In this document: one piece after another, positions 1 through 64,000 of the stretch
How the letters are laid out: every line of letters starts with the position of its first letter
How positions within the stretch are numbered: position 1 is the first letter of the stretch
Assembly (NCBI RefSeq): GCF_024648885.1
Contig: NZ_JANBBF010000015.1
Location: forward strand, 1-64,000
From: Prauserella salsuginis
GTDB lineage: Bacteria; Actinomycetota; Actinomycetes; Mycobacteriales; Pseudonocardiaceae
Direction of reading: 5' to 3'
DNA length: 64,000 nt
The notes under the pieces: model-generated
What the model saw: the letters and a program-made list of their open reading frames with translations, nothing else
The model's database searches: none
Told to the model about the DNA's origin: nothing
Program-made: the position numbers and the translations under genes

Positions 1-175
<175 letters not shown>

Positions 176-304
176 GCATTGAAAAATCAAATCCAAGCAA
201 AAAACACACAACCACAACCAACCACAAACCGTGATCAACCATGGCCCTGCGCTAGCTCAAAGAAACCCCAAAAAAAGGGGCACAAAGCAACAAAACAAAG
301 CTCA

Positions 305-336
305 CAAACACACTGTTGAGTTCTCAAACAACACGC
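305..336 (-). promoter_or_regulatory. rRNA leader element (processing/antitermination type)
   Basis: Reading leftward, this stretch contains TTTGAGAACTCAACAGTGTG, a motif I know as conserved in actinobacterial rrn leaders upstream of 16S. It lies between the promoter at 434-462 and the 16S start. It is expected to take part in antitermination or pre-rRNA processing. The exact function is inferred from position and family knowledge. Nearby, bases 266-280 hold a short C-run/A-run/G-run that could form a small hairpin. Confidence 0.6.
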
Positions 337-433
337 AGTTGGTTATTCGCCTCGAGAGCGCCACCCACCACAGGAACTTATCTCGTGGAGATTCGTTGCT
401 AGTGGTTGTCGCCCCCTTGAGGGCCGACCAAGA

Positions 434-462
434 AGCTTACCCGGTCCGTCTCGCGGAGTCAA
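434..462 (-). promoter_or_regulatory. rrn operon promoter
   Basis: On the minus strand a -35 hexamer TTGACT (457-462) and a -10 hexamer TAAGCT (434-439) are separated by exactly 17 bases. This is close to the sigma-70/HrdB consensus and points at the 16S gene about 260 bases downstream. Ribosomal operons often have several promoters; I could not firmly place a second one in 340-520, though TAATGT at about 502-507 is a weak candidate -10. Confidence 0.7.
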
Positions 463-520
463 CCTCCGCCTCGTCCCGTCCGCTCCCTGGCGACGAAGAG
501 AACATTACACGTCCGCGAAA

Positions 521-537
521 CCCCCTGAAACAGGGGG
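521..537 (-). terminator. terminator after glnA2
   Basis: A perfect 7-bp inverted repeat, CCCCCTG-AAA-CAGGGGG on the plus strand, lies 24 bases beyond the stop codon of the glutamine synthetase gene. It has a three-base loop and no long U-tract, as is common in high-GC actinobacteria. It would separate glnA2 transcription from the rrn operon that reads the same way. Confidence 0.6.
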
Positions 538-561
538 GTCCCCTTTACGTAAAACCGCAGG

Positions 562-1905
562 TCAGAGCACAGGGAGCAGGGTCCGGAGCTCGTACGGCGT
601 CACCGAGCTCCGGTAGTTGTTCCACTCGGTCCGCTTGTTCCGGAGGAAGAAGTCGAAGACGTGCTCGCCCAACGCCTCGGGCAACAGCTCCGAGTTCTCC
701 ATCTCCGCCAACGCCTCGCCCAGGTTCTGCGGCAGCTGCTTGTAGCCGGCCGCCTTCCGCTCGACCTCGGACAGCGCCCAGATGTCGTCCTCCGCCGCCG
801 GCGGGAGCTCGTAGCCCTTCTCTACGCCACGCAGGCCTGCAGCCAGGATCACCGAGTACGCCAGATACGGATTGCACGCCGAGTCGAGCGAACGGATCTC
901 GACGCGCCGCGACGACGCCTTCCCCGGCGAGTACATCGGCACCCGCACGAGTGCGGACCGGTTGGCCCTGCCCCACGACACGGCCGTCGGAGCCTCACCG
1001 CCGACGATCAGCCGCTTGTACGAGTTCACCCACTGGTTCGTGACCGCCGAGATCTCCCTCGCGTGGTAGAGCAGCCCGGCGACGAAGGCCTTGCCGGTCT
1101 CCGACAGCTCGTACGGGTCCTCGGGGTCGTAGAAGGCATTACGGTCGCCCTCGAACAGCGACACGTGGGTGTGCATCCCGGAGCCCGGGTGAGCCGTGAA
1201 CGGCTTCGGCATGAACGTCGCGCGCACGCCCTGGGTCAGCGCGACCTCCTTGACCACATACCGGAACGTCATGACGTTGTCGGCCATGGTCAGCGCGTCG
1301 GCGTACCGCAGGTCGATCTCCTGCTGCCCCGGTGCGCCCTCGTGGTGGCTGAACTCCACCGAGATGCCCATCGCCTCGAGCGCCTCGATGGCGTGCCGCC
1401 GGAAGTGCGTCGCCGTCGCGTGGCTGGCCTGGTCGAAGTAGCCGCCGTTGTCGGCGGGCACCGGTTCCTTGCCGTCCTCAGGCAGATCCTGGAGGAGATA
1501 GAACTCGATCTCCGGGTGGACGTAACAGGTGAAGCCGGCCTCGCCCGCCTTCGACAGCTGACGGCGCAGCACGTGCCGAGGATCGGCCCACGACGGCGAG
1601 GCGTCGGGCATCGCGATGTCGCAGAACATCCGCGCCGAGTAGTGCCCGCCGTCGGCCTGCTCCCACGGCAGCACCTGGAACGTCGACGGGTCCGGCTTGG
1701 CGATCATGTCCGACTCGTAGACGCGCGCGAAGCCCTCGATGGCGGAGCCGTCGAACCCGATCCCCTCGGAGAACGCGCCTTCCAGTTCCGCGGGGGCGAT
1801 CGCCACCGACTTCAGGAAGCCCAGTACGTCGGTGAACCAGAGCCGCACGAAGCGGATGTCGCGTTCTTCGAGCGTGCGCAGCACGAACTCCTGCTGACGA
1901 TCCAT
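562..1905 (-). CDS. glnA2: Glutamine synthetase, type I, GlnA2-like (not adenylylated)
   Basis: Makes glutamine from glutamate, ammonia and ATP in the cytosol. The 447-residue length matches actinobacterial GlnA2. Visible signatures include the N-terminal beta-grasp with GFDGSAIEGF, the MHTHVSLF nucleotide/metal region, and the SSRRVEIRSLDSACNPYLA block of the C-terminal catalytic barrel. The adenylylation motif (NLYDLPP type) expected before the C-terminus in GlnA1 is replaced by GYELPPAAEDDIWALSEVE, which has no target tyrosine in the usual place, so control by GlnE is not expected. M. tuberculosis has glnA2 near Hip1 and panB, as here. The ATG start lies 24 bases after the MFS gene stop, so co-transcription with that gene is possible. 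Confidence 0.95.
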   Translation of the reverse strand: MDRQQEFVLRTLEERDIRFVRLWFTDVLGFLKSVAIAPAELEGAFSEGIGFDGSAIEGFARVYESDMIAKPDPSTFQVLPWEQADGGHYSARMFCDIAMPDASPSWADPRHVLRRQLSKAGEAGFTCYVHPEIEFYLLQDLPEDGKEPVPADNGGYFDQASHATATHFRRHAIEALEAMGISVEFSHHEGAPGQQEIDLRYADALTMADNVMTFRYVVKEVALTQGVRATFMPKPFTAHPGSGMHTHVSLFEGDRNAFYDPEDPYELSETGKAFVAGLLYHAREISAVTNQWVNSYKRLIVGGEAPTAVSWGRANRSALVRVPMYSPGKASSRRVEIRSLDSACNPYLAYSVILAAGLRGVEKGYELPPAAEDDIWALSEVERKAAGYKQLPQNLGEALAEMENSELLPEALGEHVFDFFLRNKRTEWNNYRSSVTPYELRTLLPVL

Positions 1906-1929
1906 GGGCGTGACCCTATGCGCACTGTG

Positions 1930-3228
1930 TTAACGCAATGTTTCGTGGGTCACGCCGGTTCGGCGGATGTTCGCGGACATCACGGCCGCCACCGCGCACA
2001 ACCCGCCTGCGACGTACCAGGCGAGGTCGTAGGAGCCCAGCTGGTCGCGTACGAACCCCGCACCGAACGCCGCCAGAGCCGCTCCGATCTGGTGGGACGC
2101 GAACACCCAGCCGAAGACGATCGGCCCCGCGTTCCCGAACCGTTCGCGGCACAGCGCCACGGTCGGCGGGACGGTGGCGACCCAGTCCAATCCGTAGAAG
2201 ACGATGAACGCCCACATCGGCGGTTCGGTCGTCGGTGCGAACAACTGCGGCAGGATCGCCAGCGACAGGCCGCGCAGCACGTAGTAGACGGCGAGCAGCA
2301 CGCGGGGATCGACGCGGTCGGTGAGCCACCCGGAGAAGACCGTGCCCACGACGTCGAAGATCCCCACCACCGCGAGCAGGCCCGCGGCGGCCGTCGCCGG
2401 CATACCGTGGTCGTGCGCGGCCGGGACGAAGTGCGTACCGATCAGTCCGTTGGTCGACGCCCCGCAGATGGCGAAACCGCCCGCCAGCAGCCAGAACGCG
2501 GGTGTCCGCATCGCACCGCGCAGGGTGCGCAGCGCGTGGGCGGCGCTGCCACCCGCCGGCGGCGCGGCCGTGTCCCCCATGTCTTCGGTGCCGGACGCGC
2601 CGTAGGCCACGGTGCCGACGTCGCGTGGCTGTTCCCGCAGGCACAGCAGCACCACCGGCACGACCCCCAGCGCGGCCGCCGCGATCAGCAACGACGCCCA
2701 CCGCCAGCCGTGTCCCGTCGCGAGCCCGGCGACCAGCGGCAGGAAGACCAACTGGCCCGCCGCACTCGCCGCCGTCAGGATGCCGCTGACCAGGCCCCGG
2801 TGGGTGACGAACCAGCGACCGGTCACGGTGGCGACGAACGTCAGCGCCATGGATCCGGTGCCCGCCCCGACGAGCACACCCCAGCACAACAGCAGCTGCC
2901 AGCTCGCGGTCATCAGGACCGTCAGCCCGCTGCCCGCCGCGACCAGCACCAGTGCGCCCGCGACGACCCGCCGCATGCCCAGTCGCTCCATCAGCGCAGC
3001 CGCGAAGGGTGCGATCAGACCGTAGAGCAGCAGGTTCACCGACACGGCGAGCGAGATCGTGCCGCGCGACCAGCCGAACTCGGCGTGCAGCGGGTCGATC
3101 AGCACGCCGGGCGCAGCACGGAACGCGCCCGCCGCCAGCAGCGCCACGAACGCCGCCGCGGCGACGAGCCATGCCCAGTGCAACCGCGGCCGGACAGCCG
3201 ACCGCCGGGAAGTACGCAACGTCATCAC
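1930..3228 (-). CDS. MFS transporter
   Basis: A 432-residue membrane protein with about 12 hydrophobic segments, opening with a basic N-terminus and a first TM around residues 19-40. The loop after TM2 has ERLGMRR and the later loop has LTDRVDPR, both variants of the MFS GxxxDRxGRR signature. The fold resembles the monocarboxylate/oxalate-formate exchanger group, but the substrate cannot be told from sequence. It is transcribed divergently from a GlxA-type AraC regulator, with a short inverted repeat between them, which suggests that regulator controls it. A GTG and an ATG start are adjacent at 3228/3225; neither has a strong ribosome binding site. Confidence 0.85.
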   Translation of the reverse strand: MMTLRTSRRSAVRPRLHWAWLVAAAAFVALLAAGAFRAAPGVLIDPLHAEFGWSRGTISLAVSVNLLLYGLIAPFAAALMERLGMRRVVAGALVLVAAGSGLTVLMTASWQLLLCWGVLVGAGTGSMALTFVATVTGRWFVTHRGLVSGILTAASAAGQLVFLPLVAGLATGHGWRWASLLIAAAALGVVPVVLLCLREQPRDVGTVAYGASGTEDMGDTAAPPAGGSAAHALRTLRGAMRTPAFWLLAGGFAICGASTNGLIGTHFVPAAHDHGMPATAAAGLLAVVGIFDVVGTVFSGWLTDRVDPRVLLAVYYVLRGLSLAILPQLFAPTTEPPMWAFIVFYGLDWVATVPPTVALCRERFGNAGPIVFGWVFASHQIGAALAAFGAGFVRDQLGSYDLAWYVAGGLCAVAAVMSANIRRTGVTHETLR

Positions 3229-3266
3229 GACATTCGAGGATGATCAACCGCTGCCGCCGCGACGAG

Positions 3267-3280
3267 TGGCACGAATGCCA
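3267..3280. promoter_or_regulatory. Inverted repeat between MFS and GlxA-type regulator
   Basis: TGGCA-CGAA-TGCCA is a perfect 5-bp inverted repeat in the 72-bp divergent promoter region. The spacing and placement suit an operator for the divergent AraC-family regulator. No experimental site is known to me for this family with this sequence, so this is inference. Confidence 0.35.
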
Positions 3281-3300
3281 ATATGTGCGAGGATCTTGCC

Positions 3301-4305
3301 ATGGGTGTGCACCGGGTGGTGGTCCTCGCCGTCGGCGAGGTCGTCGGCTACGACATGCAGATTCCGCCGCAGATCTTCGCGTGCGCCGAACAGGGCGGGC
3401 GGCCGCTGTACGACGTGCGTGTCTGCGGGGTCGACGACCGACCGGTGCGGGTGTCCTCCGGCTACTCCGCGCTGCTCGACCACGGCCCCGAAGCACTCGA
3501 CGACGCCGACACCGTGATCGTGCCCGGCACCCGGCTACCGGGCCCGCGCCGCGACGGGTCACTTCCCGACGACGTCACCACGGCACTCGCCCGCATCCCC
3601 GCCTCCGCCCGGGTCATGTCGATCTGCACCGGCGCGTTCGTCCTCGCCGCCGCAGGCCTCCTGAACGGCCGCCCCGCCACCACACACTGGGCGCACGCCG
3701 ACCGGCTCCGCACGCTCTACCCCGAGGTGTGCCTCGACGAGAACGTGCTGTTCGTCGACGACGGCGACGTGCTCACCTCCGCAGGCCTCGCCGCGGGCGT
3801 CGACCTGTGCCTGCACGTCGTCCGCTCCGACCACGGCAGCGACGTCGCCAACCGTGCCGCCCGCTACTGCGTCGTCCCGCCCTGGCGCGACGGCGGCCAG
3901 TCGCAGTACATCGACCGCCCCTTCACCGACGCAGTCACCGGCAGCACCGCACCCACCAGGGCATGGGCGCTGGAACGGCTCGGCGAACCCCTCGACCTGG
4001 CCGCGCTCGCAGCACACGCGCGGATGAGCATGCGCACCTTCAACCGCCGGTTCCGCGACGAAACCGGCCTGCCGCCGCACACGTGGCTGACCCGCCAGCG
4101 CGTCCTGCACGCCAGGCACCTGCTCGAGGTCACCGATCTGCCCGTCGACCGGGTCGCCGCCGAATCGGGCCTCGGCACCGCCGCATCGCTGCGCAAACAC
4201 CTCCGCACCGCCATCGGCGTCTCCCCGCTCGCCTACCGGCGCACCTTCGCAGCACAGGCCGACGCCGCAGGAACCCATCCCGACGAACCGGCCCACACCC
4301 GGTGA
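3301..4305 (+). CDS. GlxA-family AraC transcriptional regulator (DJ-1/PfpI domain + HTH)
   Basis: A 334-residue regulator. The N-terminal half is a DJ-1/PfpI amidotransferase-like fold; the nucleophile-elbow-like cysteine sits in MSICTGAFVLAAAGLL near residue 105, and the downstream TTHW is typical of GlxA-type proteins. The last 100 residues form a double helix-turn-helix AraC domain (MSMRTFNRRFRDETGLPP, then AAESGLGTAASLRKHLR). The ATG at 3301 is preferred over the in-frame ATG at 3283 because GAGGA at 3289-3293 is well spaced for it. Such proteins usually sense a small nitrogenous ligand; the ligand here is unknown. The divergent MFS gene is the likely target. Confidence 0.88.
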   Translation: MGVHRVVVLAVGEVVGYDMQIPPQIFACAEQGGRPLYDVRVCGVDDRPVRVSSGYSALLDHGPEALDDADTVIVPGTRLPGPRRDGSLPDDVTTALARIPASARVMSICTGAFVLAAAGLLNGRPATTHWAHADRLRTLYPEVCLDENVLFVDDGDVLTSAGLAAGVDLCLHVVRSDHGSDVANRAARYCVVPPWRDGGQSQYIDRPFTDAVTGSTAPTRAWALERLGEPLDLAALAAHARMSMRTFNRRFRDETGLPPHTWLTRQRVLHARHLLEVTDLPVDRVAAESGLGTAASLRKHLRTAIGVSPLAYRRTFAAQADAAGTHPDEPAHTR

Positions 4306-4414
4306 CCCGGCCCGTCACCACGCCATCCGACAGCCTCCTGCCCGCAGTACGGCCGACCCCTCACCCGCCACCGCCCAACCCGACGGGCTTCGCCCGGCAG
4401 TAAAGTCCTCAGGC

Positions 4415-5191
4415 ATGTCCCGGCGGATTCTGGTCGTCACCGCAGCTGTGCTCACGCTCGTTGCCGGGTGCACCTCCTCACCCGAGGCACCCGAGAGCGA
4501 GCCGCCAGGCGCTTCGCTGGTCCGCGACGCCTCGGCCGCGCTGCGCGACGTCACCAGCGTCCGTTTCGACCTGCGCACCCAGGGAGCACTGCCCGGCTTT
4601 CCGATCCGGTCGATCGAAGGCGTGGCCACCCGCTCCGGCTGGTCGAAGGGCGAGGTCGACATGCAGCTGCCCACCGAACGCGTGCAGTACGAGTACGAAC
4701 TCGGCCATCGGGAGGGCGCGTCCTCCTCCGGCGGTTCGGCCACGTCGGCGGTCCCCGAGGGCAGCAGCGCCGAAGCCGCCCGCGACACGACCGTCACACT
4801 GACCGACTCCGACGACGTGATGACGACCTCCGTCGTACCGGAACGGTTCACCCCCGCGAACCTGCTCGCCGGCGACGGCGGCCTGCACGATCTACTCGGC
4901 GACGCGACCGAACTGAGCACCGAGAGCCGCGAGGACATCGGCGACGTGCCGACCTATCGCGTCAGCGGCACTCTCCCCCAGGCCGACATCTCGGAACTTC
5001 TGCCAGGGGTACCCGACGACGTCGCGGTCAAGTTCTGGGTCACGGACAACCCCGAGCGCACGCTGTTACGCGTCTGGCTGCAGGTGCCGCCGCGGAAGCA
5101 GAACGAGGGCGCCACGATGATCGAACTCGGGCTGAGCGAACACAACCAGCCGATCGAGGTCTCCAGCTCGGCGCCGGCGCCGAGCAGCTGA
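4415..5191 (+). CDS. LppX/LprA/LprG-family lipoprotein
   Basis: A 258-residue exported lipoprotein. The signal peptide (residues 1-19) ends in the lipobox LVAGC, so the mature protein starts at a lipid-modified cysteine. The rest fits the LppX_LprAFG domain: a helix with SLVRDASAALRDVTSVRF, then beta strands of a half-barrel that in mycobacterial relatives carries triacylated lipids between membranes. A Ser/Gly/Ala-rich stretch around residues 105-125 looks like a loop expansion. The usual partner transporter P55 is not next door. Single-gene unit, facing the hydrolase gene tail to tail. Confidence 0.85.
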   Translation: MSRRILVVTAAVLTLVAGCTSSPEAPESEPPGASLVRDASAALRDVTSVRFDLRTQGALPGFPIRSIEGVATRSGWSKGEVDMQLPTERVQYEYELGHREGASSSGGSATSAVPEGSSAEAARDTTVTLTDSDDVMTTSVVPERFTPANLLAGDGGLHDLLGDATELSTESREDIGDVPTYRVSGTLPQADISELLPGVPDDVAVKFWVTDNPERTLLRVWLQVPPRKQNEGATMIELGLSEHNQPIEVSSSAPAPSS

Positions 5192-5228
5192 CGCGGCCGC
5201 CGGCGCAGCCCCTTGCCGCCCGCGCCGA

Positions 5229-6788
5229 TCATCCGCAGCGCTTGCCCTCCTGCGGCAGCGTGCCGTCGATCAGGTAGCGCGCACCCGCCCCGTCCACGCA
5301 TTGGTTGCCCTGCAGGAACACCGTGTGCTGATTGCCCTCGAACGTGAGCAGCCTCCCGTCGAGGGCCTTCGCCAGTTGCACTCCCGCCCGGTACGGCGTC
5401 GCGGGGTCGTTGGTCGTCGACACCACCAACGCGGGCGGCACGCCGTCGACATCGGGCAGGTGCGGTTCGGACGTGCTGTCCACGGGCCAGAACGCACAGG
5501 CGTCGCGGGCCGCCGACGGGCGGGTTCCCGGGTCGAGGAACGGCGCCACCTCGGCGTACCGCCGCTGCGCGTCCCGGATCTTCTCCCTGTCCTCCACCGG
5601 CGGGTCGTCGACGCAGCGGATCGCGACGAACGCGTCCTGCGTGTTGGCGTAGTTACCGGACGAGTCACGCTCGTTGTACATGTCGGCCAACGCCATCAGG
5701 GTCGAACCGCTGCCCTGCGACAGCTCGGCGAGACCGGACTTCAGCTGCGGCCACATGCGCTCCGAATACAGCGCCTGGATGGTGCCCGTCGTGGCGTCGT
5801 CGTAGGACAGTACGCGGCCGCCGACGTCGACGGGGTCGTCGAGCAGTGGGCGCACCAGGTCCTGGTAGGCCTTCGTCGGGTCGCCGGTCAACGGGCAGCC
5901 GGACCGCTCCTGGCACCACGCGGCGAACTCCTCGAACGACTTGCCGAACCCCTCGCCCTGGGACACGAGCGACTCCACGGAGTCCTGTTCGGGGTCGAGA
6001 GCACCGTCGAGCACGAGCGACCGGACGTTGCGAGGGAACCGTTCGGCGTAGGTGTAGCCGATGCGCGTGCCGTACGAATAGCCGACGTAGTTGAGCTTGC
6101 GGTCGCCGAGCACCGACCGCAGCACATCCATGTCCTGGACGACGTCGCGGGTGCCCAGGTGGGCGAGCATGTCCTCACCGTGCTCCGTGCGCTCCGCGCA
6201 CTTGGCGGCGAACCGGCGTTCCTCCTCTTCGGTCGCCCGCACCCCTTGCCTGCTGCCGTCGTATTCGACATCGTCCGCGCGGTCGGCGTCGCGTTCGTTG
6301 TCGGTGAGGCACTCGAGCGCGGGTTCGCTCGCACCGACGCCGCGCGGATCGAAGCCGACGAGGTCGAACCGCTGGCCGATCTCCGTGTCCGCCGTCGGGC
6401 CCGCCATCGACGCCGCGCTCAGCATTCCCGAAGCGCCGGGCCCACCCGGGTTGACGACGAGCGAGCCGATCCGGTCGTCACCCGTCGCCCGGTGCCGCAG
6501 CAGGCCGAGCTCGATCTCCGGGCCGTCGGGCTCGTCGTAGTCCAGCGGCACGGTCAGCCGCGCGCACTCGAGCCCTTCCGCGCCGAACGACGAACGCGCC
6601 ATCTCGGAGGTGGCGTACGGCTCGCATTCACCCCAGTCGAGCGCCTGCCCGTAGAACCGATCCAGGCCCTGGGGCACCGGTCCGACCGGGCCCTTCTGCT
6701 CGGGCTGATCGGAAGAGCAGGCGGTCGTCAGCCCGCCCAAGGCGAGTACACAGGTGGCGAGGGCCAGGTAGCGTTCGACAGAAGGCAC
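5229..6788 (-). CDS. Exported alpha/beta hydrolase, Hip1/CaeA (TAP-like) type
   Basis: A 519-residue lipoprotein-like serine hydrolase. The signal peptide ends in LTTAC (lipobox) after about 20 residues. The nucleophile is in GYSYG (near residue 237), with an acid in STTNDPATPY (near 461) and histidine in NQHTVF (near 489), the last two within the TAP-like C-terminal domain. Length and position match M. tuberculosis Rv2224c (CaeA/Hip1), a cell-wall carboxylesterase/protease next to panB and glnA2. The GTG start at 6788 is chosen because it directly precedes the signal peptide. The gene is divergent from secA2 with only 49 bases between starts, so their promoters overlap. The substrate in this organism is unknown. 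Confidence 0.88.
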   Translation of the reverse strand: MPSVERYLALATCVLALGGLTTACSSDQPEQKGPVGPVPQGLDRFYGQALDWGECEPYATSEMARSSFGAEGLECARLTVPLDYDEPDGPEIELGLLRHRATGDDRIGSLVVNPGGPGASGMLSAASMAGPTADTEIGQRFDLVGFDPRGVGASEPALECLTDNERDADRADDVEYDGSRQGVRATEEEERRFAAKCAERTEHGEDMLAHLGTRDVVQDMDVLRSVLGDRKLNYVGYSYGTRIGYTYAERFPRNVRSLVLDGALDPEQDSVESLVSQGEGFGKSFEEFAAWCQERSGCPLTGDPTKAYQDLVRPLLDDPVDVGGRVLSYDDATTGTIQALYSERMWPQLKSGLAELSQGSGSTLMALADMYNERDSSGNYANTQDAFVAIRCVDDPPVEDREKIRDAQRRYAEVAPFLDPGTRPSAARDACAFWPVDSTSEPHLPDVDGVPPALVVSTTNDPATPYRAGVQLAKALDGRLLTFEGNQHTVFLQGNQCVDGAGARYLIDGTLPQEGKRCG

Positions 6789-6837
6789 GGAAGTGATCGT
6801 GCCATCGCAGCACGAGGAGCGAGATGGGAGACCACGC

Positions 6838-9465
6838 GTGGCGTTGATGAGCCGGGTGAGCAAGCGGTTGCGCAGGATCATCCAGCGTCCGGCGAGCGTG
6901 GAGCTGACGCGGTACGAGGCGTTGCTGCCGCGGATCGAGAAGCGTGAGCCGGAACTGGAGAAGCTCGACGACAGCGAACTGACCGCCGCCGCCACCGAAC
7001 TGGGCGACGACCTGTCCGCCACCGGGACTTTCAGTGACCGGCAACTCATCGAGGTGTGCGCACTCGGCAGGGAGGCCGCGCGCCGCGGTCTGGGCGAGCG
7101 GGCGTTCGACGTCCAGCTGCTGGGCACGATGGGGCTGCTGACCGGGCATGTCGTGCAGATGCAGACCGGTGAGGGCAAGACGCTCGCCGGTGCGCTGGCT
7201 GCAGCCGGCTACGCGCTGCAGGGCAAGCGGGTGCACGTCATCTCCGTCAACGACTACCTGGCTCGCCGTGACGCCGAGTGGATGCGGCCCGTCTACGACC
7301 TGCTCGGCGTGTCCGTCGCCTGGGTCGAGCCGTCGTTGGAGACGTCGGATCGGCGGGCCGCGTACGGCGCGGAGATCTGCTACGGAGCGGTCAGCGAGAT
7401 CGGCTTCGACGTGCTGCGCGACCGCCTCGTGACCGACGCGGGTGAGCTCGCGCAGGCCGAGCCGGAGGTGGCGATCGTCGACGAGGCCGACTCGGTGCTC
7501 GTCGACGAGGCGCGCGTGCCGCTGGTGATGGCCGGTTCGGTCGACGCGGGAGTGGCTGACCTTGAGGTCGCCAACATCGTCCGCAGGCTGCGTGTCGGGC
7601 TGCACTACGAGACCGACCCCGACGGCCGCAACGCGTGGCTGACGACGGCGGGCGCCTCCGTGGTGGAGAAGTCCCTCGGCGGCATCGACCTGTACGCCGA
7701 GGACGGGGCCGACCGCCTCGCCGCCGTCAACGTGGCGCTGCATGCGCACGCGCTGCTCACCCGGGACGTCGACTACCTGGTGCGCGACGGCAAGGTCCAG
7801 CTGATCAACGCCTCCCGCGGCCGCGTCGCCGAACTGCAACGCTGGCCGGACGGGCTGCAGGCTGCGGTCGAGGCCAAGGAACAGCTGCCGGCGTCCGACC
7901 GGGGCGAGATCCTCGACTCGATCACGGTGCAGGCGCTCGTCGCGCGGTATCCGCAGGTGGCGGGTATGACGGGCACGGCCGTGGCCGTCGCCGAACAGCT
8001 GCGGGAGTTCTACGAACTCGAGGTCGCGGTGATCCCGCCGAACACGCCGAACGTGCGCGAGGACACCACGGACCGGATCTACGCGGCGCCGAACAACAAG
8101 CTGCGCGCGATCGTGTCCGAGATCGAGGAGGTGCACGCCACCGGGCGGCCGATCCTCGTCGGTACGCAGGACGTCGCCGAGTCCGAGGAACTCGCCGAGA
8201 AACTCGAGAAGGCGGGGCTGCCCTGCGTCGTGCTCAACGCGCGCAACGACGCCGAGGAAGCGGCCATCATCGCCGAGGCAGGCACCTACGAGCGGATCAC
8301 CGTGTCGACCCAGATGGCGGGCCGCGGCACCGACATCCGGCTGGGCGGCGCCGACGGCTCCGACCGGGAACGCGTCGCCGAGTTGGGCGGCCTGCACGTC
8401 ATCGGCACGGCGCGCTATCCGAGCAGCCGGCTCGACGACCAGCTCCGCGGCCGCGCGGGCAGGCAGGGTGACCCGGGCAGCTCGGTGTTCTTCGCCAGCC
8501 TCAACGACGAACTCGTGCTCGGCCACGCACCGGACGTGCCGGACGGGATCGACGCCGACCCCGAGACCGGCGAGGTCACCGACAATGCCGCGCACCGGCA
8601 GATCAACCATGCCCAGCGCGTCGCCGAAGGCGTCGACCTGGAGATCCACCGCAACACGTGGCGCTACACCCGGTTGATCGAGCACCAGCGCTCCGAGCTG
8701 CTGAAATGGCGCGACGAGGTGCTGCGCACCGACGCCGCCAAGAAGGTCCTCGCCGAGCTCGCGTCCGCACGTGAGGACGCCGCACGTGAGGACGCCGCAC
8801 GTGAGGACGCCGCACGTGAGGACAAGGCCACCGGCGAGACGAAGAAGCACAAGGAGAAGAGGAAGTCCGCCGACGACGCGGAGGTGGACACCTCGACCGC
8901 CGACGACGCGGCATCCGACGACGCGGCAGCGGAGGCCGACGCGGTATCCGACGACGAGACGGAGGGCGACACGGCCTCCGACGATGCCGCGGCCCCGGAC
9001 GCCGCCACGGACGATGCCGGGGACGCCGCGGAAGCCGATGCGAAGCAGCTCGACGAGGCGCGTCTCGCCGAGCTGGCCGACAAGCTCGGCGAGGAGGAGC
9101 TCACGACCGTGTGCCGCCGCATCATGCTGTTCCACATGGATCAGCTGTGGGCCGATCACCTGGCGTTCCTCAACAACGTGCGGGAGACGATCCATCTGCG
9201 GGCGATGGCGAGGGAGCAGCCGTTGGACGAGTTCCACCGGGTCGCGATCCCGGAGTTCCACAAGATCCGCGGCAGAGTGGAGTCGCGGTCGGCGGAGACC
9301 CTCGCGTCGGCGGAGATCACGTCCGACGGCGTCGACCTCGCGGCGGCGGGCGTGCGCAGGCCGACATCGACGTGGACGTACCTGGTGCAGGACAACCCGT
9401 TCGACTCGGACGCCGAGCAGGCGTTGAAGAAGGTGCGCGGGATGCTGCGCAAGAAGCGCAGCTGA
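6838..9465 (+). CDS. secA2: Accessory preprotein translocase ATPase SecA2
   Basis: An 875-residue DEAD-type motor that drives export of a subset of proteins through SecYEG. Walker A is in QTGEGKT (near residue 110), Walker B in IVDEADS (near 214), and the second nucleotide fold has STQMAGRGTDIRLGG and GRAGRQGDPGSS. It ends without the CxCx8CH zinc tail of SecA1, as SecA2 proteins do. Between residues about 643 and 745 lies an Ala/Asp/Glu-rich insert opening with four DAARE-type repeats (15-bp units at 8767-8826); this makes it longer than the roughly 800-residue mycobacterial protein. The GTG at 6838 is preferred over an in-frame GTG at 6793 because of GGGAG eight bases upstream. Confidence 0.93.
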   Translation: MALMSRVSKRLRRIIQRPASVELTRYEALLPRIEKREPELEKLDDSELTAAATELGDDLSATGTFSDRQLIEVCALGREAARRGLGERAFDVQLLGTMGLLTGHVVQMQTGEGKTLAGALAAAGYALQGKRVHVISVNDYLARRDAEWMRPVYDLLGVSVAWVEPSLETSDRRAAYGAEICYGAVSEIGFDVLRDRLVTDAGELAQAEPEVAIVDEADSVLVDEARVPLVMAGSVDAGVADLEVANIVRRLRVGLHYETDPDGRNAWLTTAGASVVEKSLGGIDLYAEDGADRLAAVNVALHAHALLTRDVDYLVRDGKVQLINASRGRVAELQRWPDGLQAAVEAKEQLPASDRGEILDSITVQALVARYPQVAGMTGTAVAVAEQLREFYELEVAVIPPNTPNVREDTTDRIYAAPNNKLRAIVSEIEEVHATGRPILVGTQDVAESEELAEKLEKAGLPCVVLNARNDAEEAAIIAEAGTYERITVSTQMAGRGTDIRLGGADGSDRERVAELGGLHVIGTARYPSSRLDDQLRGRAGRQGDPGSSVFFASLNDELVLGHAPDVPDGIDADPETGEVTDNAAHRQINHAQRVAEGVDLEIHRNTWRYTRLIEHQRSELLKWRDEVLRTDAAKKVLAELASAREDAAREDAAREDAAREDKATGETKKHKEKRKSADDAEVDTSTADDAASDDAAAEADAVSDDETEGDTASDDAAAPDAATDDAGDAAEADAKQLDEARLAELADKLGEEELTTVCRRIMLFHMDQLWADHLAFLNNVRETIHLRAMAREQPLDEFHRVAIPEFHKIRGRVESRSAETLASAEITSDGVDLAAAGVRRPTSTWTYLVQDNPFDSDAEQALKKVRGMLRKKRS
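8767..8826 (+). repeat. 15-bp tandem repeat x4 inside secA2
   Basis: Three identical units GCACGTGAGGACGCC followed by a fourth that differs in its last three bases. The repeat is in frame and encodes AREDA-type pentapeptides at the start of a charged linker. Copy-number change would alter linker length without breaking the frame. Confidence 0.95.
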
Positions 9466-9520
9466 CGGGCGAACCCGATCTCACGCGCGGAGCGCTGCGC
9501 GGGTGCGCGACAATGACGGT

Positions 9521-11239
9521 ATGCCGCACCTGCGCATCGCACTGGCCCAGATCAACACGACCGTCGGCGACCTGGCCGGGAACACCGACCTGATCGTCGA
9601 GCGCACCCGCGAAGCCGCCGAATCCGGAGCGCACGTCGTCGTGTTCCCGGAGATGACGCTCACCGGCTATCCGGTGGAGGACCTGGCGTTGCGGGAGACG
9701 TTCGCGCGCGCGTGCCGCGAACAGGTCGATGTGGTCGCACAGCGGCTGGCCGACGCCGGCTGCGGCGACCTGCTGACGTACGTCGGCTACCTCGACCAGG
9801 ACGAAGCCGGTCCGCGGAACGCCGTCGTCGCCCTGCTCGGCGGCCGGGTCGTGGCGAGGCAGTACAAGCACCACCTGCCGAACTACGGGGTGTTCGACGA
9901 ACGCCGCAACTTCAAGCCGGGCACCGAGCTCGACGTCGTGCGCCTCCACGGGGTCGACGTGGGCATGGTCGTCTGCGAGGACCTGTGGCAGGACGGCGGC
10001 CCGGTCGCGGCGCTCGGCGAAGCAGGGGTGGACCTGGTTGTGTCGCCGAACGCGTCGCCGTACGAACGCGCCAAGGACGACGTGCGACTGCCGCTGGTCG
10101 CTTCGCGGGCCCGCGAAGCCGGCGCACCAGTGGTCTACACCAACTGCGTCGGGGGGCAGGACGATCTCGTGTTCGACGGCGATTCGATCGTCGTGGGCAC
10201 CGACGGCACGCTACTGGCGCGTGCCGGGCAGTTCACCGAGCAGCTGCTCGTCACCGACGTCGAGGTGCAGCCGGGCGGCCACACCGCCGACGGCGAGTTC
10301 GCAGGGCTCACCGTGCACCGGCGGACGCTGAGTGACGGCCAGGCGCCCCCGCGCGAGCCGCTGGGCGGTCCGGCGATCGGCGAACCGCTGCCGGACGAGG
10401 CGGAGGTCTGGTCCGCGCTCGTGCTCGGACTGCGCGACTACGTCGGCAAGAACGGGTTCGGCTCGGTGATCCTCGGCCTGTCCGGCGGGATCGACTCGGC
10501 CGTGGTCGCCGCACTGGCCGTGGACGCGCTCGGGCCGGACAAGGTGTACGGCGTGGCGATGCCGTCGGTGTACTCGTCGGACCACTCCAAATCGGACGCG
10601 GCCGATCTCGCCGAGCGGCTGGGCTGCCATTTCCGGCTCGAACCGGTGACCGACATGGTGCAGGTGTACGTCGACCAGCTGTCGTTGAAGGGCCTGGCCG
10701 AGGAGAACATCCAGGCCCGGGTGCGCGGCATGCTGCTCATGGCGCTGTCCAACCTGGACGGACACCTGGTGCTGGCCACCGGCAACAAGACCGAACTCGC
10801 CGTCGGCTACTCGACGATCTACGGCGACGCGGTGGGCGGCTTCGCTCCCATCAAGGACGTGTTCAAGACGCACGTGTGGGCGCTCGCGCGCTGGCGCAAC
10901 GACGAGGCCGTCAAGCGCGGGCAGACACCTCCGATCCCGGAGAACTCGATCTCGAAGCCGCCGTCGGCCGAGCTGCGTCCCGGCCAGGTCGACACCGACT
11001 CGCTGCCGGACTACGAGCTGCTCGACGACGTGCTCGACGACTACATCGAAGGGGACCGCGGCTACGCGGACCTGCTCGCCGCCGGGTTCGACCCCGAGGT
11101 GATCGACCGCGTGGTGCGCATGGTCGACGGGGCCGAATACAAGCGCAGGCAGTATCCGCCGGGCACGAAGATCACGTTCAAGGCGTTCGGCCGCGACCGT
11201 AGGCTGCCGATGACCAACCGCTGGCGCGAGACCCACTGA
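9521..11239 (+). CDS. nadE: NAD+ synthetase, glutamine-dependent
   Basis: Final step of NAD synthesis: amidation of nicotinic acid adenine dinucleotide using ammonia from glutamine. The N-terminal nitrilase-type glutaminase domain shows the Glu in FPEMTLTGYP (near residue 45), Lys in KHHLPNYGVFDE (near 116) and Cys in VVCEDLW (near 150). The C-terminal synthetase has the PP-loop GLSGGIDSAV near residue 320 and ATGNKTELAVGYSTIYGD. At 572 residues it is the shorter glutaminase-fused form. The ATG at 9521 is used because it directly begins the first strand LRIALAQIN; an in-frame GTG at 9503 adds six residues. The ogt gene follows four bases after the stop. Confidence 0.94.
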   Translation: MPHLRIALAQINTTVGDLAGNTDLIVERTREAAESGAHVVVFPEMTLTGYPVEDLALRETFARACREQVDVVAQRLADAGCGDLLTYVGYLDQDEAGPRNAVVALLGGRVVARQYKHHLPNYGVFDERRNFKPGTELDVVRLHGVDVGMVVCEDLWQDGGPVAALGEAGVDLVVSPNASPYERAKDDVRLPLVASRAREAGAPVVYTNCVGGQDDLVFDGDSIVVGTDGTLLARAGQFTEQLLVTDVEVQPGGHTADGEFAGLTVHRRTLSDGQAPPREPLGGPAIGEPLPDEAEVWSALVLGLRDYVGKNGFGSVILGLSGGIDSAVVAALAVDALGPDKVYGVAMPSVYSSDHSKSDAADLAERLGCHFRLEPVTDMVQVYVDQLSLKGLAEENIQARVRGMLLMALSNLDGHLVLATGNKTELAVGYSTIYGDAVGGFAPIKDVFKTHVWALARWRNDEAVKRGQTPPIPENSISKPPSAELRPGQVDTDSLPDYELLDDVLDDYIEGDRGYADLLAAGFDPEVIDRVVRMVDGAEYKRRQYPPGTKITFKAFGRDRRLPMTNRWRETH

Positions 11240-11243
11240 CGTC

Positions 11244-11855
11244 ATGAGCGGCGGCGGTTTCACGGTGTTCCCGACGTCGCTCGGGCACTGCGGTCTCGCC
11301 TGGACCCGGCAGCCGACCGATGCCGTCGTGGGAAGCCAGCTGCCCGAGACCGACGCAGCGAGCACGCGGACACGGTTGCGGACCCGGTTTCCCGACGCCA
11401 TTGAACACGACGCCACCGAACACGACAGCACGGAGCACGGCGGCACCGCTCCGGCCGGTGACGATGCGCGCACCTCGCTGCCGACGTGGGTTGCCGAGGC
11501 GATCGAGGCGGTGAGAGCGTCGCTGGCCGGCAAGGACGTCGACCTGTCGACAATTCCGCTGGACCTGCGGTCGGTGCCGCCGTTCCACGCACGGGTGTAC
11601 GAACTCGCGCGCACGATCCCGCGCGGCACGACCACCACGTACGGCGAGCTCGCACGGCGACTCGGGGAACCGGGAGCGGCGCAGGCCGTCGGGCAGGCGC
11701 TCGGTGCGAATCCGTTCGCCCCGATCGTGCCGTGTCACCGGATTCTCGCCGCCGGCGGCAAGCCGGGCGGTTTCTCCGCGACGGGTGGGCTGGCGACGAA
11801 GGAGCGCATTCTCGAGACCGAAGGCGTCCATCTCACACCGCCCACGCTGTTCTGA
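11244..11855 (+). CDS. ogt: Methylated-DNA-protein cysteine methyltransferase
   Basis: Direct repair of O6-alkylguanine by irreversible transfer to a cysteine. The 203-residue protein has a divergent N-terminal domain and a C-terminal domain with the winged helix (IPRGTTTTYGELARRLG) and the active-site motif IVPCHRI near residue 162, followed by GGFSATGGLATKERIL. It is four bases downstream of nadE and probably co-transcribed. A second, catalytically different relative (alkyltransferase-like) sits at 53674. The N-terminal 60 residues contain a low-complexity acidic/histidine stretch (EHDATEHDSTEH). Confidence 0.92.
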   Translation: MSGGGFTVFPTSLGHCGLAWTRQPTDAVVGSQLPETDAASTRTRLRTRFPDAIEHDATEHDSTEHGGTAPAGDDARTSLPTWVAEAIEAVRASLAGKDVDLSTIPLDLRSVPPFHARVYELARTIPRGTTTTYGELARRLGEPGAAQAVGQALGANPFAPIVPCHRILAAGGKPGGFSATGGLATKERILETEGVHLTPPTLF

Positions 11856-11872
11856 ACCGGCGCCGGTGGTTC
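11854..11872. terminator. Bidirectional terminator candidate
   Basis: GAACC...GGTTC flanks a perfect palindrome ACCGGCGCCGGT exactly between the converging ends of ogt and the DUF998 gene, overlapping both stop regions. It could fold on either RNA. There is no U-tract, so the call is tentative. Confidence 0.4.
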
Positions 11873-12551
11873 AAGCCATGCGGGCGGTGCGGTCGCCTCC
11901 GGTTTTGCGGAGGTAGGCGACCCCAGCGCCCAGCACGATGCTCGCGCTGATCATCTGCCCGCGGGAAGCCAGACCGGCGAACTCGCCGGGGCCGACGAAA
12001 TCGTCGAGCACCAGCAGTAGCCACGCGAGCGTGCCGAGGCCGACGCCGATCGCCGGTGCGATCGTCCACCGGCCGTACCACCAGAGCAGCAGCGCGATCG
12101 GACCTGCCGAGCAGAACACGTTGACCAGGATCGACGCCGCGATGTGGAGCTGGCCGCCCAGCGACGGATCGGGGTCGGGCGCGCACCCGCCTCCCGCGAC
12201 GACGCGGCACTCCAGCGGGAAGACACCCCGGACGAGATACAGCACACCGAGCATGCCGACCAGCACCATCGTGGCGCGGGCACTGCTGTGCACCGGAGTG
12301 ATCCGCAGCAACGGCGGCACCGCCAGCACCAGCGCAACCCCGGCCACCAGCTCCGCCGCGCGAAACAGCGGCGCATGAGGCTGGCCGGGCACCGCGAGGG
12401 CCGACGTCACCGTCCGCAACGAGGACATGTGGGTGTGCAGCACGAACTCCGCCAACCAGCCGAGCTGGCCGATGATGGCGATGACCAGCAGGGATATCCC
12501 CGCTCTACGCACCGCGGTGAGGGTCGTCGAACCGCGGAGCTCCGGCAGCAT
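11871..12551 (-). CDS. DUF998 family membrane protein
   Basis: A 226-residue integral membrane protein with about six hydrophobic segments. The layout (short basic N-terminus, first TM at residues 16-35, cysteine-containing loop GVFPLECRVVAGGGCAPDP near 105-125, and a late TM pair) fits the DUF998 family, whose function is not known. It faces ogt tail to tail and is divergent from panB. The two loop cysteines could form an extracytoplasmic disulfide; that is inference. Confidence 0.75.
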   Translation of the reverse strand: MLPELRGSTTLTAVRRAGISLLVIAIIGQLGWLAEFVLHTHMSSLRTVTSALAVPGQPHAPLFRAAELVAGVALVLAVPPLLRITPVHSSARATMVLVGMLGVLYLVRGVFPLECRVVAGGGCAPDPDPSLGGQLHIAASILVNVFCSAGPIALLLWWYGRWTIAPAIGVGLGTLAWLLLVLDDFVGPGEFAGLASRGQMISASIVLGAGVAYLRKTGGDRTARMA

Positions 12552-12772
12552 AGCGAACTACCTATCACGCTATCGGCCGAACCGAAACCCGAAATGGTGT
12601 CGCACACAGCGTAATGACCCCACTACGCGGCAGTGATGTGTGCTCCCCGGGGCTGTGAAGCTGCTCGCACCGAGCTTCCTGGCCTGTCGGCGGTGCTGCC
12701 ACGCTCAATGGGTAACGATCCACGACCCGGGGACCTGCCGCGCAGGCCTCGAGGGAAGGACGGTCGACGACG

Positions 12773-13672
12773 ATGTCCGTTTCCGAAACACCCGGCGACT
12801 CCGCCGACCAGCAGCCCGCACCGTACGGCTCCCCCGCCGGCCCGACAGGCGATCACGGCGGCCGCGCACCCGAGCGGAAGAAGGTGCGCATCCACCATCT
12901 GCGGCAGTGGAAGGAAGCCCGGCAGCCGTGGCCGATGCTGACGGCCTACGACATGTACACGGCGAAGCTGTTCGACGAAGCGGGCATTCCGGTACTGCTC
13001 GTCGGCGACTCGGCAGCCAACAACGTCTTCGGCTACGACACGTCGCTGCCGGTCACGGTCGAGGAGCTGCTGCCGCTCGTCCGGGCCGTCTCGAGCGCGG
13101 CCACCCACGCGCTCGTCGTGGCCGACCTGCCGTTCGGCTCGTACCAGGTGTCGGTCGAGCAGGCCGTGGCCACGGCGGTGCGGTTCATGAAGGAGGGCCG
13201 CGCCCACGCCGTCAAGCTGGAAGGCGGGCGCCGGTTCGCCCCGCACGTCGAGGCGATCACGGCAGCGGGTGTGCCGGTGATGGGCCACATCGGGTTCACG
13301 CCGCAGTCGGAGCACACGCTCGGCGGCTACCGGGTGCAGGGCCGCGGCGAGGCAGGTGTCGAGCTGCTGGAGGACGCGCTCGCGCTGCAGGACGCCGGGG
13401 CGTTCTCCGTGGTGATGGAAATGGTGCCGGGGGAGGCCGCACGGCAGGTGACCCGCAAGCTGGCGATCCCGACCGTCGGCATCGGCGCCGGCCCGGAGTG
13501 CGACGCACAGGTGCTCGTGTGGCAGGACATGGCGGGGCTGCGGACCGGCGGGGCGCCGCGGTTCGTCAAGCGCTACGCCGACGTCGCGGGCGAGCTCACC
13601 CGCGCCGCCCAGGAGTTCGCCGCCGACGTCCGCGGCGGGCAGTTCCCGGCCGCAGAGCACACGTTCGACTAG
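12773..13672 (+). CDS. panB: 3-methyl-2-oxobutanoate hydroxymethyltransferase
   Basis: First committed step of pantothenate and coenzyme A synthesis: adds a hydroxymethyl group from methylene-tetrahydrofolate to ketoisovalerate. The TIM-barrel enzyme starts after a 45-residue flexible N-terminus rich in Pro, Gly and Ser. Hallmarks are [41 protein letters not shown] and [17 protein letters not shown]. Length 299 residues, slightly above the usual 265-280 because of the N-terminal extension. GGAAGGA lies about 13 bases before the ATG. Single gene; position near glnA2 and Hip1 is conserved with mycobacteria. Confidence 0.95.
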
Positions 13673-13693
13673 CGGGACACACGCCAGGAGCAC

Positions 13694-14488
13694 TCACGGG
13701 AGAACGGCCGAGAGTTCACCGTGGGCTGCCACGAGGGACGGTCCGTACCACGTCAGGTACCGGCCGGAGACGAGGACGTACGGCACGCCGGGGAACGCGT
13801 CGGGGCCGTCGCCGTCGGTGAACTCCCACGGTTCGTCAGGCAGTACGAGCAGGTCCGCCTCGCCGTCGGCGAACCGCTGCCGCAGCTGGTCGAGCTTGGG
13901 CCGGGGGTAACGCTCGTCGGCGCCGGTGTAGACGTGGTCGACACCGAGCCTGCGCAGGACGTCACCACCGAAGGTGTCGCGACCCAGCACCACCCACGGC
14001 TTGCGCCACACCGGCACGACCGCACGCGCCCGCACCGGCCGGGGTTCCGTCAGCCACAGCCGTTCGGCCTCCGCCAGCCACGCCGGAACGCCATCGGCCG
14101 GTGTTCCGGCGCAGCCGGCGAGCGGTCCCGTCAACAGTGCCCGCAGCGAGGCGAGCGCGGCGGGCACCGTCGCGGGCGCCTCCATCACCCACACCGGGAT
14201 CCCGGCGTCGCGGAGCGCCTGCACGTCCTGTGGCCGGTTCTCCTCGGCGTTGGCGAGTACGAGGTCGGGGCGCAGTTCGGCAGCGGCGCCGGCCGTCGGA
14301 TACTTCGAGCCACCGACCCGCGGGACATCCAGGTCCGGCGGGTGCGTGCAGTAGTCCGTCGCGCCGACGATCAGACCCGGCGTCGTGTACTCGACGGCCT
14401 CGGTCAGTGCCGGCACGAGCGAGACGACCCGTCGCGGCGGGTCCGGCAACGGCACATCGGCGCCGAGGTCGTCGGTGAACGTCGTCAT
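13694..14488 (-). CDS. Cytosolic helical-backbone metal receptor (BtuF/FecB-like fold)
   Basis: A 264-residue protein matching the periplasmic-binding fold used for cobalamin, haem and metal chelates: RVVSLVPALTEAVEY, GATDYCTHPP, LRPDLVLANAEENRPQDV and LRDAGIPVWV are typical. It has no signal peptide or lipobox, so it should stay in the cytosol and is unlikely to serve an ABC importer. The ATG at 14488 is chosen over an in-frame GTG at 14527 because homologous sequence starts there. It is divergent from a CooC/MinD-type ATPase, suggesting a shared cofactor or metal-related task. The function is unknown. Confidence 0.75.
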   Translation of the reverse strand: MTTFTDDLGADVPLPDPPRRVVSLVPALTEAVEYTTPGLIVGATDYCTHPPDLDVPRVGGSKYPTAGAAAELRPDLVLANAEENRPQDVQALRDAGIPVWVMEAPATVPAALASLRALLTGPLAGCAGTPADGVPAWLAEAERLWLTEPRPVRARAVVPVWRKPWVVLGRDTFGGDVLRRLGVDHVYTGADERYPRPKLDQLRQRFADGEADLLVLPDEPWEFTDGDGPDAFPGVPYVLVSGRYLTWYGPSLVAAHGELSAVLP

Positions 14489-14511
14489 GGCGCCATGTTG
14501 CCCCACAGTGT

Positions 14512-14550
14512 CCATCCGTCCATCCACCCCCGACGTCCATCCACCCCCGA
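14512..14550. repeat. Short tandem repeat, GTCCATCCACCCCCGAC type
   Basis: Two adjacent copies of a 17-bp unit (GTCCATCCACCCCCGAC), preceded by a shorter GTCCATCC, lie in the divergent region between the metal receptor and the ATPase gene. Coordinates are accurate to a base or two. No function can be assigned. Confidence 0.6.
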
Positions 14551-14594
14551 CCCGATCGGGTAACCGCTCCCCTCGGTACCGTGCCGGCCACTGA

Positions 14595-14609
14595 TGAAAA
14601 TGACATCCA
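14595..14609. promoter_or_regulatory. Zur-like operator candidate
   Basis: TGAAAATGACATCCA is AT-rich for this genome and matches 12 of 15 positions of the TGAAAATGATTTTCA-type zinc-uptake-regulator box as I recall it for actinobacteria. It lies 14 bases before the ATPase start codon. An alternative reading is a plain inverted repeat: ATGAAAA (14594-14600) and TTTTCAT (14618-14624), the latter overlapping the ATG. Either way the AT-rich island looks regulatory. Confidence 0.35.
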
Positions 14610-14622
14610 TTTGGGGGTTTTC

Positions 14623-15567
14623 ATGAAGGTCGCGTTCGTGGGCAAAGGCGGCAGCGGCAAGACGACGCTCAGCGGCCTGTTCACCTCGTATCTCGCCGGT
14701 TCGGGCGCCCCGGTGCTGGCCATCGACGCCGACATCAACCAGCACCTCGCCGTCGCACTCGGCGCGACTCCGGACGAGGCGGACGCGCTGCCGACCCTCG
14801 GCGACAACCTGACGCTGATCAAGGACTACCTGCGGGGCGAGAACCCCCGCATCCCCAACGCCGACGCCATGATCAAGACCACTCCGCCGGGGCGCGGCTC
14901 ACGGCTGATGACCCCGCGCGAGGACAACCCGATCACCGACGCGTGCATGCGCGAGATCAGCGGCGCGCGCGTCGCCGTCACCGGCCGGTTCACCGATGAC
15001 GACCTCGGCGTCGCCTGCTACCACTCGAAGACCGGTGCCGCGGAGCTGCTGCTCAACCATCTCGTCGACGAGGCGGGCGAGTACGTGGTCGTCGACATGA
15101 CCGCGGGCGCCGACGCATTCGCCTCCGGTCTGTTCACGCGCTTCGACGTCACGTTCCTCGTGTGCGAGCCGACGATGCGCAGTATCGGCGTGTACCGCCA
15201 GTACACCGAGTACGCGCGCGAGTTCGACGTGCGCCTCGCCGTCGTGGGCAACAAGGTCGCCGACGACGAGGACGTCGCGTTCCTGCGTGACGAAGTGGGC
15301 GACGACCTGATCGGCTGGCTGTCGACGTCGCGGCACGTTCGCTCCGCCGAACGCGGCCGGCACCGCCCGATCGGCGAGCTGGAGCCCGCCAACCTCGCGG
15401 TACTCGACACCATGCGCTCCACTGTGGACGCCGTCGAACGCGATTGGGAGGCCTACCAGGCGCAGGCGGTCGAACTGCACCTGCGCAACGTCCGGGCGTG
15501 GGCCGGTTCCGAACTCGCCGACCAGGTCGACCCGGACTTCGTGCCCGCTCCCCCGGCTCGCGTGTAG
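14623..15567 (+). CDS. CooC/MinD-type P-loop ATPase
   Basis: A 314-residue SIMIBI-class ATPase. It opens with the deviant Walker A KGGSGKTT (residues 7-14), followed by the switch region AIDADINQH and a later VVVDMTAGADAF. Such proteins act as metallochaperone ATPases (CooC), partition or placement factors (ParA, MinD) or nitrogenase-like reductases. The CxC metal site of CooC is not evident; the nearest feature is GVACYH. The C-terminal portion is helical. The upstream Zur-like box and the divergent metal-receptor-fold gene favour a metal or cofactor role over chromosome partition. The ATG at 14623 is used because it begins the first beta strand. Confidence 0.75.
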   Translation: MKVAFVGKGGSGKTTLSGLFTSYLAGSGAPVLAIDADINQHLAVALGATPDEADALPTLGDNLTLIKDYLRGENPRIPNADAMIKTTPPGRGSRLMTPREDNPITDACMREISGARVAVTGRFTDDDLGVACYHSKTGAAELLLNHLVDEAGEYVVVDMTAGADAFASGLFTRFDVTFLVCEPTMRSIGVYRQYTEYAREFDVRLAVVGNKVADDEDVAFLRDEVGDDLIGWLSTSRHVRSAERGRHRPIGELEPANLAVLDTMRSTVDAVERDWEAYQAQAVELHLRNVRAWAGSELADQVDPDFVPAPPARV

Positions 15568-15580
15568 GCCGGTCTACCGG

Positions 15581-15823
15581 TCAGTTCCTGCCACCGTCGC
15601 TGCCGCTGCCGTCGTCGTCGGCGGCGTCCCACTCGGCGTCGGCTTCGTCGGCGGCCTCGGTGCGCGCCCGCGCGATCTCGAGGGCTTGCCGGGCGGTGGC
15701 CTCATCCGGATACGGTCCGAGCAGGTCGATCGACCGCGACACTTCGCCGTGCTCGATCTCTCCGGTGCGGGTGTTGTACCACCAGCCAGACGGCGGATTC
15801 GGGTCCTTCTTGCGCCAGCCCAT
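15581..15823 (-). CDS. Small conserved-looking hypothetical protein
   Basis: An 80-residue soluble protein beginning MGWRKKDPNPPSGWWYNTRT. The central GPYPDEATARQALEIARAR resembles a SPOR-like peptidoglycan-binding half-motif, and the last 20 residues are acidic and Gly/Ser-rich. It lies 24 bases after the last gene of the type IV secretion-like operon on the same strand, so it may be its final member. The ATG at 15823 is preferred over an upstream one at 15841 since the homologous-looking part starts there. No function is known. Confidence 0.6.
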   Translation of the reverse strand: MGWRKKDPNPPSGWWYNTRTGEIEHGEVSRSIDLLGPYPDEATARQALEIARARTEAADEADAEWDAADDDGSGSDGGRN

Positions 15824-15847
15824 GCCTCGAGCGTGGCACAACCCTCG

Positions 15848-16849
15848 TCACCTGCGAAAGCGGTAGGGAATCTCCGTCGGTTCGGCACCGGTCGGTCCGA
15901 ACACGGCCCCGTCTCCGTCGGCACCCTCGGCAGCCGACGCCCCGGCGCCGTCGGCCGGCATCTCGTCGAACCAGTCCCGCTGCGCGGCATCCGACCGTGC
16001 AGCATCCGGTTGTGCGGCGCCCGGTGGCGGGACCGCCGGGAACGAGCCGCTCGCCGTGACAGGCCCCGCCGCCGGGGGAACCTGCTGCGATGGCTGCGAC
16101 GGCTGCGGCGGTGACTGCGGCGGCTGGGCCGGCTGCGGTTGCCCAGCCGGCGACGCCGGTACGGCGGTGCCGGACGGCGGGGTCGGTGTCCCGGATTCCG
16201 CCGTGGGCGCCGACCCCTGCCCAGCCGATCCGGGTGGGGTCGATCCGGGTGCGGCGGCGGTGCCCGCCGACGGGGCGACGAAACCCGACGGCGGTGTCTC
16301 CCACACCGGTTGCGGGCCGATGTTCATGGGCGCAGCCTTCCCCTGCTGGGGGACGGCGGGCGCGGTGCGGGGACGACTCCCCTGCACCACGGGATCCAAA
16401 CAGGACACGAGCACGGTCACCGAATCGGGGTCGTCGACCTTCCGGCCGCTGCGTTCGCGGTAGACCATCTCGCCCTCGGAGTCGATCTCGACGAGGTAGC
16501 CGGCCTCGGCGAGCTGCTCCTCGTCGAGGTCCACGAGACGTTCGGGCCGCGAGGGAACGACCCGGTAGGCGGGCCAGTCCAGTCGCGCGTGGCCGTCGTG
16601 GAACTGGGCGAGCAGGTTCACCAGCTGTTGCTGCCACGGCAACGGCATGTCCTCGACGAGAGCGCGCGGCAGCACGACGTAACCGTCGGTGACGCCGGGC
16701 TGTTCCCGTCGCAGGTAGTCCGACAGCGGCGTGCTCGACGCGGGCGGCGCGTGCCGCGGGGCCGGCGGACGTGCCTGCATCGCGAACGGGTCGATCTGCG
16801 CGCTGCCGCGGCCCGCGTTCTTTCCGCGCTTACCCCACTTTTTGCCCAC
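15848..16849 (-). CDS. Unknown protein of the type IV secretion-like operon
   Basis: A 333-residue protein that I do not recognise. Residues 1-40 are very basic then Pro-rich; residues 45-150 form a folded-looking domain (DGYVVLPRALVEDMPLPWQ, AYRVVPSRPERLVDLDEEQL, SEGEMVYRERSGRKV); the remaining half is low-complexity, rich in Pro, Gln, Ala and Ser. No signal peptide or TM is visible, so it is probably cytosolic. The GTG at 16849 is set by GGAGGGT seven bases upstream. It follows the NlpC/P60 gene with a 17-base gap and is likely co-transcribed. It could be a scaffold, a chaperone or a secreted substrate; nothing decides between these. Confidence 0.75.
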   Translation of the reverse strand: MGKKWGKRGKNAGRGSAQIDPFAMQARPPAPRHAPPASSTPLSDYLRREQPGVTDGYVVLPRALVEDMPLPWQQQLVNLLAQFHDGHARLDWPAYRVVPSRPERLVDLDEEQLAEAGYLVEIDSEGEMVYRERSGRKVDDPDSVTVLVSCLDPVVQGSRPRTAPAVPQQGKAAPMNIGPQPVWETPPSGFVAPSAGTAAAPGSTPPGSAGQGSAPTAESGTPTPPSGTAVPASPAGQPQPAQPPQSPPQPSQPSQQVPPAAGPVTASGSFPAVPPPGAAQPDAARSDAAQRDWFDEMPADGAGASAAEGADGDGAVFGPTGAEPTEIPYRFRR

Positions 16850-16866
16850 GAGACACCCTCCTGCGT

Positions 16867-17868
16867 TCACACACCAGGCCGGACGGCCTGCGGGACGAGC
16901 TCACCCTCGTCCCACGACACGTCACGTACGTGCACCGGGACGCCGCTCTGCTGCGCCTCGACCATCTTGCCGTTCCCGAGGTACATCGCCACGTGGTGAA
17001 TGGTGCTCGGGTCGGCCGTATCGTACGCCCAGAACAGCAGGTCACCGGGTTGTGCCTGCTCCACCGGTAGCATCGAGCCCGCCTTGTACTGGTCGCGCGA
17101 CACCCGTGGAATGGTGATACCTGCGGCCTCGTAGGCACGCAACATGAGCCCGGAGCAATCGTACGAATCGGGCCCGGTGGCACCCCAGACGTACGGTTTG
17201 CCACGCTCGCCCATCGCGAAGTCGATCGCCTGCTGGACCGACGAGTTCGACGCCAGCACGACGTCCCCGCGGGCTTCGCCGCAGCCGCTCGCGTTGCGGA
17301 TCTCCCCGACGTTCTGCACGAGGTGGACCGCCATCGGTTCCCACTCGTGGTATCGGTCGGGGAACGCCGACCGCTCGACGGCCTGCGCCGCCTCGCCCGG
17401 GCGCATGTGCTGCCAGCCGGGCACGTCTTCGAGGACGTCGTAGAACTTGTTGACCTGGTACGGCGGGTTGGTGACCTGCTCGGGCGTGCCCCAGCCCATC
17501 GACGGGCGCATCTGGAAGATGCCCAGCGAGTCGCGGTCGCCGTAGTTCAGGTTCTTCAGCCGCGACTCGGTCATGCCCGCCTGAATGGCGATCTGCCACG
17601 CCCGGGGCGACATGCCACGTTCCTTGCCGATCTTGATGATCAGCGATGTGATCTCGCGCTGCTCACCGTCGAGGGACTCGGCGTCGGCCGCACCGTTGCC
17701 GGCCTGGCCCGGCCTGGTCGGCCCGATGGCGGCATCACACGACAGTTCCGTCACGTCGCCGCTCATGGCCTGCTGCCGGGACCCGTCGATGACCGTGATC
17801 AGCCCGACCGCCAGCACCACCGTGAGTGCCGCCGCCATCACACACCCGAACAGCAATCCCCCGCGCAC
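16867..17868 (-). CDS. Membrane-anchored muramidase-like / NlpC-P60 peptidoglycan hydrolase (VirB1-like)
   Basis: A 333-residue wall hydrolase. One N-terminal membrane segment (residues 4-26) exports or anchors it. Residues about 60-190 resemble a lytic-transglycosylase/lysozyme-like domain (TESRLKNLNYGDRDSLGIFQM with a candidate catalytic Glu). Residues about 205-333 are NlpC/P60: Cys in YDCSGLMLRAYEA and His in IHHVAMYLGNGKM. In type IV secretion systems of Gram-positive bacteria such a two-domain enzyme opens the wall for the channel. A GTG start lies three bases after the preceding stop, so translation is probably coupled. The same domain pair is known in conjugative elements such as Tn916 (family knowledge). 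Confidence 0.88.
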   Translation of the reverse strand: MRGGLLFGCVMAAALTVVLAVGLITVIDGSRQQAMSGDVTELSCDAAIGPTRPGQAGNGAADAESLDGEQREITSLIIKIGKERGMSPRAWQIAIQAGMTESRLKNLNYGDRDSLGIFQMRPSMGWGTPEQVTNPPYQVNKFYDVLEDVPGWQHMRPGEAAQAVERSAFPDRYHEWEPMAVHLVQNVGEIRNASGCGEARGDVVLASNSSVQQAIDFAMGERGKPYVWGATGPDSYDCSGLMLRAYEAAGITIPRVSRDQYKAGSMLPVEQAQPGDLLFWAYDTADPSTIHHVAMYLGNGKMVEAQQSGVPVHVRDVSWDEGELVPQAVRPGV

Positions 17869-17871
17869 GGC

Positions 17872-18489
17872 TTAGCCCACCCGGTTGTAGTCGGAGACGC
17901 GCCAGCCCTCTTCGGTCTTGATCACGGTGATGGACAGGTCCGGGCCGTCGGTGGCGATCCTCGCTTCGACCGAACGGGGATAGGACTCGCCTGCCTCGGC
18001 CTTACCCTCGACCTTCGTCGCCGGGATGTTCGCCGGGTCGACGCTGCGCATCACGGGCAGGAACTCGGCGGTGGTGTACGGGCGCAGACCGTCGAGCCAC
18101 GCGTCGGCGGTCGTGTCGTCGTCGTGGTCGACCCACGCTGTGGCCCACTGTTCGGCGACGCGCAGCGCTTGCGGGGCCGCCGGTGCCTCACTGGGAGTCT
18201 CACGCGGCTCGGTCAAGCGGGTGACCGGCGGCAGCCCGGAACCGCCGGAATCGCCGGAACCGTTCGACGCGCCGGGCTCGCCCGGCTGCGCGCTGCCGGA
18301 TTCGGACGTGGGCCGGGTCGCCCCGGAAGCCTGTCCGTCGGAAACCAGGCGAGGCACGACGATGCCGGCCGCGACGATCAGCGCCACGAACAGGATGATC
18401 GTGCCGACCAGATGTGACGGCGACCGCATCGGCCAGCTCCACAGGCGCCGGTAGATCGCCGCGCGGCCGCGGTTGGTGCGAATCGGCAT
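17872..18489 (-). CDS. VirB8/TcpC-like bitopic membrane protein
   Basis: A 205-residue protein with a basic cytosolic N-terminus, one TM at about residues 26-46, a Ser/Gly/Pro-rich linker, and a C-terminal domain of about 110 residues outside the membrane. The latter (ALRVAEQWATAWVDHDDD... ending EEGWRVSDYNRV) fits the NTF2-like fold of VirB8 and of the conjugation protein TcpC. It sits 12 bases after the VirB6-like gene and three bases before the wall hydrolase gene. Assignment rests on fold-like features and context rather than strong sequence identity. Confidence 0.72.
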   Translation of the reverse strand: MPIRTNRGRAAIYRRLWSWPMRSPSHLVGTIILFVALIVAAGIVVPRLVSDGQASGATRPTSESGSAQPGEPGASNGSGDSGGSGLPPVTRLTEPRETPSEAPAAPQALRVAEQWATAWVDHDDDTTADAWLDGLRPYTTAEFLPVMRSVDPANIPATKVEGKAEAGESYPRSVEARIATDGPDLSITVIKTEEGWRVSDYNRVG

Positions 18490-18501
18490 GTCCGCTCGCC
18501 C

Positions 18502-20580
18502 CTACCGCACCGCACGGTCGGTGTCGCGAACGTCGTCCGGGCGCACTTCGAGCCCGCGCGACGGCCGGTACAGCACGTACACGGGTTTGCCCGCGACCAG
18601 TTCACTGTCGGCGCGCCGCGGTTCCGGCGCGGCCGGTGCCGGTGCGGCAGGCGCGGGCGTCGGCACGGCCTGCGCACCGCCCTGACCACCGGTCCGCCCG
18701 GTGTCGAACGCTCCCGCAGGCTGGTTCATCCGCGACGGCACGACGAACGGATCCGGATCGTCGGCGCGGTCGATCCCGCGATCGGTCACCGGCGCCGTGT
18801 CGACCCGTCTGCTCGGCACCACCATCGGCTGCTGGTCGCCCGACCCACGGCTCGGCGGGGCCGTGTTGAACACCGGCGGTGCCGCGCCGCCGCCCGCGGG
18901 CAGCGCCGGGCTCGCCCCGCCGACCTGCTGGCGCGCACCCGGCCAGTGCGATGCCGGATGGGCACCGGTCTGCGGCCCGTCGAGCCGCTGGGCACTGGCG
19001 ATCGTCGCCTCGGGACGGAACCGGCCGCCCGCACCGGCGGCTCCGGCACCGCGGGTGGCCGCGCCACCCTCGGCCTCGTCGTCGTTCTTGACGGTCTGCC
19101 AGAACTCGTCCTGCGGGGTCGGCTCGGACGACTTCTTACGGAAGCGCGAGAACAGCCCGCCACCCTGGCTCGGCACGGCGGAACCCACGAGGCTGACCGA
19201 TGTCTCGACCATCTGCCACAGCCGCCGCGCCGGCCGGCCGACGACGAACATCATGATCGTCACCAGGCCCGCGATCGCCAGCTGCACGATCATGTCCATT
19301 CCGGATGCGGCGAAGATCGCCTGCAGCAGCAGCGCGTGGATACCGGCGAGCACCGACAGCACGAGCAGGTTGAACGCCACGCCGCCGATGACCCGGCCGA
19401 CCTTGCGCAGCACGTCGTGCTGCAGGATCGCGAGCAGGCCGATCAGCGGCGCGGTGAGCGTGAACAGCCGCACGAGGATCTGCGCCAACAGCACGGCCAG
19501 CTTGGCGACGAGCTGGAACAGCGAATACGCGAGACTCTGCAACATCGCCAGGAAGCCCGTGCCCGCGCGCGAGCCGTCCTCACCACTGAAGTAGCCACTC
19601 GAGGCCTGCAGCTCGCCTGCGATGCGTTCGAACTCGGCCTTCTTCTCGTTGATGACGTTCTCGTCGCCGTCATCGCCCGCCCTCATCTGGTCCCACGTGA
19701 ACGCCTGCGCGTCGAGCAGGTCGGGGCCGTACTCCTTGGCCTCCTCGTCCTGCTGGTCGTTGCCGAACGTGCCGCGCAGCCAGTTGTCGTAGACGACCTC
19801 CTCGTGCAGTTCGGTCGGCAGGATGTGCCGCACGACGCGGTCCTGTTCCTCGTCGACGAAACCGGCCTGGATGTTGGTGGTGGTCTGGACGATCGCGTGG
19901 TCGATCTCGTCGTGGTACTGCAGCAGGGCCAGCGAGGAGGCCGCCAGCCACAGACCGCCGATGGCGAACAGCGCCCGCTTACTCACCGTCGCGAGGTCGC
20001 CGCGCCAGATGTTGCGGAACAGGAAGATCGCCAGCAGCAGCGCCGCGAGCCCGAACAGCTGGGCGTAGACGTTGTTGTAGACCGCTTCCGCGCCCCGCGA
20101 GACGGCCTCGGTGAGCGGCTGGAGCACACCGCCGTCGAGCACCTCGTAATGCAGCGCGTTGGTCGCCCCCACGATGTTCTTGGCGACGTTGAACAGCTGG
20201 TTTCCGAGCCACGTGTCCACGGTCGTGCTCGGGTCGGTCATGCCGCCCATCACGCCGCTGTCGCAGTCGTGGACGTGCCAGACCATGCCGGCGTAGCTGT
20301 AGTCGGCGTAGGCGCTGCCGGCCTCGCCGTTGCCCTCCGGGGTGTCGATCGCGCCGACCATGCCGGAACCGGGCCGTTCCGGGTTCGGCGCCTCACAACC
20401 GGAGCCACCGGTCTGCGCCTGCGCGGGCGAGGCGAGCAACGCCTGGCACACCAGCACCGCGACCGTGGCCAGCATCGCCGGTCCGCGCCGGGCGACCTGC
20501 GGGCGGCCCGGTTGCCGGCGACGCGCACGCAGCCACACCCACGCGCACACCAGTGCGGCGAGCACCGTCATCGTGATCAT
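18502..20580 (-). CDS. VirB6/TrbL-like polytopic membrane protein
   Basis: A 692-residue protein. A short N-terminal hydrophobic stretch is followed by a second one ending in SPAQA (residues 35-56), an external Cys-containing segment, TM helices at about 160-180 and 195-215, an acidic external loop of about 110 residues, three to four TMs between 330 and 450, and a long Pro/Ala/Gly-rich cytosolic tail (460-692) with repeated VVPSR-type motifs. This architecture matches the inner-membrane channel subunit VirB6/TrbL. Its start overlaps the VirB4-like gene stop in ATGA (20577-20580), indicating coupled translation and a fixed ratio with the ATPase. Confidence 0.82.
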   Translation of the reverse strand: MITMTVLAALVCAWVWLRARRRQPGRPQVARRGPAMLATVAVLVCQALLASPAQAQTGGSGCEAPNPERPGSGMVGAIDTPEGNGEAGSAYADYSYAGMVWHVHDCDSGVMGGMTDPSTTVDTWLGNQLFNVAKNIVGATNALHYEVLDGGVLQPLTEAVSRGAEAVYNNVYAQLFGLAALLLAIFLFRNIWRGDLATVSKRALFAIGGLWLAASSLALLQYHDEIDHAIVQTTTNIQAGFVDEEQDRVVRHILPTELHEEVVYDNWLRGTFGNDQQDEEAKEYGPDLLDAQAFTWDQMRAGDDGDENVINEKKAEFERIAGELQASSGYFSGEDGSRAGTGFLAMLQSLAYSLFQLVAKLAVLLAQILVRLFTLTAPLIGLLAILQHDVLRKVGRVIGGVAFNLLVLSVLAGIHALLLQAIFAASGMDMIVQLAIAGLVTIMMFVVGRPARRLWQMVETSVSLVGSAVPSQGGGLFSRFRKKSSEPTPQDEFWQTVKNDDEAEGGAATRGAGAAGAGGRFRPEATIASAQRLDGPQTGAHPASHWPGARQQVGGASPALPAGGGAAPPVFNTAPPSRGSGDQQPMVVPSRRVDTAPVTDRGIDRADDPDPFVVPSRMNQPAGAFDTGRTGGQGGAQAVPTPAPAAPAPAAPEPRRADSELVAGKPVYVLYRPSRGLEVRPDDVRDTDRAVR

Positions 20581-23500
20581 GCGGCGTCCCTGCCGGTGCC
20601 GTTCTTGCCCCGGCCGCCGGCGCGGGCGGGCTCCTGCCCGCCGTCGGCGCCGGTGTCGCCGCCCTCGTCCACGCCGTCCTTGTCGAAGCCGCCCTCGTCG
20701 AAACGGCTGTCGTCGAAGCCGCCCTCGTCGAACGCGGTGTCGGACAGCAGTTGGTCCTCGGTGAGCCCGACCTCCAACTCGGCCTCGAGTTCGAGATCCT
20801 CCTCCGGCTCACGGCCGGGCGACGCCGGCACCGGCTCCGTCGGCGCCGAGCGTGACGGCGCCCGCTCCGCCGTCCGGTCCGCCTCACCGCCGTCGGCGGG
20901 TCGGCTCTCGACGGCCTGCGTATCGGCACCGGGCGGCTGCGCCGGCCGTTCGGGAGTCCCACCCGGCGTGGTGTCGAGGACATCACGCAGCTGCTGCAGG
21001 TGTGGTCCGGTGAAGTCGACACGGATGCGTTCCACACCGCCCGCACCGTCACCGAAGATGAACTGCCGCGGCTCACGGTCGCGTTCGGCCTCGCGCTGCC
21101 CGCCGGGACGGCGGCCGAGCGCGGACACGACCTGCTCGTAACCCGCGCCCACGGGCACCTTGAGCAGGCGCAGCGCGTCGGCCTGCGCCTCGTCGTCGTC
21201 GAGCCTGCCGACGAACACCGAGTCCAGCAGCGCGACGAAACCCTGGATCTTCAGGAAGTCCGCGGGGATCTGCGAGGACAACAGCACTCGGACGTTCCAC
21301 TTACGCGAGTCACGCGCGAACCGGTTCATCAGCACCCGGCCCGTCGGCACCTCCGACAGGAAGAACGCCTCGTCGATCCACACGCCCTTGCGCGCCGACT
21401 TGGGCTTGTCGTACACCGAGCGCGCCGTCAGCCACGCGGCGAGGTTCATCATCTCGACGCCCAGCGCTTCGGCGTCGGTCCAGTGCTCGCGGCCGACGCC
21501 CTCCTTCGGCAGGGTCAGCCCCGCCATGGTGAGCACGGTCAGCCGGTCGTCCCGCTGGTCGGTGTACGGATCGGCGTCGGCTTCCGGGATGAGCAGCGAC
21601 ATGCGTTCGCGCAGCTCGTCGAGGAAGTCGGCGACGACGACGGCGTGGTCGTGGTGCTCGCTGGCGTCACGCCGCAGCGCGTCGATGACCTGGCCGGGAT
21701 CGGCGTCGTGCCGTCCGCCGACCATGCGGACCGCACGCAGCAGCACGATGCGGGTCTGCGGCATGCGTGCGACGTCGTAAGGCAGCACACCGGTGAGCAC
21801 GTCCAGCACGAGCCGCCTGCGCGTCGCCCCGGCGAGGGCGCGTTCCCTGCGCCACGCGCGTTCCGGGTCCTCTTCATCCATGAAGTGCTCGAGCTGCGGC
21901 TCGGCGACGACGCGATACGGGTTGAGGATGCCGGGCTGGGCGTTGAGCAGGTTGATCGGCCGCGCATACGGACGCAGCTCGGGCAGCTCGCACAACCGCG
22001 ACAGCGGACCGGACGGGTCGAGAATGGTCCAGTGCGCGCCGGCGCGGAGCGTCTTGTAGACGATGCCACCGCCGAGGAACGACTTGCCGCCACCGAGACC
22101 GGCGACGATCGACGTCAGCCCGGAGCCGTCGCGGATCTCCTGCGCCATCCACGGGTCCCACGCGACGGGGCGGCGGGTGGCGGTGCAGGTCTCGCCGAGC
22201 AGGATGCCGCGGCGGTCGCCGACCTCGGCCGTAGCCGTGGGCACCGACGCGGCGGCCCAGACCACCGAACCGCGGCGCAGGTACGCCCCGGAGGCGAGCG
22301 CCTCACCGGGGATGAACTCCCTGGCCAGGGCATATTGCGCCTCAGGGTGTTCGATGGCGATCTTCGGCTTGTACAGGTCCAGCAGCTGCTGCGCGAGCTT
22401 GAGGGCCTCGCGTTCGCTGCTGCCCGAGACCGACATGCGCCACCACGAACGCACGCGCGTGGCGAGGGCGGTGAAGCCGGACGTCATCTCGTCGTCGACC
22501 TCGAGCACCCGCGAGGCCTGCCGGGCCAACGACTGCGGCGGTTCGAGTTCGTGCTCGTCGGTGTAGTGCTTGACCTGCGAGCGCACCTTGTTCATCTGCC
22601 GCTGCAGCTCGCCCGCCACCTCTTCGGGCCTGCGCACGTAGATGCGCGCGGACCACTCCACGGGCGCGGGCAGGCGGTCGGCGTGCTGCACCCACGGATC
22701 GTCGACCTCGGGGATCTGCAGGCCGTGCATCTGGCCGACCGTCAGCACGGCGACGTGACGCTTCACCCCGGCGTTCGATCCGGTACGGCCGCGCACCGTG
22801 ACGGTGGGCGCGTACGGATCGGCGTGGAAGTCGGCGGCGTCGGTGAAGCTGGCGAGGTCCTCGGGCTCCCAGGTCGACGTCGGCACGGCGGGCATCGTGC
22901 GCGGCGCGGGCAGCCCCAGCGAACACGAGCGGTGCATCAGCCAGGACATCTCGTCGGCGCTGACCGGCCTGCCTTCGAGGCCGGACGAGCCGATCACCCC
23001 GTCGAGGTGCTCGACCTCGGAGTCGAGGGCGGACAGCTCGGCGTCGACGGCTTCGGGGAGGATCTTGCGCAGCAGCGGCGCGGCACGTTCGACCGCGCGG
23101 TCCATGACGCGGCGGGTCTGGACCTGCACCCCCAGGTAGACCTCCTTCTCCGCCATCGACCGGCCCATCAGCTGCTGCTGCTCCCCGACGAGGTAGTCGT
23201 CGAAGGACGGCGCACCCGGCACGTCCGCGGGCCGGTCGTGGGCGTTGTGCACGTGCGCCTCGGCCCACATGCGAATCGGGTACGGGCGGGTGGTGACGCG
23301 CAGGTGCATCCACCGGCCCTGCAGCTCGGCGTACTGGCCCGCGATCGCCGCGATCAGGTCCTGTCGCTGGGAGTCGGACCGGAACGACCAGCGTTGGGGC
23401 GCGAGCCGGTACCAGGCGTACACCTCGTTGCCCGTGCGCAGCAGATGTCCGTCGATCGAGCGGGCGGCGATCGACGGCGTGTAGGTCGGGATCGCCTGTT

Positions 23501-23594
23501 CACCGGGCAGTCTGCGGCCCCGGCCGTCGGTCTTCGTCGACGGTGCCGGTTTCGCGGCGTTCCTGCTGGTGCCGCTTCGGTCGCGACCGAACAA
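20577..23594 (-). CDS. VirB4-like type IV secretion ATPase
   Basis: A 1,005-residue ATPase. The N-terminal half (residues 30-450) carries the membrane-associated domain of VirB4/TraC/ConE relatives; the RecA-like motor has Walker A GLGGGKSF (near residue 503) and Walker B KGVWIDEAFF (near 740), followed by VLLSSQIPADF, the sensor region typical of VirB4. The final 130 residues are a low-complexity acidic tail with pentapeptide repeats of DEGGF type. The start is a TTG at 23594, decided by the strong GGGAGGT seven bases upstream. It energises substrate passage or pilus handling in the membrane complex. It is distinct from FtsK/TraB-type conjugation motors of Streptomyces. Confidence 0.92.
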   Translation of the reverse strand: MFGRDRSGTSRNAAKPAPSTKTDGRGRRLPGEQAIPTYTPSIAARSIDGHLLRTGNEVYAWYRLAPQRWSFRSDSQRQDLIAAIAGQYAELQGRWMHLRVTTRPYPIRMWAEAHVHNAHDRPADVPGAPSFDDYLVGEQQQLMGRSMAEKEVYLGVQVQTRRVMDRAVERAAPLLRKILPEAVDAELSALDSEVEHLDGVIGSSGLEGRPVSADEMSWLMHRSCSLGLPAPRTMPAVPTSTWEPEDLASFTDAADFHADPYAPTVTVRGRTGSNAGVKRHVAVLTVGQMHGLQIPEVDDPWVQHADRLPAPVEWSARIYVRRPEEVAGELQRQMNKVRSQVKHYTDEHELEPPQSLARQASRVLEVDDEMTSGFTALATRVRSWWRMSVSGSSEREALKLAQQLLDLYKPKIAIEHPEAQYALAREFIPGEALASGAYLRRGSVVWAAASVPTATAEVGDRRGILLGETCTATRRPVAWDPWMAQEIRDGSGLTSIVAGLGGGKSFLGGGIVYKTLRAGAHWTILDPSGPLSRLCELPELRPYARPINLLNAQPGILNPYRVVAEPQLEHFMDEEDPERAWRRERALAGATRRRLVLDVLTGVLPYDVARMPQTRIVLLRAVRMVGGRHDADPGQVIDALRRDASEHHDHAVVVADFLDELRERMSLLIPEADADPYTDQRDDRLTVLTMAGLTLPKEGVGREHWTDAEALGVEMMNLAAWLTARSVYDKPKSARKGVWIDEAFFLSEVPTGRVLMNRFARDSRKWNVRVLLSSQIPADFLKIQGFVALLDSVFVGRLDDDEAQADALRLLKVPVGAGYEQVVSALGRRPGGQREAERDREPRQFIFGDGAGGVERIRVDFTGPHLQQLRDVLDTTPGGTPERPAQPPGADTQAVESRPADGGEADRTAERAPSRSAPTEPVPASPGREPEEDLELEAELEVGLTEDQLLSDTAFDEGGFDDSRFDEGGFDKDGVDEGGDTGADGGQEPARAGGRGKNGTGRDAA
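20655..20730 (-). repeat. Degenerate 15-bp repeats in the VirB4-like gene
   Basis: In-frame units of 15 bp encode DEGGF, DDSRF, DEGGF, DKDGV and DEGGD near the C-terminus. Identical 15-mers (GAAGCCGCCCTCGTC on the plus strand) recur 30 bases apart. The array lies in the acidic tail beyond the ATPase domain. Confidence 0.8.
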
Positions 23595-23597
23595 GGC

Positions 23598-24113
23598 CTA
23601 CCTCCCGACCGACGCCGGCATGCGGCCGGTGCGCCGGTGCGCTCGTGCTGTGCTGTCTGCCGACGGGCGTCCGGACGCCGGCCCGCCGGGCCGGACCGGA
23701 TACGCGCCCCCGCGGGGACGTGCCCCGCGAGTGCCGCGCTTGTGTTTCGGCAGGGGTCGCTCCGCCCTGACCTTGATCTTGCTCGCGCTGACGGCACCGC
23801 CGTCGGCACGGGTCTTCTCCCTCGGGCTATGCAACTCGCGCAACCACATCGCGAACACCGCCGAGAGCGGCCGCTCGTGCGTGATCTTCGCGGTGATCAT
23901 CCGAGTGATCGCGATGGCGAGGACGAACGCCCATGCGGTGCTGAAGAACCCGAAACCGATGCCCACCTGGCGTTCGATGCCCAGTATCACCAGGAACATC
24001 GGGATGCCGACGCCCCAGGCGACGTACCGCGCGCGCCACGGGAACGTCGCCTTCGGCGGGCCGAGCCAGACGGCGTCGACCCGGTAGATCTCGTCGTCGG
24101 TACGTATGCGCAC
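23598..24113 (-). CDS. VirB3/TcpE/PrgI-like small membrane protein
   Basis: A 171-residue protein with a polar N-terminus (DDEIYRVDAVWLGPPKATFP), two TMs at about residues 29-48 and 53-73, and a basic C-terminal tail of about 95 residues rich in Arg, Pro and Gly. This matches the small two-TM subunit encoded directly upstream of VirB4 in most type IV systems (VirB3, or TcpE/PrgI in Gram-positives). Three bases separate its stop from the TTG start of the ATPase gene, and the stop lies inside that gene's ribosome binding site. A GTG start is used. Confidence 0.75.
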   Translation of the reverse strand: MRIRTDDEIYRVDAVWLGPPKATFPWRARYVAWGVGIPMFLVILGIERQVGIGFGFFSTAWAFVLAIAITRMITAKITHERPLSAVFAMWLRELHSPREKTRADGGAVSASKIKVRAERPLPKHKRGTRGARPRGGAYPVRPGGPASGRPSADSTARAHRRTGRMPASVGR

Positions 24114-24128
24114 GTCCGCGAGCCCCGG

Positions 24129-24395
24129 TCAGCCTGTGAACAGGCCGGCGAGCCACTCGCCGACGTCGACACCGAGCCCGCTGACGGCGAGACCGATGAG
24201 CGCGAGGGCGATCACGACGCCCCCGAGCCTGCGCATCACGCCGGCGTTGTCGCCTTTGCCGCCACCCAGCCAGAGCAGCAGCAGCGCGACGGCGAGCAGC
24301 ACGAGCGGGACAATGTTGTCGAGGAGCCAGGTACGGACTCCTCCGGTGCCGAGCTCGCCTTGCTGCGCCAGAGCCGCAAGCGTCATCGTGGTCAT
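24129..24395 (-). CDS. Two-TM pilin-like small membrane protein (VirB2/TrbC-like topology)
   Basis: An 88-residue protein, first gene of the operon. A short N-terminus (TMTLAALAQQGELGTGG) is followed by TM1 at about 27-44, a basic/polar loop (GGGKGDNAGVMRRLGG) and TM2 at about 58-76. Size, two hydrophobic helices joined by a small positively charged cytosolic loop, and operon position match VirB2/TrbC pilins. Sequence similarity alone would not prove it. No long cleavable signal peptide is seen; cleavage after ALAQQ is conceivable. GGGAG six bases before the ATG supports the start. Confidence 0.7.
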   Translation of the reverse strand: MTTMTLAALAQQGELGTGGVRTWLLDNIVPLVLLAVALLLLWLGGGKGDNAGVMRRLGGVVIALALIGLAVSGLGVDVGEWLAGLFTG

Positions 24396-24426
24396 CGCCT
24401 ACTCCCGAGTGCCTGGAGTGTGGTGC

Positions 24427-24447
24427 CGGTACGGATGGTCCGTACCG
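24427..24447. promoter_or_regulatory. Strong inverted repeat before the type IV operon
   Basis: CGGTACGGA-TGG-TCCGTACCG is a perfect 9-bp inverted repeat with a three-base centre, 32 bases before the first start codon. If the promoter at 24483-24511 is right it lies in the 5' untranslated RNA. It could be an operator for a dimeric repressor or an RNA hairpin near the ribosome binding site. Confidence 0.55.
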
Positions 24448-24482
24448 CGCGGGTGGTCCAGCACTTCCCGTGTTCGAACAAC

Positions 24483-24511
24483 ATCATGGCGTGACGAGGT
24501 GTGGCGGTCAA
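24483..24511 (-). promoter_or_regulatory. Candidate promoter of the type IV operon
   Basis: On the minus strand TTGACC (24506-24511) and CATGAT (24483-24488) are 17 bases apart, matching 5/6 and 4/6 consensus bases. Transcription would start near 24476 and give a leader of about 80 nt containing the inverted repeat. Confidence 0.4.
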
Positions 24512-25000
24512 AGACCCGTACACCCGCAGCGCGACCCCGAAGGGAGGGTCCCGCCTCCGTGGGCGTCGCGCGTGTGCACACCCACCTCGTCCGACCTCCA
24601 TCATCGCTGCCCGAAGCTCCAGGGTTAACGGTGGCCACCCGGTTTTCCTAGTGTGCGGATGGCCTCACTCACACGCCAAGATCGACCTCACGCTGAGTTC
24701 CGCCGTACCCGGCCGTGTCACGGGATGCGCCGGCGCGACTAGTGAATCATGACCCATTCGGCCGCATCACAGCGCTCCACCGTGTAAAGGCCCTGTGTAG
24801 ACGTCCGAACCGGACGATCTGACCGATCCGGTGAAAACCGACCCCGTCGCGCCACTCAGTCCGCGCGGAGAACCACCGTAAGTGGTTTGGTCACCCGTTC
24901 GGGTCGGTTTCGACCACAGGGCGGTGCTTCAACCGGATGGCGGTGCGACCGCGACCGCCGGAACCGGGCCGGAGCGCGTTGCGGAGAGGCCGCGGGCGGC

Positions 25001-25306
25001 CTACGGAGTGTCGCGGAGCGGTGAGCCGACGACGTCGAAGCGGAAGCCGCCGAACACGCCGGAGAGCATCGGGCGCGCCTGCTCGATCGACTCCCGGACG
25101 GCGGGCAGCTGCAACGACGCCTGGTGCGCCTCGGCGCTGGTCCACAACTCCATGACGTACACCGTGTCGGGATCCTCGCCGACACCGACCTCGTACAGCA
25201 GGCAGCCCGCCTCGGCCAGCACGTCGCTGCGCCGGGAAAGGTGGGCGGCGAGCTCGTCGCGTCGCCCCGGCACCGCACCGAGCGTGCCCACGTTGGCGAA
25301 GGTCAT
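25001..25306 (-). CDS. Antibiotic biosynthesis monooxygenase (ABM) domain protein
   Basis: A 101-residue single-domain ABM/YgiN-type ferredoxin-like protein: GTLGAVPGRRDELAAHL, CLLYEVGVGEDPDTVYVMEL and WTSAEAHQASLQLPAV are the typical beta-alpha-beta segments. Members act as cofactor-free monooxygenases or haem-degrading enzymes, often as dimers; the substrate is not evident. It stands alone between the type IV operon and a methyltransferase gene reading the same way, with 100 bases upstream and no strong promoter seen. Confidence 0.85.
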   Translation of the reverse strand: MTFANVGTLGAVPGRRDELAAHLSRRSDVLAEAGCLLYEVGVGEDPDTVYVMELWTSAEAHQASLQLPAVRESIEQARPMLSGVFGGFRFDVVGSPLRDTP

Positions 25307-25406
25307 GCGGCCAACCTACCTCCGGCGGCTGCCCGCAGTGCTGGGCGACAGGCCGACGTCGGCGGGCGAACGGCGACGTCGGCCGGTACGCCCGGGTGAC
25401 GACCGG

Positions 25407-26108
25407 TCACGACACGTCGAGCACCCGGCGAGCGACGAGGGCCGCGTGGGGACGGTGACCGGGGTCGTCGCGGGTCTCGACCTCCTCGACGTGGAAACCC
25501 GCGCCGGTGAGCAGCCGCGACATCACGTCGACCGGCCAGAAGTAGGCCGTCGTCACGGCATGCGGGAACGCCTCGACCCGCGAGCCGTCGACCTGGCGAG
25601 CCATCCCGAGCAGCAAGCTGCCGCCGCCGCGCAGACAACGCGCGAACTCTGCGAGCACGCCAGGTACCACAGCGGGCTCGGTGTGGATGATCGAATACCA
25701 CGACAGAATGCCGTCCACCGACGCGTCGGCGACGCCGAGTGCGTCCAGCCGAGCGACGCGGAACGGGTTGGCGGGGAACCGCGTGCGAGCGATGTCGACG
25801 AACTCCGGAACGAGGTCCACACCCTCGACGCGGCGATCATCGCTGCCGGTGCGGTCGATATCGGGGCCACCGCTGTCGGGTCCGGCGCTGTCGGGTCCGG
25901 CGCTGTCGGGTCCGCCGATGCTGCGGCGAAGGAAGTCGGTCCACTGCCCGGGGCCACATCCGGCGTCGATGATCAGGCCGTCGACGCCTGCGGCCCAGCG
26001 GGCGACGAGGTTCCGGTCCGGTTCGGCCATGAGTTCGGGAGCGCACGCGAAGTCGGCGTACTCGACCGCCCGCCTGCCGTAGGCGTCACGTACGTCAGCT
26101 GCCGACAC
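25407..26108 (-). CDS. Class I SAM-dependent methyltransferase
   Basis: A 233-residue soluble enzyme. Motif I is LIIDAGCGPGQWTDFL near residue 55; motif II-like VEGVDLVPEFVDIAR follows; then LDALGVADASVDGILSWYSIIH (motif IV region). Between motif I and II lies an insertion of GPDSA-type pentapeptides from a 15-bp minisatellite (25872-25916). The GTG at 26108 is chosen because GGAGGT is ideally spaced; an upstream ATG at 26174 would place the N-terminus inside the rnpB P1 helix. The substrate is unknown. It lies immediately downstream of rnpB. Confidence 0.82.
   Translation of the reverse strand: MSAADVRDAYGRRAVEYADFACAPELMAEPDRNLVARWAAGVDGLIIDAGCGPGQWTDFLRRSIGGPDSAGPDSAGPDSGGPDIDRTGSDDRRVEGVDLVPEFVDIARTRFPANPFRVARLDALGVADASVDGILSWYSIIHTEPAVVPGVLAEFARCLRGGGSLLLGMARQVDGSRVEAFPHAVTTAYFWPVDVMSRLLTGAGFHVEEVETRDDPGHRPHAALVARRVLDVS
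25872..25916 (-). repeat. 15-bp tandem repeat x3 in the methyltransferase gene
   Basis: Three units of GCTGTCGGGTCCGGC (the third with one change) on the plus strand encode GPDSA-type pentapeptides in frame between SAM-binding motifs I and II. The insert falls in a surface loop rather than a core element, which is why it can be tolerated. Confidence 0.92.
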
Positions 26109-26160
26109 GGGCCACCTCCGCTGCCATCGAACCCGCCGATCCGCGCCGCCAGTGCTGGGA

Positions 26161-26586
26161 GGACGAGTTGGCATGTAAGCCGGATTCTGTTCCCACGGCC
26201 CAGCCGTGGGCGGCGACCATCCATCTCGGCCTGCCGTTGCCGACAGGCTCCAGCGGTCTACCCGCAGGCCTCGGACGGGCCGCCCTCGAACGCCTGCGCA
26301 GGAACCCTGGGGCTCCCTCTTGACCTTGCTCCGGGTGGGGTTTACCGAGCCGTCCCGGTCACCCGGGACGCTGGTGGTCTCTTACACCACCGTTTCACCC
26401 TTACCCGGCCACTGCGCCGGCGCCACGGGCACCGGCGCAGCACCGCCGGGCGGTCTGCTTTCTGTGGCACTTTCCCGCGGGTCACCCCGGGTTGCCGTTA
26501 GCAACCACCCTGCCCTGTGGAGTCCGGACTTTCCTCGAAACCACGCCACTCGGGCGCGGCGTCGCGGCCGCCCTGCCAACTCGTCC
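26161..26586 (-). ncRNA. rnpB: RNase P RNA, bacterial class A
   Basis: The catalytic RNA that matures tRNA 5' ends. On the minus strand GAGGAAAGTCCGGACTCC (near 26519-26538) and ACAGAATCCGGCTTAC (near 26175-26190) are the two universally conserved P4-forming segments. The ends pair over 12 bp as helix P1: GGACGAGTTGGC at 26161-26172 and GCCAACTCGTCC at 26575-26586 on the plus strand. The roughly 426-nt length fits actinobacterial RNase P RNA. No protein-coding frame here is real. Confidence 0.97.
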
Positions 26587-26621
26587 TCGAACTCAGGTTA
26601 CTCCGTACCCTCGGGCAGGTG

Positions 26622-27878
26622 TCACCGAAGGTGGGACACGTCGTTGACGAGCCGCACACTGGCGTTGCCGTCCGGGTAGAAGTCGGCGATCGACAGCGAC
26701 GCCGGGTCGAGATGCAGGCGGAACAACAGCGACGCACCGGCGTCGAGCGCCAGTCGCAGCAGCAGTTTGATCGGCGTGACGTGGCTGACGACGACGACCG
26801 TCCGGCCCTGGTACTTCCGGAGCAGCTGCTCGTATGCCTGCTGAACGCGCACGTACACCGCGTCGAAGCTCTCGCCGTCCGGCGGCGGCACCGACGTGTC
26901 GCTCATCCACCGGCCGTGCACGTCCGGGTCGCGCTGCGAGGCCTCGGCGAACGTCAGCCCTTCCCATGCGCCGAAGTCCGTTTCCCGCAACGACTGCTGC
27001 GTCTCGACCCGCGCGCCGAGGGCCTCGGCCACGGCCTGTGCGGTCGCCGCAGCACGCGTGAGGGGTGACGAGACGACGACAGGGTCGACGTCACGAACAC
27101 TGTCCATTCCGGCCAGTCGTTTCGCCACGGCCTGCGCCTGCCACCGGCCCGTCTCGGTCAGCGCGACATCGCCGAGCCCGGAGTAGCGCCGGTCGACCGA
27201 CATCTCCGTCTGGCCGTGCCGGACGAGCAGCAGCCGCGTCGGTGTTCCCGTCGCGCCCGTCCACCCGGTCGGTGCGCGACCTGCGGACTCGACTGTCTGT
27301 GCCTCGACAGTCGGCGCGTCGGCGGACACCGTCGTGGCGGGTGTTGTCGGGGCGGGTGTGGTCGTGGCGGATGCCGCGGCCAGCGGCAGCGCGGTCTGTT
27401 CGGCCTCCGCTGCAGGCTCCTGCTCTCCGACGGGCTCAGTGCTGCCGACGGGCTCAGTGCTGCCGACGGCGGCCTGAGTGTCCATGGCCTCGTTGGCCAG
27501 CCGGTCGGCGTGAGAGTTCTTCGCGCGGGGAATCCACTCGTAGGTCACCCGCTGGAACCGGCCCGCGAGGTCACGCGCCTCGAGCGCGAGCGGCTGCAGC
27601 GCGGCGTTCTTGATCTTCCACCGACCGCACATCTGCTCGACGACCAGTTTCGAATCCATCTTGACGTCCACAGTGGACGCGCCGGTGGCGGCCGCGGCTT
27701 CGAGCCCCGCGACAAGACCGCTGTACTCGGCGACGTTGTTCGTGGCCGTCCCGATGCCGACCGCACGCTCTGCCAGCACCTCGCCGGTGTCGGCGTCCTT
27801 CACCACCGCGCCGTACCCGGCGGGCCCTGGATTGCCGCGCGAACCACCGTCCGCCTCGACGACGACACGTCTGCTCAC
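26622..27878 (-). CDS. Bifunctional RNase H-like / acid phosphatase protein
   Basis: A 418-residue fusion like M. tuberculosis Rv2228c. The N-terminal 135 residues are RNase HI-like (VVEADGGSRGNPGPAG, then VAEYSGLVAGLEAA, VKMDSKLVVEQM and the NSHADRLANEAMD end) and should cut RNA in RNA-DNA hybrids. A Thr/Ala/Pro-rich linker of about 75 residues contains a VGSTEP duplication. The C-terminal 200 residues are a histidine phosphatase (LLVRHGQTEMSVDRRYSG, later VVVVSHVTPIKLL), the CobC-like half. The GTG start overlaps the preceding gene stop in GTGA (27875-27878), so translation is coupled to the zinc-ribbon gene. Confidence 0.93.
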   Translation of the reverse strand: MSRRVVVEADGGSRGNPGPAGYGAVVKDADTGEVLAERAVGIGTATNNVAEYSGLVAGLEAAAATGASTVDVKMDSKLVVEQMCGRWKIKNAALQPLALEARDLAGRFQRVTYEWIPRAKNSHADRLANEAMDTQAAVGSTEPVGSTEPVGEQEPAAEAEQTALPLAAASATTTPAPTTPATTVSADAPTVEAQTVESAGRAPTGWTGATGTPTRLLLVRHGQTEMSVDRRYSGLGDVALTETGRWQAQAVAKRLAGMDSVRDVDPVVVSSPLTRAAATAQAVAEALGARVETQQSLRETDFGAWEGLTFAEASQRDPDVHGRWMSDTSVPPPDGESFDAVYVRVQQAYEQLLRKYQGRTVVVVSHVTPIKLLLRLALDAGASLLFRLHLDPASLSIADFYPDGNASVRLVNDVSHLR

Positions 27879-28612
27879 AGGCCCGACTCCCCGGTACGGA
27901 CCAGGATCGCGCCACAGTTCTCGCACGTGATGACGTCGTCTTCGGCCGCGTTCTTGATGTCCGACAGCTGACTGCGGTCGAGTTCCAGCTTGCACGCGCC
28001 GCACTGGCGCGAGCGCAGCAGCCCGGCACCGATACCCCGCTGTTCACGCACGCGGTTGTACGTCTTGAGCAGAGCTTCCGGGAACTTCGGCACGAGCGCG
28101 GCACGATCGGCGTCGCGCCGCGCCTGAGTTGCGTTGAGATCGGCGAGCACCTCGTCGCGGCGCGTCACGGCGTCCTCGAGGTCCTGCTCCGCCTTGTCGA
28201 CCTCGGCCGCCGCGCGCTGTACCTCGATGTCGGCCGCCTCACGGCGTTCCATCAGCTCGAGCTGATCGTCCTCGAGGACCTGCTGCCTGCGCGAGAGCGT
28301 CTCCAGCTCGTGCTCCAGTTCGGTGAGCTGCTTCGCCCCGGCCGAACCGGACTCCATGAGCTTGCGGTCTCGGTCCGCGCGGGCGCGCACGGACTCGACC
28401 TCGCGTTCCTGCCGCGTCACCTCACGTTCCAGATCGGATGCCGATGTCTGCGCGTTGACGAGCGCATCACGCTTGTCCCGCAGGGTCTTCTCGATACCCT
28501 CGATCTCGGCCAGCTCCGGCAGGTTCCGGCGCCGGTGGGCGACACGTGCGAGCTCCGCGTCCACTTCGGCGAGGTCCAGCAACTCGCGTTGCAGGGACGG
28601 GTCTGCCTTCAC
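27875..28612 (-). CDS. Coiled-coil protein with C4 zinc ribbon
   Basis: A 245-residue protein, the same length I recall for M. tuberculosis Rv2229c. Residues about 5-175 form a long antiparallel coiled coil rich in Glu, Arg and Leu; the C-terminus has a four-cysteine zinc ribbon, CGACKLEL and CENCGAIL. Such proteins probably bind nucleic acid or act as a scaffold; the biochemical role is unsettled. The GTG at 28612 is supported by GGGAG seven bases upstream. It overlaps both neighbours by four bases (Nif3 before, RNase H/phosphatase after), a conserved three-gene operon in actinobacteria. Confidence 0.92.
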
Positions 28613-29454
28613 TTCGTACTCCCGTTCGCTCGGACGTTCCACGGATCGGTGCACCGTGTGGAGACGTGAACCTCGACGTTACCCGCCTGCCCGATCACGT
28701 CGGCCGCTTGCCCGCACCACGGCCATTCGCTCGCCCAGTGCGTCAGACCGACCAACGCGGGGACCGCGCCGGGCTGCTCGAGATGCTCTCCAGCAGGGTG
28801 GTGCCGCAGGTCCGCCGTGACGTACGCGTCGACGCCCGCGGCCGTCGCCGTGTCGAGAAAACCGTCGCCCGCGCCGCCGGATACCGCCACGGTGCGGATC
28901 AGGCGGTCGGCGTCCCCCGCGCCGTACACGCCGGGGGCGGTGGCCGGCAGTGCCGCGCCGACGCGATCGACGAACGCGGCGAACGGTTCCGGTTCCGGCA
29001 GCACGGCGATGCGGCCGAGCCCGGTGTCGGCGCCGTCGACGTGCGGGACGAGTGGACGCTGGACGTCGAGTCCGATGGCCGCGGCGAGCGCGTCGGAGAC
29101 ACCGGGGCTGGCGGAATCAGCGTTGGTGTGCGCGCAGAACAGCGCCACGCCCTCGCGGATCATGCGGTGGACGAGCGAGCCCTTCGACGTGTCCGCTGGA
29201 ACGCCGTGCACCCCACGGAGCAGAAGCGGATGGTGGGCGACGATCAGCTGTGCACCGAGTTCCAGGGCCTCGTCGACGGTGGCGGCGACCGGGTCGACAC
29301 AGACCAGCACGCGGTCGACCCGGTCGGCCGGATCGCCGCACACGAGGCCGACCGCGTCCCACGACTCGGCGAGCTCGCGGGGATACGCCGTGTCCAGTGC
29401 GGCGACGACGTCGGCGACGGCCGGCGCGGGGGAGTTCGGACTGGTGGCGGGCAT
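28609..29454 (-). CDS. Nif3-like dinuclear metal centre protein
   Basis: A 281-residue member of the Nif3/YbgI (GTP cyclohydrolase I type 2-like) family. Metal-ligand segments visible are [21 protein letters not shown] and, near the end, [11 protein letters not shown]. Family members form hexamers with two metal ions per subunit; the substrate is not established. The ATG at 29454 follows a region of poor coding character, so upstream starts are rejected. First gene of the operon with the zinc-ribbon and RNase H/phosphatase genes, overlapping the next gene by four bases. Confidence 0.92.
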
Positions 29455-29812
29455 GGCGCGATCCTCCCATGCGGCCGTTTCCGCGCAGGCACGCCGCCGA
29501 AGGAACGCCACGGGTCGTCGGGCCATTTGATGTCGGGCGGAGCTGGACGGGGCCGGGGCGGCTGTGCCTGCCGGAGGTACCTGTCCGGATGACACCTGAC
29601 CGGCCCAGTCAGACGAGACCGATAGTCTCGACAAGGCACGACACGTTCTCCGAGGTCGGCACGGCCGATGCACCGTCGGACTTTTGCGGAAGCGCACGAG
29701 TGGTGACACTCGCGCGCCATCCACCGCGGCACGGCGGCCACGGTCCGAAGCCGCCGATTACCCGAACAGGTGTTCGCAATGCCGCGTAGGCGTAGGTAGC
29801 GTCGGCGGGGTG
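29455..29812. other. 358-bp divergent region before the HNH gene
   Basis: Lies between the start of the Nif3-like gene and the start of the DUF222-HNH gene. I see no gene, tRNA or clear promoter pair. In M. tuberculosis this interval is occupied by cobC and ptkA; here neither is present. It may carry the boundary of an inserted DUF222-HNH unit, but no terminal repeats could be identified by eye. Confidence 0.5.
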
Positions 29813-31195
29813 ATGGATGGGGGAACAGAACTCGACGAGATGGTCCGCATCGAACGGGCCGTCGCACGACTACACGCACGCTTCGTGGACGCGGCCGCGC
29901 GATTCGTCGCCGTACGCGGACACACGGAGGAATCCGCCGCAGAGGTCGGCGTCGCACTCGGCTGGACCGGAAGATTCGCCCGACAGCGACTCGATCTCGC
30001 CGAACAACTGGTGAAACGATTACCGCACACGCTGGACGCGCTCACCCATGGCGAGGTCGACCTGGTCAAGGCGTCGAAGGTCGCCGGCCCGACCTCGACC
30101 TTGCCGGACACCCTGGCGATCCGGGTCGACCAGCTGGTGGCGGGACGACTCGACGGCGCCACCGCCGGGTCGATACAGCGGCTCGTCAAGAAGACCGTGC
30201 TCGACGTCGATCCCGACGGCCAGGCCGAGCGAGCTCAGCAGGAACGCGCCCAACGGCACGTTCGACTCAGCCACAACGACGGCAGCACGGCCACCCTGGC
30301 AGCCGAACTGCCCGCCGAGACAGCTCAAGCCGCATACGCCCGCGTCGACACCACGGCCCGGACCCTGCGCCGCGGCGGCGACCGCCGGAGCCTCGACCAG
30401 CTCCGCGCCGACGTCTACAGCGACCTGCTGCTCGGCCGCGACGAGACTGCCGTCGCCGCCGCCCTGCCCACCCAGGCACCGTCACCACCAGCCGTGACGT
30501 CCCCGCCCCCGAAGGCGGATGTGTTCGTCCACATCGACCTCACAACACTCGTCGGTCTGACGGAAAAACCGGCCGAGCTCGCCGGACACGGCCCACTGCC
30601 CGCCCCTGTGGCGCGAGCGATCGCGCACGACCCGGCCTCGACCTGGCGGCGGATCATCACCGACCCGCACACCGGCGTCCCACTCGACGTCGGACGCACC
30701 CGATACCGGCCACCGAAAGCGCTCGCCGACTACGTCAAAGTCCGCGACCACACCTGCCGCTTCCCCGGATGCCACCGACCCTCCGACCACGTCGACCTCG
30801 ACCACGTCATCCCCCACGGTTGCGACGGACCCACCTGCGCGGCCAACCTCATCGGACTCTGCCGACACCACCACCAGGTCAAACACAGCCCCGGCTGGAC
30901 CTTCCGGCTCGAAGCCGACGGCACGGTCCACATCACGACACCCACCGACCGGCGGATCACCGCGCCGCCACCACACGAAAAGGACCTCGGCACCCGGCGC
31001 ACGAGCGCCGGCAGCGCCGGCAGCGCCGGCGACAGTCCCGGCACCCAGGAACCGCGGCGACGGCCCGAACCCCACACCGGTGGCCGACCACGCGGCAAGA
31101 CACGCCATCGGCGCAGGCGCCGTCCACGGGGTGACGCCACTCCGCAGGACGGCCCCGCCCGGCGAACGGACCCGGCGCGCGACGCAAGCCCGTGA
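29813..31195 (+). CDS. DUF222 / HNH endonuclease protein (13E12 repeat family)
   Basis: A 460-residue protein with an N-terminal DUF222 helical domain (residues about 5-290) and an HNH nuclease motif: CRFPGCHRPSDHVDLDHVIP then NLIGLCRHHHQVKH near residues 319-357, with two zinc-type Cys pairs. The C-terminal 80 residues are basic and low-complexity with a SAG tripeptide repeat. Such genes occur in many copies in actinobacterial genomes and are thought to be mobile or selfish; the biochemical target is unknown. The ATG at 29813 follows a G-rich ribosome binding site; a GTG at 29810 is equally possible. It interrupts a neighbourhood otherwise like that of M. tuberculosis. Confidence 0.88.
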   Translation: MDGGTELDEMVRIERAVARLHARFVDAAARFVAVRGHTEESAAEVGVALGWTGRFARQRLDLAEQLVKRLPHTLDALTHGEVDLVKASKVAGPTSTLPDTLAIRVDQLVAGRLDGATAGSIQRLVKKTVLDVDPDGQAERAQQERAQRHVRLSHNDGSTATLAAELPAETAQAAYARVDTTARTLRRGGDRRSLDQLRADVYSDLLLGRDETAVAAALPTQAPSPPAVTSPPPKADVFVHIDLTTLVGLTEKPAELAGHGPLPAPVARAIAHDPASTWRRIITDPHTGVPLDVGRTRYRPPKALADYVKVRDHTCRFPGCHRPSDHVDLDHVIPHGCDGPTCAANLIGLCRHHHQVKHSPGWTFRLEADGTVHITTPTDRRITAPPPHEKDLGTRRTSAGSAGSAGDSPGTQEPRRRPEPHTGGRPRGKTRHRRRRRPRGDATPQDGPARRTDPARDASP

Positions 31196-31246
31196 CGACG
31201 ACCGGACCGACGAACGCGCCGGCCGATTCGGCAGACTGAGACCGTG

Positions 31247-31732
31247 ATGGACCAGCAGCGCCCCGACGGCAACCTCCACATCTGCTTCGTCTGCACGGGC
31301 AACATCTGCCGCTCCCCAATGGCAGCGCTCGTGTTCCGCAAGCAACTCGACGACGCAGGTCTCACCGACAACGTCACGGTCACGAGCGCAGGCGTCGGGC
31401 CCTGGCACGTAGGCGAGCCCGCGGATGCCCGCGCCCGCGCCACCCTGCGCGCCGCCGGCTACCCCGACGACCACGTCGCCGCGCAACTCGGCAGCCACCA
31501 CGACGACGCGGACCTGTTCGTCGTCGCCACGAAGAGCCACCTGCGCGACGTCACCGACTTCGCAGGTGACCCCAGCCGGGTCGCTCTACTCCGCAACTTC
31601 GACCCGTCCGCGCCCGCCGACGCCGAAGTGCCCGACCCGTACTACGGCGGCGACGATGGCTTCACCGACGTCCTCGACATGATCGAACGCGCCATGCCGG
31701 AGCTGATCTCATGGGCACGCACCCGACTGTGA
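31247..31732 (+). CDS. ptpA: Low-molecular-weight protein tyrosine phosphatase
   Basis: A 161-residue cytosolic phosphatase. The P-loop is VCTGNICRSPMA (Cx5RS, near residues 15-25) and the general-acid loop is the DP in VPDPYYGGDDGF near residue 130. It corresponds in length and neighbourhood to M. tuberculosis PtpA, which is followed by a SURF1 gene as here. A GTG at 31244 directly precedes the ATG at 31247 and is an alternative start. The gene overlaps the next by 22 bases, so both are co-translated. Its kinase partner PtkA is absent from this window. Confidence 0.92.
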   Translation: MDQQRPDGNLHICFVCTGNICRSPMAALVFRKQLDDAGLTDNVTVTSAGVGPWHVGEPADARARATLRAAGYPDDHVAAQLGSHHDDADLFVVATKSHLRDVTDFAGDPSRVALLRNFDPSAPADAEVPDPYYGGDDGFTDVLDMIERAMPELISWARTRL

Positions 31733-32619
31733 CCGCCTACGACGCGATCGTCCGCCACACCGACGCCCAGCCCACCGACATCCGCCCGCTCAGCGGCGGT
31801 GCGGTCGTCGCACGCCTCGACGACCGCACAACCACCGTGGTGGCCAAGCCCGCAGCAGGCCCGAACGCCACCGCCGCCGAAGGCGCAGGCCTGCGCTGGC
31901 TGGCCGAACCCGGCGACGTGCCCGTACCGCATGCGCACGGCTGGGACGACGACTGGCTGGTGCTCGACTACATCGAACCCGCCGGCGGCTCCCCCTCGCC
32001 GGCTGCAGTCGAATCCTTCGGGCGCGGCCTCGCTGCCCTGCACCTCCGCGGCGCACCCGCCTTCGGCTCCCCACCACCCGACGGACCGGTCGACGCCTGG
32101 ATCGGCCTCGCCCCGATGGCCAACGACACCACGCACGACGACGGCACATGGGCCACCTTCTACGCCCGAGACCGAATCGAACCGTACGTCCGCACCGCCG
32201 TCGACCAAGGCATCTTCGGTGCGGACGAGGCTGCCGTGTTCGACGCAGTCTGCACCCGCCTCCCCGAACTGCAACCGGGCACCGAACCACCGGCACGCCT
32301 CCACGGCGACCTATGGACCGGCAACCTGCACTGGGGCACCGACGGCCGCGGCTGGCTCATCGACCCAGCCGCCCACGGTGGCCACCGCGAAACCGACCTC
32401 GCGATGCTGCGACTGTTCGGAGCGCCGCACCTCGACCGCATCCTCGGTGCCTACGCCGAAACCGCCACGGACGCGGGCAATCCCCTCGCCACCGGCCACG
32501 AGGACCGCGTCGGCCTGCACCAACTGTTCCCTCTCCTCGTCCATACGGTGCTGTTCGGCGGCGGCTACGCTCGCCAGGCACTGACCGCCGCACAGCAGGC
32601 CCTCCGCACCACTCGCTGA
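31711..32619 (+). CDS. Fructosamine kinase family protein
   Basis: A 302-residue aminoglycoside-phosphotransferase-fold kinase. Key segments: the ATP-site lysine in VVAKPAAGPNATAAEGAGLR, the catalytic loop HGDLWTGNLHWG near residue 196, and the metal aspartate in WLIDPAAHGGHRETDLAML. The family phosphorylates ketosamines on glycated proteins or free sugars. It overlaps the phosphatase gene by 22 bases, which suggests a linked phosphorylation/dephosphorylation or deglycation task; that link is inference. Confidence 0.9.
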   Translation: MGTHPTVTAYDAIVRHTDAQPTDIRPLSGGAVVARLDDRTTTVVAKPAAGPNATAAEGAGLRWLAEPGDVPVPHAHGWDDDWLVLDYIEPAGGSPSPAAVESFGRGLAALHLRGAPAFGSPPPDGPVDAWIGLAPMANDTTHDDGTWATFYARDRIEPYVRTAVDQGIFGADEAAVFDAVCTRLPELQPGTEPPARLHGDLWTGNLHWGTDGRGWLIDPAAHGGHRETDLAMLRLFGAPHLDRILGAYAETATDAGNPLATGHEDRVGLHQLFPLLVHTVLFGGGYARQALTAAQQALRTTR

Positions 32620-32685
32620 GACGCACACCGCGCAAGACACGACCACTCGATGAGGCGCCCGGCGTGGCCGCCTACCGTAGTGGGT

Positions 32686-33585
32686 GTGCGGTGGAAGTTC
32701 CTACTCAAGCCCGGCTGGCTGGCGTTGACGGTGGTGGTGCTCGTCTTCGCCGCCCTGTGCTTCACCGTGCTCGCCCCGTGGCAGTTCGATCGGCACGAGG
32801 AACGTACCGCCCGGAACAACGCCGTGTCCTCGTCCACTGCCGCCTCTCCCCAACCGTTGGCGGAACTGCTGCCCGGCAACTCAGCTCCGGACGGCGACAC
32901 CGAATGGCGGCGCGCCGTCATCGAGGGCACCTACCTTCCCGACGACGAGGTCATCGCGCGGCTTCGTACCGTGCAGGGCGAACCGGCATTCGAGGTGCTC
33001 ACGCCGTTGCGCACGACCGGCGGCCCGATCGTGCTGATCAACCGCGGTTTCGTGCGTCCCGCGAACGACACGGGCGTTCCGGACTTCGCAGCCCCGCCGC
33101 AGGGCCGCGTCACCGTCGAGGCCCGCGTGCGCATCGACGAGAACGATCCGTCGAACCGGGATGCGTTCGCCGACGAGACCACCGGCGGCAGGCTGCACTC
33201 CTACTCGGTGGATTCGCAGGTGGTGGCTCGGGCAACCGGTCTGGACATCAAGCCGGGCTACTATCAGCTCGAACCCGGCGAGCCCGGGGTGCTGACGGCA
33301 CTGCCGCTCCCCCAGCTCGAGGCCGGGCCGTACTTCTCGTACGCACTGCAGTGGATCGCGTTCGGTGCGATGGCGCTGCTCGGCTGGCTCTACTTCACGA
33401 TCCGTGAAGCCCGCCCGGGCGGCGCCCTCGCCGACTCCGCAGAGGCCGCTTCTGGCGACGCGGCCGAGCCCACGACCGCCGAGTCGGCAGGGCAACAGCA
33501 GCAGGGCAAGCACCCGGGCAAGCAGAAGCGCAAGTCGGTGGCACAGATCCTCGCCGAGGACGACGAGGCCGACGCACTCCGCTGA
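32686..33585 (+). CDS. SURF1-family cytochrome oxidase assembly protein
   Basis: A 299-residue protein with the two-TM SURF1 layout. TM1 is residues 8-28 (LALTVVVLVFAALCFTVLAP) directly followed by WQFDRHEERTARN, and TM2 is near residues 218-238 (YFSYALQWIAFGAMALLGWL). The external domain has the family motifs RRAVIEGTYLPDDEV and LINRGFVRP. It assists haem insertion or assembly of the aa3 oxidase. The C-terminal 60 residues are a Glu/Gln/Lys-rich tail. The GTG at 32686 is chosen by the match of the residues before TM1 to mycobacterial SURF1; an ATG at 32650 is possible. Confidence 0.9.
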   Translation: MRWKFLLKPGWLALTVVVLVFAALCFTVLAPWQFDRHEERTARNNAVSSSTAASPQPLAELLPGNSAPDGDTEWRRAVIEGTYLPDDEVIARLRTVQGEPAFEVLTPLRTTGGPIVLINRGFVRPANDTGVPDFAAPPQGRVTVEARVRIDENDPSNRDAFADETTGGRLHSYSVDSQVVARATGLDIKPGYYQLEPGEPGVLTALPLPQLEAGPYFSYALQWIAFGAMALLGWLYFTIREARPGGALADSAEAASGDAAEPTTAESAGQQQQGKHPGKQKRKSVAQILAEDDEADALR

Positions 33586-33723
33586 GCGACGTCTTTCGGT
33601 AACGCCTGCGTGTGCTTTCCGTGACTTCGGACGGCTGTTTCCCACTTTCTACCTAGAACGTTCGTCGGTTTCTTTCATATCCCCACCAAAGGACCGGGAC
33701 AACTCGGGCAGATTGCCTATCGC

Positions 33724-33747
33724 GTGCCGAATCCCCCAACGCGGCAC
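33724..33747 (+). promoter_or_regulatory. Leader inverted repeat before M15 peptidase gene A
   Basis: GTGCCG (33724-33729) and CGGCAC (33742-33747) flank 12 bases in the presumed leader, 21 bases before the start codon. The right arm GGCACCT can alternatively pair, with one mismatch, to AGGTCCC covering the ribosome binding site. The tandem paralogue downstream has the same arrangement. Confidence 0.4.
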
Positions 33748-33768
33748 CTGGACAACTGCGGAGGTCCC

Positions 33769-34515
33769 ATGCGTAAACGTTTCTTATCCCTTCTGGCTGC
33801 CGCGGCCGTTGCTGCGGCCGGCCTCACGGCCGCCACGGCGGTGACGACGCCGGCACCTGCCAGCGCGGCCTCGTGTTACGAATGGTCGAGCACCCTGTCG
33901 CGCGGTGATAGCGGCTCTGACGTGAAGGAGCTGCAGATCCGGGTTGCGGGCTGGGTGAGCCACGGTGAGCACCTCGTCATCGACGGCGTGTACGGCCCGG
34001 CGACCGAGGCGGCTGTCAAGCGGTTCCAGTCCGGTTACGGCCTCGGCGCCGACGGTGTGGCCGGTCCGCAGACGTTCAGCAAGATCTACGACCTGACGTC
34101 GAGTGACTGCACTCCGGCTCACTTCTCCTACTCGGAGTTCGACGACAACTGCGGTGCCAACAACTTCAACGGCGGCGCCGTGTCGGCGTCGACCGCGAAG
34201 GAGAACACCCGCCGGGTCATGTGGCAGCTCGAGGCGATGCGTCACAAGTTGGGCGACCGGCCCATCGGCATCACGTCAGGTTTCCGCAGCTACTCGTGCA
34301 ACAGCGCTGTTGGAGGTTCGTCGTCGAGTCGCCATCTCTACGGCGAGACGGCCGACATGGGCATCGGCGCGAATGTTCACTCCCAGTGCACGCTGTATCA
34401 CGCTGCATGGAAGGCCGGTTTCACGGAGATCCTCGGGCCGGGCTACAGCGGCCACAACGACCACGTCCACGTGGCCAACGATCCGAGCCCGTTCCGCAGT
34501 GCCCCGAACTGCTGA
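33769..34515 (+). CDS. Secreted M15-family peptidase with peptidoglycan-binding domain (copy A)
   Basis: A 248-residue exported enzyme. Residues 1-32 are a Sec signal peptide ending near APASA. Residues about 40-105 are a PG_binding_1 domain (RGDSGSDVKELQIRVAGW, DGVYGPATEAAVKRFQ). The C-terminal half is an M15-type zinc peptidase with GITSGFRS, SRHLYGETADMGIG and GHNDHVHVAN supplying the His-Asp-His metal site. It should cut peptidoglycan stem peptides. GGAGGT lies only three bases before the ATG, tighter than usual. The next gene is a close paralogue. A strong hairpin terminator separates the two. Confidence 0.92.
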   Translation: MRKRFLSLLAAAAVAAAGLTAATAVTTPAPASAASCYEWSSTLSRGDSGSDVKELQIRVAGWVSHGEHLVIDGVYGPATEAAVKRFQSGYGLGADGVAGPQTFSKIYDLTSSDCTPAHFSYSEFDDNCGANNFNGGAVSASTAKENTRRVMWQLEAMRHKLGDRPIGITSGFRSYSCNSAVGGSSSSRHLYGETADMGIGANVHSQCTLYHAAWKAGFTEILGPGYSGHNDHVHVANDPSPFRSAPNC

Positions 34516-34532
34516 TTGTTCGCACCCCTGTG

Positions 34533-34571
34533 ACGGGGGTGGTCCTGGTGCCGCACCGGGACCACCCCCGT
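34533..34571 (+). terminator. Strong hairpin terminator after M15 copy A
   Basis: A perfect 13-bp stem (ACGGGGGTGGTCC at 34533-34545 pairing with 34559-34571) closes a 13-base loop that itself contains GGTGC/GCACC. It starts 18 bases past the stop codon. There is no U-tract. It indicates that the two M15 genes are transcribed separately. Confidence 0.75.
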
Positions 34572-34716
34572 TCTCGTGTGCGGATGCGGTGACGAACGCT
34601 GGCGACGCGGTTCGCGCTTCCCGCACTCCGCGAATCCGACTTTCGCACCCCGCCGTTGGTATGCATTCACCGGAATCGCTGGCCCTTCGTCAACTCCTCA
34701 CGCCAAGGTTCCGGAT

Positions 34717-34734
34717 GTGCCGACCGGTCGGCAC
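34717..34734 (+). promoter_or_regulatory. 18-bp perfect palindrome before M15 peptidase gene B
   Basis: GTGCCGACCGGTCGGCAC is a perfect palindrome 24 bases before the start codon. The last five bases GGCAC can instead pair with GTGCC at 34754-34758, which directly follows the GGAGG ribosome binding site. It may be a protein operator or a leader RNA switch; the matching GTGCCG/CGGCAC arms before copy A support a shared function. Confidence 0.5.
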
Positions 34735-34758
34735 GTCGGCAACGACCCTGGAGGTGCC

Positions 34759-35502
34759 ATGCGCAACCGAGTTCTCTCCGTGGTGGCGGCGGCCGCACTC
34801 GCGGCCGGCGGCCTCACGACCGCGACGCTCGTCAACCCGGCGACGGCAGCAGCCGACGGCTGTTTCACCTTCGACAGCGATCTGTCCGAAGGCGACAGCG
34901 GCGCCGCGGTCGAAGAGCTGCAGGTCCGCGTCGCCGGCTGGGTGAGCCGCGGCGAACATCTGACGATCGACGGCGAGTTCGGCCCGGCGACCGAGGCCGC
35001 GGTCGAACGCTTCCAGGAAGGCTACGACGTCGCACCGTCCGGGGTGGTCGACGCCGAGACACGCGAGGTGCTGCACGCCCTCGGGCAGGACGACTGCACT
35101 CCCGAGCACTTCTCCTACTCCGAGTTCGACGACAACTGCGGCGCCAACAACTTCGAGGGCGGCAAGGTCGACGCCGCCACCGCGAAGGAGAACTCCCGCC
35201 GCGTCATGTGGCAGCTCGAGGCCATGCGCCACAAGCTCGGCGACGTCCCGCTCGGCATCACATCCGGTTTCCGCAGCGTGTCGTGCAACGACTCGGTCGG
35301 CGGGTCGAGCACCAGCAGGCACATGTACGGCGAGACGGCTGACCTCGGTATCGGGGCGAACGAACACCCGCAGTGCACGCTGTACGACGCCGCGCACGAG
35401 GCCGGGTTCACCGAGATCATCGGGCCGGGCGCGGAGGGCCACAACGACCACGTCCACGTGGCCAACGACCGCACCCCGTACAGCTCTGCGCCGAACTGCT
35501 GA
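34759..35502 (+). CDS. Secreted M15-family peptidase with peptidoglycan-binding domain (copy B)
   Basis: A 247-residue paralogue of the preceding gene with the same order: signal peptide (residues 1-31), PG_binding_1 (EGDSGAAVEELQVRVAGW), and M15 peptidase with SRHMYGETADLGIG and GHNDHVHVAN. The peptidase halves are nearly identical (SYSEFDDNCGANNF, RRVMWQLEAMRHKLGD in both), while the wall-binding domains differ more and copy B is more acidic. Tandem duplication is the likely origin. GGAGGT three bases before the ATG is shared with copy A. The divergence in the binding domain suggests different wall sites or expression. Confidence 0.92.
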   Translation: MRNRVLSVVAAAALAAGGLTTATLVNPATAAADGCFTFDSDLSEGDSGAAVEELQVRVAGWVSRGEHLTIDGEFGPATEAAVERFQEGYDVAPSGVVDAETREVLHALGQDDCTPEHFSYSEFDDNCGANNFEGGKVDAATAKENSRRVMWQLEAMRHKLGDVPLGITSGFRSVSCNDSVGGSSTSRHMYGETADLGIGANEHPQCTLYDAAHEAGFTEIIGPGAEGHNDHVHVANDRTPYSSAPNC

Positions 35503-35505
35503 CGC

Positions 35506-35522
35506 CGACGGACGCGCCGTCG
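35506..35522. terminator. Hairpin between converging M15 copy B and cobD
   Basis: CGACGG-ACGCG-CCGTCG forms a 6-bp stem just after the M15 stop codon and just before the cobD stop codon on the other strand. It can serve both transcripts. No U-tract. Confidence 0.45.
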
Positions 35523-35527
35523 CCTTC

Positions 35528-36475
35528 CTAGCGGCGGCGCCTGCCGAGGCCGGATACGGCCGCCAGCACGGCCGACACACCTGCCGTGCAGAGCCCGACC
35601 ACACGGGACAGTTCGACGGCGCGCGTCACGTGACCGGCGTCGGGGTTGCGTCCCGCACCGAGCACCGGCAGTTCCGCCACACCACGCGGGTAGACCGTCC
35701 GGCCGCCGAGGCGGATCTCGAGCGCCCCGGCGAATGCGGCTTCGGCGCGCCCCGCGTTCGGACTGGGGTGGGCGGCGGTGTCGCGGCGCCACGCCTGCCA
35801 CGCACTCCGCGCGGAACCGCCGACGACCGGTGCCGCCGCCGTGGTCAGCGTGGCCGTGAGCCTGGCGGGCACGAGGTTCGCGATCTCGTCGAGGCGCCGT
35901 GCGACCGGATCGGCCGAGCGGGCAGAGGCGATGTCGAGTTCCATGCCGGGCCGCCTGCCGAGCACGGTGACGGTGCGGGCCGCCAGCATTCCCGGCAGTC
36001 CCGCGACGGCGCCCCAGACGAGCGGGGACACGACGGCGTTGGAGGTCTGGTCCGCGACGACTTCGATCGAGGCCCGCGACAAACCGGGCAGGTCCAGGTC
36101 CTCGGTGCAGCGCAGGTCGACGGTGGAGATGCGTGCGCGTGCGGTGTCGAAGTCGCCGTTCTCGAGGTCGCGGGCGAGTTCGGTGCCGTCGGACGCGATC
36201 CGCGCCCCACCGAGGACGGACCACGTGCCCGCTGCGACCGCGAGCGTACGCAGTAACCGGTGACGACCCGCCGCGCGTTCGACCAGCATGCCCACGGCGA
36301 CGGCGCCGGTGGTCACCACCGTCGTCGCGCCGGCGGTCCCGATGCGCCGCGCCAGTGTGTCGGCGGCCTGCGGTAACGCGGCGACCGGACGGGGCGGGCC
36401 GGCCCGCCGCGGCTCGCCGATCAGACCGTCCGCAACCACGCCGAGCAGCAGCCCGACGGCTCGATGCGCACTCAC
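35528..36475 (-). CDS. cobD: Adenosylcobinamide-phosphate synthase CobD/CbiB
   Basis: A 315-residue membrane protein of cobalamin biosynthesis that attaches aminopropanol (or its phosphate) to adenosylcobyric acid. Typical features are the N-terminal RAVGLLLGVVADGLIGEPRR, the TVLGRRPGMELDIASARS region, and the conserved NAGRAEAAFAGALEIRLGG block near residue 245, with several hydrophobic helices. The neighbourhood SURF1 to cobD is shared with M. tuberculosis Rv2235-Rv2236c. The other cobalamin genes are not in the window. Confidence 0.9.
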   Translation of the reverse strand: MSAHRAVGLLLGVVADGLIGEPRRAGPPRPVAALPQAADTLARRIGTAGATTVVTTGAVAVGMLVERAAGRHRLLRTLAVAAGTWSVLGGARIASDGTELARDLENGDFDTARARISTVDLRCTEDLDLPGLSRASIEVVADQTSNAVVSPLVWGAVAGLPGMLAARTVTVLGRRPGMELDIASARSADPVARRLDEIANLVPARLTATLTTAAAPVVGGSARSAWQAWRRDTAAHPSPNAGRAEAAFAGALEIRLGGRTVYPRGVAELPVLGAGRNPDAGHVTRAVELSRVVGLCTAGVSAVLAAVSGLGRRRR

Positions 36476-36575
36476 GATCCGAAACCCCCAAACCGGTAAA
36501 GCTACGCAGCAGCCTACCGAGGGCCGCGATGCCGCTTCGCGGGGTCCGCGTCGACGCCCCGATCCTCGGTCGGCG

Positions 36576-37562
36576 CTACTGCTCCGCGGCGGCCCACGAG
36601 CGGATCATGACCGACGCGATCGACGTGCTGCCGGGCAGCAGCAGCTCGTCGTGCTCACCGTCGATGGCCGCGCGCACGTCGGCGCGACTGAACCAGCGTG
36701 CCTCCTCGATCTCCCCGTCGGCGGGCGTCAGCTCGGCGCCGTTGACGGTCCGTGCCGCGAATCCGAGCATGATCGACCGGGGGAACGGCCACGGCTGGCT
36801 GCCCAGGTAGCGCACGTCGGTGACGGCGACGCCGACCTCCTCGAGTACTTCACGTTCGACGCAGCCTTCGAGCGATTCGCCCGCCTCGACGAATCCCGCC
36901 AGCACCGAGTACCGCTTCGGCGGCCACACGGGCTGCCGCGCCAGCAGCACGTTGGCGCCGTTGACGCCGATGTCGTCGTGCACCAGACAGATCACCGCCG
37001 GATCGGTGCGCGGGTACTCCTCGCGGTCACATCCGGTGCAGTGGGAGATCCAGCCGAACTGCACCAGTCGGACCGCGGAACCGCACCGAGTGCAGAACGT
37101 GCCGCGTCGGTGCCAGTTCCGCAGCGCCTCCGCGGTCGTCAGCAGACCGGCCGACGTGTCGTCGAGCAGTGCGCCGTGACCGCGCAGATCGAGCCACGCC
37201 TCGTCGGCGCTGACCGGCACTTCCTGTCGCACACCCCAGCCACCGTCGAGTTCGATCGTGTCCGATTCGGACGGCGGGTCAACGGGCAGCATCCAGTAGT
37301 CGACGCCTTCCCATTCGCCGAGGAACGACGCCCCGGCGGGCGGTTCCCCTGCGAACTCGGCGGCCTTCCGGGTGCTCAGGGAGGCGGGTCCGGAGTCGAC
37401 GTCCTCGCGCCGGACGGGTGTCCGGCCCCCGTGATCGATGACCATGATCCGCGCGTCCGGCCACCGTGCGGTGAGGCGTTGCGGGTCCGTCCGCAACGCC
37501 TCCTGCCGGTCCACTGTGGACCGCGACAGCGCCGGAACCTCCTGCAGCTCGAACGGCCTCAC
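36576..37562 (-). CDS. nudC: NADH pyrophosphatase / deNADding Nudix hydrolase
   Basis: A 328-residue hydrolase acting on NAD(H) and NAD-capped RNA. It shows an N-terminal domain, a zinc ribbon (CTRCGSA and CTGCDREEYPR), the Nudix box GFVEAGESLEGCVEREVLEE (residues about 218-240), and the NudC signature SQPWPFPRS after it. The start overlaps the stop of the upstream M16 protease gene in ATGA (37559-37562), making it the last gene of an overlapping three-gene operon. In M. tuberculosis nudC lies next to the potassium channel gene instead, so the order has been rearranged here. Confidence 0.93.
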   Translation of the reverse strand: MRPFELQEVPALSRSTVDRQEALRTDPQRLTARWPDARIMVIDHGGRTPVRREDVDSGPASLSTRKAAEFAGEPPAGASFLGEWEGVDYWMLPVDPPSESDTIELDGGWGVRQEVPVSADEAWLDLRGHGALLDDTSAGLLTTAEALRNWHRRGTFCTRCGSAVRLVQFGWISHCTGCDREEYPRTDPAVICLVHDDIGVNGANVLLARQPVWPPKRYSVLAGFVEAGESLEGCVEREVLEEVGVAVTDVRYLGSQPWPFPRSIMLGFAARTVNGAELTPADGEIEEARWFSRADVRAAIDGEHDELLLPGSTSIASVMIRSWAAAEQ

Positions 37563-38944
37563 GATTCCGGGTCCGCGACGCGCACACCGCCGAGGGCCTC
37601 GAGCTGCGGGCCGAGCACATCGGCGTCCCCGACGACGACACCGGTGAAACGGACCGGTGCGAAGATCTCCAGCGCCGCCTCGGCGACCTGTTCGGTCGTC
37701 ACCGCGGCGAGCCGCTCCGGGTGGCCGAGCAGCCAGTCGAGCCCGAGGCCCACCGCGGTGAGGCCGATCAGCTGGTTCGCCAACCCGGCCTGCGACGCCG
37801 CCCCGATCAGCATCGAGCCCGTGGCGTACTGCCGCACCGTCTCGACCTCGGAGTCGGTCGGCGGCACGAGGCCGAGCCTGCCGAGTTCGTAGCGAGTCTC
37901 CAGCAGCGCGGCCGCGGTGACATCGCTCGCGGTGTCCGCGTCGACCTGCACCGTCGCCTTGCCTCTGGTGAACTCGAATCCGGAGTGGGCGCCGTAGGTG
38001 TAGCCCTTGTCCTCGCGGATGTTTTCCATGAGCCGCGACGAGAAGTAGCCGCCGAACGTCAGGTTCGCCAGCTGCGCCGCCGGATAACGCTCCGCGGTGC
38101 GCGGCAGGCTCTGCGCCGACAGGCGGAGCTGCGACTGCACGGCGCCGGCACGCGGCACGAGCACCAGATCCCCGCCCGTGAGGTCGGGCAACTCGGGCAG
38201 TTCCCGTGCCACGACGTCGGAACGCCAGCCGTCGAGAGCCCGCTCGACCTCGGTGACCGCGGTCTGCGGATCGATGTCACCGACGAGCACCAGCACCGAG
38301 CCCCGCGGCAGGACCGCCGCGGGGTGCAGTGCCCGCACCGCTTCCGGTGTCACCTGCTCGACGTCCTCGGGTCGCGGCATCTCGCGGGTGTACGGATGGT
38401 CGCCGTACCGCTGCCGCTGCAACGCCTCCCTCGCGATCACCCGGGGCTGGGTGCGCGCGACGGCCAGGCGTTCGACCAGTCGTGCCGCCTCGAGCTCGAC
38501 CTCGTGGTCGGCGTAGGTGGCTTCGGTGAGGATGTCGGCGAGTACGTCGAGCAGGGTCGGCAGGCCGCTCGCGAGCGCGCTCGCCGAGACGGACAGATGC
38601 TCCGGGTCGACGGCCACGCCGAGGTCGCCGCCGATGAGCGCCAGGTCGGTGTCCATCGCGACCCGGTCCCGCCGGCGCGTGCCGGTCGCGATCGTGTCGG
38701 CCAGCACCTCCGCCGTGGCCGGGTGCATCGGGTCGTCACTGGCGAACGGGATCGCCATGCGCAGTTCGGCCATCGGCGAACCGGGCTTGCGCACCGCCAG
38801 CACCCGCAACCCGTTGCCGATCTCGGCGTCGACGTGCTCCGGCGGACTGGCCGACCGCTGCTCGCCCAGCGGCGGCAGTTCGCGGGGCCCCACCGGGGTC
38901 CGGCCGATCTCCTCCGCGGTGCGGTGGGTCTGCGATGCGGTCAC
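37559..38944 (-). CDS. M16-family peptidase homologue, catalytically degenerate partner
   Basis: A 461-residue protein with two M16 (pitrilysin/MPP) half-domains but no HxxEH zinc motif; the matching region reads MHPATAEVLADTIATGT. It keeps the fold-defining YFSSRLMENIREDKGYTYG and YATGSMLIGAASQAGLAN segments of the second half. By analogy with mitochondrial processing peptidase alpha/beta it should pair with the active upstream protein and help hold substrate. The GTG start overlaps the upstream stop (38941-38944). No signal peptide is seen, so the pair is probably cytosolic. Confidence 0.88.
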   Translation of the reverse strand: MTASQTHRTAEEIGRTPVGPRELPPLGEQRSASPPEHVDAEIGNGLRVLAVRKPGSPMAELRMAIPFASDDPMHPATAEVLADTIATGTRRRDRVAMDTDLALIGGDLGVAVDPEHLSVSASALASGLPTLLDVLADILTEATYADHEVELEAARLVERLAVARTQPRVIAREALQRQRYGDHPYTREMPRPEDVEQVTPEAVRALHPAAVLPRGSVLVLVGDIDPQTAVTEVERALDGWRSDVVARELPELPDLTGGDLVLVPRAGAVQSQLRLSAQSLPRTAERYPAAQLANLTFGGYFSSRLMENIREDKGYTYGAHSGFEFTRGKATVQVDADTASDVTAAALLETRYELGRLGLVPPTDSEVETVRQYATGSMLIGAASQAGLANQLIGLTAVGLGLDWLLGHPERLAAVTTEQVAEAALEIFAPVRFTGVVVGDADVLGPQLEALGGVRVADPES

Positions 38945-40227
38945 TGGGTACCTCCCTGCGCGGGCTCGACGAGAAGGACGGCGCGCGAATCCGGCCGCAG
39001 CCCCTTCGCCGCGTGCGACACCTGGTCCGCCGACACGGCGGCGATCCGGTCGGCGACCTCGTGCATGAGCGCGGCGTCGCCGTAGAGCAGTTCGAACGAA
39101 CCGAAGCCGAGGGTGCGGTTCACGAGGCGGTCGTGCTCGGCGTGCAGCATCGCGCTCCAACGCGCCGTCACCCGCGCCAGTTCGTCACTGGTGGGCGGTT
39201 GTGCGGCAAGCGACTCCAGTTCCTCGTCGACGGCTCCGAGGATGCGGTCCACCCCGACGTCGGGGGTGTGCATCGCCGTGATCGAGAACGTGTCGGGATC
39301 GCGCGCCTCGAACGGCCCGAACAGGCCCGCCCCGGCGTTGATGTCGGTGACGAGCGGTTCGCCGTGCACCAGTCGCTGCTGCAGCCGGGACCCGTCGCCG
39401 TCGACGAGGACGCTGGCGAGTACGAGGTGCGCCAGGTAGGCGTCGATTTCGCCGACCGGGTCGGGCATGCGGTAGCCGACGGCCAGTGCGGGCAGCGGAG
39501 CGTGCGGATCGGCGTGTGTCTCGCGGATCTCGCTCGTCGGCCGGGGTTCGGCGAACGACGGCCGTTGGGGCCGCGGGCGTGCGGGCACGTCGCCGAAATG
39601 CTTCTCGATCAGTTCGCGCGCCCGGTCGACCTCGATGTCGCCCGCGACGGTGAGCACCGCGTTGGCGGGTGCGTAGTAGGTGTCGAAGAACGCGGCGCAG
39701 TCTTCGAGGCTGGCCTGTTCGAGGTCGGTGAAGTCGCCGTAGCCGTTGTGGGCGTTGGGGAACGTGTTGTAGAGCACCGGCGGCAGCAGGATCCACGGGA
39801 ATCCGCCGTAGGGCCGGTTCAGCACGTTGAGGCGGATCTCCTCCTTGACCACGTCGATCTGGTTGGCCAGGTTCTCGGCGGTCAGTTTCGGCGCGCGCAT
39901 GCGGTCGGCCTCGAGGAACAGCGCGCGCTCGAGCGCCGCGGACGGCAGCACCTCGAAGTAGTCCGTGTAGTCGGGGTGCGTCGAGCCGTTGAACGAGCCT
40001 CCGCTGCCCTGGACGTGCCGGAAGTGGGCCAGCTTCTCCAGGCTTTCGCTGCCCTGGAACATCAGGTGTTCGAACAGGTGCGCGAAGCCGGTGCGGCCTT
40101 CGGGTTCGGAACGGAAACCCACGTCGTAGTGCACGCTGACGCCGACGACCGGGGCGCTCCGGTCTGGCGCCAGAACCACCCGCAGGCCGTTGTCCAGTGT
40201 CAGTCTGTGGAGAACGGGTTCGGCCAT
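38941..40227 (-). CDS. M16-family zinc peptidase, active subunit
   Basis: A 428-residue zinc endopeptidase. The inverted zinc motif HLFEH is in FAHLFEHLMFQGSE near residue 55, and the third ligand Glu is expected in NQIDVVKEEIRLN about 75 residues on. RPYGGFPW and YYAPANAVLTVAGDI are typical of the family. It leads the operon M16 active - M16 inactive - nudC, each overlapping the next by four bases. Processing of short peptides or precursor peptides is the general role of the family; the substrate is unknown. Confidence 0.9.
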   Translation of the reverse strand: MAEPVLHRLTLDNGLRVVLAPDRSAPVVGVSVHYDVGFRSEPEGRTGFAHLFEHLMFQGSESLEKLAHFRHVQGSGGSFNGSTHPDYTDYFEVLPSAALERALFLEADRMRAPKLTAENLANQIDVVKEEIRLNVLNRPYGGFPWILLPPVLYNTFPNAHNGYGDFTDLEQASLEDCAAFFDTYYAPANAVLTVAGDIEVDRARELIEKHFGDVPARPRPQRPSFAEPRPTSEIRETHADPHAPLPALAVGYRMPDPVGEIDAYLAHLVLASVLVDGDGSRLQQRLVHGEPLVTDINAGAGLFGPFEARDPDTFSITAMHTPDVGVDRILGAVDEELESLAAQPPTSDELARVTARWSAMLHAEHDRLVNRTLGFGSFELLYGDAALMHEVADRIAAVSADQVSHAAKGLRPDSRAVLLVEPAQGGTQ

Positions 40228-40288
40228 GTAGCCACCCTACGGGAGGCCCACGCGTGGTCACGTCGCCTTCACCGATATCGGGCGCCGG

Positions 40289-41200
40289 TCAGCCGGAACG
40301 GTCCGCCGCGAGCCGGAGCGCCGTGTCGAGGTGCTCGCGCCGCATCCGCTGATCGAGGTAGATCAACGCCGTGACGGCGGCGCTGAACGGCACCGCGACG
40401 GTCTGGGCGACAACGCTCCCGATCCCGAGGATCAGCCGATGTCCGGCCAGCGTGCCGTCGGCCAACGACGGCGTGCCTGCCCCCAGCGGCAGGAGCTGGG
40501 TGACCAGCAGCTGGATGATCACGCTGATCAGGAGCGTGATCAGCAACGCCGCAAACAGCCGGCCGCACACGTGCCACCATGCGCCGGCGACCAGGTTCAC
40601 CGACCGCCTCACTGCGACGGTGACCCCGCTGTGGCGTTCGTGCACCAGTGCGGGCACGGCCAGGCCGAGGAACACGTACGCCACGACGCCGGGGACGACC
40701 AGCAGGACCAGTCCTGCGACGGTGACCGCCGTGACGACGATCGTCAGCCCCAGCACCGGCAGGAGCCGCGGCCTGAACTCGGCCCACACGTCACCGGCGG
40801 TCACGGGTTCGCCCACGACGGCGCGGCCGACCACCACCGTCAGCACGCCGACGACGAGCGCGTGTGCCAGCAGGTCGACGAACGCGAACGCGGCGTTGAC
40901 GGCCAGCGCGTTCACGGACATCTCCCAGACCCGCCCCGGCTGTGGCAGCAGATACAGCTCCGCAACCTGCACCAGCACCACGTGGATCAGGGCGATGAGG
41001 GCGGCCGCACCGAAGACGACGCCGGCGTGCCTGCGCATCGTTGCGACCGCACCGTCGGTGATCTCGGCGAGCCGCAGCGGGCGCAACGGGATCACCCCGG
41101 GCTGCGGCGCCTCGGCTTCGCCCGGGGCCGGGCCGTCTCCCGGAGACGGGTGACGCGGCTCCCCGGGGTCGCCGTGCGGCATACCGCTCGAATCGTCCAT
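40289..41200 (-). CDS. Polytopic membrane protein, paralogue 1
   Basis: A 303-residue protein with a Pro/Gly/Glu-rich cytosolic N-terminus ending in PQPGVIPLRPLRLAEITDGA, then six TM helices. The block (P-L-R-L-x-E-x-x-D-G-A...MRRHAGVVFG) is typical of an actinobacterial family related to glycerophosphodiester phosphodiesterase membrane domains. The next gene is a paralogue with the same N-terminal motif and the same DQRMRRE-like ending (IYLDQRMRREHL). The function is unknown. The ATG at 41200 is preferred because both paralogues then begin M-D/S-D-S-S-G-M. Confidence 0.8.
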   Translation of the reverse strand: MDDSSGMPHGDPGEPRHPSPGDGPAPGEAEAPQPGVIPLRPLRLAEITDGAVATMRRHAGVVFGAAALIALIHVVLVQVAELYLLPQPGRVWEMSVNALAVNAAFAFVDLLAHALVVGVLTVVVGRAVVGEPVTAGDVWAEFRPRLLPVLGLTIVVTAVTVAGLVLLVVPGVVAYVFLGLAVPALVHERHSGVTVAVRRSVNLVAGAWWHVCGRLFAALLITLLISVIIQLLVTQLLPLGAGTPSLADGTLAGHRLILGIGSVVAQTVAVPFSAAVTALIYLDQRMRREHLDTALRLAADRSG

Positions 41201-41254
41201 ACCACCCAGACTGTCACGGGGTGTGCCACGCCGATCCACGCCCAGGGCCCGCGG

Positions 41255-42211
41255 TCACATGTTGGCGGCGCGGCGCAGCTCCGGTGCGAGGTTCTCACGG
41301 CGGATGCGCTGGTCGATGTAGATCAGCCCGGCGACCAGCGACATGAACGGGGTGACGATCGTGCTGGTGATGACGGTGCCGATCTCCTGGATGAACACGT
41401 CACCCCCGCTGAGTGCCTGGCCGGGCGGCGGCGCAGCCAACGAGAACGGGAGGCCGATGACCAGGCTGACGCCGACACCGATGACCACGGCGGCGAGCAG
41501 GAACCCGAACACCCGCCACCACGAACCCTTGACCAGGGCCACCGAGCGCTTGATCGCCGAACCGATGGTGCCGCGTTCGAGCACCAGCGCCGCCGTGGCC
41601 AGGCTGAGGTAGACCCAGAGCGCGATCACCGGCAGGAGCGTCAACAGCACGCCGAAGGCGCCCATCGCCGTGATCAGCAAGGCGCCGAACAGCCCGGCGA
41701 CGATCACCTGGGCAGCCGTGACGACCACCGAAAGGCCGAGCACCGACAGCAGGCGTGGTTTGAGCTCGGCCCACGCCTCGCCGAACGTGATCGGCTTGCC
41801 GAGCACCGCCCTGCCGACCACCGTCATCAGCAGACCCGTGAGCACGGCCTGCACCAGCAGCATGACGGCGAGCTGGACGGCGAACGCGGGCAGCATGTCC
41901 CCCAGCATGTTCTCGAGCTGCTGCATCTGCCGTTCCGGCGAGGCGGCCGGGTCGATCTCCGCGACGTCGGCGAGCATCGACCGCGTCACGAAGTAGGACA
42001 CTGCGCCGCTGATCACCGCGATCACGAACGACGTGCCGAACACGATGCCGGCGTACGACCGCATGGTGGTGAACGCGCCGCCGACGACCTCGCCCAGCCG
42101 CAGCGGTTCCAGCGGGATCACCCCGGGCTGCCGCCCGTCGTTGGCGCCGCCCGACGACGGGTAGCGCGGCAGCTCGGAGTCACCGTTCGACATGCCACTC
42201 GAATCGCTCAT
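41255..42211 (-). CDS. Polytopic membrane protein, paralogue 2
   Basis: A 318-residue paralogue of the neighbouring downstream gene: QPGVIPLEPLRLGEVVGGA, then six TM segments with a short amphipathic stretch AEIDPAASPERQMQQLENML in an external loop, then IYIDQRIRRENLAPEL. The 54-base gap to the next gene suggests co-transcription. Small residues dominate the TMs. No substrate or enzymatic motif is visible. Confidence 0.8.
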   Translation of the reverse strand: MSDSSGMSNGDSELPRYPSSGGANDGRQPGVIPLEPLRLGEVVGGAFTTMRSYAGIVFGTSFVIAVISGAVSYFVTRSMLADVAEIDPAASPERQMQQLENMLGDMLPAFAVQLAVMLLVQAVLTGLLMTVVGRAVLGKPITFGEAWAELKPRLLSVLGLSVVVTAAQVIVAGLFGALLITAMGAFGVLLTLLPVIALWVYLSLATAALVLERGTIGSAIKRSVALVKGSWWRVFGFLLAAVVIGVGVSLVIGLPFSLAAPPPGQALSGGDVFIQEIGTVITSTIVTPFMSLVAGLIYIDQRIRRENLAPELRRAANM

Positions 42212-42324
42212 AACGCCGATCCTGCCATCCGGGTTCCACGCTGACCGGGCGACCGCGCCGTGGCCCCGTCCGGCTTCACTTATGCTCTGGCGCGCACGCG
42301 ATCACCACTGGGGGAGCACACCGC

Positions 42325-43614
42325 ATGACGCAGCCACCGCCCGGCCCGCCCGGCGGCGACCCGTACGGCCGCCAAGGCCCACCGGCCTCGCCCGGCCCGC
42401 AGGGTCCACAAGGGCCGCAGGGGCCGCCCGGTGCCGGGGGCCAGTGGCCGGGCACTCCGCCGCCTCAGGGGCCTCCGCCTCAACAGGGACCCGCGCAGCA
42501 TGGTCCACAACACCCCGGCGCTCCCCAGTACGGCCCGCCCCCGCAGGGGTCACCCGTTCAGGGCCCACCCCCGTACGGACCACCCCCGTACAGTCCTCCG
42601 CGTCCGCCGAAGTCGAACGGCCCGGCCATCGCCGCCGCTCTCGGCGGGGTGGGCGTACTGGCCGTGGTCGTGGTCCTCATCGCGACGCTGACCAGTGGCA
42701 ACGACACGTCCGAGCGGTACGCCCACCGCGGCGTGGACGCACCGGCATCGACCACCACCGAGTCGAAGTCGACCACCGAGACCTCCACCGAGACGACCTC
42801 GCCGTCGAGCGAGACCGAGTCGAGCACGACGGGCAGCATCGTCACGTTCACCGAGGAATCCGGGGTCGAGGCGCCTGCCGGTCCGGAGAAGGTCTACAAG
42901 CTGGGCCAGCATCCGTTGTTCCAGAACACCGACGGCGGTCTCACGGCGAACGCGTGCCCACTGCCGGCGTGGCAGGACACCGACGCGGCGGCGAAAGCGT
43001 TCCTCACTGCCGCGAACGACTGTCTGAACACCACGTGGGGCGATCTGCTGCGCGCCTACAACCTGCCGTTCGAACGGCCGACGCTGCACTTCCCACGCGG
43101 CCGGTCGTACAACACGCCGTGCGGCACGGAACAGGTCAGCATCAAGCGCGCCGCCGTGTACTGCGAGAACAACCTGTACGTGCCCATCGCCGGGCTACAG
43201 CTCGAGAACTATCCCAACCGACCGGGCATCCACCTCGCACTCCTGGCCCACGAGTACGGCCACCACGTGCAGTACGTGTCCGGCATCCTCGACGCGGCGT
43301 GGCAGCAGATCAACAACGCCGGCGGCCTCGGCACCACGAAGGGGGACGCGGTGTCGCGCCGGATGGAGCTGCAGGCACAGTGCTTCTCCGGCATGTTCAT
43401 GGGGTCGCACACCGGTCGCAGCGGCGCCGACGGCGTCACGCAGACCATGCTCGATCACGCCTGGTACAACCAGCAGGAACGCGGCGACGACACCTCCGGC
43501 ACCACCGACCACGGCTCGAACGAGAACTACGCGGCCTGGTGGCAACAGGGCAGCCGCGACAACCGCCTGTACCAGTGCAACACCTGGCTCGCCGAGGCCG
43601 GCTCGGTGTCCTGA
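42325..43614 (+). CDS. Neutral zinc metallopeptidase, long paralogue
   Basis: A 429-residue bitopic protein. Residues 1-95 are a Pro/Gly/Gln-rich cytosolic tail, residues about 97-120 a TM, then a Thr/Ser/Glu-rich stalk and the external YpfJ/KPN_00838-type zinc peptidase domain. The zinc site is HEYGHHVQYVSGILD near residue 309, and the family end block QCFSGMFMGSHTGRSGAD and GTTDHGSNENYAAWW is intact. Conserved Cys pairs probably form disulfides. The natural substrate of this family is unknown. A paralogue without the proline-rich tail follows 145 bases downstream. Confidence 0.88.
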   Translation: MTQPPPGPPGGDPYGRQGPPASPGPQGPQGPQGPPGAGGQWPGTPPPQGPPPQQGPAQHGPQHPGAPQYGPPPQGSPVQGPPPYGPPPYSPPRPPKSNGPAIAAALGGVGVLAVVVVLIATLTSGNDTSERYAHRGVDAPASTTTESKSTTETSTETTSPSSETESSTTGSIVTFTEESGVEAPAGPEKVYKLGQHPLFQNTDGGLTANACPLPAWQDTDAAAKAFLTAANDCLNTTWGDLLRAYNLPFERPTLHFPRGRSYNTPCGTEQVSIKRAAVYCENNLYVPIAGLQLENYPNRPGIHLALLAHEYGHHVQYVSGILDAAWQQINNAGGLGTTKGDAVSRRMELQAQCFSGMFMGSHTGRSGADGVTQTMLDHAWYNQQERGDDTSGTTDHGSNENYAAWWQQGSRDNRLYQCNTWLAEAGSVS

Positions 43615-43759
43615 CTGTCCGGTTCGCACAGCCGGTGTCCGAGTTTTCCCCGCCCGCGTCAGCGCCTCACGGAGCGTCGACACCGGGCACACCCGGCCTG
43701 CGCCTAGGGTGCCCGGCTATGGTGATGGGAGCGACCAGTGAGGCGGACGGGGCCGCGAC

Positions 43760-44728
43760 ATGACAGATCCCGGACCGGACGCGGCGTCCGGTGAGGATTC
43801 CGGCGACATGCCGAGTTCGGGCCACGCGCGGCGCGGCGGCACCCGCACCCGCGTGCCGGTCGTCGTGTTCTCACTGGCGGGGGTCGTCCTGCTGGCACTG
43901 GCGAGCGTGCTGGCACTGGTCGCCTTCACCGGCGACGACGAGGGCGGCGCACCGTCCGGTGGCGGCAACGCGGGTTCGGCCCGAGCCACGGAGACGGTGC
44001 CGGGCGACATCCGCGCGCTCGGCGACCGGCCGATGCTCAAGGACCCCGACGCCGGACTGCAGGCCGTGTCGTGTTCGCTCCCCGAGTGGCGGAGCAACCC
44101 GGCCGCGGCGCAACGGTTCTTCACCGTCGCCACCGACTGCCTGAACCGCGCGTGGGAGCCGTTCCTGCGTCGCTACGACCTGCCGTTCCGCGAGCCGACA
44201 CTGCACTTCCCCGACGGCCCCTCGTTCCGCACGCCGTGCGGCGACATCCGCGTCGACGTGACGACCGCGGCCTACTACTGCAACGACAACCTCTACGTGC
44301 CGTTCGACGGCCTGCAGACCGACTACTACGGCCGCCAGGCCGGCATCTACCTGTCGGTGCTGGCCCACGAGTACGGCCACCATGTGCAGGAGGTCGCGGG
44401 GATCATGGACGGCGTGTGGGCGCAGATCAACGCGGCCGGCCAGCACAGTGAACGGGGTCAGGACCTGTCCCGCAGGCGCGAACTGCAGGCACAGTGCTTC
44501 TCCGGCATGTTCATGGGCGCCCACACCGGCCGCAGCGGCCCGGAGGGCGTGACCCAGCAGATGTTCGACGCCGCCTGGTACGACCAGGACACCCGCGGTG
44601 ACGACACGTCGGGAACCACCGACCACGGCTCGAACGCCAACTACGCGGCCTGGTGGCGGGCGGGGGCGGAGTCGAACCGCATCGTCGACTGCAACACCTT
44701 CACCGCCCCGGCGTCGAAGGTGTCGTGA
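43760..44728 (+). CDS. Neutral zinc metallopeptidase, short paralogue
   Basis: A 322-residue paralogue of the preceding gene. After about 35 polar residues a TM spans 34-55, then the external domain follows directly. The zinc site HEYGHHVQEVAGIMD is near residue 203; the QCFSGMFMGAHTGRSGPE and GTTDHGSNANYAAWW blocks match the neighbour almost exactly. It lacks the proline-rich tail, so the two copies differ on the cytosolic side only. The ATG at 43760 is the first start before the TM. Confidence 0.88.
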   Translation: MTDPGPDAASGEDSGDMPSSGHARRGGTRTRVPVVVFSLAGVVLLALASVLALVAFTGDDEGGAPSGGGNAGSARATETVPGDIRALGDRPMLKDPDAGLQAVSCSLPEWRSNPAAAQRFFTVATDCLNRAWEPFLRRYDLPFREPTLHFPDGPSFRTPCGDIRVDVTTAAYYCNDNLYVPFDGLQTDYYGRQAGIYLSVLAHEYGHHVQEVAGIMDGVWAQINAAGQHSERGQDLSRRRELQAQCFSGMFMGAHTGRSGPEGVTQQMFDAAWYDQDTRGDDTSGTTDHGSNANYAAWWRAGAESNRIVDCNTFTAPASKVS

Positions 44729-44741
44729 TCCGGCACCGGCG

Positions 44742-45230
44742 TTACGCGAACCGTCCGGGAAGACCGCCCTGCCGGGGACCGCGGATCACGAGGAAGGCGT
44801 ACACGCCGCCCGCCGCGCAGCTCAGCACCAGCAGCGCCATGCCGAGCGGCCTGCCCAGCTCACCCATTCCCGCATCCGTGCTGGCCAGGTGCACCGAGAT
44901 CGGTTCACCGGCGGGCTCGGCCGGTTGGTCGGGCACGGCGATGTGCACGGTCTCGTCCTTGTCGTGCCCGCAGCCACTGAGCGTGCCCGTCCTGGTCGTG
45001 CCGCCGTCGGTGAACCGCACGGTCTCCCCCGCGGCCGCGTCGGTGCAGTCCGTGGGATCAGTGACGGTGGCCTCGACGGTGCGGTGATCCGCGCCGCCGG
45101 CCGTGGCGAACAGCGACGGGCCCGCCAGCCACGCCAGCGCCGTGATCACGAGGCCGGCCACGACCGCCAGCCCGGCCGACCGCCAGCCGACGGCGATCGC
45201 CGGTTTGCCCGATTCCGCTTGTTGCCGCAC
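44742..45230 (-). CDS. Two-TM hypothetical membrane protein
   Basis: A 162-residue protein with TM1 at about residues 17-38 and TM2 at about 132-152. The external domain between them has a Cys pair (TDCTDAAAGETVRF and LSGCGHDKDE) and resembles beta-rich DUF3592-like domains. It faces the short zinc peptidase gene tail to tail. No function is known to me. The ATG start has no strong ribosome binding site but no alternative fits the TM better. Confidence 0.7.
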   Translation of the reverse strand: MRQQAESGKPAIAVGWRSAGLAVVAGLVITALAWLAGPSLFATAGGADHRTVEATVTDPTDCTDAAAGETVRFTDGGTTRTGTLSGCGHDKDETVHIAVPDQPAEPAGEPISVHLASTDAGMGELGRPLGMALLVLSCAAGGVYAFLVIRGPRQGGLPGRFA

Positions 45231-45419
45231 GCGCCCAATCGTCGCAGATATCCCGGCACCGGCCCAGAAAAGCCGGGGCAGCCAACATCACACCGTGACC
45301 GCGCAGTGTGACCGCCGGCGGCTCGTCCGACTACGACCGCACGGGAAGCCGTTTTCCCAGCTCAGCCCATCCGGTGGCAGCGGAGAGCCGCCGGGTGAGG
45401 AGCTGCCCGCGTGCGCCCG

Positions 45420-46499
45420 TCAGCGCTCGTCGTCGTCATCCGATCCCGTAGTGTGACGGACATACAGCAGGCGGTCACCGGGTTCGAGCGCGTCGGCTTC
45501 GGGCGCATCCACCCGATAGAGCTGCCCCGCGCGGACGAGTCCGAGAACCGTGTCGGGCAGATGCCGCGGGGAACCGCCCTCCTCCTTCGGGGTGACCGGC
45601 CGCTCCGCGATGGCCAGGCCGGTCTCCGGGGTGAGCAGATCCTCGACCATGTCGACCACCAGCGGGGTGCGCGTGGCCATGCCCAGCAGCCTGCCCGCCG
45701 TCTCGCTGGAGACCACGACCTGATCGGCGCCCGACTGCTTCAGCAGGTGCACGTTCTCCGCCTCCCGCACCGAGGCCAGGATGCTCGCCTTCGGCGCCAG
45801 CTCCCGTGCAGTCAGCGTGACCAGCACCGCCGTGTCGTCGCGGTTCGGTGCGATGACCACCGACCGGGCACGCTGCACCCCGGCAACCCGCAGCACGTCC
45901 GCTCGCGTGGCGCTGCCGTGGACGGTGATCAGGCCGAGCGCGCTGGCGGCGTCGAGCGCCTGCTGGTCGGTGTCGACGACCACGACCTGGTTCGCCTCGA
46001 CGTCGTGTTCCGCCAGGAGCGCGTTGATCGCGGACCGGCCCTTCGTGCCGAATCCGATGACCACCACATGGTCTCGCACCTTGTTCCTCCACTTCTGGAT
46101 CCGCAGCGCCTGGCGCGAACGCTCCGTCAGCACCTCCAGTGTGGTGCCGACCAGCACGATCAGGAACGCCACCCGCAACGGGGTGATGACAACGATGTTG
46201 GTCAGCCGCGCGAAATCGGTCACCGGCGAGATGTCGCCGTAGCCGGTGGTCGACAGCGACACGGTCGCGTAGTAGGCGGCGTCCAGGAACGAGATACCGT
46301 CCCCGTTGCTGTCGGTGTACCCGTCGCGGCCGATGTACACGATGACCACGGCCACGAACAGGAAAAACACCGCGCCGACGATGCGTCGGGCGATCGCGTT
46401 GAGCGGGCTGACCTTGGCATCCGGCATCCGGATGACGCCGACCAGCGCGTGGCCCGGTTGTTCGGACAGCGGCCGCTGCCGGAGCAGTCCCTTGATCAC
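45420..46499 (-). CDS. Potassium channel with RCK/TrkA-N domain
   Basis: A 359-residue ion channel subunit. TM1 (residues about 38-57), a pore loop with the selectivity filter STTGYGDIS near residue 88, and TM2 (about 107-130) are followed by a cytosolic TrkA-N/RCK domain with the Rossmann motif VVVIGFGTKG near 148 and a TrkA-C-like end. It gates potassium in response to nucleotides or ions. The GTG at 46499 lies 11 bases beyond the adnB stop, so it is probably in the adnAB operon, as in M. tuberculosis (Rv3200c). Confidence 0.9.
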   Translation of the reverse strand: MIKGLLRQRPLSEQPGHALVGVIRMPDAKVSPLNAIARRIVGAVFFLFVAVVIVYIGRDGYTDSNGDGISFLDAAYYATVSLSTTGYGDISPVTDFARLTNIVVITPLRVAFLIVLVGTTLEVLTERSRQALRIQKWRNKVRDHVVVIGFGTKGRSAINALLAEHDVEANQVVVVDTDQQALDAASALGLITVHGSATRADVLRVAGVQRARSVVIAPNRDDTAVLVTLTARELAPKASILASVREAENVHLLKQSGADQVVVSSETAGRLLGMATRTPLVVDMVEDLLTPETGLAIAERPVTPKEEGGSPRHLPDTVLGLVRAGQLYRVDAPEADALEPGDRLLYVRHTTGSDDDDER

Positions 46500-46510
46500 G
46501 CTGAGCAACC

Positions 46511-49500
46511 CTAGCCGTTGTCGTCCACCGATCGCAGCAGCGCACGCAAACCGTCGGCATCGGCCAGGTCGGCCGGGCGGACGGTGCGGTCGTGGCGTAC
46601 GTAGTGGAACGCGGCGCGCACCTTCTCCAGCGGCGCACCCGACAGGCCCGCCCACGCGAGGCGGTACGCCGCGAGCTGCACCGACACCGCCTGCATCGCC
46701 GACTCGTCCGGCACCCCACCGGTCTTCCAGTCGACGACGGTCCACCCGCCATCGGCATCGGCGAACACCGCGTCCATGCGGCCACGAACCGTGACGCCGT
46801 CGACGACGGTGGAGAACGGCACCTCGACGTCGTGCGGCGTGCGGTGCGCCCACTCGCTGCGTTCGAACGCCTCGCGCAGGGCGTCCAGTTCCTCGTCCGG
46901 CGCCTCGCCCTGATCCGCCGCGCCGGGCAGGTCGTCGAGGTCGAACAGCCGATCACCAGCGAATCGGCGTTCCAGCCAGCCGTGGAACGCGGTGCCGCGG
47001 CGGGCGTAGGCGTTCGGCGGGAACGGCAGCGGCCGCCGCAGCCGCCGGGCCAGTTCGTCTGGCCTGCCCGCGAGCTCGACGAGCTGACTCACCGACAGCT
47101 GCCCCGGCAGGGCGATGTCCTCGGTGCGCCCGGAGGCGCGTTCGCGCTCGGCCAGCAGCACGTCGGTGTCGGCGGCCCAACCTTCGGGATCGGCGTCGGG
47201 TTCGTCCCCGGAAAGCGGGTCGTCCTCGGGAGGCTCGGCCGGCTCCGGGTACGGCTCACCACCCAGCGGCAACGCGAGCTGATCGTGCTCGTCCGCAGCC
47301 ACGGTGGATTCCGGCGCTACGAACTCCGACAGGGTGGACTCCGGTGCGGTGGACTGCGGCGCTGCGAGCTCCGGTGCTGCGAACTCCGACACGGTGGACT
47401 CCGGGGACGTCCCGGGACCGGCGGGCTCGTCCAGCGCGGCGATCGCGGCGAGCACGGCGTCGGCACCGTCACGAACGGCGTCCCTGCGCGCGCCGAGAGG
47501 GTCGGCGGGCCAGGTCACCGGTTCGGCGTTCTCCCCGGCGAGGGGATTCTCGGCGCCCTCCTCGGGTTCCTCGGCCCACGTGGTGATCGTGCCGATGCGC
47601 TCGTCCTCGGTGATGGTCTCGGCGACCTCGGTCAGGAACGCCGACGGTCCCTTCGGCGACCCGCTCGTCTCGCCCCACCAGTGGCCGGATACGAGCAGGT
47701 GCTGTTCGCTGCGGGTCAGTGCGACGTAGCAGAGCCTGCGTTCCTCCTCGGCGTGCCGGTCGACGAACGCGGCCTCGTGTTCCTTGCAGGCGTCGAGGAC
47801 CTCTTTGCGGTTCTCGTCTCCGCGCAGGTGCAGGTCCGGCAGGTCCTGGCGGTCGCCGCGCAGCGGCGCGGGCAGCTCGGTGACGGTCCGCAGCCACGAC
47901 GACGACCGCCGGTCCCCCGGGAACACGCCCTTCACCAGATGTGGCACGGCCACGACCCGCCATTCGAGGCCCTTCGACGAGTGCACGGTGAGCACCTGCA
48001 CCCGGTCGGCGGCGACCTCGACCTCGCCGGGCGGCAGCCCGTCCTCGGCGTGTTCGGCGGTGGCGAGATAGTCCACGAACGACAGCAGCGTGCCGGTGGG
48101 CGAGTTCTCGGCGTACTCGGTGACGACGTCGGCGAACGCGTCGAGATGCGCCCGGCCCGCGCCGCCGGGACGGGCCATGGCCTCCACGTCGAGCAGCATG
48201 GTGCGTTCGACGTCGGCGACCAGTTCGGGCAACGGCTGGTCGAGTCGCCTGCGCAGCGCGCCGAGCTCCTTGCTGAGCCGCGTGATGCGCGCGTAGCCCG
48301 TATCCGAGTACCGCCCCGGGTCGCCGGGGTCGTCGAGCGCGTCGACCAGGCCGGCCTCCTCGGCGCGTTCGGTGACGATGTCGTCGCCGTCGGCGGAGAG
48401 CTCGCCGGCCCTGCGCCACAACGCGCCGAGGTCGGCGGCGGCGATCCGCCAGCGCGCGCCGGTCAGCAACCGTGCCGCGGCGGTGCCGGACAGCGGTTCG
48501 GCCAGCACCCGCAACGTCGCGACGAGGTCGGCCACCTCGGGTTCGTCGAGCAGCCCGCCGAGGCCGACGACCTCGACGGGCAGCCCGCGGGCACGCAGCC
48601 GTTCGGCGATCGGGGCCATGTCGGCGCGGCGCCGCACCAGCACGGCGGCGGTGGGCGGAGTGCCCGTCGCGTCGCGTTCGGCGTACCAGGTGCCTGCGAG
48701 TTCGTCGGCGAGCCACTCACGTTCGGCGCGCACGTCCGACAGGAGTCCACATCGGACGTCGGCGGCGGGCGCACCGTCGCGGGCGCGGAGCCGCTGCACG
48801 CCGAGCCCGCCCGCACGCAACGGTTCGGCGACGGCGTTGGCGAGGGTCAGCACCTCGGGCGGATTCCGGAAGCTGGTCAGCATGCCGTACTCCCGGGCGG
48901 GCAGGCTACGTCCGGTCTCGCCGTCGGCGCGCGGGAAATCGGTGGTGAACCGGGGCAGGTTCGCCGCGCTCGCGCCGCGCCACCCGTAGATCGCCTGCGC
49001 CGGATCGCCCACGGCAGTCACCGGCAACGCGTCGGCGTCCGCGCCGCCGAACAGCGACCGCAGCAGCACCCGCTGAGCGTGGCCGGTGTCCTGGTACTCG
49101 TCGAGCAGCACGGCGCCGTACCGATCGCGTTCGGTGGCGACGACCTCAGGGTGCCCCTCGGCGAGGCGGGCGGCCAGTGACATCTGGTCGGCGAAGTCGA
49201 GCGCCCCCTCGGCGCGCTTGCGCTGCTTGTAGGCCTCCACGAGGGGCAACAGCGAGAGCCGGAACCGCTGCGACGTCAGGATCTTCTGCAGGTCGACGGG
49301 CATCGCCGCACGCTGGCCCTTCGCCCGCGGCGCGTTCTCGATCAACTCGCACAGCCACGTGGTGTGCTCGACAAGCGGTTCCTCGTCGACGAGGTGTTCC
49401 GCGAGTTCGCCCGTCAACCCCAGCAACTGCGCCGTGACGCTGGCGGGCACCAGATCGGTGTCCAGGTCGTGATCCCAGGTCGACACCACGCGGTGCGCCA

Positions 49501-49951
49501 GCCGCCACGACGCGGTCTCCGACAGCAGTCGCGCACCCGGCTGCACCGGCAACCGCAGACCGTGTTCGCCGAGCAGCCGCCCCGCGTAGGCGTGATACGT
49601 CAGCACCGTGGGTTCGCCGGCCAGCACCGACGCCCGCCGCGTGCCACCGGGATCGATGCGGTCGAGCAGCCCCGACCCCGCGAGCACCCGCAGCCGGGCC
49701 CGCACGCGGTCGGCCAGCTGCCGCGCCGCCTTGCGAGTGAACGTCAGTCCCAGCACGCGTTCCGGCGTGACGAGGCCGTTCGCGACCAGCCACACGACGC
49801 GCGCGGCCATCGTCTCCGTCTTGCCCGCGCCCGCACCGGCGACGACCAGCGACGGCTCAGGCGGCGCCGCGATCACCGCGGCCTGCTCGTCGGTCGGCGT
49901 GGGCAGGCCGAGGGCGTGGGCGACCTCGGCCGGGCTCACCAGCTGCGTCAC
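46511..49951 (-). CDS. adnB: AdnB helicase-nuclease subunit
   Basis: One half of the AdnAB heterodimer that resects double-strand breaks. The 1,146-residue protein has a UvrD-type SF1 motor: Walker A GAGAGKTE near residue 39, VLLDEYQDT (motif II), GDPAQAIYGWRGA (motif III) and VLTVHSSKGLEW, YVALTRSEQHL later. The C-terminal RecB-like nuclease has VVDWKTGGV near residue 1072. Between motor and nuclease, about residues 845-885, a linker of AP/ST-rich pentapeptides is encoded by 15-bp repeats. The GTG at 49951 overlaps the adnA stop (GTGA), giving coupled synthesis of both subunits. Confidence 0.94.
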   Translation of the reverse strand: MTQLVSPAEVAHALGLPTPTDEQAAVIAAPPEPSLVVAGAGAGKTETMAARVVWLVANGLVTPERVLGLTFTRKAARQLADRVRARLRVLAGSGLLDRIDPGGTRRASVLAGEPTVLTYHAYAGRLLGEHGLRLPVQPGARLLSETASWRLAHRVVSTWDHDLDTDLVPASVTAQLLGLTGELAEHLVDEEPLVEHTTWLCELIENAPRAKGQRAAMPVDLQKILTSQRFRLSLLPLVEAYKQRKRAEGALDFADQMSLAARLAEGHPEVVATERDRYGAVLLDEYQDTGHAQRVLLRSLFGGADADALPVTAVGDPAQAIYGWRGASAANLPRFTTDFPRADGETGRSLPAREYGMLTSFRNPPEVLTLANAVAEPLRAGGLGVQRLRARDGAPAADVRCGLLSDVRAEREWLADELAGTWYAERDATGTPPTAAVLVRRRADMAPIAERLRARGLPVEVVGLGGLLDEPEVADLVATLRVLAEPLSGTAAARLLTGARWRIAAADLGALWRRAGELSADGDDIVTERAEEAGLVDALDDPGDPGRYSDTGYARITRLSKELGALRRRLDQPLPELVADVERTMLLDVEAMARPGGAGRAHLDAFADVVTEYAENSPTGTLLSFVDYLATAEHAEDGLPPGEVEVAADRVQVLTVHSSKGLEWRVVAVPHLVKGVFPGDRRSSSWLRTVTELPAPLRGDRQDLPDLHLRGDENRKEVLDACKEHEAAFVDRHAEEERRLCYVALTRSEQHLLVSGHWWGETSGSPKGPSAFLTEVAETITEDERIGTITTWAEEPEEGAENPLAGENAEPVTWPADPLGARRDAVRDGADAVLAAIAALDEPAGPGTSPESTVSEFAAPELAAPQSTAPESTLSEFVAPESTVAADEHDQLALPLGGEPYPEPAEPPEDDPLSGDEPDADPEGWAADTDVLLAERERASGRTEDIALPGQLSVSQLVELAGRPDELARRLRRPLPFPPNAYARRGTAFHGWLERRFAGDRLFDLDDLPGAADQGEAPDEELDALREAFERSEWAHRTPHDVEVPFSTVVDGVTVRGRMDAVFADADGGWTVVDWKTGGVPDESAMQAVSVQLAAYRLAWAGLSGAPLEKVRAAFHYVRHDRTVRPADLADADGLRALLRSVDDNG
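47305..47405 (-). repeat. Degenerate 15-bp repeats in adnB
   Basis: In-frame units encode variants of EFAAP, ELAAP, QSTAP, ESTLS and EFVAP. The copies are diverged but keep the 15-bp period. They lie in the linker before the nuclease domain. Confidence 0.75.
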
Positions 49952-52900
49952 GGCCCCGTCACCTGCCTGCCCTCCGGACGTGCCGGGCACGACGACCGCG
50001 CGGGACACCGGTCGCAGTCCTGGTTCTCCCGCGCCTCGTACGACGGTCCCGCGGTGGCGGCCGCCGCGTCCCGCACCAGCCGGAGCCAGTGCACCTCGCC
50101 GCCGGAGTCCAACGGCGGCTGCTCCCGTTCGCTGGAACCGGTCTTGGTGTGGGACTTGGCGACGTAGACGAGCTTCGCACCGCCGGGCTTGGCCGCCGCC
50201 TGCGCCGACTGCGGGTTCCGCGCGGCCTGCGTGGTCTTCAGGTGGTGCTCGAACGCACCGAGCAGCACCGCCAGCTGGTAGGCCGCGAGCTGCGGATGCT
50301 GCTCGGCGTCCTTGGCGCTCACCGCGTTCTTGCCGGTCTTGAGGTCGACCACGACGGGCCTGCCCTGGCCGTCCACTTCGAGCCGGTCGACCCGGCCGGT
50401 CAGCGTGACCCGCAGCTGCGCGTCCGCGCCGTCGTCGCCCGCTGCGTTCACACCGGCCGTGTCGGCGTCGTCGGTGTCAGCCGTGTCGGTGTCGGGGTCG
50501 TCGGGATCATCGGGGTCACTGTCCGCGTCGCCGTCGCCGACCGCCGCGTCGAGGGTCGCGGGCAGCTCCACCGACATCTCCTGCTCCACGGCCAGTTGGG
50601 TGAGGTCCTGTCTGCTCTGCTGCAACCAGTTCAGGAAGTTCTGCACCATCTGTTCGACCCGCACCCGTTCGCGGCGGGAGAACCACGGCGCGCCGGCGTC
50701 CACTTTGGTCCACGCCTTGTCGAGTTCGGCGGTGATCTCGGCGTGGTCGGCGCCGGATGCCGCCGCCTGGGCGAGCGCGTGCACGAGCGTTCCGGTGACC
50801 GCGGCGAGCTGCGACGGGTCGGCACCGCCGTGTCGTTCGATCAACCAGCGGAGCGGGCACTTCGCGAGCACCTCGACCGTGGACGGGGACACACGCACGG
50901 GTTCGCCCGGTTTGCGGAGCGGTTCGACGGTGCTGGGTTCGTGCAGGCCGTACCACTGGCTCGGGTGCGCTCCTGGCACACCAGCCCGCGCGAGACGGGC
51001 GAGCTGCGTCGCGGCGCGCCGCTGGCGGTCGGGGGTTTCCCCGTCGTCGCACACCACCGAGCGCAGCTCGCCGACCAGTTCCGGCAGCACGAGCGCCCGT
51101 TCGCGCCGGTAGACGCGCACGTCCGGGCCCGCGTCGGCAGCGTCCTCGTGGGCGAGCAGTTCCTCGACGAACCGCGACGGCTGTTCGTCCTCCCCCTGCA
51201 CCGCCGTGACCAGCAGTTCCGAACGAGCCCGGCTCGCGGCCACGTAGAACAGGCGTCGCTCCTCCGCCAGCAGCGGCGCGATCACCGAAACACCGTCGCC
51301 GTCCACTCCGGACAACAGGTCGACGAGCCGCTCCACCCCGAGCAGGGTGCCGCGTGGCCGCAGATCAGGCCAGCCGCCCTCCTGGGCACCCGCGACGGCC
51401 ACGACCGTCCACTCACGACCCGCCGCGGCATGTGCCGTCAGCAGGGAGACGCCGCTGCCCCGCGCGGCCACGGGCGCGAGACTGTCCCCCGCGATGTGCT
51501 GCGAGGTCAGGTACTCGGCGAAACCGCCGACGCTCGCCTTCGGCAACCTGTCGACATAGCGACCCGCCACGTCGAACAGGGCGACGACGGCGTCGAGATC
51601 GCGATCGGCCTGCGCGGCGAGCGAACCGCCGCGTTCGATCTGCCGGAGCAGCCGCTTCTCCAGTCCGCTCGCCTGCCACACACGCCACAGCACGTTCTCG
51701 ACGTCCATACCACTCTGCGCCGCTTCCCGTGCCGTGGCCAGCAGGCCACCGACGCGGCGCACCGGTGCCGCCTCGGCGTCGGCAAGGCCGGCGAGGATGT
51801 CGCCGCCGCGCAACACCTCGACGAGCAGGTCGTCGCTGGAACGCTCGCCGCCCCCGGTCAGCTCCAAGCGGCGCAACCCGCGCCGCAACCGCCGCAGTGC
51901 CAGCGGATCCGCACCGCCGAGCGGAGAGGCGAGCAACATCTCGGCCACGTCGGCGTCGAGCGCGTCGGGGTCGGTGGCCAGACGCAGGATCTCCAACAGC
52001 GGCCGCACCCCGGACTGGCGGGCCAGCGGGACCTCCTCGGCGGCCGACGCGATCGGCACGCCCGCGGCCGCCAGCGCACGCTGCAGCACCGGCATCGACC
52101 GGGTCGGGGACCGCACCAGTACCGCCATCTCCTCCCACGGCACCTCGTCGAGCAGGTGTGCCCGGCGGAGCCGGTCGGCGAGCCAGGACGCCTCGGCGGC
52201 AGGCGTCGGGAACAGCCGTGCCCGCACCGCGCCCGGTTCCGCGTCCGAATCGGGTTCGGCGATCCGGGTGTCGCGGGCGAGGCCGGTGCCCGCGAACCCG
52301 CGCGCGATGCGGGTCACGGCGTCGTGCACGGCGGGCGCGGGCCGGTGGGTGCGGGTCAGCGTGACGGTCTCGGCCCCGTCGAGACCGGACAGCAGCGTCG
52401 GATCCGCGCCACGAAAGGAGAACACGGACTGGTCGGGGTCGCCGGCGAGCACGAAGTCGTCGGCCGTGCCGCCCAGCAGGCGCAGCAGCCGCAACTGCAG
52501 CGGGTCGAGGTGCTGGGCGTCGTCGACGAGCACGTGCCGCAGGCGATGCTGTTCACGCTCCAGCAGTTCCGGGTCGCCCTCCAGTTCGACGAGCGCGCTG
52601 GCGACGAGTTCGGCGGCGTCCATGGCGGGCGCACCGGGCGTGCCCATCGCGTGGCCGCCCGACCCGTGCAACAGCGTGACCTCTTCGTACTGCCGCCAGA
52701 AGTTCCCGGCCGCGACCCATTCCTCGCGGCCCTCGGACCGGCCGAGTTTGACCAGATCCTCGGGTCCGAGGCCGCGCTCGGCGGCACGCAGGATCAGGTC
52801 GCGCAACTCCTCCGCGAACCCGGCGATGCCGAGCGCGGGACGGAGCCGCTCCGGCCAGTCGTACGCGCCGCGTTCCAGGTCGCCCGCGAGGAGTTCGCGC

Positions 52901-53358
52901 ACCACGACGTCCTGTTCGGGCCCGGACAGCAGCCGCGGTTCAGGCTGCCCGGTGAGGTTCGCCTGCAGCCGCAGGACGGCGAACGCGTACGAATGCACCG
53001 TCCGCACCATCGGTTCGCGCACCGTGTGGTGGGTTCCCGTGCGGTTGGTTCCCGTGGCGTCGGGGTCGTCCGCGGTGTCGACCGCCGTGATGCGGCGCGT
53101 GATGTCCCTGCGCACGACATTCGCGGCACGCCGGGACGAGGTCACGACGAGGATGCTCTCGGGGTCGGCCCCGCAGCGGATTCGCTCGGCCGCGAGTTCC
53201 GCGGTCAGCGCCGTCTTGCCGGTGCCGGGCCCGCCGACGACCCGGACGAACCCCGCAGGCGCCTCGAACAGCCGGGCGACCTCGGGCTCCCAGACATGAG
53301 CGGGTACGGCCGGTACGGACAGCCGCACCAACCGGGCATTCAGACCACTCCTGCTCAC
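49948..53358 (-). CDS. adnA: AdnA helicase-nuclease subunit
   Basis: Partner of AdnB. The 1,136-residue protein has an SF1 motor with Walker A GGPGTGKTAL near residue 44, LVDDAQHLDPLQ, GDPDQSVFSFRGADP and LTAHAAAGREW. The C-terminal nuclease has VVDLKTGKN near residue 1004. Four cysteines for an iron-sulfur cluster are visible: one in KCPLRWLIERHGG near 836 and three in CDRCPARSSC near 1117-1126. An Asp/Thr-rich acidic insert precedes the nuclease core around residues 955-990. The GTG at 53358 is chosen as the nearest start to the conserved region; another GTG lies about six codons upstream. In the family AdnB is the stronger motor and AdnA supplies one of the two nucleases. Confidence 0.93.
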   Translation of the reverse strand: MSRSGLNARLVRLSVPAVPAHVWEPEVARLFEAPAGFVRVVGGPGTGKTALTAELAAERIRCGADPESILVVTSSRRAANVVRRDITRRITAVDTADDPDATGTNRTGTHHTVREPMVRTVHSYAFAVLRLQANLTGQPEPRLLSGPEQDVVVRELLAGDLERGAYDWPERLRPALGIAGFAEELRDLILRAAERGLGPEDLVKLGRSEGREEWVAAGNFWRQYEEVTLLHGSGGHAMGTPGAPAMDAAELVASALVELEGDPELLEREQHRLRHVLVDDAQHLDPLQLRLLRLLGGTADDFVLAGDPDQSVFSFRGADPTLLSGLDGAETVTLTRTHRPAPAVHDAVTRIARGFAGTGLARDTRIAEPDSDAEPGAVRARLFPTPAAEASWLADRLRRAHLLDEVPWEEMAVLVRSPTRSMPVLQRALAAAGVPIASAAEEVPLARQSGVRPLLEILRLATDPDALDADVAEMLLASPLGGADPLALRRLRRGLRRLELTGGGERSSDDLLVEVLRGGDILAGLADAEAAPVRRVGGLLATAREAAQSGMDVENVLWRVWQASGLEKRLLRQIERGGSLAAQADRDLDAVVALFDVAGRYVDRLPKASVGGFAEYLTSQHIAGDSLAPVAARGSGVSLLTAHAAAGREWTVVAVAGAQEGGWPDLRPRGTLLGVERLVDLLSGVDGDGVSVIAPLLAEERRLFYVAASRARSELLVTAVQGEDEQPSRFVEELLAHEDAADAGPDVRVYRRERALVLPELVGELRSVVCDDGETPDRQRRAATQLARLARAGVPGAHPSQWYGLHEPSTVEPLRKPGEPVRVSPSTVEVLAKCPLRWLIERHGGADPSQLAAVTGTLVHALAQAAASGADHAEITAELDKAWTKVDAGAPWFSRRERVRVEQMVQNFLNWLQQSRQDLTQLAVEQEMSVELPATLDAAVGDGDADSDPDDPDDPDTDTADTDDADTAGVNAAGDDGADAQLRVTLTGRVDRLEVDGQGRPVVVDLKTGKNAVSAKDAEQHPQLAAYQLAVLLGAFEHHLKTTQAARNPQSAQAAAKPGGAKLVYVAKSHTKTGSSEREQPPLDSGGEVHWLRLVRDAAAATAGPSYEARENQDCDRCPARSSCPARPEGRQVTGP

Positions 53359-53673
53359 GGCTTCCGATGGAACCACGCCACCCCGACAGCCCCGCCGCCC
53401 GCGTCGACTCACCGGCGGCCACGGCGTCGGCCCACCGGGGCATTCGGGAACAGCCGCCCCACCGAGAGGCGTGACCGGGCCGACGGGAGCGCCCCCAGGG
53501 CACCTTCGGGGCACCCGTCGAACACGGCACCCGTCGAACGGGGCACCCGTCGAACGGGGCACCCGTCGAACACTGCCGCGCGGAGCGCCTCCGGTTGGGT
53601 GGAGGTGGGGGACGGTGTTCGATGCCCAAGATGCCCTTGGGGGCGAGTCCGGCCCACACCTAAGCTCAGCGGC
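53359..53673. other. 315-bp divergent region between adnA and atl
   Basis: Contains the 16-bp tandem repeat at 53512-53575 and a small hairpin CCCAAG-ATGCC-CTTGGG near 53625-53641. No gene is supported. It must hold the promoters for the adnAB operon and for the alkyltransferase-like gene, but I see no clear -35/-10 pair. Confidence 0.6.
53512..53575. repeat. 16-bp tandem repeat x4 (minisatellite)
   Basis: Four adjacent units of CACCCGTCGAACGGGG type start at 53512, 53528, 53544 and 53560. The middle two are identical; the outer two differ at two positions near their 3' ends. A diverged half unit precedes the array. It is noncoding and resembles mycobacterial MIRU/VNTR loci in form. Confidence 0.93.
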
Positions 53674-53964
53674 ATGGACGAGGAGTTGCACGAGCGGATC
53701 CGCGACGCCGTCACGACGATCCCGCCCGGCACCGTCGCCACGTACGGCGACATCGCCGCCCTCGCCGGCGCCCCGACGCCCCGGATGATCGGCCGGGTCC
53801 TGTCCGAGGACGGCGCCGACATCCCCTGGCATCGCGTGCTGCGCGCCAACGGCACCCCGGCGCCGCACATCGCGGGCCGGCAACTCGAACTACTTCGCGG
53901 CGAAGGCGTCCTCGCCGACGGGCGGCGCATCGATCTGGGCACCTACCGGTGGCGGCCGGAGTAG
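53674..53964 (+). CDS. Alkyltransferase-like DNA-binding protein (Atl)
   Basis: A 96-residue protein equal to the C-terminal DNA-binding domain of O6-alkylguanine transferases: IPPGTVATYGDIAALAGAP is the winged helix and IPWHRVLRANG the active-site loop with Trp in place of the acceptor Cys. It therefore cannot accept alkyl groups but should bind and flip alkylguanine and hand it to nucleotide excision repair. Divergent from adnAB, as I recall for M. tuberculosis Rv3204. The ATG at 53674 fixes a start just before the helix DEELHERIRDAV. Confidence 0.92.
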   Translation: MDEELHERIRDAVTTIPPGTVATYGDIAALAGAPTPRMIGRVLSEDGADIPWHRVLRANGTPAPHIAGRQLELLRGEGVLADGRRIDLGTYRWRPE

Positions 53965-54006
53965 TCCGAGAGTCCCGCCACATCACCACCAGGGGCTTGC
54001 GCATTC

Positions 54007-54022
54007 GGTTAGGCTTGCCTAA
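54007..54022. promoter_or_regulatory. IdeR/DmdR iron box
   Basis: GGTTAGGCTTGCCTAA matches 14 of 16 positions of GGTTAGGCTAACCTAA, the core of the actinobacterial iron-regulator box. It overlaps the first base of the start codon of the siderophore-interacting protein gene. TAGGCT inside it can also serve as a -10 hexamer, which would give a leaderless or nearly leaderless transcript. Iron-loaded IdeR would then block transcription directly. Confidence 0.75.
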
Positions 54023-55095
54023 TGACCGTCACGGCGCAGTCCCACGCGGCCCCGACCGCGGCTCCCGCCCCGACCGCACCGAGTCCGACCGCACCGAGTC
54101 CGGGCACGCACGACCCGGCCGCGCCGGAGTCGACCGTGCAGGACACCGAAGCCACGACCAGTTCCGCGACCCGGGCAGGCACGACGCACGCCGAGGTCAC
54201 CACAACGCCCGCCCGGCCGCAGTTCGCCTTCCGACGCCTGACGGTGTCGGCGACCCGGGAGCTCACCCCGCACCTGGTGCGCGTGACCTTCACCGGTGAC
54301 GACCTCGACGGCTTCGTCACCGCCGCACCCGACCAGTACGTCAAGGTCTTCTTCCCCCACAGCGGCCGCACCCGCCCGGACCTGCCGCCTCCCATCGAGG
54401 GCGACACCACGTCGTGGTACCGCACCTACCTGGCCATGCCCGACGACGTCCGCCCGCCGATGCGTACCTACACCGTCCGCGCGTTCCGGCCCGAGCAGTG
54501 CGAACTGGACATCGACTTCGTGCTCCACCCCGACGGCGGCCCGGCCTCGACCTGGGCCTCGGGCGCACGCCCGGGCGACGAGATCGCACTGATGGGCCCG
54601 CACGGCATCTACGCCGTCCCGGACAGCGCGACCTGGCAGTTGCTCGTCGGCGACGAGTCGGCGATCCCCGCGATCGCCGCGATCCTGGAACAGCTGCCCC
54701 GCGACGCCTGCGCCCGCGTGTTCATCGAGGTCGGCGACCCCGCCGACCGGCTCAACCTCCCGAGCCCGGCCGCCGACGTCGACGTCCGCTGGATCGTCCG
54801 CCACCCCGGCTCGTACGGCGACGCGGTGCTCGACGCGGTCCGCGCGGCCGACCTTCCCGCCACCACGCCGTACGCGTGGCTGGCCGGTGAGGCCGAGCTC
54901 GTCAAGTTCGCGCGGCGCCACCTGGTCCGCGACCGCGGCGTCGACAAGCGCGCCGTCACGTTCACCGGATACTGGCGTAAGGGCCGCTCGGAGGAAGAGG
55001 TCGGCAGGGAGAATCTCGCCGGGTCGACTGCGACTTCGACATCGACTGCAACATCGGCTTCGGCTTCGGCTTCGGCTTCGGCTTCGGCGAGCTAG
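54022..55095 (+). CDS. Siderophore-interacting protein (FAD-dependent ferric reductase)
   Basis: A 357-residue SIP-family flavoprotein that reduces ferric siderophores in the cytosol. The FAD-binding barrel has RTYTVRAFRP near residue 151; the NAD-binding half has WQLLVGDESAIPAIAAIL and FTGYWRKGRSEEE at the end. About 60 Ala/Pro/Thr-rich residues precede the catalytic part, so a later start is possible, though the iron box position favours the ATG at 54022. The C-terminus ends in an alternating Ser-Ala tail encoded by a hexanucleotide repeat. Predicted to be derepressed in low iron. Confidence 0.9.
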   Translation: MTVTAQSHAAPTAAPAPTAPSPTAPSPGTHDPAAPESTVQDTEATTSSATRAGTTHAEVTTTPARPQFAFRRLTVSATRELTPHLVRVTFTGDDLDGFVTAAPDQYVKVFFPHSGRTRPDLPPPIEGDTTSWYRTYLAMPDDVRPPMRTYTVRAFRPEQCELDIDFVLHPDGGPASTWASGARPGDEIALMGPHGIYAVPDSATWQLLVGDESAIPAIAAILEQLPRDACARVFIEVGDPADRLNLPSPAADVDVRWIVRHPGSYGDAVLDAVRAADLPATTPYAWLAGEAELVKFARRHLVRDRGVDKRAVTFTGYWRKGRSEEEVGRENLAGSTATSTSTATSASASASASASAS

Positions 55096-55125
55096 CACTC
55101 CACGGCGTTACGAAGACGCGACTCC

Positions 55126-55380
55126 GTGACGATCGGGTCGGGGATCAGCCTGACGACGGACACGGCGAACGTCGAGCTCAGCGACTCCGAGGTGCGCGGC
55201 ATCGCCGCCACCGCGATGAGGATCAAGCCACGGGGCACCTCGTGCATGGTCGAAGTCGCGCTCGTTCCCGACGACGATGCGCAGACCTTCCACGCCGACG
55301 TCAGCGCGGTGACCGACGGCGACCCGTGCCGACTCGCCGAGCGCGTGGCCGCTCACATCCTCGACACGCTGCCCGGTTGA
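55126..55380 (+). CDS. Small hypothetical protein
   Basis: An 84-residue open frame with a GTG start, 30 bases after the SIP gene. Residues such as VELSDSEVRGIAATAMRI and RLAERVAAHILDTL look like amphipathic helices around a short beta region. Codon third positions are GC-rich but less strictly than in neighbours. No known domain is recognised. It may be co-transcribed with the SIP gene; whether it is a real gene is uncertain. Confidence 0.5.
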   Translation: MTIGSGISLTTDTANVELSDSEVRGIAATAMRIKPRGTSCMVEVALVPDDDAQTFHADVSAVTDGDPCRLAERVAAHILDTLPG

Positions 55381-55396
55381 CCGGCTTCTGCGGGGA

Positions 55397-56290
55397 CTAC
55401 CCGAGTTCCGCAACGAGCAGCTTCACCAACGCGCCGAGTCGTTGCCGCTCCGGCTGCACGACCCGCACGCCCGCGTCGACCAGCGGTGCCGCCGTCACCG
55501 GTCCCACGCACGCGCACAGCACGTCGGTGCCGAGACGCGCGAGCAGTTCCTCGTAGCGGCCGTCGTCGCGGGCGAGCCGCAACAGGTTCGCCGTAGCGGG
55601 CGCACTGGTGAACGCCAACGCCTGCAGCCGACCGTCGAGCACCCCGTCGATCAGCCGCCGAGCGGGCGCCAGGTCGACGGGCCACTGCCACCGGTACGGC
55701 TGCACCTCGACGACTGTCGCACCCGCCTCCCGGAGCGGATCCGTGAACTCCGGCAGCGCCTGCCCGTGCAGCTGCACCGCCACCCGGCGACCCTCGGGAC
55801 CTGGCCCGCCAACGTCCTGCCCGCCAGAGCCCTTCCCGTCGGCAGCCTTCCCGTCGGCACCCTTCCCGTCAGAGCCCTTCCCGTCGGTGAGGCGGTCGAG
55901 CAGGTGCGCGAACAGCTCCCGGTTGCTCTCCTCCGGCGACGACCACTCCTCGGTCAGCCCGTGCCCGCGGACCGCGCCCTTCGCCTTCGGCCCGCGCACG
56001 AACAGCCGAGCCCGCGACAGCGCGCCCGTCAGCTCGTCGGCGACGCCCCAGCCTTCGGCGGCCGACAACCACCCGCGGAATCCCGCGCCGGTCGTCACGG
56101 CCACCAGGTCGACTCCGCCCGCGACGACGTCCTCGGTGGCCGCGCGCAGCCGGTCGTCGTCGGCCAACGGGACGATGTGCAGCGTCGGCCCGTGCCACAC
56201 CGACGCGCCCCGCCGTTCCAGCGCGTCGATGAACTCGCCGGAGCGCCGCTCCGCCGTGATGCCGATGGCGACGTCGTCGAGCTCTGCCAT
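55397..56290 (-). CDS. HemD-like (uroporphyrinogen-III synthase fold) protein
   Basis: A 297-residue protein with two Rossmann-like halves of the HemD fold: AIGITAERRSGEFIDALERR, VTTGAGFRGWLSAAEGWG, FVRGPKAKGAVRGHGLTEEW, VQLHGQALPEF and AFTSAPATANLLRLA. It shares almost every motif with the N-terminal half of the HemD/OmpR protein at 59358 but has no C-terminal winged helix. Around residues 137-158 a DGKGS-type repeat (15-bp units) inserts a Gly/Lys linker. It may be a true synthase or a non-DNA-binding relative of NnaR. No other haem gene is adjacent. Confidence 0.82.
   Translation of the reverse strand: MAELDDVAIGITAERRSGEFIDALERRGASVWHGPTLHIVPLADDDRLRAATEDVVAGGVDLVAVTTGAGFRGWLSAAEGWGVADELTGALSRARLFVRGPKAKGAVRGHGLTEEWSSPEESNRELFAHLLDRLTDGKGSDGKGADGKAADGKGSGGQDVGGPGPEGRRVAVQLHGQALPEFTDPLREAGATVVEVQPYRWQWPVDLAPARRLIDGVLDGRLQALAFTSAPATANLLRLARDDGRYEELLARLGTDVLCACVGPVTAAPLVDAGVRVVQPERQRLGALVKLLVAELG
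55831..55890 (-). repeat. 15-bp tandem repeat x4 in the HemD-like gene
   Basis: Four units begin CCTTCCCGTC on the plus strand at 55831, 55846, 55861 and 55876. They encode DGKGS/DGKGA/DGKAA-type pentapeptides in frame in an interdomain loop. Confidence 0.93.
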
Positions 56291-56346
56291 GTTTCCCCAC
56301 TCTCACCCGCTGCTCGCGAAGGGCCACGATATCCCGCCTCCGCGCA

Positions 56347-56362
56347 GTAGCACATGAGCTAC
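56347..56362. promoter_or_regulatory. Palindromic operator of the toxin-antitoxin pair
   Basis: GTAGCACATGAGCTAC is palindromic at 14 of 16 positions and overlaps a good -10 hexamer TACAAT (56360-56365). This is where a Phd-type antitoxin would bind to repress its own promoter. With transcription starting six to eight bases after the -10, the message would begin close to the ATG at 56373. Confidence 0.55.
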
Positions 56363-56372
56363 AATCGTGGCC

Positions 56373-56636
56373 ATGGAAACAGCGGCAGACTCGGTGGGGC
56401 TGCGTGAACTGCGGCAGAACGCCTCCGAGCTGGTCCGCCGGGTCGAGGCGGGCGGTGAGGTGACGATCACCGTTGCGGGCCGCCCGAGCGCACGCCTCGT
56501 GCCCATCGACGGCCCCCGCAGGTGGCGAACATACGACGACGTCGCGGACCTCTTCGACGGCACGGCCGACCCCGAGTGGGCTCGCGACCGCGATCTGATC
56601 GATCAGACGGTGCGCAACCCGTGGACAGACGAGTGA
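56373..56636 (+). CDS. Phd/YefM-type antitoxin
   Basis: An 87-residue antitoxin. The N-terminal half is the Phd DNA-binding dimer fold: VGLRELRQNASELVRRVEAG and VTITVAGRPSARLVPI. The C-terminal acidic/aromatic part (DDVADLFDGTADPEWARDRD) should wrap and inhibit the toxin. It has an overlapping palindromic operator and is followed by a PIN toxin gene. The ATG at 56373 is preferred; a GTG at 56367 is possible. Confidence 0.92.
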   Translation: METAADSVGLRELRQNASELVRRVEAGGEVTITVAGRPSARLVPIDGPRRWRTYDDVADLFDGTADPEWARDRDLIDQTVRNPWTDE

Positions 56637-56656
56637 GAACCGCCGAGTGAGAACCG
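56630..56656 (+). repeat. 13-bp direct repeat at the antitoxin-toxin junction
   Basis: CGAGTGAGAACCG occurs at 56630-56642 and again at 56644-56656. The first copy contains the antitoxin stop overlapping a GTG; the second contains the toxin start. Between them lies a five-codon frame, GTG AGA ACC GCC GAG TGA, whose stop overlaps the toxin GTG. Confidence 0.95.
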
Positions 56657-57027
56657 TCCTCGACACCGGCATCGTCATCGCCGCCGATGTCGAGCCGATC
56701 CCCGGCGAACTGGCGATCAGTGCCGCCACCGTGGCCGAGTTGCACTTCGGTGTGCTGGTCGCCCGCGACGAACACACCCGCGCCCACCGGTTGAAGCGGC
56801 TCGCCACGCTCGCCAAACGGTTCGACCCGCTGCCCGTCGACGACGCCGTCGCCGCCAGCTACGGCGAACTCGCCGCGGCCGTGGCCAGGTCCGGCCGGCA
56901 GCCGCGGGCCCGCACCATGGACCTGCTGATCGCCGCCACCGCACACGCCCACGACGCGCGTCTGGTGACCCGCAACCCGGCCGATTTCGCTGCGGTCGAC
57001 GGGCTCGTCGACGTCGCCACGGCCTGA
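56647..57027 (+). CDS. VapC-type PIN-domain toxin
   Basis: A 126-residue PIN-domain ribonuclease. Acidic metal ligands are visible as Asp in VLDTGIV (residue 5), Glu in TVAELHFG (near 31) and Asp in TMDLLIAATA (near 92), with an Asp in RNPADFAAV near 111. Such toxins cut specific RNAs when released from the antitoxin. The GTG start lies 10 bases after the antitoxin stop, separated by a 14-bp duplication that creates a short intervening frame. Pairing of a Phd-type antitoxin with a PIN toxin is common in actinobacteria. Confidence 0.92.
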   Translation: MRTVLDTGIVIAADVEPIPGELAISAATVAELHFGVLVARDEHTRAHRLKRLATLAKRFDPLPVDDAVAASYGELAAAVARSGRQPRARTMDLLIAATAHAHDARLVTRNPADFAAVDGLVDVATA

Positions 57028-57066
57028 GCGGCCGAGTCGCGCGGGGCCGGGCCGCCGTCCCGGCGC

Positions 57067-58053
57067 TCACCGGGCATAGCGGGCCGCGGTCGCCGCGATC
57101 GCGTCGGCGACGGCCGTGCGCAGCCGCTCGGGTTCGAGGACCTCCAGGTCGGGGCCGAACCGCAGCAGCTCCCCCACGCCCGGCCTGCCTGCTTCGACGG
57201 GCAGTCGCACCGTGCACCAGCCGTCCTCGTCGGGCTGAGCGCCCTCGGCCTGCGCCGTCTTCATTGCCTCGGCGCCCACGCTCCCCAGGTACACGGGCAC
57301 GAGTCGTCGTCCGAACGGGGACAGCCGCACGGTCGCGGTCTCCGGGTACAACCGCTGCTGGAAGCCCTCCGACCACGCGCGCCAGTACTCGGCGAGGTCG
57401 AACGCGTCCGGCCGCGCGAACTCGCCCGCGTCGGACATCGTCACGATGCGGCTCACGCGGTAAGTGCGGTCGCTGCCGTCACACCGTGCGACCAGGTACC
57501 AGACGCCGGCCTTCAGCACGAGGCCGAGCGGTTCGAGGGTGCGCGTCACGGCGGAGCCGTCCCACCGGTGGTAGTCGACGCGCAGCCGCCGCGTGCGCCA
57601 CACCGCGTCGGCGACGTCGGACAGCTGGGCGATCCGTTCGATCTCGCGGTGCCAACCGGGGACGTCGAGGTAGAACCGCTCCGCCACCTGACCCGCACCG
57701 GCGCGCAGCTGCTCCGGCAGCGCCGCGAACAGCTTCAGCTGCGCTGCGCCGAGTACCGTGCCGAGTCCCAGTTCCGCCGCCGCGTCGGGGAGCCCGGCCA
57801 GTGCCAGCGACCGCGCCTCGTCCTCGCTCAGCCCGGTCAGCCGGGTGCGGTAACCGCCGAGCAGCTGGAAGCCACCTGCCCGACCGCGGTCGGCGTACAC
57901 CGGGACACCTGCCTCGGACAGCGCGTCGACGTCGCGATAGACGGTGCGGACGGAGACCTCCAACTCGGCGGCGAGCTCGCCCGCCGTCATCCGCCCGCGG
58001 TTCTGCAGCAACAGCAGGATCGACAGCAACCGGCCCGCGCGCATGCCACCCAT
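57067..58053 (-). CDS. WYL-domain transcriptional regulator (YafY/DeoR-type HTH)
   Basis: A 328-residue regulator. The N-terminal winged helix (RAGRLLSILLLLQNRGRMTA, ELEVSVRTVYRDVDALSEAG) is followed by a WYL domain around residues 140-235 (LGLVLKAGVWYLVARCDG, TYRVSRIVTM) and a WCX-type C-terminal extension. WYL domains sense nucleic acid or small ligands. It faces a DUF3224 gene across a 54-base divergent region with an inverted repeat, so that gene is the likely target. Starts at 58053 and 58044 are both plausible. Confidence 0.9.
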   Translation of the reverse strand: MGGMRAGRLLSILLLLQNRGRMTAGELAAELEVSVRTVYRDVDALSEAGVPVYADRGRAGGFQLLGGYRTRLTGLSEDEARSLALAGLPDAAAELGLGTVLGAAQLKLFAALPEQLRAGAGQVAERFYLDVPGWHREIERIAQLSDVADAVWRTRRLRVDYHRWDGSAVTRTLEPLGLVLKAGVWYLVARCDGSDRTYRVSRIVTMSDAGEFARPDAFDLAEYWRAWSEGFQQRLYPETATVRLSPFGRRLVPVYLGSVGAEAMKTAQAEGAQPDEDGWCTVRLPVEAGRPGVGELLRFGPDLEVLEPERLRTAVADAIAATAARYAR

Positions 58054-58066
58054 TCTGCTCGGAAAA

Positions 58067-58085
58067 CCTGACAGAAGATGGCAGG
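58067..58085. promoter_or_regulatory. Inverted repeat between WYL regulator and DUF3224 gene
   Basis: CCTGACA-GAAGA-TGGCAGG has 7-bp arms with one mismatch and a 5-base centre. Its place midway between divergent starts suggests an operator for the WYL regulator. Confidence 0.45.
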
Positions 58086-58107
58086 AAAGCCCGTGAGAGT
58101 GGCTGCC

Positions 58108-58506
58108 ATGAACACGGGAACCTTCACCACGAGCACCTGGACCGAACACGTCGCCTCCGGTGGCGAGGGCGCGCCGCGCTACGCCCACGCGCGGGCGACC
58201 TTCGCCTACACGGGCGTCATCGACGGCACATCGACCTGCGACTACCTGCTCTACTACCCCGGCGAGGGCTTCACCGACGGCGGGCAGGCCTCCCCCGGCA
58301 TCGAACGGATCGAGGGCACCGTCGCCGGGCGCACGGGCAGTTTCGTCGTGCGGCACGACGTGCGCTACGGCGCCGACGGGATCGACGACACATGGGCGGT
58401 CGTCCCCGGCTCGGGCACCGGCGACCTCGCCGGCATCACGGGACACGGCACGTCGAAGGGCGACACCGCGACGATCGGGTACACGTTCGACTACCGGTTC
58501 GACTGA
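58108..58506 (+). CDS. DUF3224 family protein
   Basis: A 132-residue soluble beta-barrel-like protein: TYAFTYTG-type strands such as RATFAYTGVIDGTSTCDYLL, GFERI-like PGIERIEGTVAGRTGSFVVR and GHGTSKGDTATIGYTFDY are typical of DUF3224 (allene-oxide-cyclase-like fold). The function of the family is unknown. These genes are often found divergent from a WYL regulator, as here. The ATG at 58108 follows GAGAG at a normal distance; an earlier in-frame ATG at 58078 lies in the putative operator. Confidence 0.88.
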   Translation: MNTGTFTTSTWTEHVASGGEGAPRYAHARATFAYTGVIDGTSTCDYLLYYPGEGFTDGGQASPGIERIEGTVAGRTGSFVVRHDVRYGADGIDDTWAVVPGSGTGDLAGITGHGTSKGDTATIGYTFDYRFD

Positions 58507-58638
58507 GGGCCGGCCCCGAGTCCGGTCGTCCTGCACTCCGATGGAGCGGCCCGGCCGGCGTCGGCGCACCGGCGATCGGCCGCCGCGGCACGTGCGCACC
58601 GAGTCCGGCCGACGCTGCGCGGATCGTCACCGCGGCGG

Positions 58639-59361
58639 TCACACCGCCAGCCGTACCGTCCGGTCCCATCCCGCCGGTTCCGCCCGAGTGTCGGGGGTTT
58701 CGGCGCAGCGGCGCACCACCAGGTCGGCCACCGCGGGGTGGGCACCGAGCGGGGCCGACACCGCGTCGGCGCCGGTCGCCTCCAGCCGCCGCTGGAACAA
58801 CCCCGGTGCCAGCAGCCACGACGCGACGAGCACCCGGCGGCCGGAGTGGCGTGCCTCGGCGACGGCGGCGGCGACATCCGGGTCGGCGGTGGCGGCGTAA
58901 CCGATCCGCACCGGCGCACGCAGGCGTGCGCTCAGCATCCGTGCCGCCGTCGACACCTCGTCCAGCGCTCGCGGATCGCTCGACCCCGCGGCGGCCAACA
59001 CCACGGCGTCGCCCGGCCGATAGCCGGCCTGCCGCACGCGATCGACCAGCACGTCGATCAGTTCCGGTGCGGGGCCGAACGCCTCTGCCACCGGCGCACG
59101 CGGCAGTGCGCTCGCCGCGACCTGTTGCGGGATGTCGGTCCGCACGTGGTAGCCGGCGGCCAGAAAGGCAGGCAACACAACGGGATCGGCGGAACCGGAC
59201 CGTCCGGCCAGTCCGTTCAGGACGGTCGTGACGTCGGGCTCGCGGACGTCGGCGTAGGCGACCGCGACCTCCGCGCCCCGCGCCCGCACGCGGCCCGCCA
59301 GCTCGGCGATCACCTCGGCTCCAGCGGGGTCGCGCGTGCCGTGCGCGGTCAGCACGATCAC
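58639..59361 (-). CDS. Sirohydrochlorin chelatase family (CbiX-type)
   Basis: A 240-residue protein with two CbiX halves. Histidines for metal insertion are in VLTAHGTRDPAG (residue 7) and PAFLAAGYHVRTDI (near 82); the second half begins VVLAAAGSSDPRALDE. In nitrite-assimilating actinobacteria it inserts iron into sirohydrochlorin to give the siroheme needed by NirB. The GTG start overlaps the preceding HemD/OmpR gene stop (59358-59361). It is the last gene of the nirB-nirD-regulator-chelatase operon. Confidence 0.9.
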   Translation of the reverse strand: MIVLTAHGTRDPAGAEVIAELAGRVRARGAEVAVAYADVREPDVTTVLNGLAGRSGSADPVVLPAFLAAGYHVRTDIPQQVAASALPRAPVAEAFGPAPELIDVLVDRVRQAGYRPGDAVVLAAAGSSDPRALDEVSTAARMLSARLRAPVRIGYAATADPDVAAAVAEARHSGRRVLVASWLLAPGLFQRRLEATGADAVSAPLGAHPAVADLVVRRCAETPDTRAEPAGWDRTVRLAV

Positions 59362-60473
59362 CCGTCGCCTCCCGCCGCCACGGCCAGGCGATAGCCGCGT
59401 TTGACAACCGTCTGCACCAGTGTTCCCTTCCCGAGCGAGGTGCGGAGTCTGCCGATCGCCGTCTCGACGGCGTGTTCCTCGCCGCCACCGGGCAACGCAG
59501 CCGTCAGTTCGCGCCGCGACACGACATGACCAGGACGCCGGGCCAGCGCGCGCAGCACCGCCATCGGTGCGGGCGCCACCTCCCGCAGCTGCCCGTTCAC
59601 AACGGCGGCCTGGCCGCGCAGTTCGATCTCGCTGCCCGCCGCAGCCAGCCGGGGCGATCGCGCCACGAGCGTGTCCGCCACCTCGCGTGCCAGCGCGCCG
59701 ATCCGCGCTCGCTGCGGCTGGACGGTCGGGATGCCCACCGCGGCCAGCGGACCGGCGGTGATCGGGCCGACACACGCGACCAGCACCCTGCTGCTGAGCG
59801 CATCCACCAGGCCCGCGTGCCGGCCGGTGCGCGAGGCCATCGCCAGCATGCTCGCCGCGGCGGGCGCACTGGTGAACGGCATCGCGTCGATCGCACCGTC
59901 GATCACCGCGTCGATCAGCCGGTCCAGCGGCCCCGGATCGGCGGGCCCGACCCACCGGTAGACCGGGATCTCGACGACGTCGGCACCCGCCGCACGCAGC
60001 GATTCCACGAAGTACGGCAGCGGCTGGCCGTGCAGCTGCACCGCGATGCGTTGCCCATCCACTCCGGAGTCGAGCAGATACTGCAGCAGTTCGGCGTTGC
60101 TCTCCGACCCCGGCGAATACGCCTCGGACAGTCCCGCCGCCCGCACCGCGCCCTTCGCCTTCGGCCCACGGGTCAGTACCTGGGCAGCACCGAGACGGTC
60201 GATCAGTTCGTCGCCGATTCCCCAGCCCTCGGCGGCCTCGACCCAGCCACGGAACCCGATCCCGGAGGTCACGACGACGACGTCGACGGGCTCGTCGAGC
60301 AGCAACCGCGTGGCGGAGTGCAACTCCGAGTCGTCGGCGAGGGGGACGATCCGGATGGCCGGGCCGCAGCGCACCGTGGCACCTTTGCGCACCAGCAGCG
60401 CGCCGAGTTCGTCGGCCCGGCGTGCCGCGGTGATGCCGATCGCGTACCCGGCGAGCGGCAGGACGTCGGTCAT
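59358..60473 (-). CDS. nnaR: NnaR-type regulator: HemD-like domain fused to OmpR-type winged helix
   Basis: A 371-residue protein. Residues 1-265 have the HemD fold (AIGITAARRADELGALLVRK, LTRGPKAKGAVRAAGLSE, VQLHGQPLPYF, PFTSAPAAASML). Residues about 280-371 are an OmpR/PhoB-type DNA-binding domain (PMAVLRALARRPGHVVSRRE, AVETAIGRLRTSLG, VVKRGYRLAV). This architecture is that of NnaR, a co-activator of nitrate/nitrite genes in Streptomyces and mycobacteria. It may sense a tetrapyrrole. ATGA overlap with nirD (60470-60473) puts it in the operon it probably regulates. Confidence 0.9.
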   Translation of the reverse strand: MTDVLPLAGYAIGITAARRADELGALLVRKGATVRCGPAIRIVPLADDSELHSATRLLLDEPVDVVVVTSGIGFRGWVEAAEGWGIGDELIDRLGAAQVLTRGPKAKGAVRAAGLSEAYSPGSESNAELLQYLLDSGVDGQRIAVQLHGQPLPYFVESLRAAGADVVEIPVYRWVGPADPGPLDRLIDAVIDGAIDAMPFTSAPAAASMLAMASRTGRHAGLVDALSSRVLVACVGPITAGPLAAVGIPTVQPQRARIGALAREVADTLVARSPRLAAAGSEIELRGQAAVVNGQLREVAPAPMAVLRALARRPGHVVSRRELTAALPGGGEEHAVETAIGRLRTSLGKGTLVQTVVKRGYRLAVAAGGDG

Positions 60474-60832
60474 CGCACTCCCACGTGGACGATGCCGTCG
60501 GTGACACGCAGCGGGTACGCCTCGATCCGGACACCTGCGTCGTCGAGGCACTGTCCGGTGCGCAGGTCGAAGTTCTGCTTGTAGACCGGCGAGGCCACCA
60601 CCGGGACGCCGCCCACATCGCCGACGATGCCGCGGGAGAGCACGGCGGCGCCGGAGAACGGGTCGACATTGGACAGCCCGAAGACGTCGCCCTCGACGGT
60701 GCGGAACACGGCCACCTGGACCCCGTCGTCGAGCAGCACCGCCACCCCCGCGGCGCGCGGCACCTGCTCCGCCCGGCACACGGGCGTCCACACCTCGGCC
60801 CCGGCGGACCGCTTTTCGGACAGTACGGTCAT
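60470..60832 (-). CDS. nirD: Nitrite reductase small subunit
   Basis: A 120-residue Rieske-fold protein that pairs with NirB. The fold motifs WTPVCRAEQVP, AVFRTVEGDVFGLSNVDPF and ASPVYKQNFDLRTGQCLDD are visible, but the CxH pairs of true Rieske proteins are absent, as is normal for NirD. It overlaps nirB by four bases on one side and the regulator gene by four on the other, so its synthesis is coupled to both. Confidence 0.94.
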   Translation of the reverse strand: MTVLSEKRSAGAEVWTPVCRAEQVPRAAGVAVLLDDGVQVAVFRTVEGDVFGLSNVDPFSGAAVLSRGIVGDVGGVPVVASPVYKQNFDLRTGQCLDDAGVRIEAYPLRVTDGIVHVGVR

Positions 60833-63348
60833 CGGTTCGCCACCTCCGGTACGCCCAGCATCACGGGCACGGGCTGCTCGCGTTCGGTCTCGAAGGCCAC
60901 CGTCGGATCCGGCGTGCCGGGTGCGTTCACGAACGAGGTGAACCGCGCCAGCTTGTCCGGGTCCTCCAGCACGCCCTTCCACTCGTCCTCGTAGTTCGCG
61001 ACGTGCTCGGCCATCGCGGCTTCCAGCTCGTCGCCGATGCCGAGGCTGTCGTCGACGACCACCGCCCGCAGGTGGTCGAGGCCGCCGTCCAGTTCGTCGA
61101 GCCACGCCGCGGTGCGCTGCAACCGGTCGGCGGTGCGGACGTAGAACATGAGGAAGCGGTCGATGATCCGGATCAGCTCGTCGGTGCCGGCACCGGACAC
61201 CAGCAGGTCCGCGTGCCTCGGTACCGCGCCGCCGTTGCCGCCGACGTACAGGTTCCAGCCGTGTTCGGTGGCGATGACGCCGAAGTCCTTGCTGCGGGCC
61301 TCGGCGCACTCGCGCTGACATCCCGACACCCCGGCCTTGAGCTTGTGCGGCGACCGCAGCCCGCGGTAACGGAGTTCGAGTTCCACGGCGAGGCCCACGC
61401 TGTCCTGCTGGCCGTACCGGCACCACGTCGTACCCACACACGACTTGACGGTCCGCAGCGCCTTTCCGTATGCGTGACCCGATTCGAATCCGGCGTCCAC
61501 GAGCCGGCGCCAGATCCGGGGCAACTGCTCGACGGTCGCACCGAACAGATCGATGCGCTGCCCGCCCGTGATCTTGGTGTAGAGGCCGAAATCCTTGGCC
61601 ACCTCGCCGATCACGATCAGCTTATCCGGCGTGATCTCCCCGCCGGGCACGCGTGGCACGACCGAGTACGTGCCGTTGCGCTGCATGTTCGCCAGGAACC
61701 GGTCGTTGGTGTCCTGCAGCGTCGCCTGCTCCCCGCCGAGCACGTGGCCGTTGCCGAGGGTGGCCAGGATCGAGGCCACGGCGGGTTTGCAGACGGCGCA
61801 TCCCGTGCCGGTGCCGTGTTCGGCGATCAGTTCGCTGAACGTCGTGATCCGCGTGGCGCGGACGATCTCGAACAGTTCGGCGCGCGACTGCGTGAAGTGT
61901 TCGCACAGCGCCGTGGACTGTTCGACACCGCACGCTGCGAGCAGTTTGTCGAGCATCGGCACGCACGAGCCGCACGACGTGCCTGCCCGCGTGCAACTCT
62001 TGATCGCCCCGACACTGTCGCAGCCGTCGTCGTGAATCGCCCCGTTGATCGCGCCCTTCGTGACCGCGTTGCACGAGCAGATCTGCGCGTCGTCGGGCAG
62101 CGCCTCGACACCGACCGCCTCGCCGCCGCCACCGGCGGGACCGATCAGCGCGGCCGGCTCGCCCGGCAGCTCCTCGCCGACCAGCGGGCGCAGCAGGTTG
62201 TACTCGCTCGCATCACCCACGAGAACCCCGCCGAGCAGGGTCGTCGCGTCGTCGGACACGACGAGCTTCTTGTACGACCCGTTCACGGGGTCGTTCACCA
62301 CGACTTCGAGCGAGCCCTCGGTCGCGGCGTGCGCGTCACCGAAACTGGCGACGTCCACGCCCATGAGCTTGAGCTTGGTCGAGGTGTCCGCGCCGGGGAA
62401 TTCCGCGTCGCCGCCCAGCAACGTCGTCGCCACCACTTCGGCCATCGAGTAGCCGGGCGCGACGAGGCCGTACACCCGTCCCTCCACCGAGGCGCATTCC
62501 CCGACGGCGAAGATGTGCGGATCGCTGGTGCGGCACGCCGCGTCGGTGAGCACGCCGCCGCGCTCGCCGACGCCGAGGCCCGCTTCCCGGCCCAGGTCGT
62601 CCCGTGGCCGCACCCCCGCGGAGAACACGAGCAGGTCGACGTCGAGTTCGGTGCCGTTGCCGAGCCGTGCCTGCAGCCGGTCGCCGTCCTGCGCGATCGC
62701 CGCCGTGGACGTTCCCGTGTGGACGGTGACGCCGAGGTCGGTGATCAGCCGGTTGAGCAGCGCACCACCGCCGTCGTCGATCTGCAGTGGCATCAGCCGC
62801 GGCGCCATTTCGACCACGTGCGGGGATAGGCCCAGGTCGCGCAGCGCCTTCGCGGCCTCCAAACCGAGCAACCCGCCGCCGACCACCGCCGCCGCGGGCC
62901 TGCCCCTGCGCTCGCGGGCACGCGCCACCGCCGCGCGGATCTCGTCGAGGTCCTCGATGGTGCGGTACACGAACACACCGGGCAGGTCCTTCCCCTCGAC
63001 CGGCGGCACGAACGGCCGCGACCCCGTGGCCAGCACGAGCGCGTCGTAGTCCTGCACCCGCCCGCTCCGTGTCGTGACGCGGTTGGCCTGCCGGTCGATC
63101 GCGTCGACCGGGTCACCCAGCACCAGCTCCACGCGGTCGTCGCCGGAGTACTCGGACCCCGGAAGGGCCAGCCCATTGGCATCCCACGTGTCCACATAGG
63201 ACGTCAGCGCCACGCGGTCGTAGGCGGGCCGCGGCTCCTCGCCGAACACGACCACCCGCCACGTTCCGTCGACGTCGCCGCCGCGCAGCGCCTCCACCAG
63301 GCGGTGGGCCACCATGCCGTGCCCCGCGACCACCAGCGTTCGACTCAT
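60829..63348 (-). CDS. nirB: Assimilatory NADH nitrite reductase large subunit
   Basis: An 839-residue enzyme that reduces nitrite to ammonia. Order: FAD/NAD(P)-binding oxidoreductase (LVVAGHGMVAHRLVEAL at the start, LVLATGSRPFVPPV, LLVFSAGVRPRDDLG), two BFD-like [2Fe-2S] modules (ICSCNAVTKG...CGSC and GTGCAVCKP), the ferredoxin-like half domains, and siroheme/[4Fe-4S] binding with Cx5C in SCVGTTWCRYG (near 638) and Cx3C in GCQRECAEA (near 678). All redox ligands look intact. First gene of the operon; a GlnR-like box lies 69 bases upstream. Confidence 0.96.
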   Translation of the reverse strand: MSRTLVVAGHGMVAHRLVEALRGGDVDGTWRVVVFGEEPRPAYDRVALTSYVDTWDANGLALPGSEYSGDDRVELVLGDPVDAIDRQANRVTTRSGRVQDYDALVLATGSRPFVPPVEGKDLPGVFVYRTIEDLDEIRAAVARARERRGRPAAAVVGGGLLGLEAAKALRDLGLSPHVVEMAPRLMPLQIDDGGGALLNRLITDLGVTVHTGTSTAAIAQDGDRLQARLGNGTELDVDLLVFSAGVRPRDDLGREAGLGVGERGGVLTDAACRTSDPHIFAVGECASVEGRVYGLVAPGYSMAEVVATTLLGGDAEFPGADTSTKLKLMGVDVASFGDAHAATEGSLEVVVNDPVNGSYKKLVVSDDATTLLGGVLVGDASEYNLLRPLVGEELPGEPAALIGPAGGGGEAVGVEALPDDAQICSCNAVTKGAINGAIHDDGCDSVGAIKSCTRAGTSCGSCVPMLDKLLAACGVEQSTALCEHFTQSRAELFEIVRATRITTFSELIAEHGTGTGCAVCKPAVASILATLGNGHVLGGEQATLQDTNDRFLANMQRNGTYSVVPRVPGGEITPDKLIVIGEVAKDFGLYTKITGGQRIDLFGATVEQLPRIWRRLVDAGFESGHAYGKALRTVKSCVGTTWCRYGQQDSVGLAVELELRYRGLRSPHKLKAGVSGCQRECAEARSKDFGVIATEHGWNLYVGGNGGAVPRHADLLVSGAGTDELIRIIDRFLMFYVRTADRLQRTAAWLDELDGGLDHLRAVVVDDSLGIGDELEAAMAEHVANYEDEWKGVLEDPDKLARFTSFVNAPGTPDPTVAFETEREQPVPVMLGVPEVANR

Positions 63349-63416
63349 GACTCACACCTCCACCGATGCCTGCGTTCCATGCTCACCAGTGGTCGTGTCC
63401 TGACCACTTCCGTCGT

Positions 63417-63432
63417 GTTTCCGGTGCGTTAC
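63417..63432 (-). promoter_or_regulatory. GlnR-like box upstream of nirB
   Basis: On the minus strand GTAAC-GCACCG-GAAAC matches the gTnAC-n6-GaAAC half-unit bound by GlnR, the nitrogen regulator of actinobacteria. It ends 69 bases before the nirB start. A weaker second half (GGAAC five bases further upstream) may complete the site. GlnR control of nirBD is established in Streptomyces. Confidence 0.6.
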
Positions 63433-63518
63433 CAACAGTTCCCTTCCCAGCTCGGCGACCGTGACGGCGATGCGGCGGCCGGCACACCCGCGTCACACGT
63501 GTCCGGTCCGGTGTGCCA

Positions 63519-63554
63519 CATCCACCGCATCCACTGCATCCACTGCATCCACTG
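63519..63554. repeat. 9-bp tandem repeat x4 upstream of nirB
   Basis: CATCCACCG followed by three copies of CATCCACTG, in the gap between narK and nirB. On the minus strand it reads as repeated CAGTGGATG. It is noncoding in my reading and lies just after the narK stop region in the direction of transcription. Confidence 0.9.
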
Positions 63555-63562
63555 CGCGGCGC

Positions 63563-64000
63563 TCACACCCGCGCGTACGCGAGACTCGGCGCTCGGTCCA
63601 CGGCGAAACTCGTCCGCAGGTAGAACCACCACGTCGTCGCCATACACCCGCCGTAACAGGCGAGGATCGCGATAAGCGCGGGCGTCAGGGTTCCGCCGCC
63701 TTCGAGGGAGAACTTGAAGACGAGGTTCACCAGCACGCCACCGAACGCGCCGAGCGCACCGGCGACCCCGACGACCGCGCCCGCCTGCCGTTTGGCCGCT
63801 TTGGCGACCGTGTCCGGATCGGCGCCGGTTCCGGCGTTCTTCCTGGCCTCCTCGGCGAAGATCATCGGGATCATCCGGTACGTCGAACCGTTGCCGATCC
63901 CGGTCAGCACGAACAGCAGGATGAACGAGCCGAAGAACAACGCGAAGCTCTCCTGCGCGACGCTGATCATCACCCCGACGGTGCCGACCGCCAGCCCCGC
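63563..64000 (-). CDS. narK: Nitrate/nitrite transporter NarK, C-terminal part
   Basis: The last 145 residues of an MFS transporter; the rest lies beyond the window edge. The segment GNGSTYRMIPMIF is the second nitrate signature (NS) of NarK proteins, followed by three TMs and the family-typical insertion between them (AKAAKRQAGAVVGVAGALG). It ends with WWFYLRTSFAVDRAPSLAYA. It precedes nirB on the same strand with a gap of 214 bases, so nitrate or nitrite uptake and reduction are encoded together. Confidence 0.88.
   Translation of the reverse strand, partial: AGLAVGTVGVMISVAQESFALFFGSFILLFVLTGIGNGSTYRMIPMIFAEEARKNAGTGADPDTVAKAAKRQAGAVVGVAGALGAFGGVLVNLVFKFSLEGGGTLTPALIAILACYGGCMATTWWFYLRTSFAVDRAPSLAYARV

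Follow-up and report, generated by a model that had tools for sequence, protein, structure and literature searches.

The best functional precedent for the operon described here is, by analogy, the cmdABCDEF cluster of Streptomyces coelicolor (SCO4126-4131), with deletion of the cluster, or of cmdB alone, resulting in sporulation and segregation defects (PMC2782261). CmdB is VirB4-like, and the authors of that study propose a complex in the membrane that may be a type IV-like channel, with deletion of the cluster stated to leave transfer of pQC542 unaffected (data not shown there; PMC2782261). Bordetella Ptl and Brucella VirB are type IV secretion systems (T4SSs) without a coupling protein, according to a passage of PMC12102498, which also describes the T4SSs of Patescibacteria as mostly relaxase-less, monoderm, and thought to be co-opted; the resemblance of the latter to our locus is one of description, their hosts and biology being unrelated.

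Here we analyse a 64,000-nucleotide stretch of Prauserella salsuginis DNA (contig NZ_JANBBF010000015.1; hereafter the window), carrying a VirB4-type operon that would provide a secretion-type channel and is present in all members examined of one large filamentous actinomycete family, the Pseudonocardiaceae. No description of the function of this family-wide channel was found in the literature searched.

Organisation and component proteins

The operon occupies positions 15848-24395, and consists of seven tightly spaced leftward genes, listed here in order of transcription together with a putative promoter.

24483-24511, minus strand: putative promoter TTGACC-17-CATGAT, 5' of the operon, 87 bases before the first ATG
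24129-24395, minus strand: small two-TM protein (two hydrophobic stretches), resembling VirB2/pilin by position and topology, 88 aa, first gene of the operon
23598-24113, minus strand: VirB3-like membrane protein, 171 aa, named from gene order beside VirB4
20577-23594, minus strand: VirB4-type ATPase, 1005 aa, TTG start, AAA_10 and TcpF matches
18502-20580, minus strand: VirB6-type polytopic membrane protein, 692 aa, CD3337_EF1877 match
17872-18489, minus strand: VirB8-like protein, 205 aa, one transmembrane helix and a C-terminal domain of predicted fold
16867-17868, minus strand: wall hydrolase, 333 aa, NlpC/P60 with a muramidase/SLT-like first domain (by motif only)
15848-16870, minus strand: cytoplasmic protein of no known family, 340 aa

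The measured intergenic distances of 15, 3, -4, 12, 3, and -4 bases agree with the original prediction of gaps of at most 17 bases or four-base overlaps. All seven genes were predicted by a codon-usage script, which placed the starts of the last two further downstream, and G+C content across the operon (0.69-0.71) is similar to that of the flanks. The promoter coordinates were computed from the 87-base spacing to the first ATG; the sigma-70-like pattern TTGACN-(16-18)-YAKGAT, composed after inspection of the upstream alignment, is found in 46 of 82 upstream regions, against a mean of 0.0 in simple shuffles.

Profile searches identify three of the channel components. The VirB4-type protein matches Pfam AAA_10 (5.8e-19) and a TcpF-type ATPase profile (4.5e-19), with the Walker A lysine and Walker B DE invariant across 28 sequences, as in the intact ATPase of a monoderm T4SS. 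The VirB6-type protein matches NCBIfam CD3337_EF1877 at 1.5e-10, under the curated cut-off, and 19 of 25 aligned relatives match the same model at 0.01, in keeping with a monoderm T4SS VirB6; comparison of its alignment with solved structures, by sequence, gave nothing useful. The hydrolase matches NLPC_P60 (8.8e-26), in keeping with the wall hydrolase of a monoderm T4SS, with the NlpC/P60 cysteine kept wherever the domain occurs. A Pfam search of its first domain returned no match, and assignment of this domain as muramidase-type is by motif only, pointing to a glutamate, invariant across the aligned set, and a GIFQ motif; in addition, one of the plasmid relatives has an SLT domain ahead of its NlpC/P60 domain.

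The small two-TM, VirB3-like, and VirB8-like proteins have no significant match among Pfam and NCBIfam profiles, and Pfam PrgI matches none of 28 VirB3-like members. The VirB3-like protein nevertheless has a conserved N-terminal RTDDEIYRVDAVWLGPP motif, and its position and topology fit VirB3/PrgI. The AlphaFold2 model of the VirB8-like protein (pLDDT 82) has a helix at residues 24-49, followed by helices and then four strands at 106-204, with its alignment giving no significant profile match or sequence match to solved structures (PDB). The VirB3, VirB8, and pilin labels are likely on the basis of gene order and topology, and for VirB8 also of predicted fold, and the 24129-24395 protein may serve as a pilin. 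Of the gene labels proposed originally, VirB4, VirB6, and NlpC/P60 are supported by profile, whereas those of VirB3, VirB8, the pilin, and the muramidase (Pfam) have no such match.

The 15848-16870 protein consists of a conserved core (approximately residues 46-160; AlphaFold2 pLDDT 78) and a proline-rich tail, and matches no profile in Pfam or NCBIfam. A profile built for it labels no called gene in the plasmid or other-family modules examined, nor any gene in one further Pseudonocardiaceae genome, L162.

Conservation in the Pseudonocardiaceae

The operon's VirB4 is present in 60 of 60 Pseudonocardiaceae genomes (65-100% identical, two copies being intein-split), and PF12846 has a match in 100 of 100. 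Eighty loci were fetched, four of which were omitted before counting: L011 and L018 contain runs of N, L033 reaches a contig edge, and L071 is a 4.3 kb contig. Loss of the operon in some species was considered and rejected, the apparent gaps being these same four loci. The complete seven-gene set is present in all 76 of the remaining complete named loci, including the small two-TM protein (median identity 80%), the VirB3-like protein, and the 15848-16870 protein, and the arrangement is thus not a product of chance. The neighbouring genes recur as well, 13694-14488 being present at 58 of the 79 loci with gene calls and 26622-27806 at 56 of them. The operon genes are under purifying selection (dN/dS 0-0.48), and the Pseudonocardiaceae copies form one clade with short branches in the VirB4 tree. 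A profile of the plasmid FtsK, run against the 80 family loci, gave a single weak hit (5.6e-4), close to the L003 edge, and nothing else. The operon is a core, non-mobile, single-copy, compact chromosomal locus, and the suggestion in the original prediction that it is domesticated and chromosomally fixed, for which conservation at the same locus was the proposed check, is strongly supported.

Mobile-element hallmarks and other conjugation genes

Neither the coupling ATPase of a monoderm T4SS, nor the relaxase, integrase, and bounding attachment sites of an integrative and conjugative element (ICE), were found at the locus. No tRNA was found there, nor any clean repeat on the two sides; the best candidate, a pair at 15622 and 30673 agreeing at 20 of 21 bases, has both its copies within predicted coding sequence. 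No window ORF was matched by the plasmid-FtsK profile, or by the genome's own integrase (the one integrase query used), MobF, Replic_Relax, second coupling protein, or second VirB4 as single queries, and whole-genome matches to PF02534 and PF08751 (E up to 1e-3) all lie on another contig. The predicted absence of an integrase and attachment site at the locus agrees with these searches, while that of a relaxase and coupling protein holds at the locus but not genome-wide. Contig C2 carries an integrase-VirD4-MobF relaxase element (PF02534 and PF08751 matches), and C3 a second set of T4SS genes, including a PrgI-type VirB4, a TrwB/TraG-like coupling protein, and Replic_Relax. In this genome PF12846 has matches on C8 and C3 alone, and no VirB4 is therefore seen on C2.

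The VirD4, relaxase, and second coupling protein encoded elsewhere could act in trans for the operon, as the original prediction allowed in proposing a conjugation module with distant partners. Such genes do exist on C2 and C3, but the two sets look like separate elements having their own parts, and this reading is therefore not favoured.

Relationship to plasmid and other chromosomal modules

The nearest relatives of the operon are six-gene modules of actinobacterial linear plasmids, with the VirB4 proteins of NZ_CP050694.1, NZ_CP029542.1, NZ_CP080522.1, and NZ_CP096038.1 being 34-43% identical to that of the operon. All seven plasmid records opened are linear, and by profile the gene order of the operon is kept for all six genes in five of them (H1, H2, H4, H6, and H17; NZ_CP050694.1, NZ_CP080522.1, NZ_CP029542.1, and two further records), with five of the six genes in H9 and four in H3; NZ_CP096038.1 has five of six, and its hydrolase bears M23 and SLT domains in addition to NlpC/P60. 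Of nine plasmids hand-picked from 107 records, eight encode an FtsK or an annotated coupling ATPase no more than 4 kb from VirB4 (H1, H3, H4, H5, H6, H8, H9, and H17, that of H4 mainly by annotation), and H2 has only a weak FtsK match ~9 kb away. The chromosomal operon shares the six-gene order of these modules, but lacks the adjoining FtsK-type ATPase, and differs furthermore in its additional 15848-16870 protein and short VirB4 branches. Judged from sequence, the operon and the plasmid modules are of common ancestry, the operon having probably descended from a plasmid module; we infer the direction from plasmid to chromosome, with the reverse, plasmid modules derived from chromosomal copies, being possible. 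The comparison suggests how a conjugation channel may persist without the DNA pump that adjoins it in its plasmid relatives.

Chromosomal operons also occur in three other families of this taxonomic order, f3, f52, and f50, with VirB4 identities of 39-44%. The f3 and f52 loci examined in full have the six-gene set, one VirB8 being seen only by six-frame search, whilst VirB4 alone was examined for the f50 loci and used for L151, L183, and L184. A single clade of the Pseudonocardiaceae and f3, f52, and f50 chromosomal copies is rejected by the VirB4 tree (AU p 1.7e-6). Unlike the Pseudonocardiaceae operon, four of the seven f3 operons are followed by a gene for an FtsK/EccC-like ATPase, and in the f3 and f52 hydrolases scanned M23 replaces NlpC/P60.

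Discussion

On balance we lean towards the operon being an independently domesticated, non-conjugative envelope channel of monoderm T4SS type. Six channel genes of a plasmid transfer module, usually accompanied there by an FtsK-type ATPase, would have been fixed once on the Pseudonocardiaceae chromosome with no pump gene beside them, and the cytoplasmic protein 15848-16870 added. The VirB6, VirB8-like, VirB3-like, and small two-TM proteins may form a membrane conduit, with VirB4 powering assembly or substrate passage and the hydrolase opening the wall locally. With the locus devoid of a dedicated coupling ATPase, the channel would most probably be used for export, or for wall or septum work, in mycelial growth, with substrates, presumably other than DNA, arriving by another route. 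More tentatively, and with somewhat less than even confidence, mycelial actinomycetes may have repeatedly and independently made conjugation channels part of their core genome (Pseudonocardiaceae; f3, f52, and f50; Streptomyces-type), the pump-less Pseudonocardiaceae version having become a dedicated, family-wide machine for mycelial export or wall crossing.

A developmental machine moving chromosome or other DNA at sporulation septa, as the phenotypes of the cmd mutants might suggest, is an unlikely alternative to such an export channel. Both loci are VirB4-type operons on a chromosome, and a class draw found operon-type VirB4 in two of two f3 genomes but, among the 14 f2 genomes listed, in none; however, f2 is not devoid of the module, which two f2 genomes of another draw carry, each with an FtsK gene also present on the stretch that was fetched. 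The loci taken to be cmd (their match to SCO4126-4131 is presumed) form a separate deep VirB4 clade, have no gene labelled by profile as a hydrolase of the operon's type, and give a clear match in profile comparison for VirB4 only, the second best being the VirB3-like protein against a 252-aa protein (5% probability, hhalign). Orthology of the remaining genes with cmd is thus unsupported, though weak homology could be missed as hhalign was run without secondary structure and on small alignments. Additionally, the Pseudonocardiaceae locus has no FtsK pump.

We consider it improbable, slightly more so than DNA movement at septa, that the operon is a host-encoded mating channel borrowed by elements with only VirD4 and a relaxase. 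The C2 element, where PF12846 reveals no VirB4, is consistent with borrowing, as is the occurrence of PF02534 in 41 of 100 family genomes, with the operon's VirB4 type in all those examined. However, PF02534 is equally common in f2 (42 of 101), where PF12846 exceeds the cut-off in just 12 of 101, and the T4SS set on C3 could serve instead. These counts are incomplete, because the VirB4 of C3 reaches a score of just 29 bits with PF12846 and its coupling protein escapes PF02534, and they cannot enumerate VirB4-free elements; a first reading of them (100 family and 101 f2 genomes) as revealing VirD4 elements without VirB4 was consequently dropped.

That the operon is the remnant of a defective ICE, as the absence of a relaxase, coupling protein, and integrase beside it might imply, is highly improbable, being already contradicted by the conservation of all seven genes, the dN/dS values, and the retained active-site motifs. 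Screens for ICEs may nonetheless class loci of this kind as defective elements; a possible example is the defective ICE, conceivably the cmd-like locus, that PMC9513070 reports near mid-chromosome in every Streptomyces strain studied there.

The operon and its products

The original prediction of seven tightly packed leftward genes is borne out, with intergenic distances of 15, 3, -4, 12, 3, and -4 bases in the order listed.

Genes of the operon (positions in the window)
24129-24395, minus strand, small two-TM protein
23598-24113, minus strand, VirB3-like
20577-23594, minus strand, VirB4
18502-20580, minus strand, VirB6
17872-18489, minus strand, VirB8-like
16867-17868, minus strand, NlpC/P60 hydrolase
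15848-16870, minus strand, cytoplasmic protein

The window is the beginning of contig C8 of a draft genome totalling 5.64 Mb, and the VirB4 encoded there shares 94% identity with the Prauserella alba protein. Pfam gave clear matches for VirB4 and for the NlpC/P60 domain, and VirB6 matches family CD3337_EF1877 with a score under the curated cut-off, with profile searches giving no significant match for the small two-TM, VirB3-like, and VirB8-like proteins. In the predicted structure of the VirB8-like protein, a disordered linker connects a single TM helix to a confidently modelled domain in which four strands come after helices, an architecture consistent with that of VirB8/TcpC. The Walker A lysine and the Walker B DE are invariant across 28 VirB4 sequences.

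The first domain of the hydrolase gave no match in profile searches; its motif, together with an SLT domain preceding NlpC/P60 in a plasmid relative, suggests that it is muramidase-like. This motif has an invariant Glu across the aligned hydrolases, and every NlpC/P60 domain present retains its Cys. The second domain differs among relatives, being NlpC/P60 in the window, locus L034, and plasmids H1 and H2, and M23 in the members of families f3 and f52 scanned, with plasmid H9 combining M23, SLT, and NlpC/P60.

Hydrolases with a swapped second domain (NlpC/P60 or M23; one plasmid version with all three domains)
Window 16867-17868, minus strand
L187:5286-6407
L180:13755-14915
L201:19671-21269

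Fixation in Pseudonocardiaceae

A 508-residue piece of VirB4 used as query found one strong copy in each of 60/60 family genomes, two of these copies being in two pieces and genomes G027 and G030 having an additional weak match, and PF12846 was found in 100/100 family genomes. Relatives of the locus were confirmed in 261/280 contig stretches, of which 80 were kept for comparison; 76 of these are complete, with all seven genes present, and the six channel genes (all except 15848-16870) on the same strand and in the same order, in 76/76. The 15848-16870 gene was not seen in L162, from a family genome read separately. Among 79 gene-called loci, with flanks limited to 10 kb or contig ends, neighbours recur at 13694-14488 (58 loci), 26622-27806 (56), 27875-28642 (44), 28609-29454 (41), and 12773-13672 (36). 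Against eight Prauserella species, dN/dS for all seven genes ranges from 0 to 0.48.

In the four closest species pairs, the small two-TM gene has a dS of only 0.06 to 0.10, far below the values of the neighbouring operon genes in those pairs. A small conserved gene lies directly downstream of the operon (window 15581-15823) and in 64/76 complete loci. Upstream, no genes are called at 24396-25000, as in most loci, where this space is usually about 380-1000 bases. The motif TTGACN-(16-18)-YAKGAT, defined after inspecting the upstream alignment, occurs in 46/82 upstream regions, with a mean of 0.0 in simple shuffles. A second conserved block, around CGATGATGG, lies ~200 bases before the first ATG of the operon.

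Two VirB4 genes carry in-frame inserts right behind the Walker A lysine (GLGGGK / ALALDTPLPTP ... PTHN / SFLGG), each with a LAGLIDADG_3 domain, and these are very likely inteins.

VirB4 genes with in-frame inserts
L164:7256-11221 (genome G037), 362 residues
L165:7596-11753 (genome G028), 395 residues

Plasmid relatives and other families

VirB4 relatives occur in 107 plasmid records, every one below 60% identity. Nine hand-picked records were checked for a pump, seven of them opened (H1-H4, H6, H9, and H17) and H5 and H8 judged from search coordinates. The six channel genes were found in order, by profile, in 5/7 opened records, with five in H9 (VirB8 uncalled) and four in H3. In 8/9 records, a gene for FtsK/SpoIIIE or one annotated as type IV coupling lies within 4 kb of VirB4, that of H4 resting mainly on annotation (FtsK profile match 1.4e-5; nothing in Pfam at 0.001), and H2 has a weak FtsK match only (2.5e-8), ~9 kb off. 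The plasmid-FtsK profile gave no match in the window, and a single weak match across the 80 family loci.

In a quick VirB4 tree of 67 rows, with SH-aLRT as the only support, the 19 Pseudonocardiaceae (f1) rows form a single clade (99), lying within a 29-row clade (100) that also takes in the seven plasmid rows, one f47 locus, and two loci of f2. The f3, f52, and f50 rows form a separate clade (100), and a constraint grouping all 31 f1/f3/f52/f50 rows is rejected (AU p 1.7e-6). This fits separate fixations; plasmids departing from a chromosomal ancestor would likewise break the clade, and the tree has long branches. We infer that f3, f2, and f21 are Micromonosporaceae, Mycobacteriaceae, and Streptomycetaceae, respectively. 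A class search matched 37/197 genomes, with f3 at 2/2 and f2 at 0/14 among those listed, and an order search matched 55/150, 19 of these f1. A separate draw gave two f2 genomes with the six-gene module and an FtsK gene nearby. In 4/7 f3 loci, the six-gene operon is followed downstream by an FtsK/EccC-like ATPase; the Walker A region of the L152 protein reads GRSQAGRS, with R at the position expected to be K.

FtsK/EccC-like ATPases of f3 loci
L152:1851-4379
L153:1447-4368
L186:15425-17992
L187:1374-3899

Function

Among the papers listed by literature searches, none deals with this operon in Pseudonocardiaceae. Single VirB4-like genes have been noted as conserved in three Frankia strains (PMC2266912) and listed with genes of unknown function in Micromonospora lupini (PMC4182475), with surveys reporting few T4SSs in actinobacteria (PMC3158045, PMC3218068). 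The best functional precedent is cmdABCDEF (SCO4126-4131) of Streptomyces coelicolor, in which CmdB is VirB4-like, and deletion of which gives aberrant branching and defects in sporulation and segregation, with plasmid transfer stated to be unaltered (data not shown in the source; PMC2782261). Eight loci taken as Streptomyces cmd form a distant clade of the VirB4 tree (SH-aLRT 100), and VirB4 alone is clearly common to these and the operon (99% probability, 2.7e-18), while the runner-up, the VirB3-like protein against a 252-aa protein, reaches 5% probability; cmd is thus at most an analogue, and a cmd-like developmental role comes second among the readings. As T4SSs without a coupling protein are also known (PMC12102498), we lean towards a domesticated channel for export or wall crossing.

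That the operon is a borrowed mating channel ranks third. The same genome holds two other sets of transfer genes, and no convincing VirB4 was found around the first with the operon-type profile (38.5 kb read).

Other transfer genes
L083:14900 to L084:7570 (C2, about 475-487 kb), likely integrated small element; tyrosine integrase, VirD4, and MobF (TrwC) relaxase within ~12 kb
L203, C3:252754-263268 (252.7-263.3 kb), second monoderm T4SS gene set, from gene matches; T4SS pilin, weak TrbL match, PrgI, CD1110-type VirB4, TrwB/TraG-like coupling protein, Replic_Relax, and NlpC/P60 hydrolase (40.7% identical to the operon hydrolase)

PF02534 is present in at least 41/100 f1 and at least 42/101 f2 genomes, lower bounds because it misses the C3 coupling protein, and, being alike in frequency in both families, does not track the operon. 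Elsewhere in the window, two adjoining small genes at 56367-57027 resemble, by eye, an antitoxin and PIN-type toxin pair.
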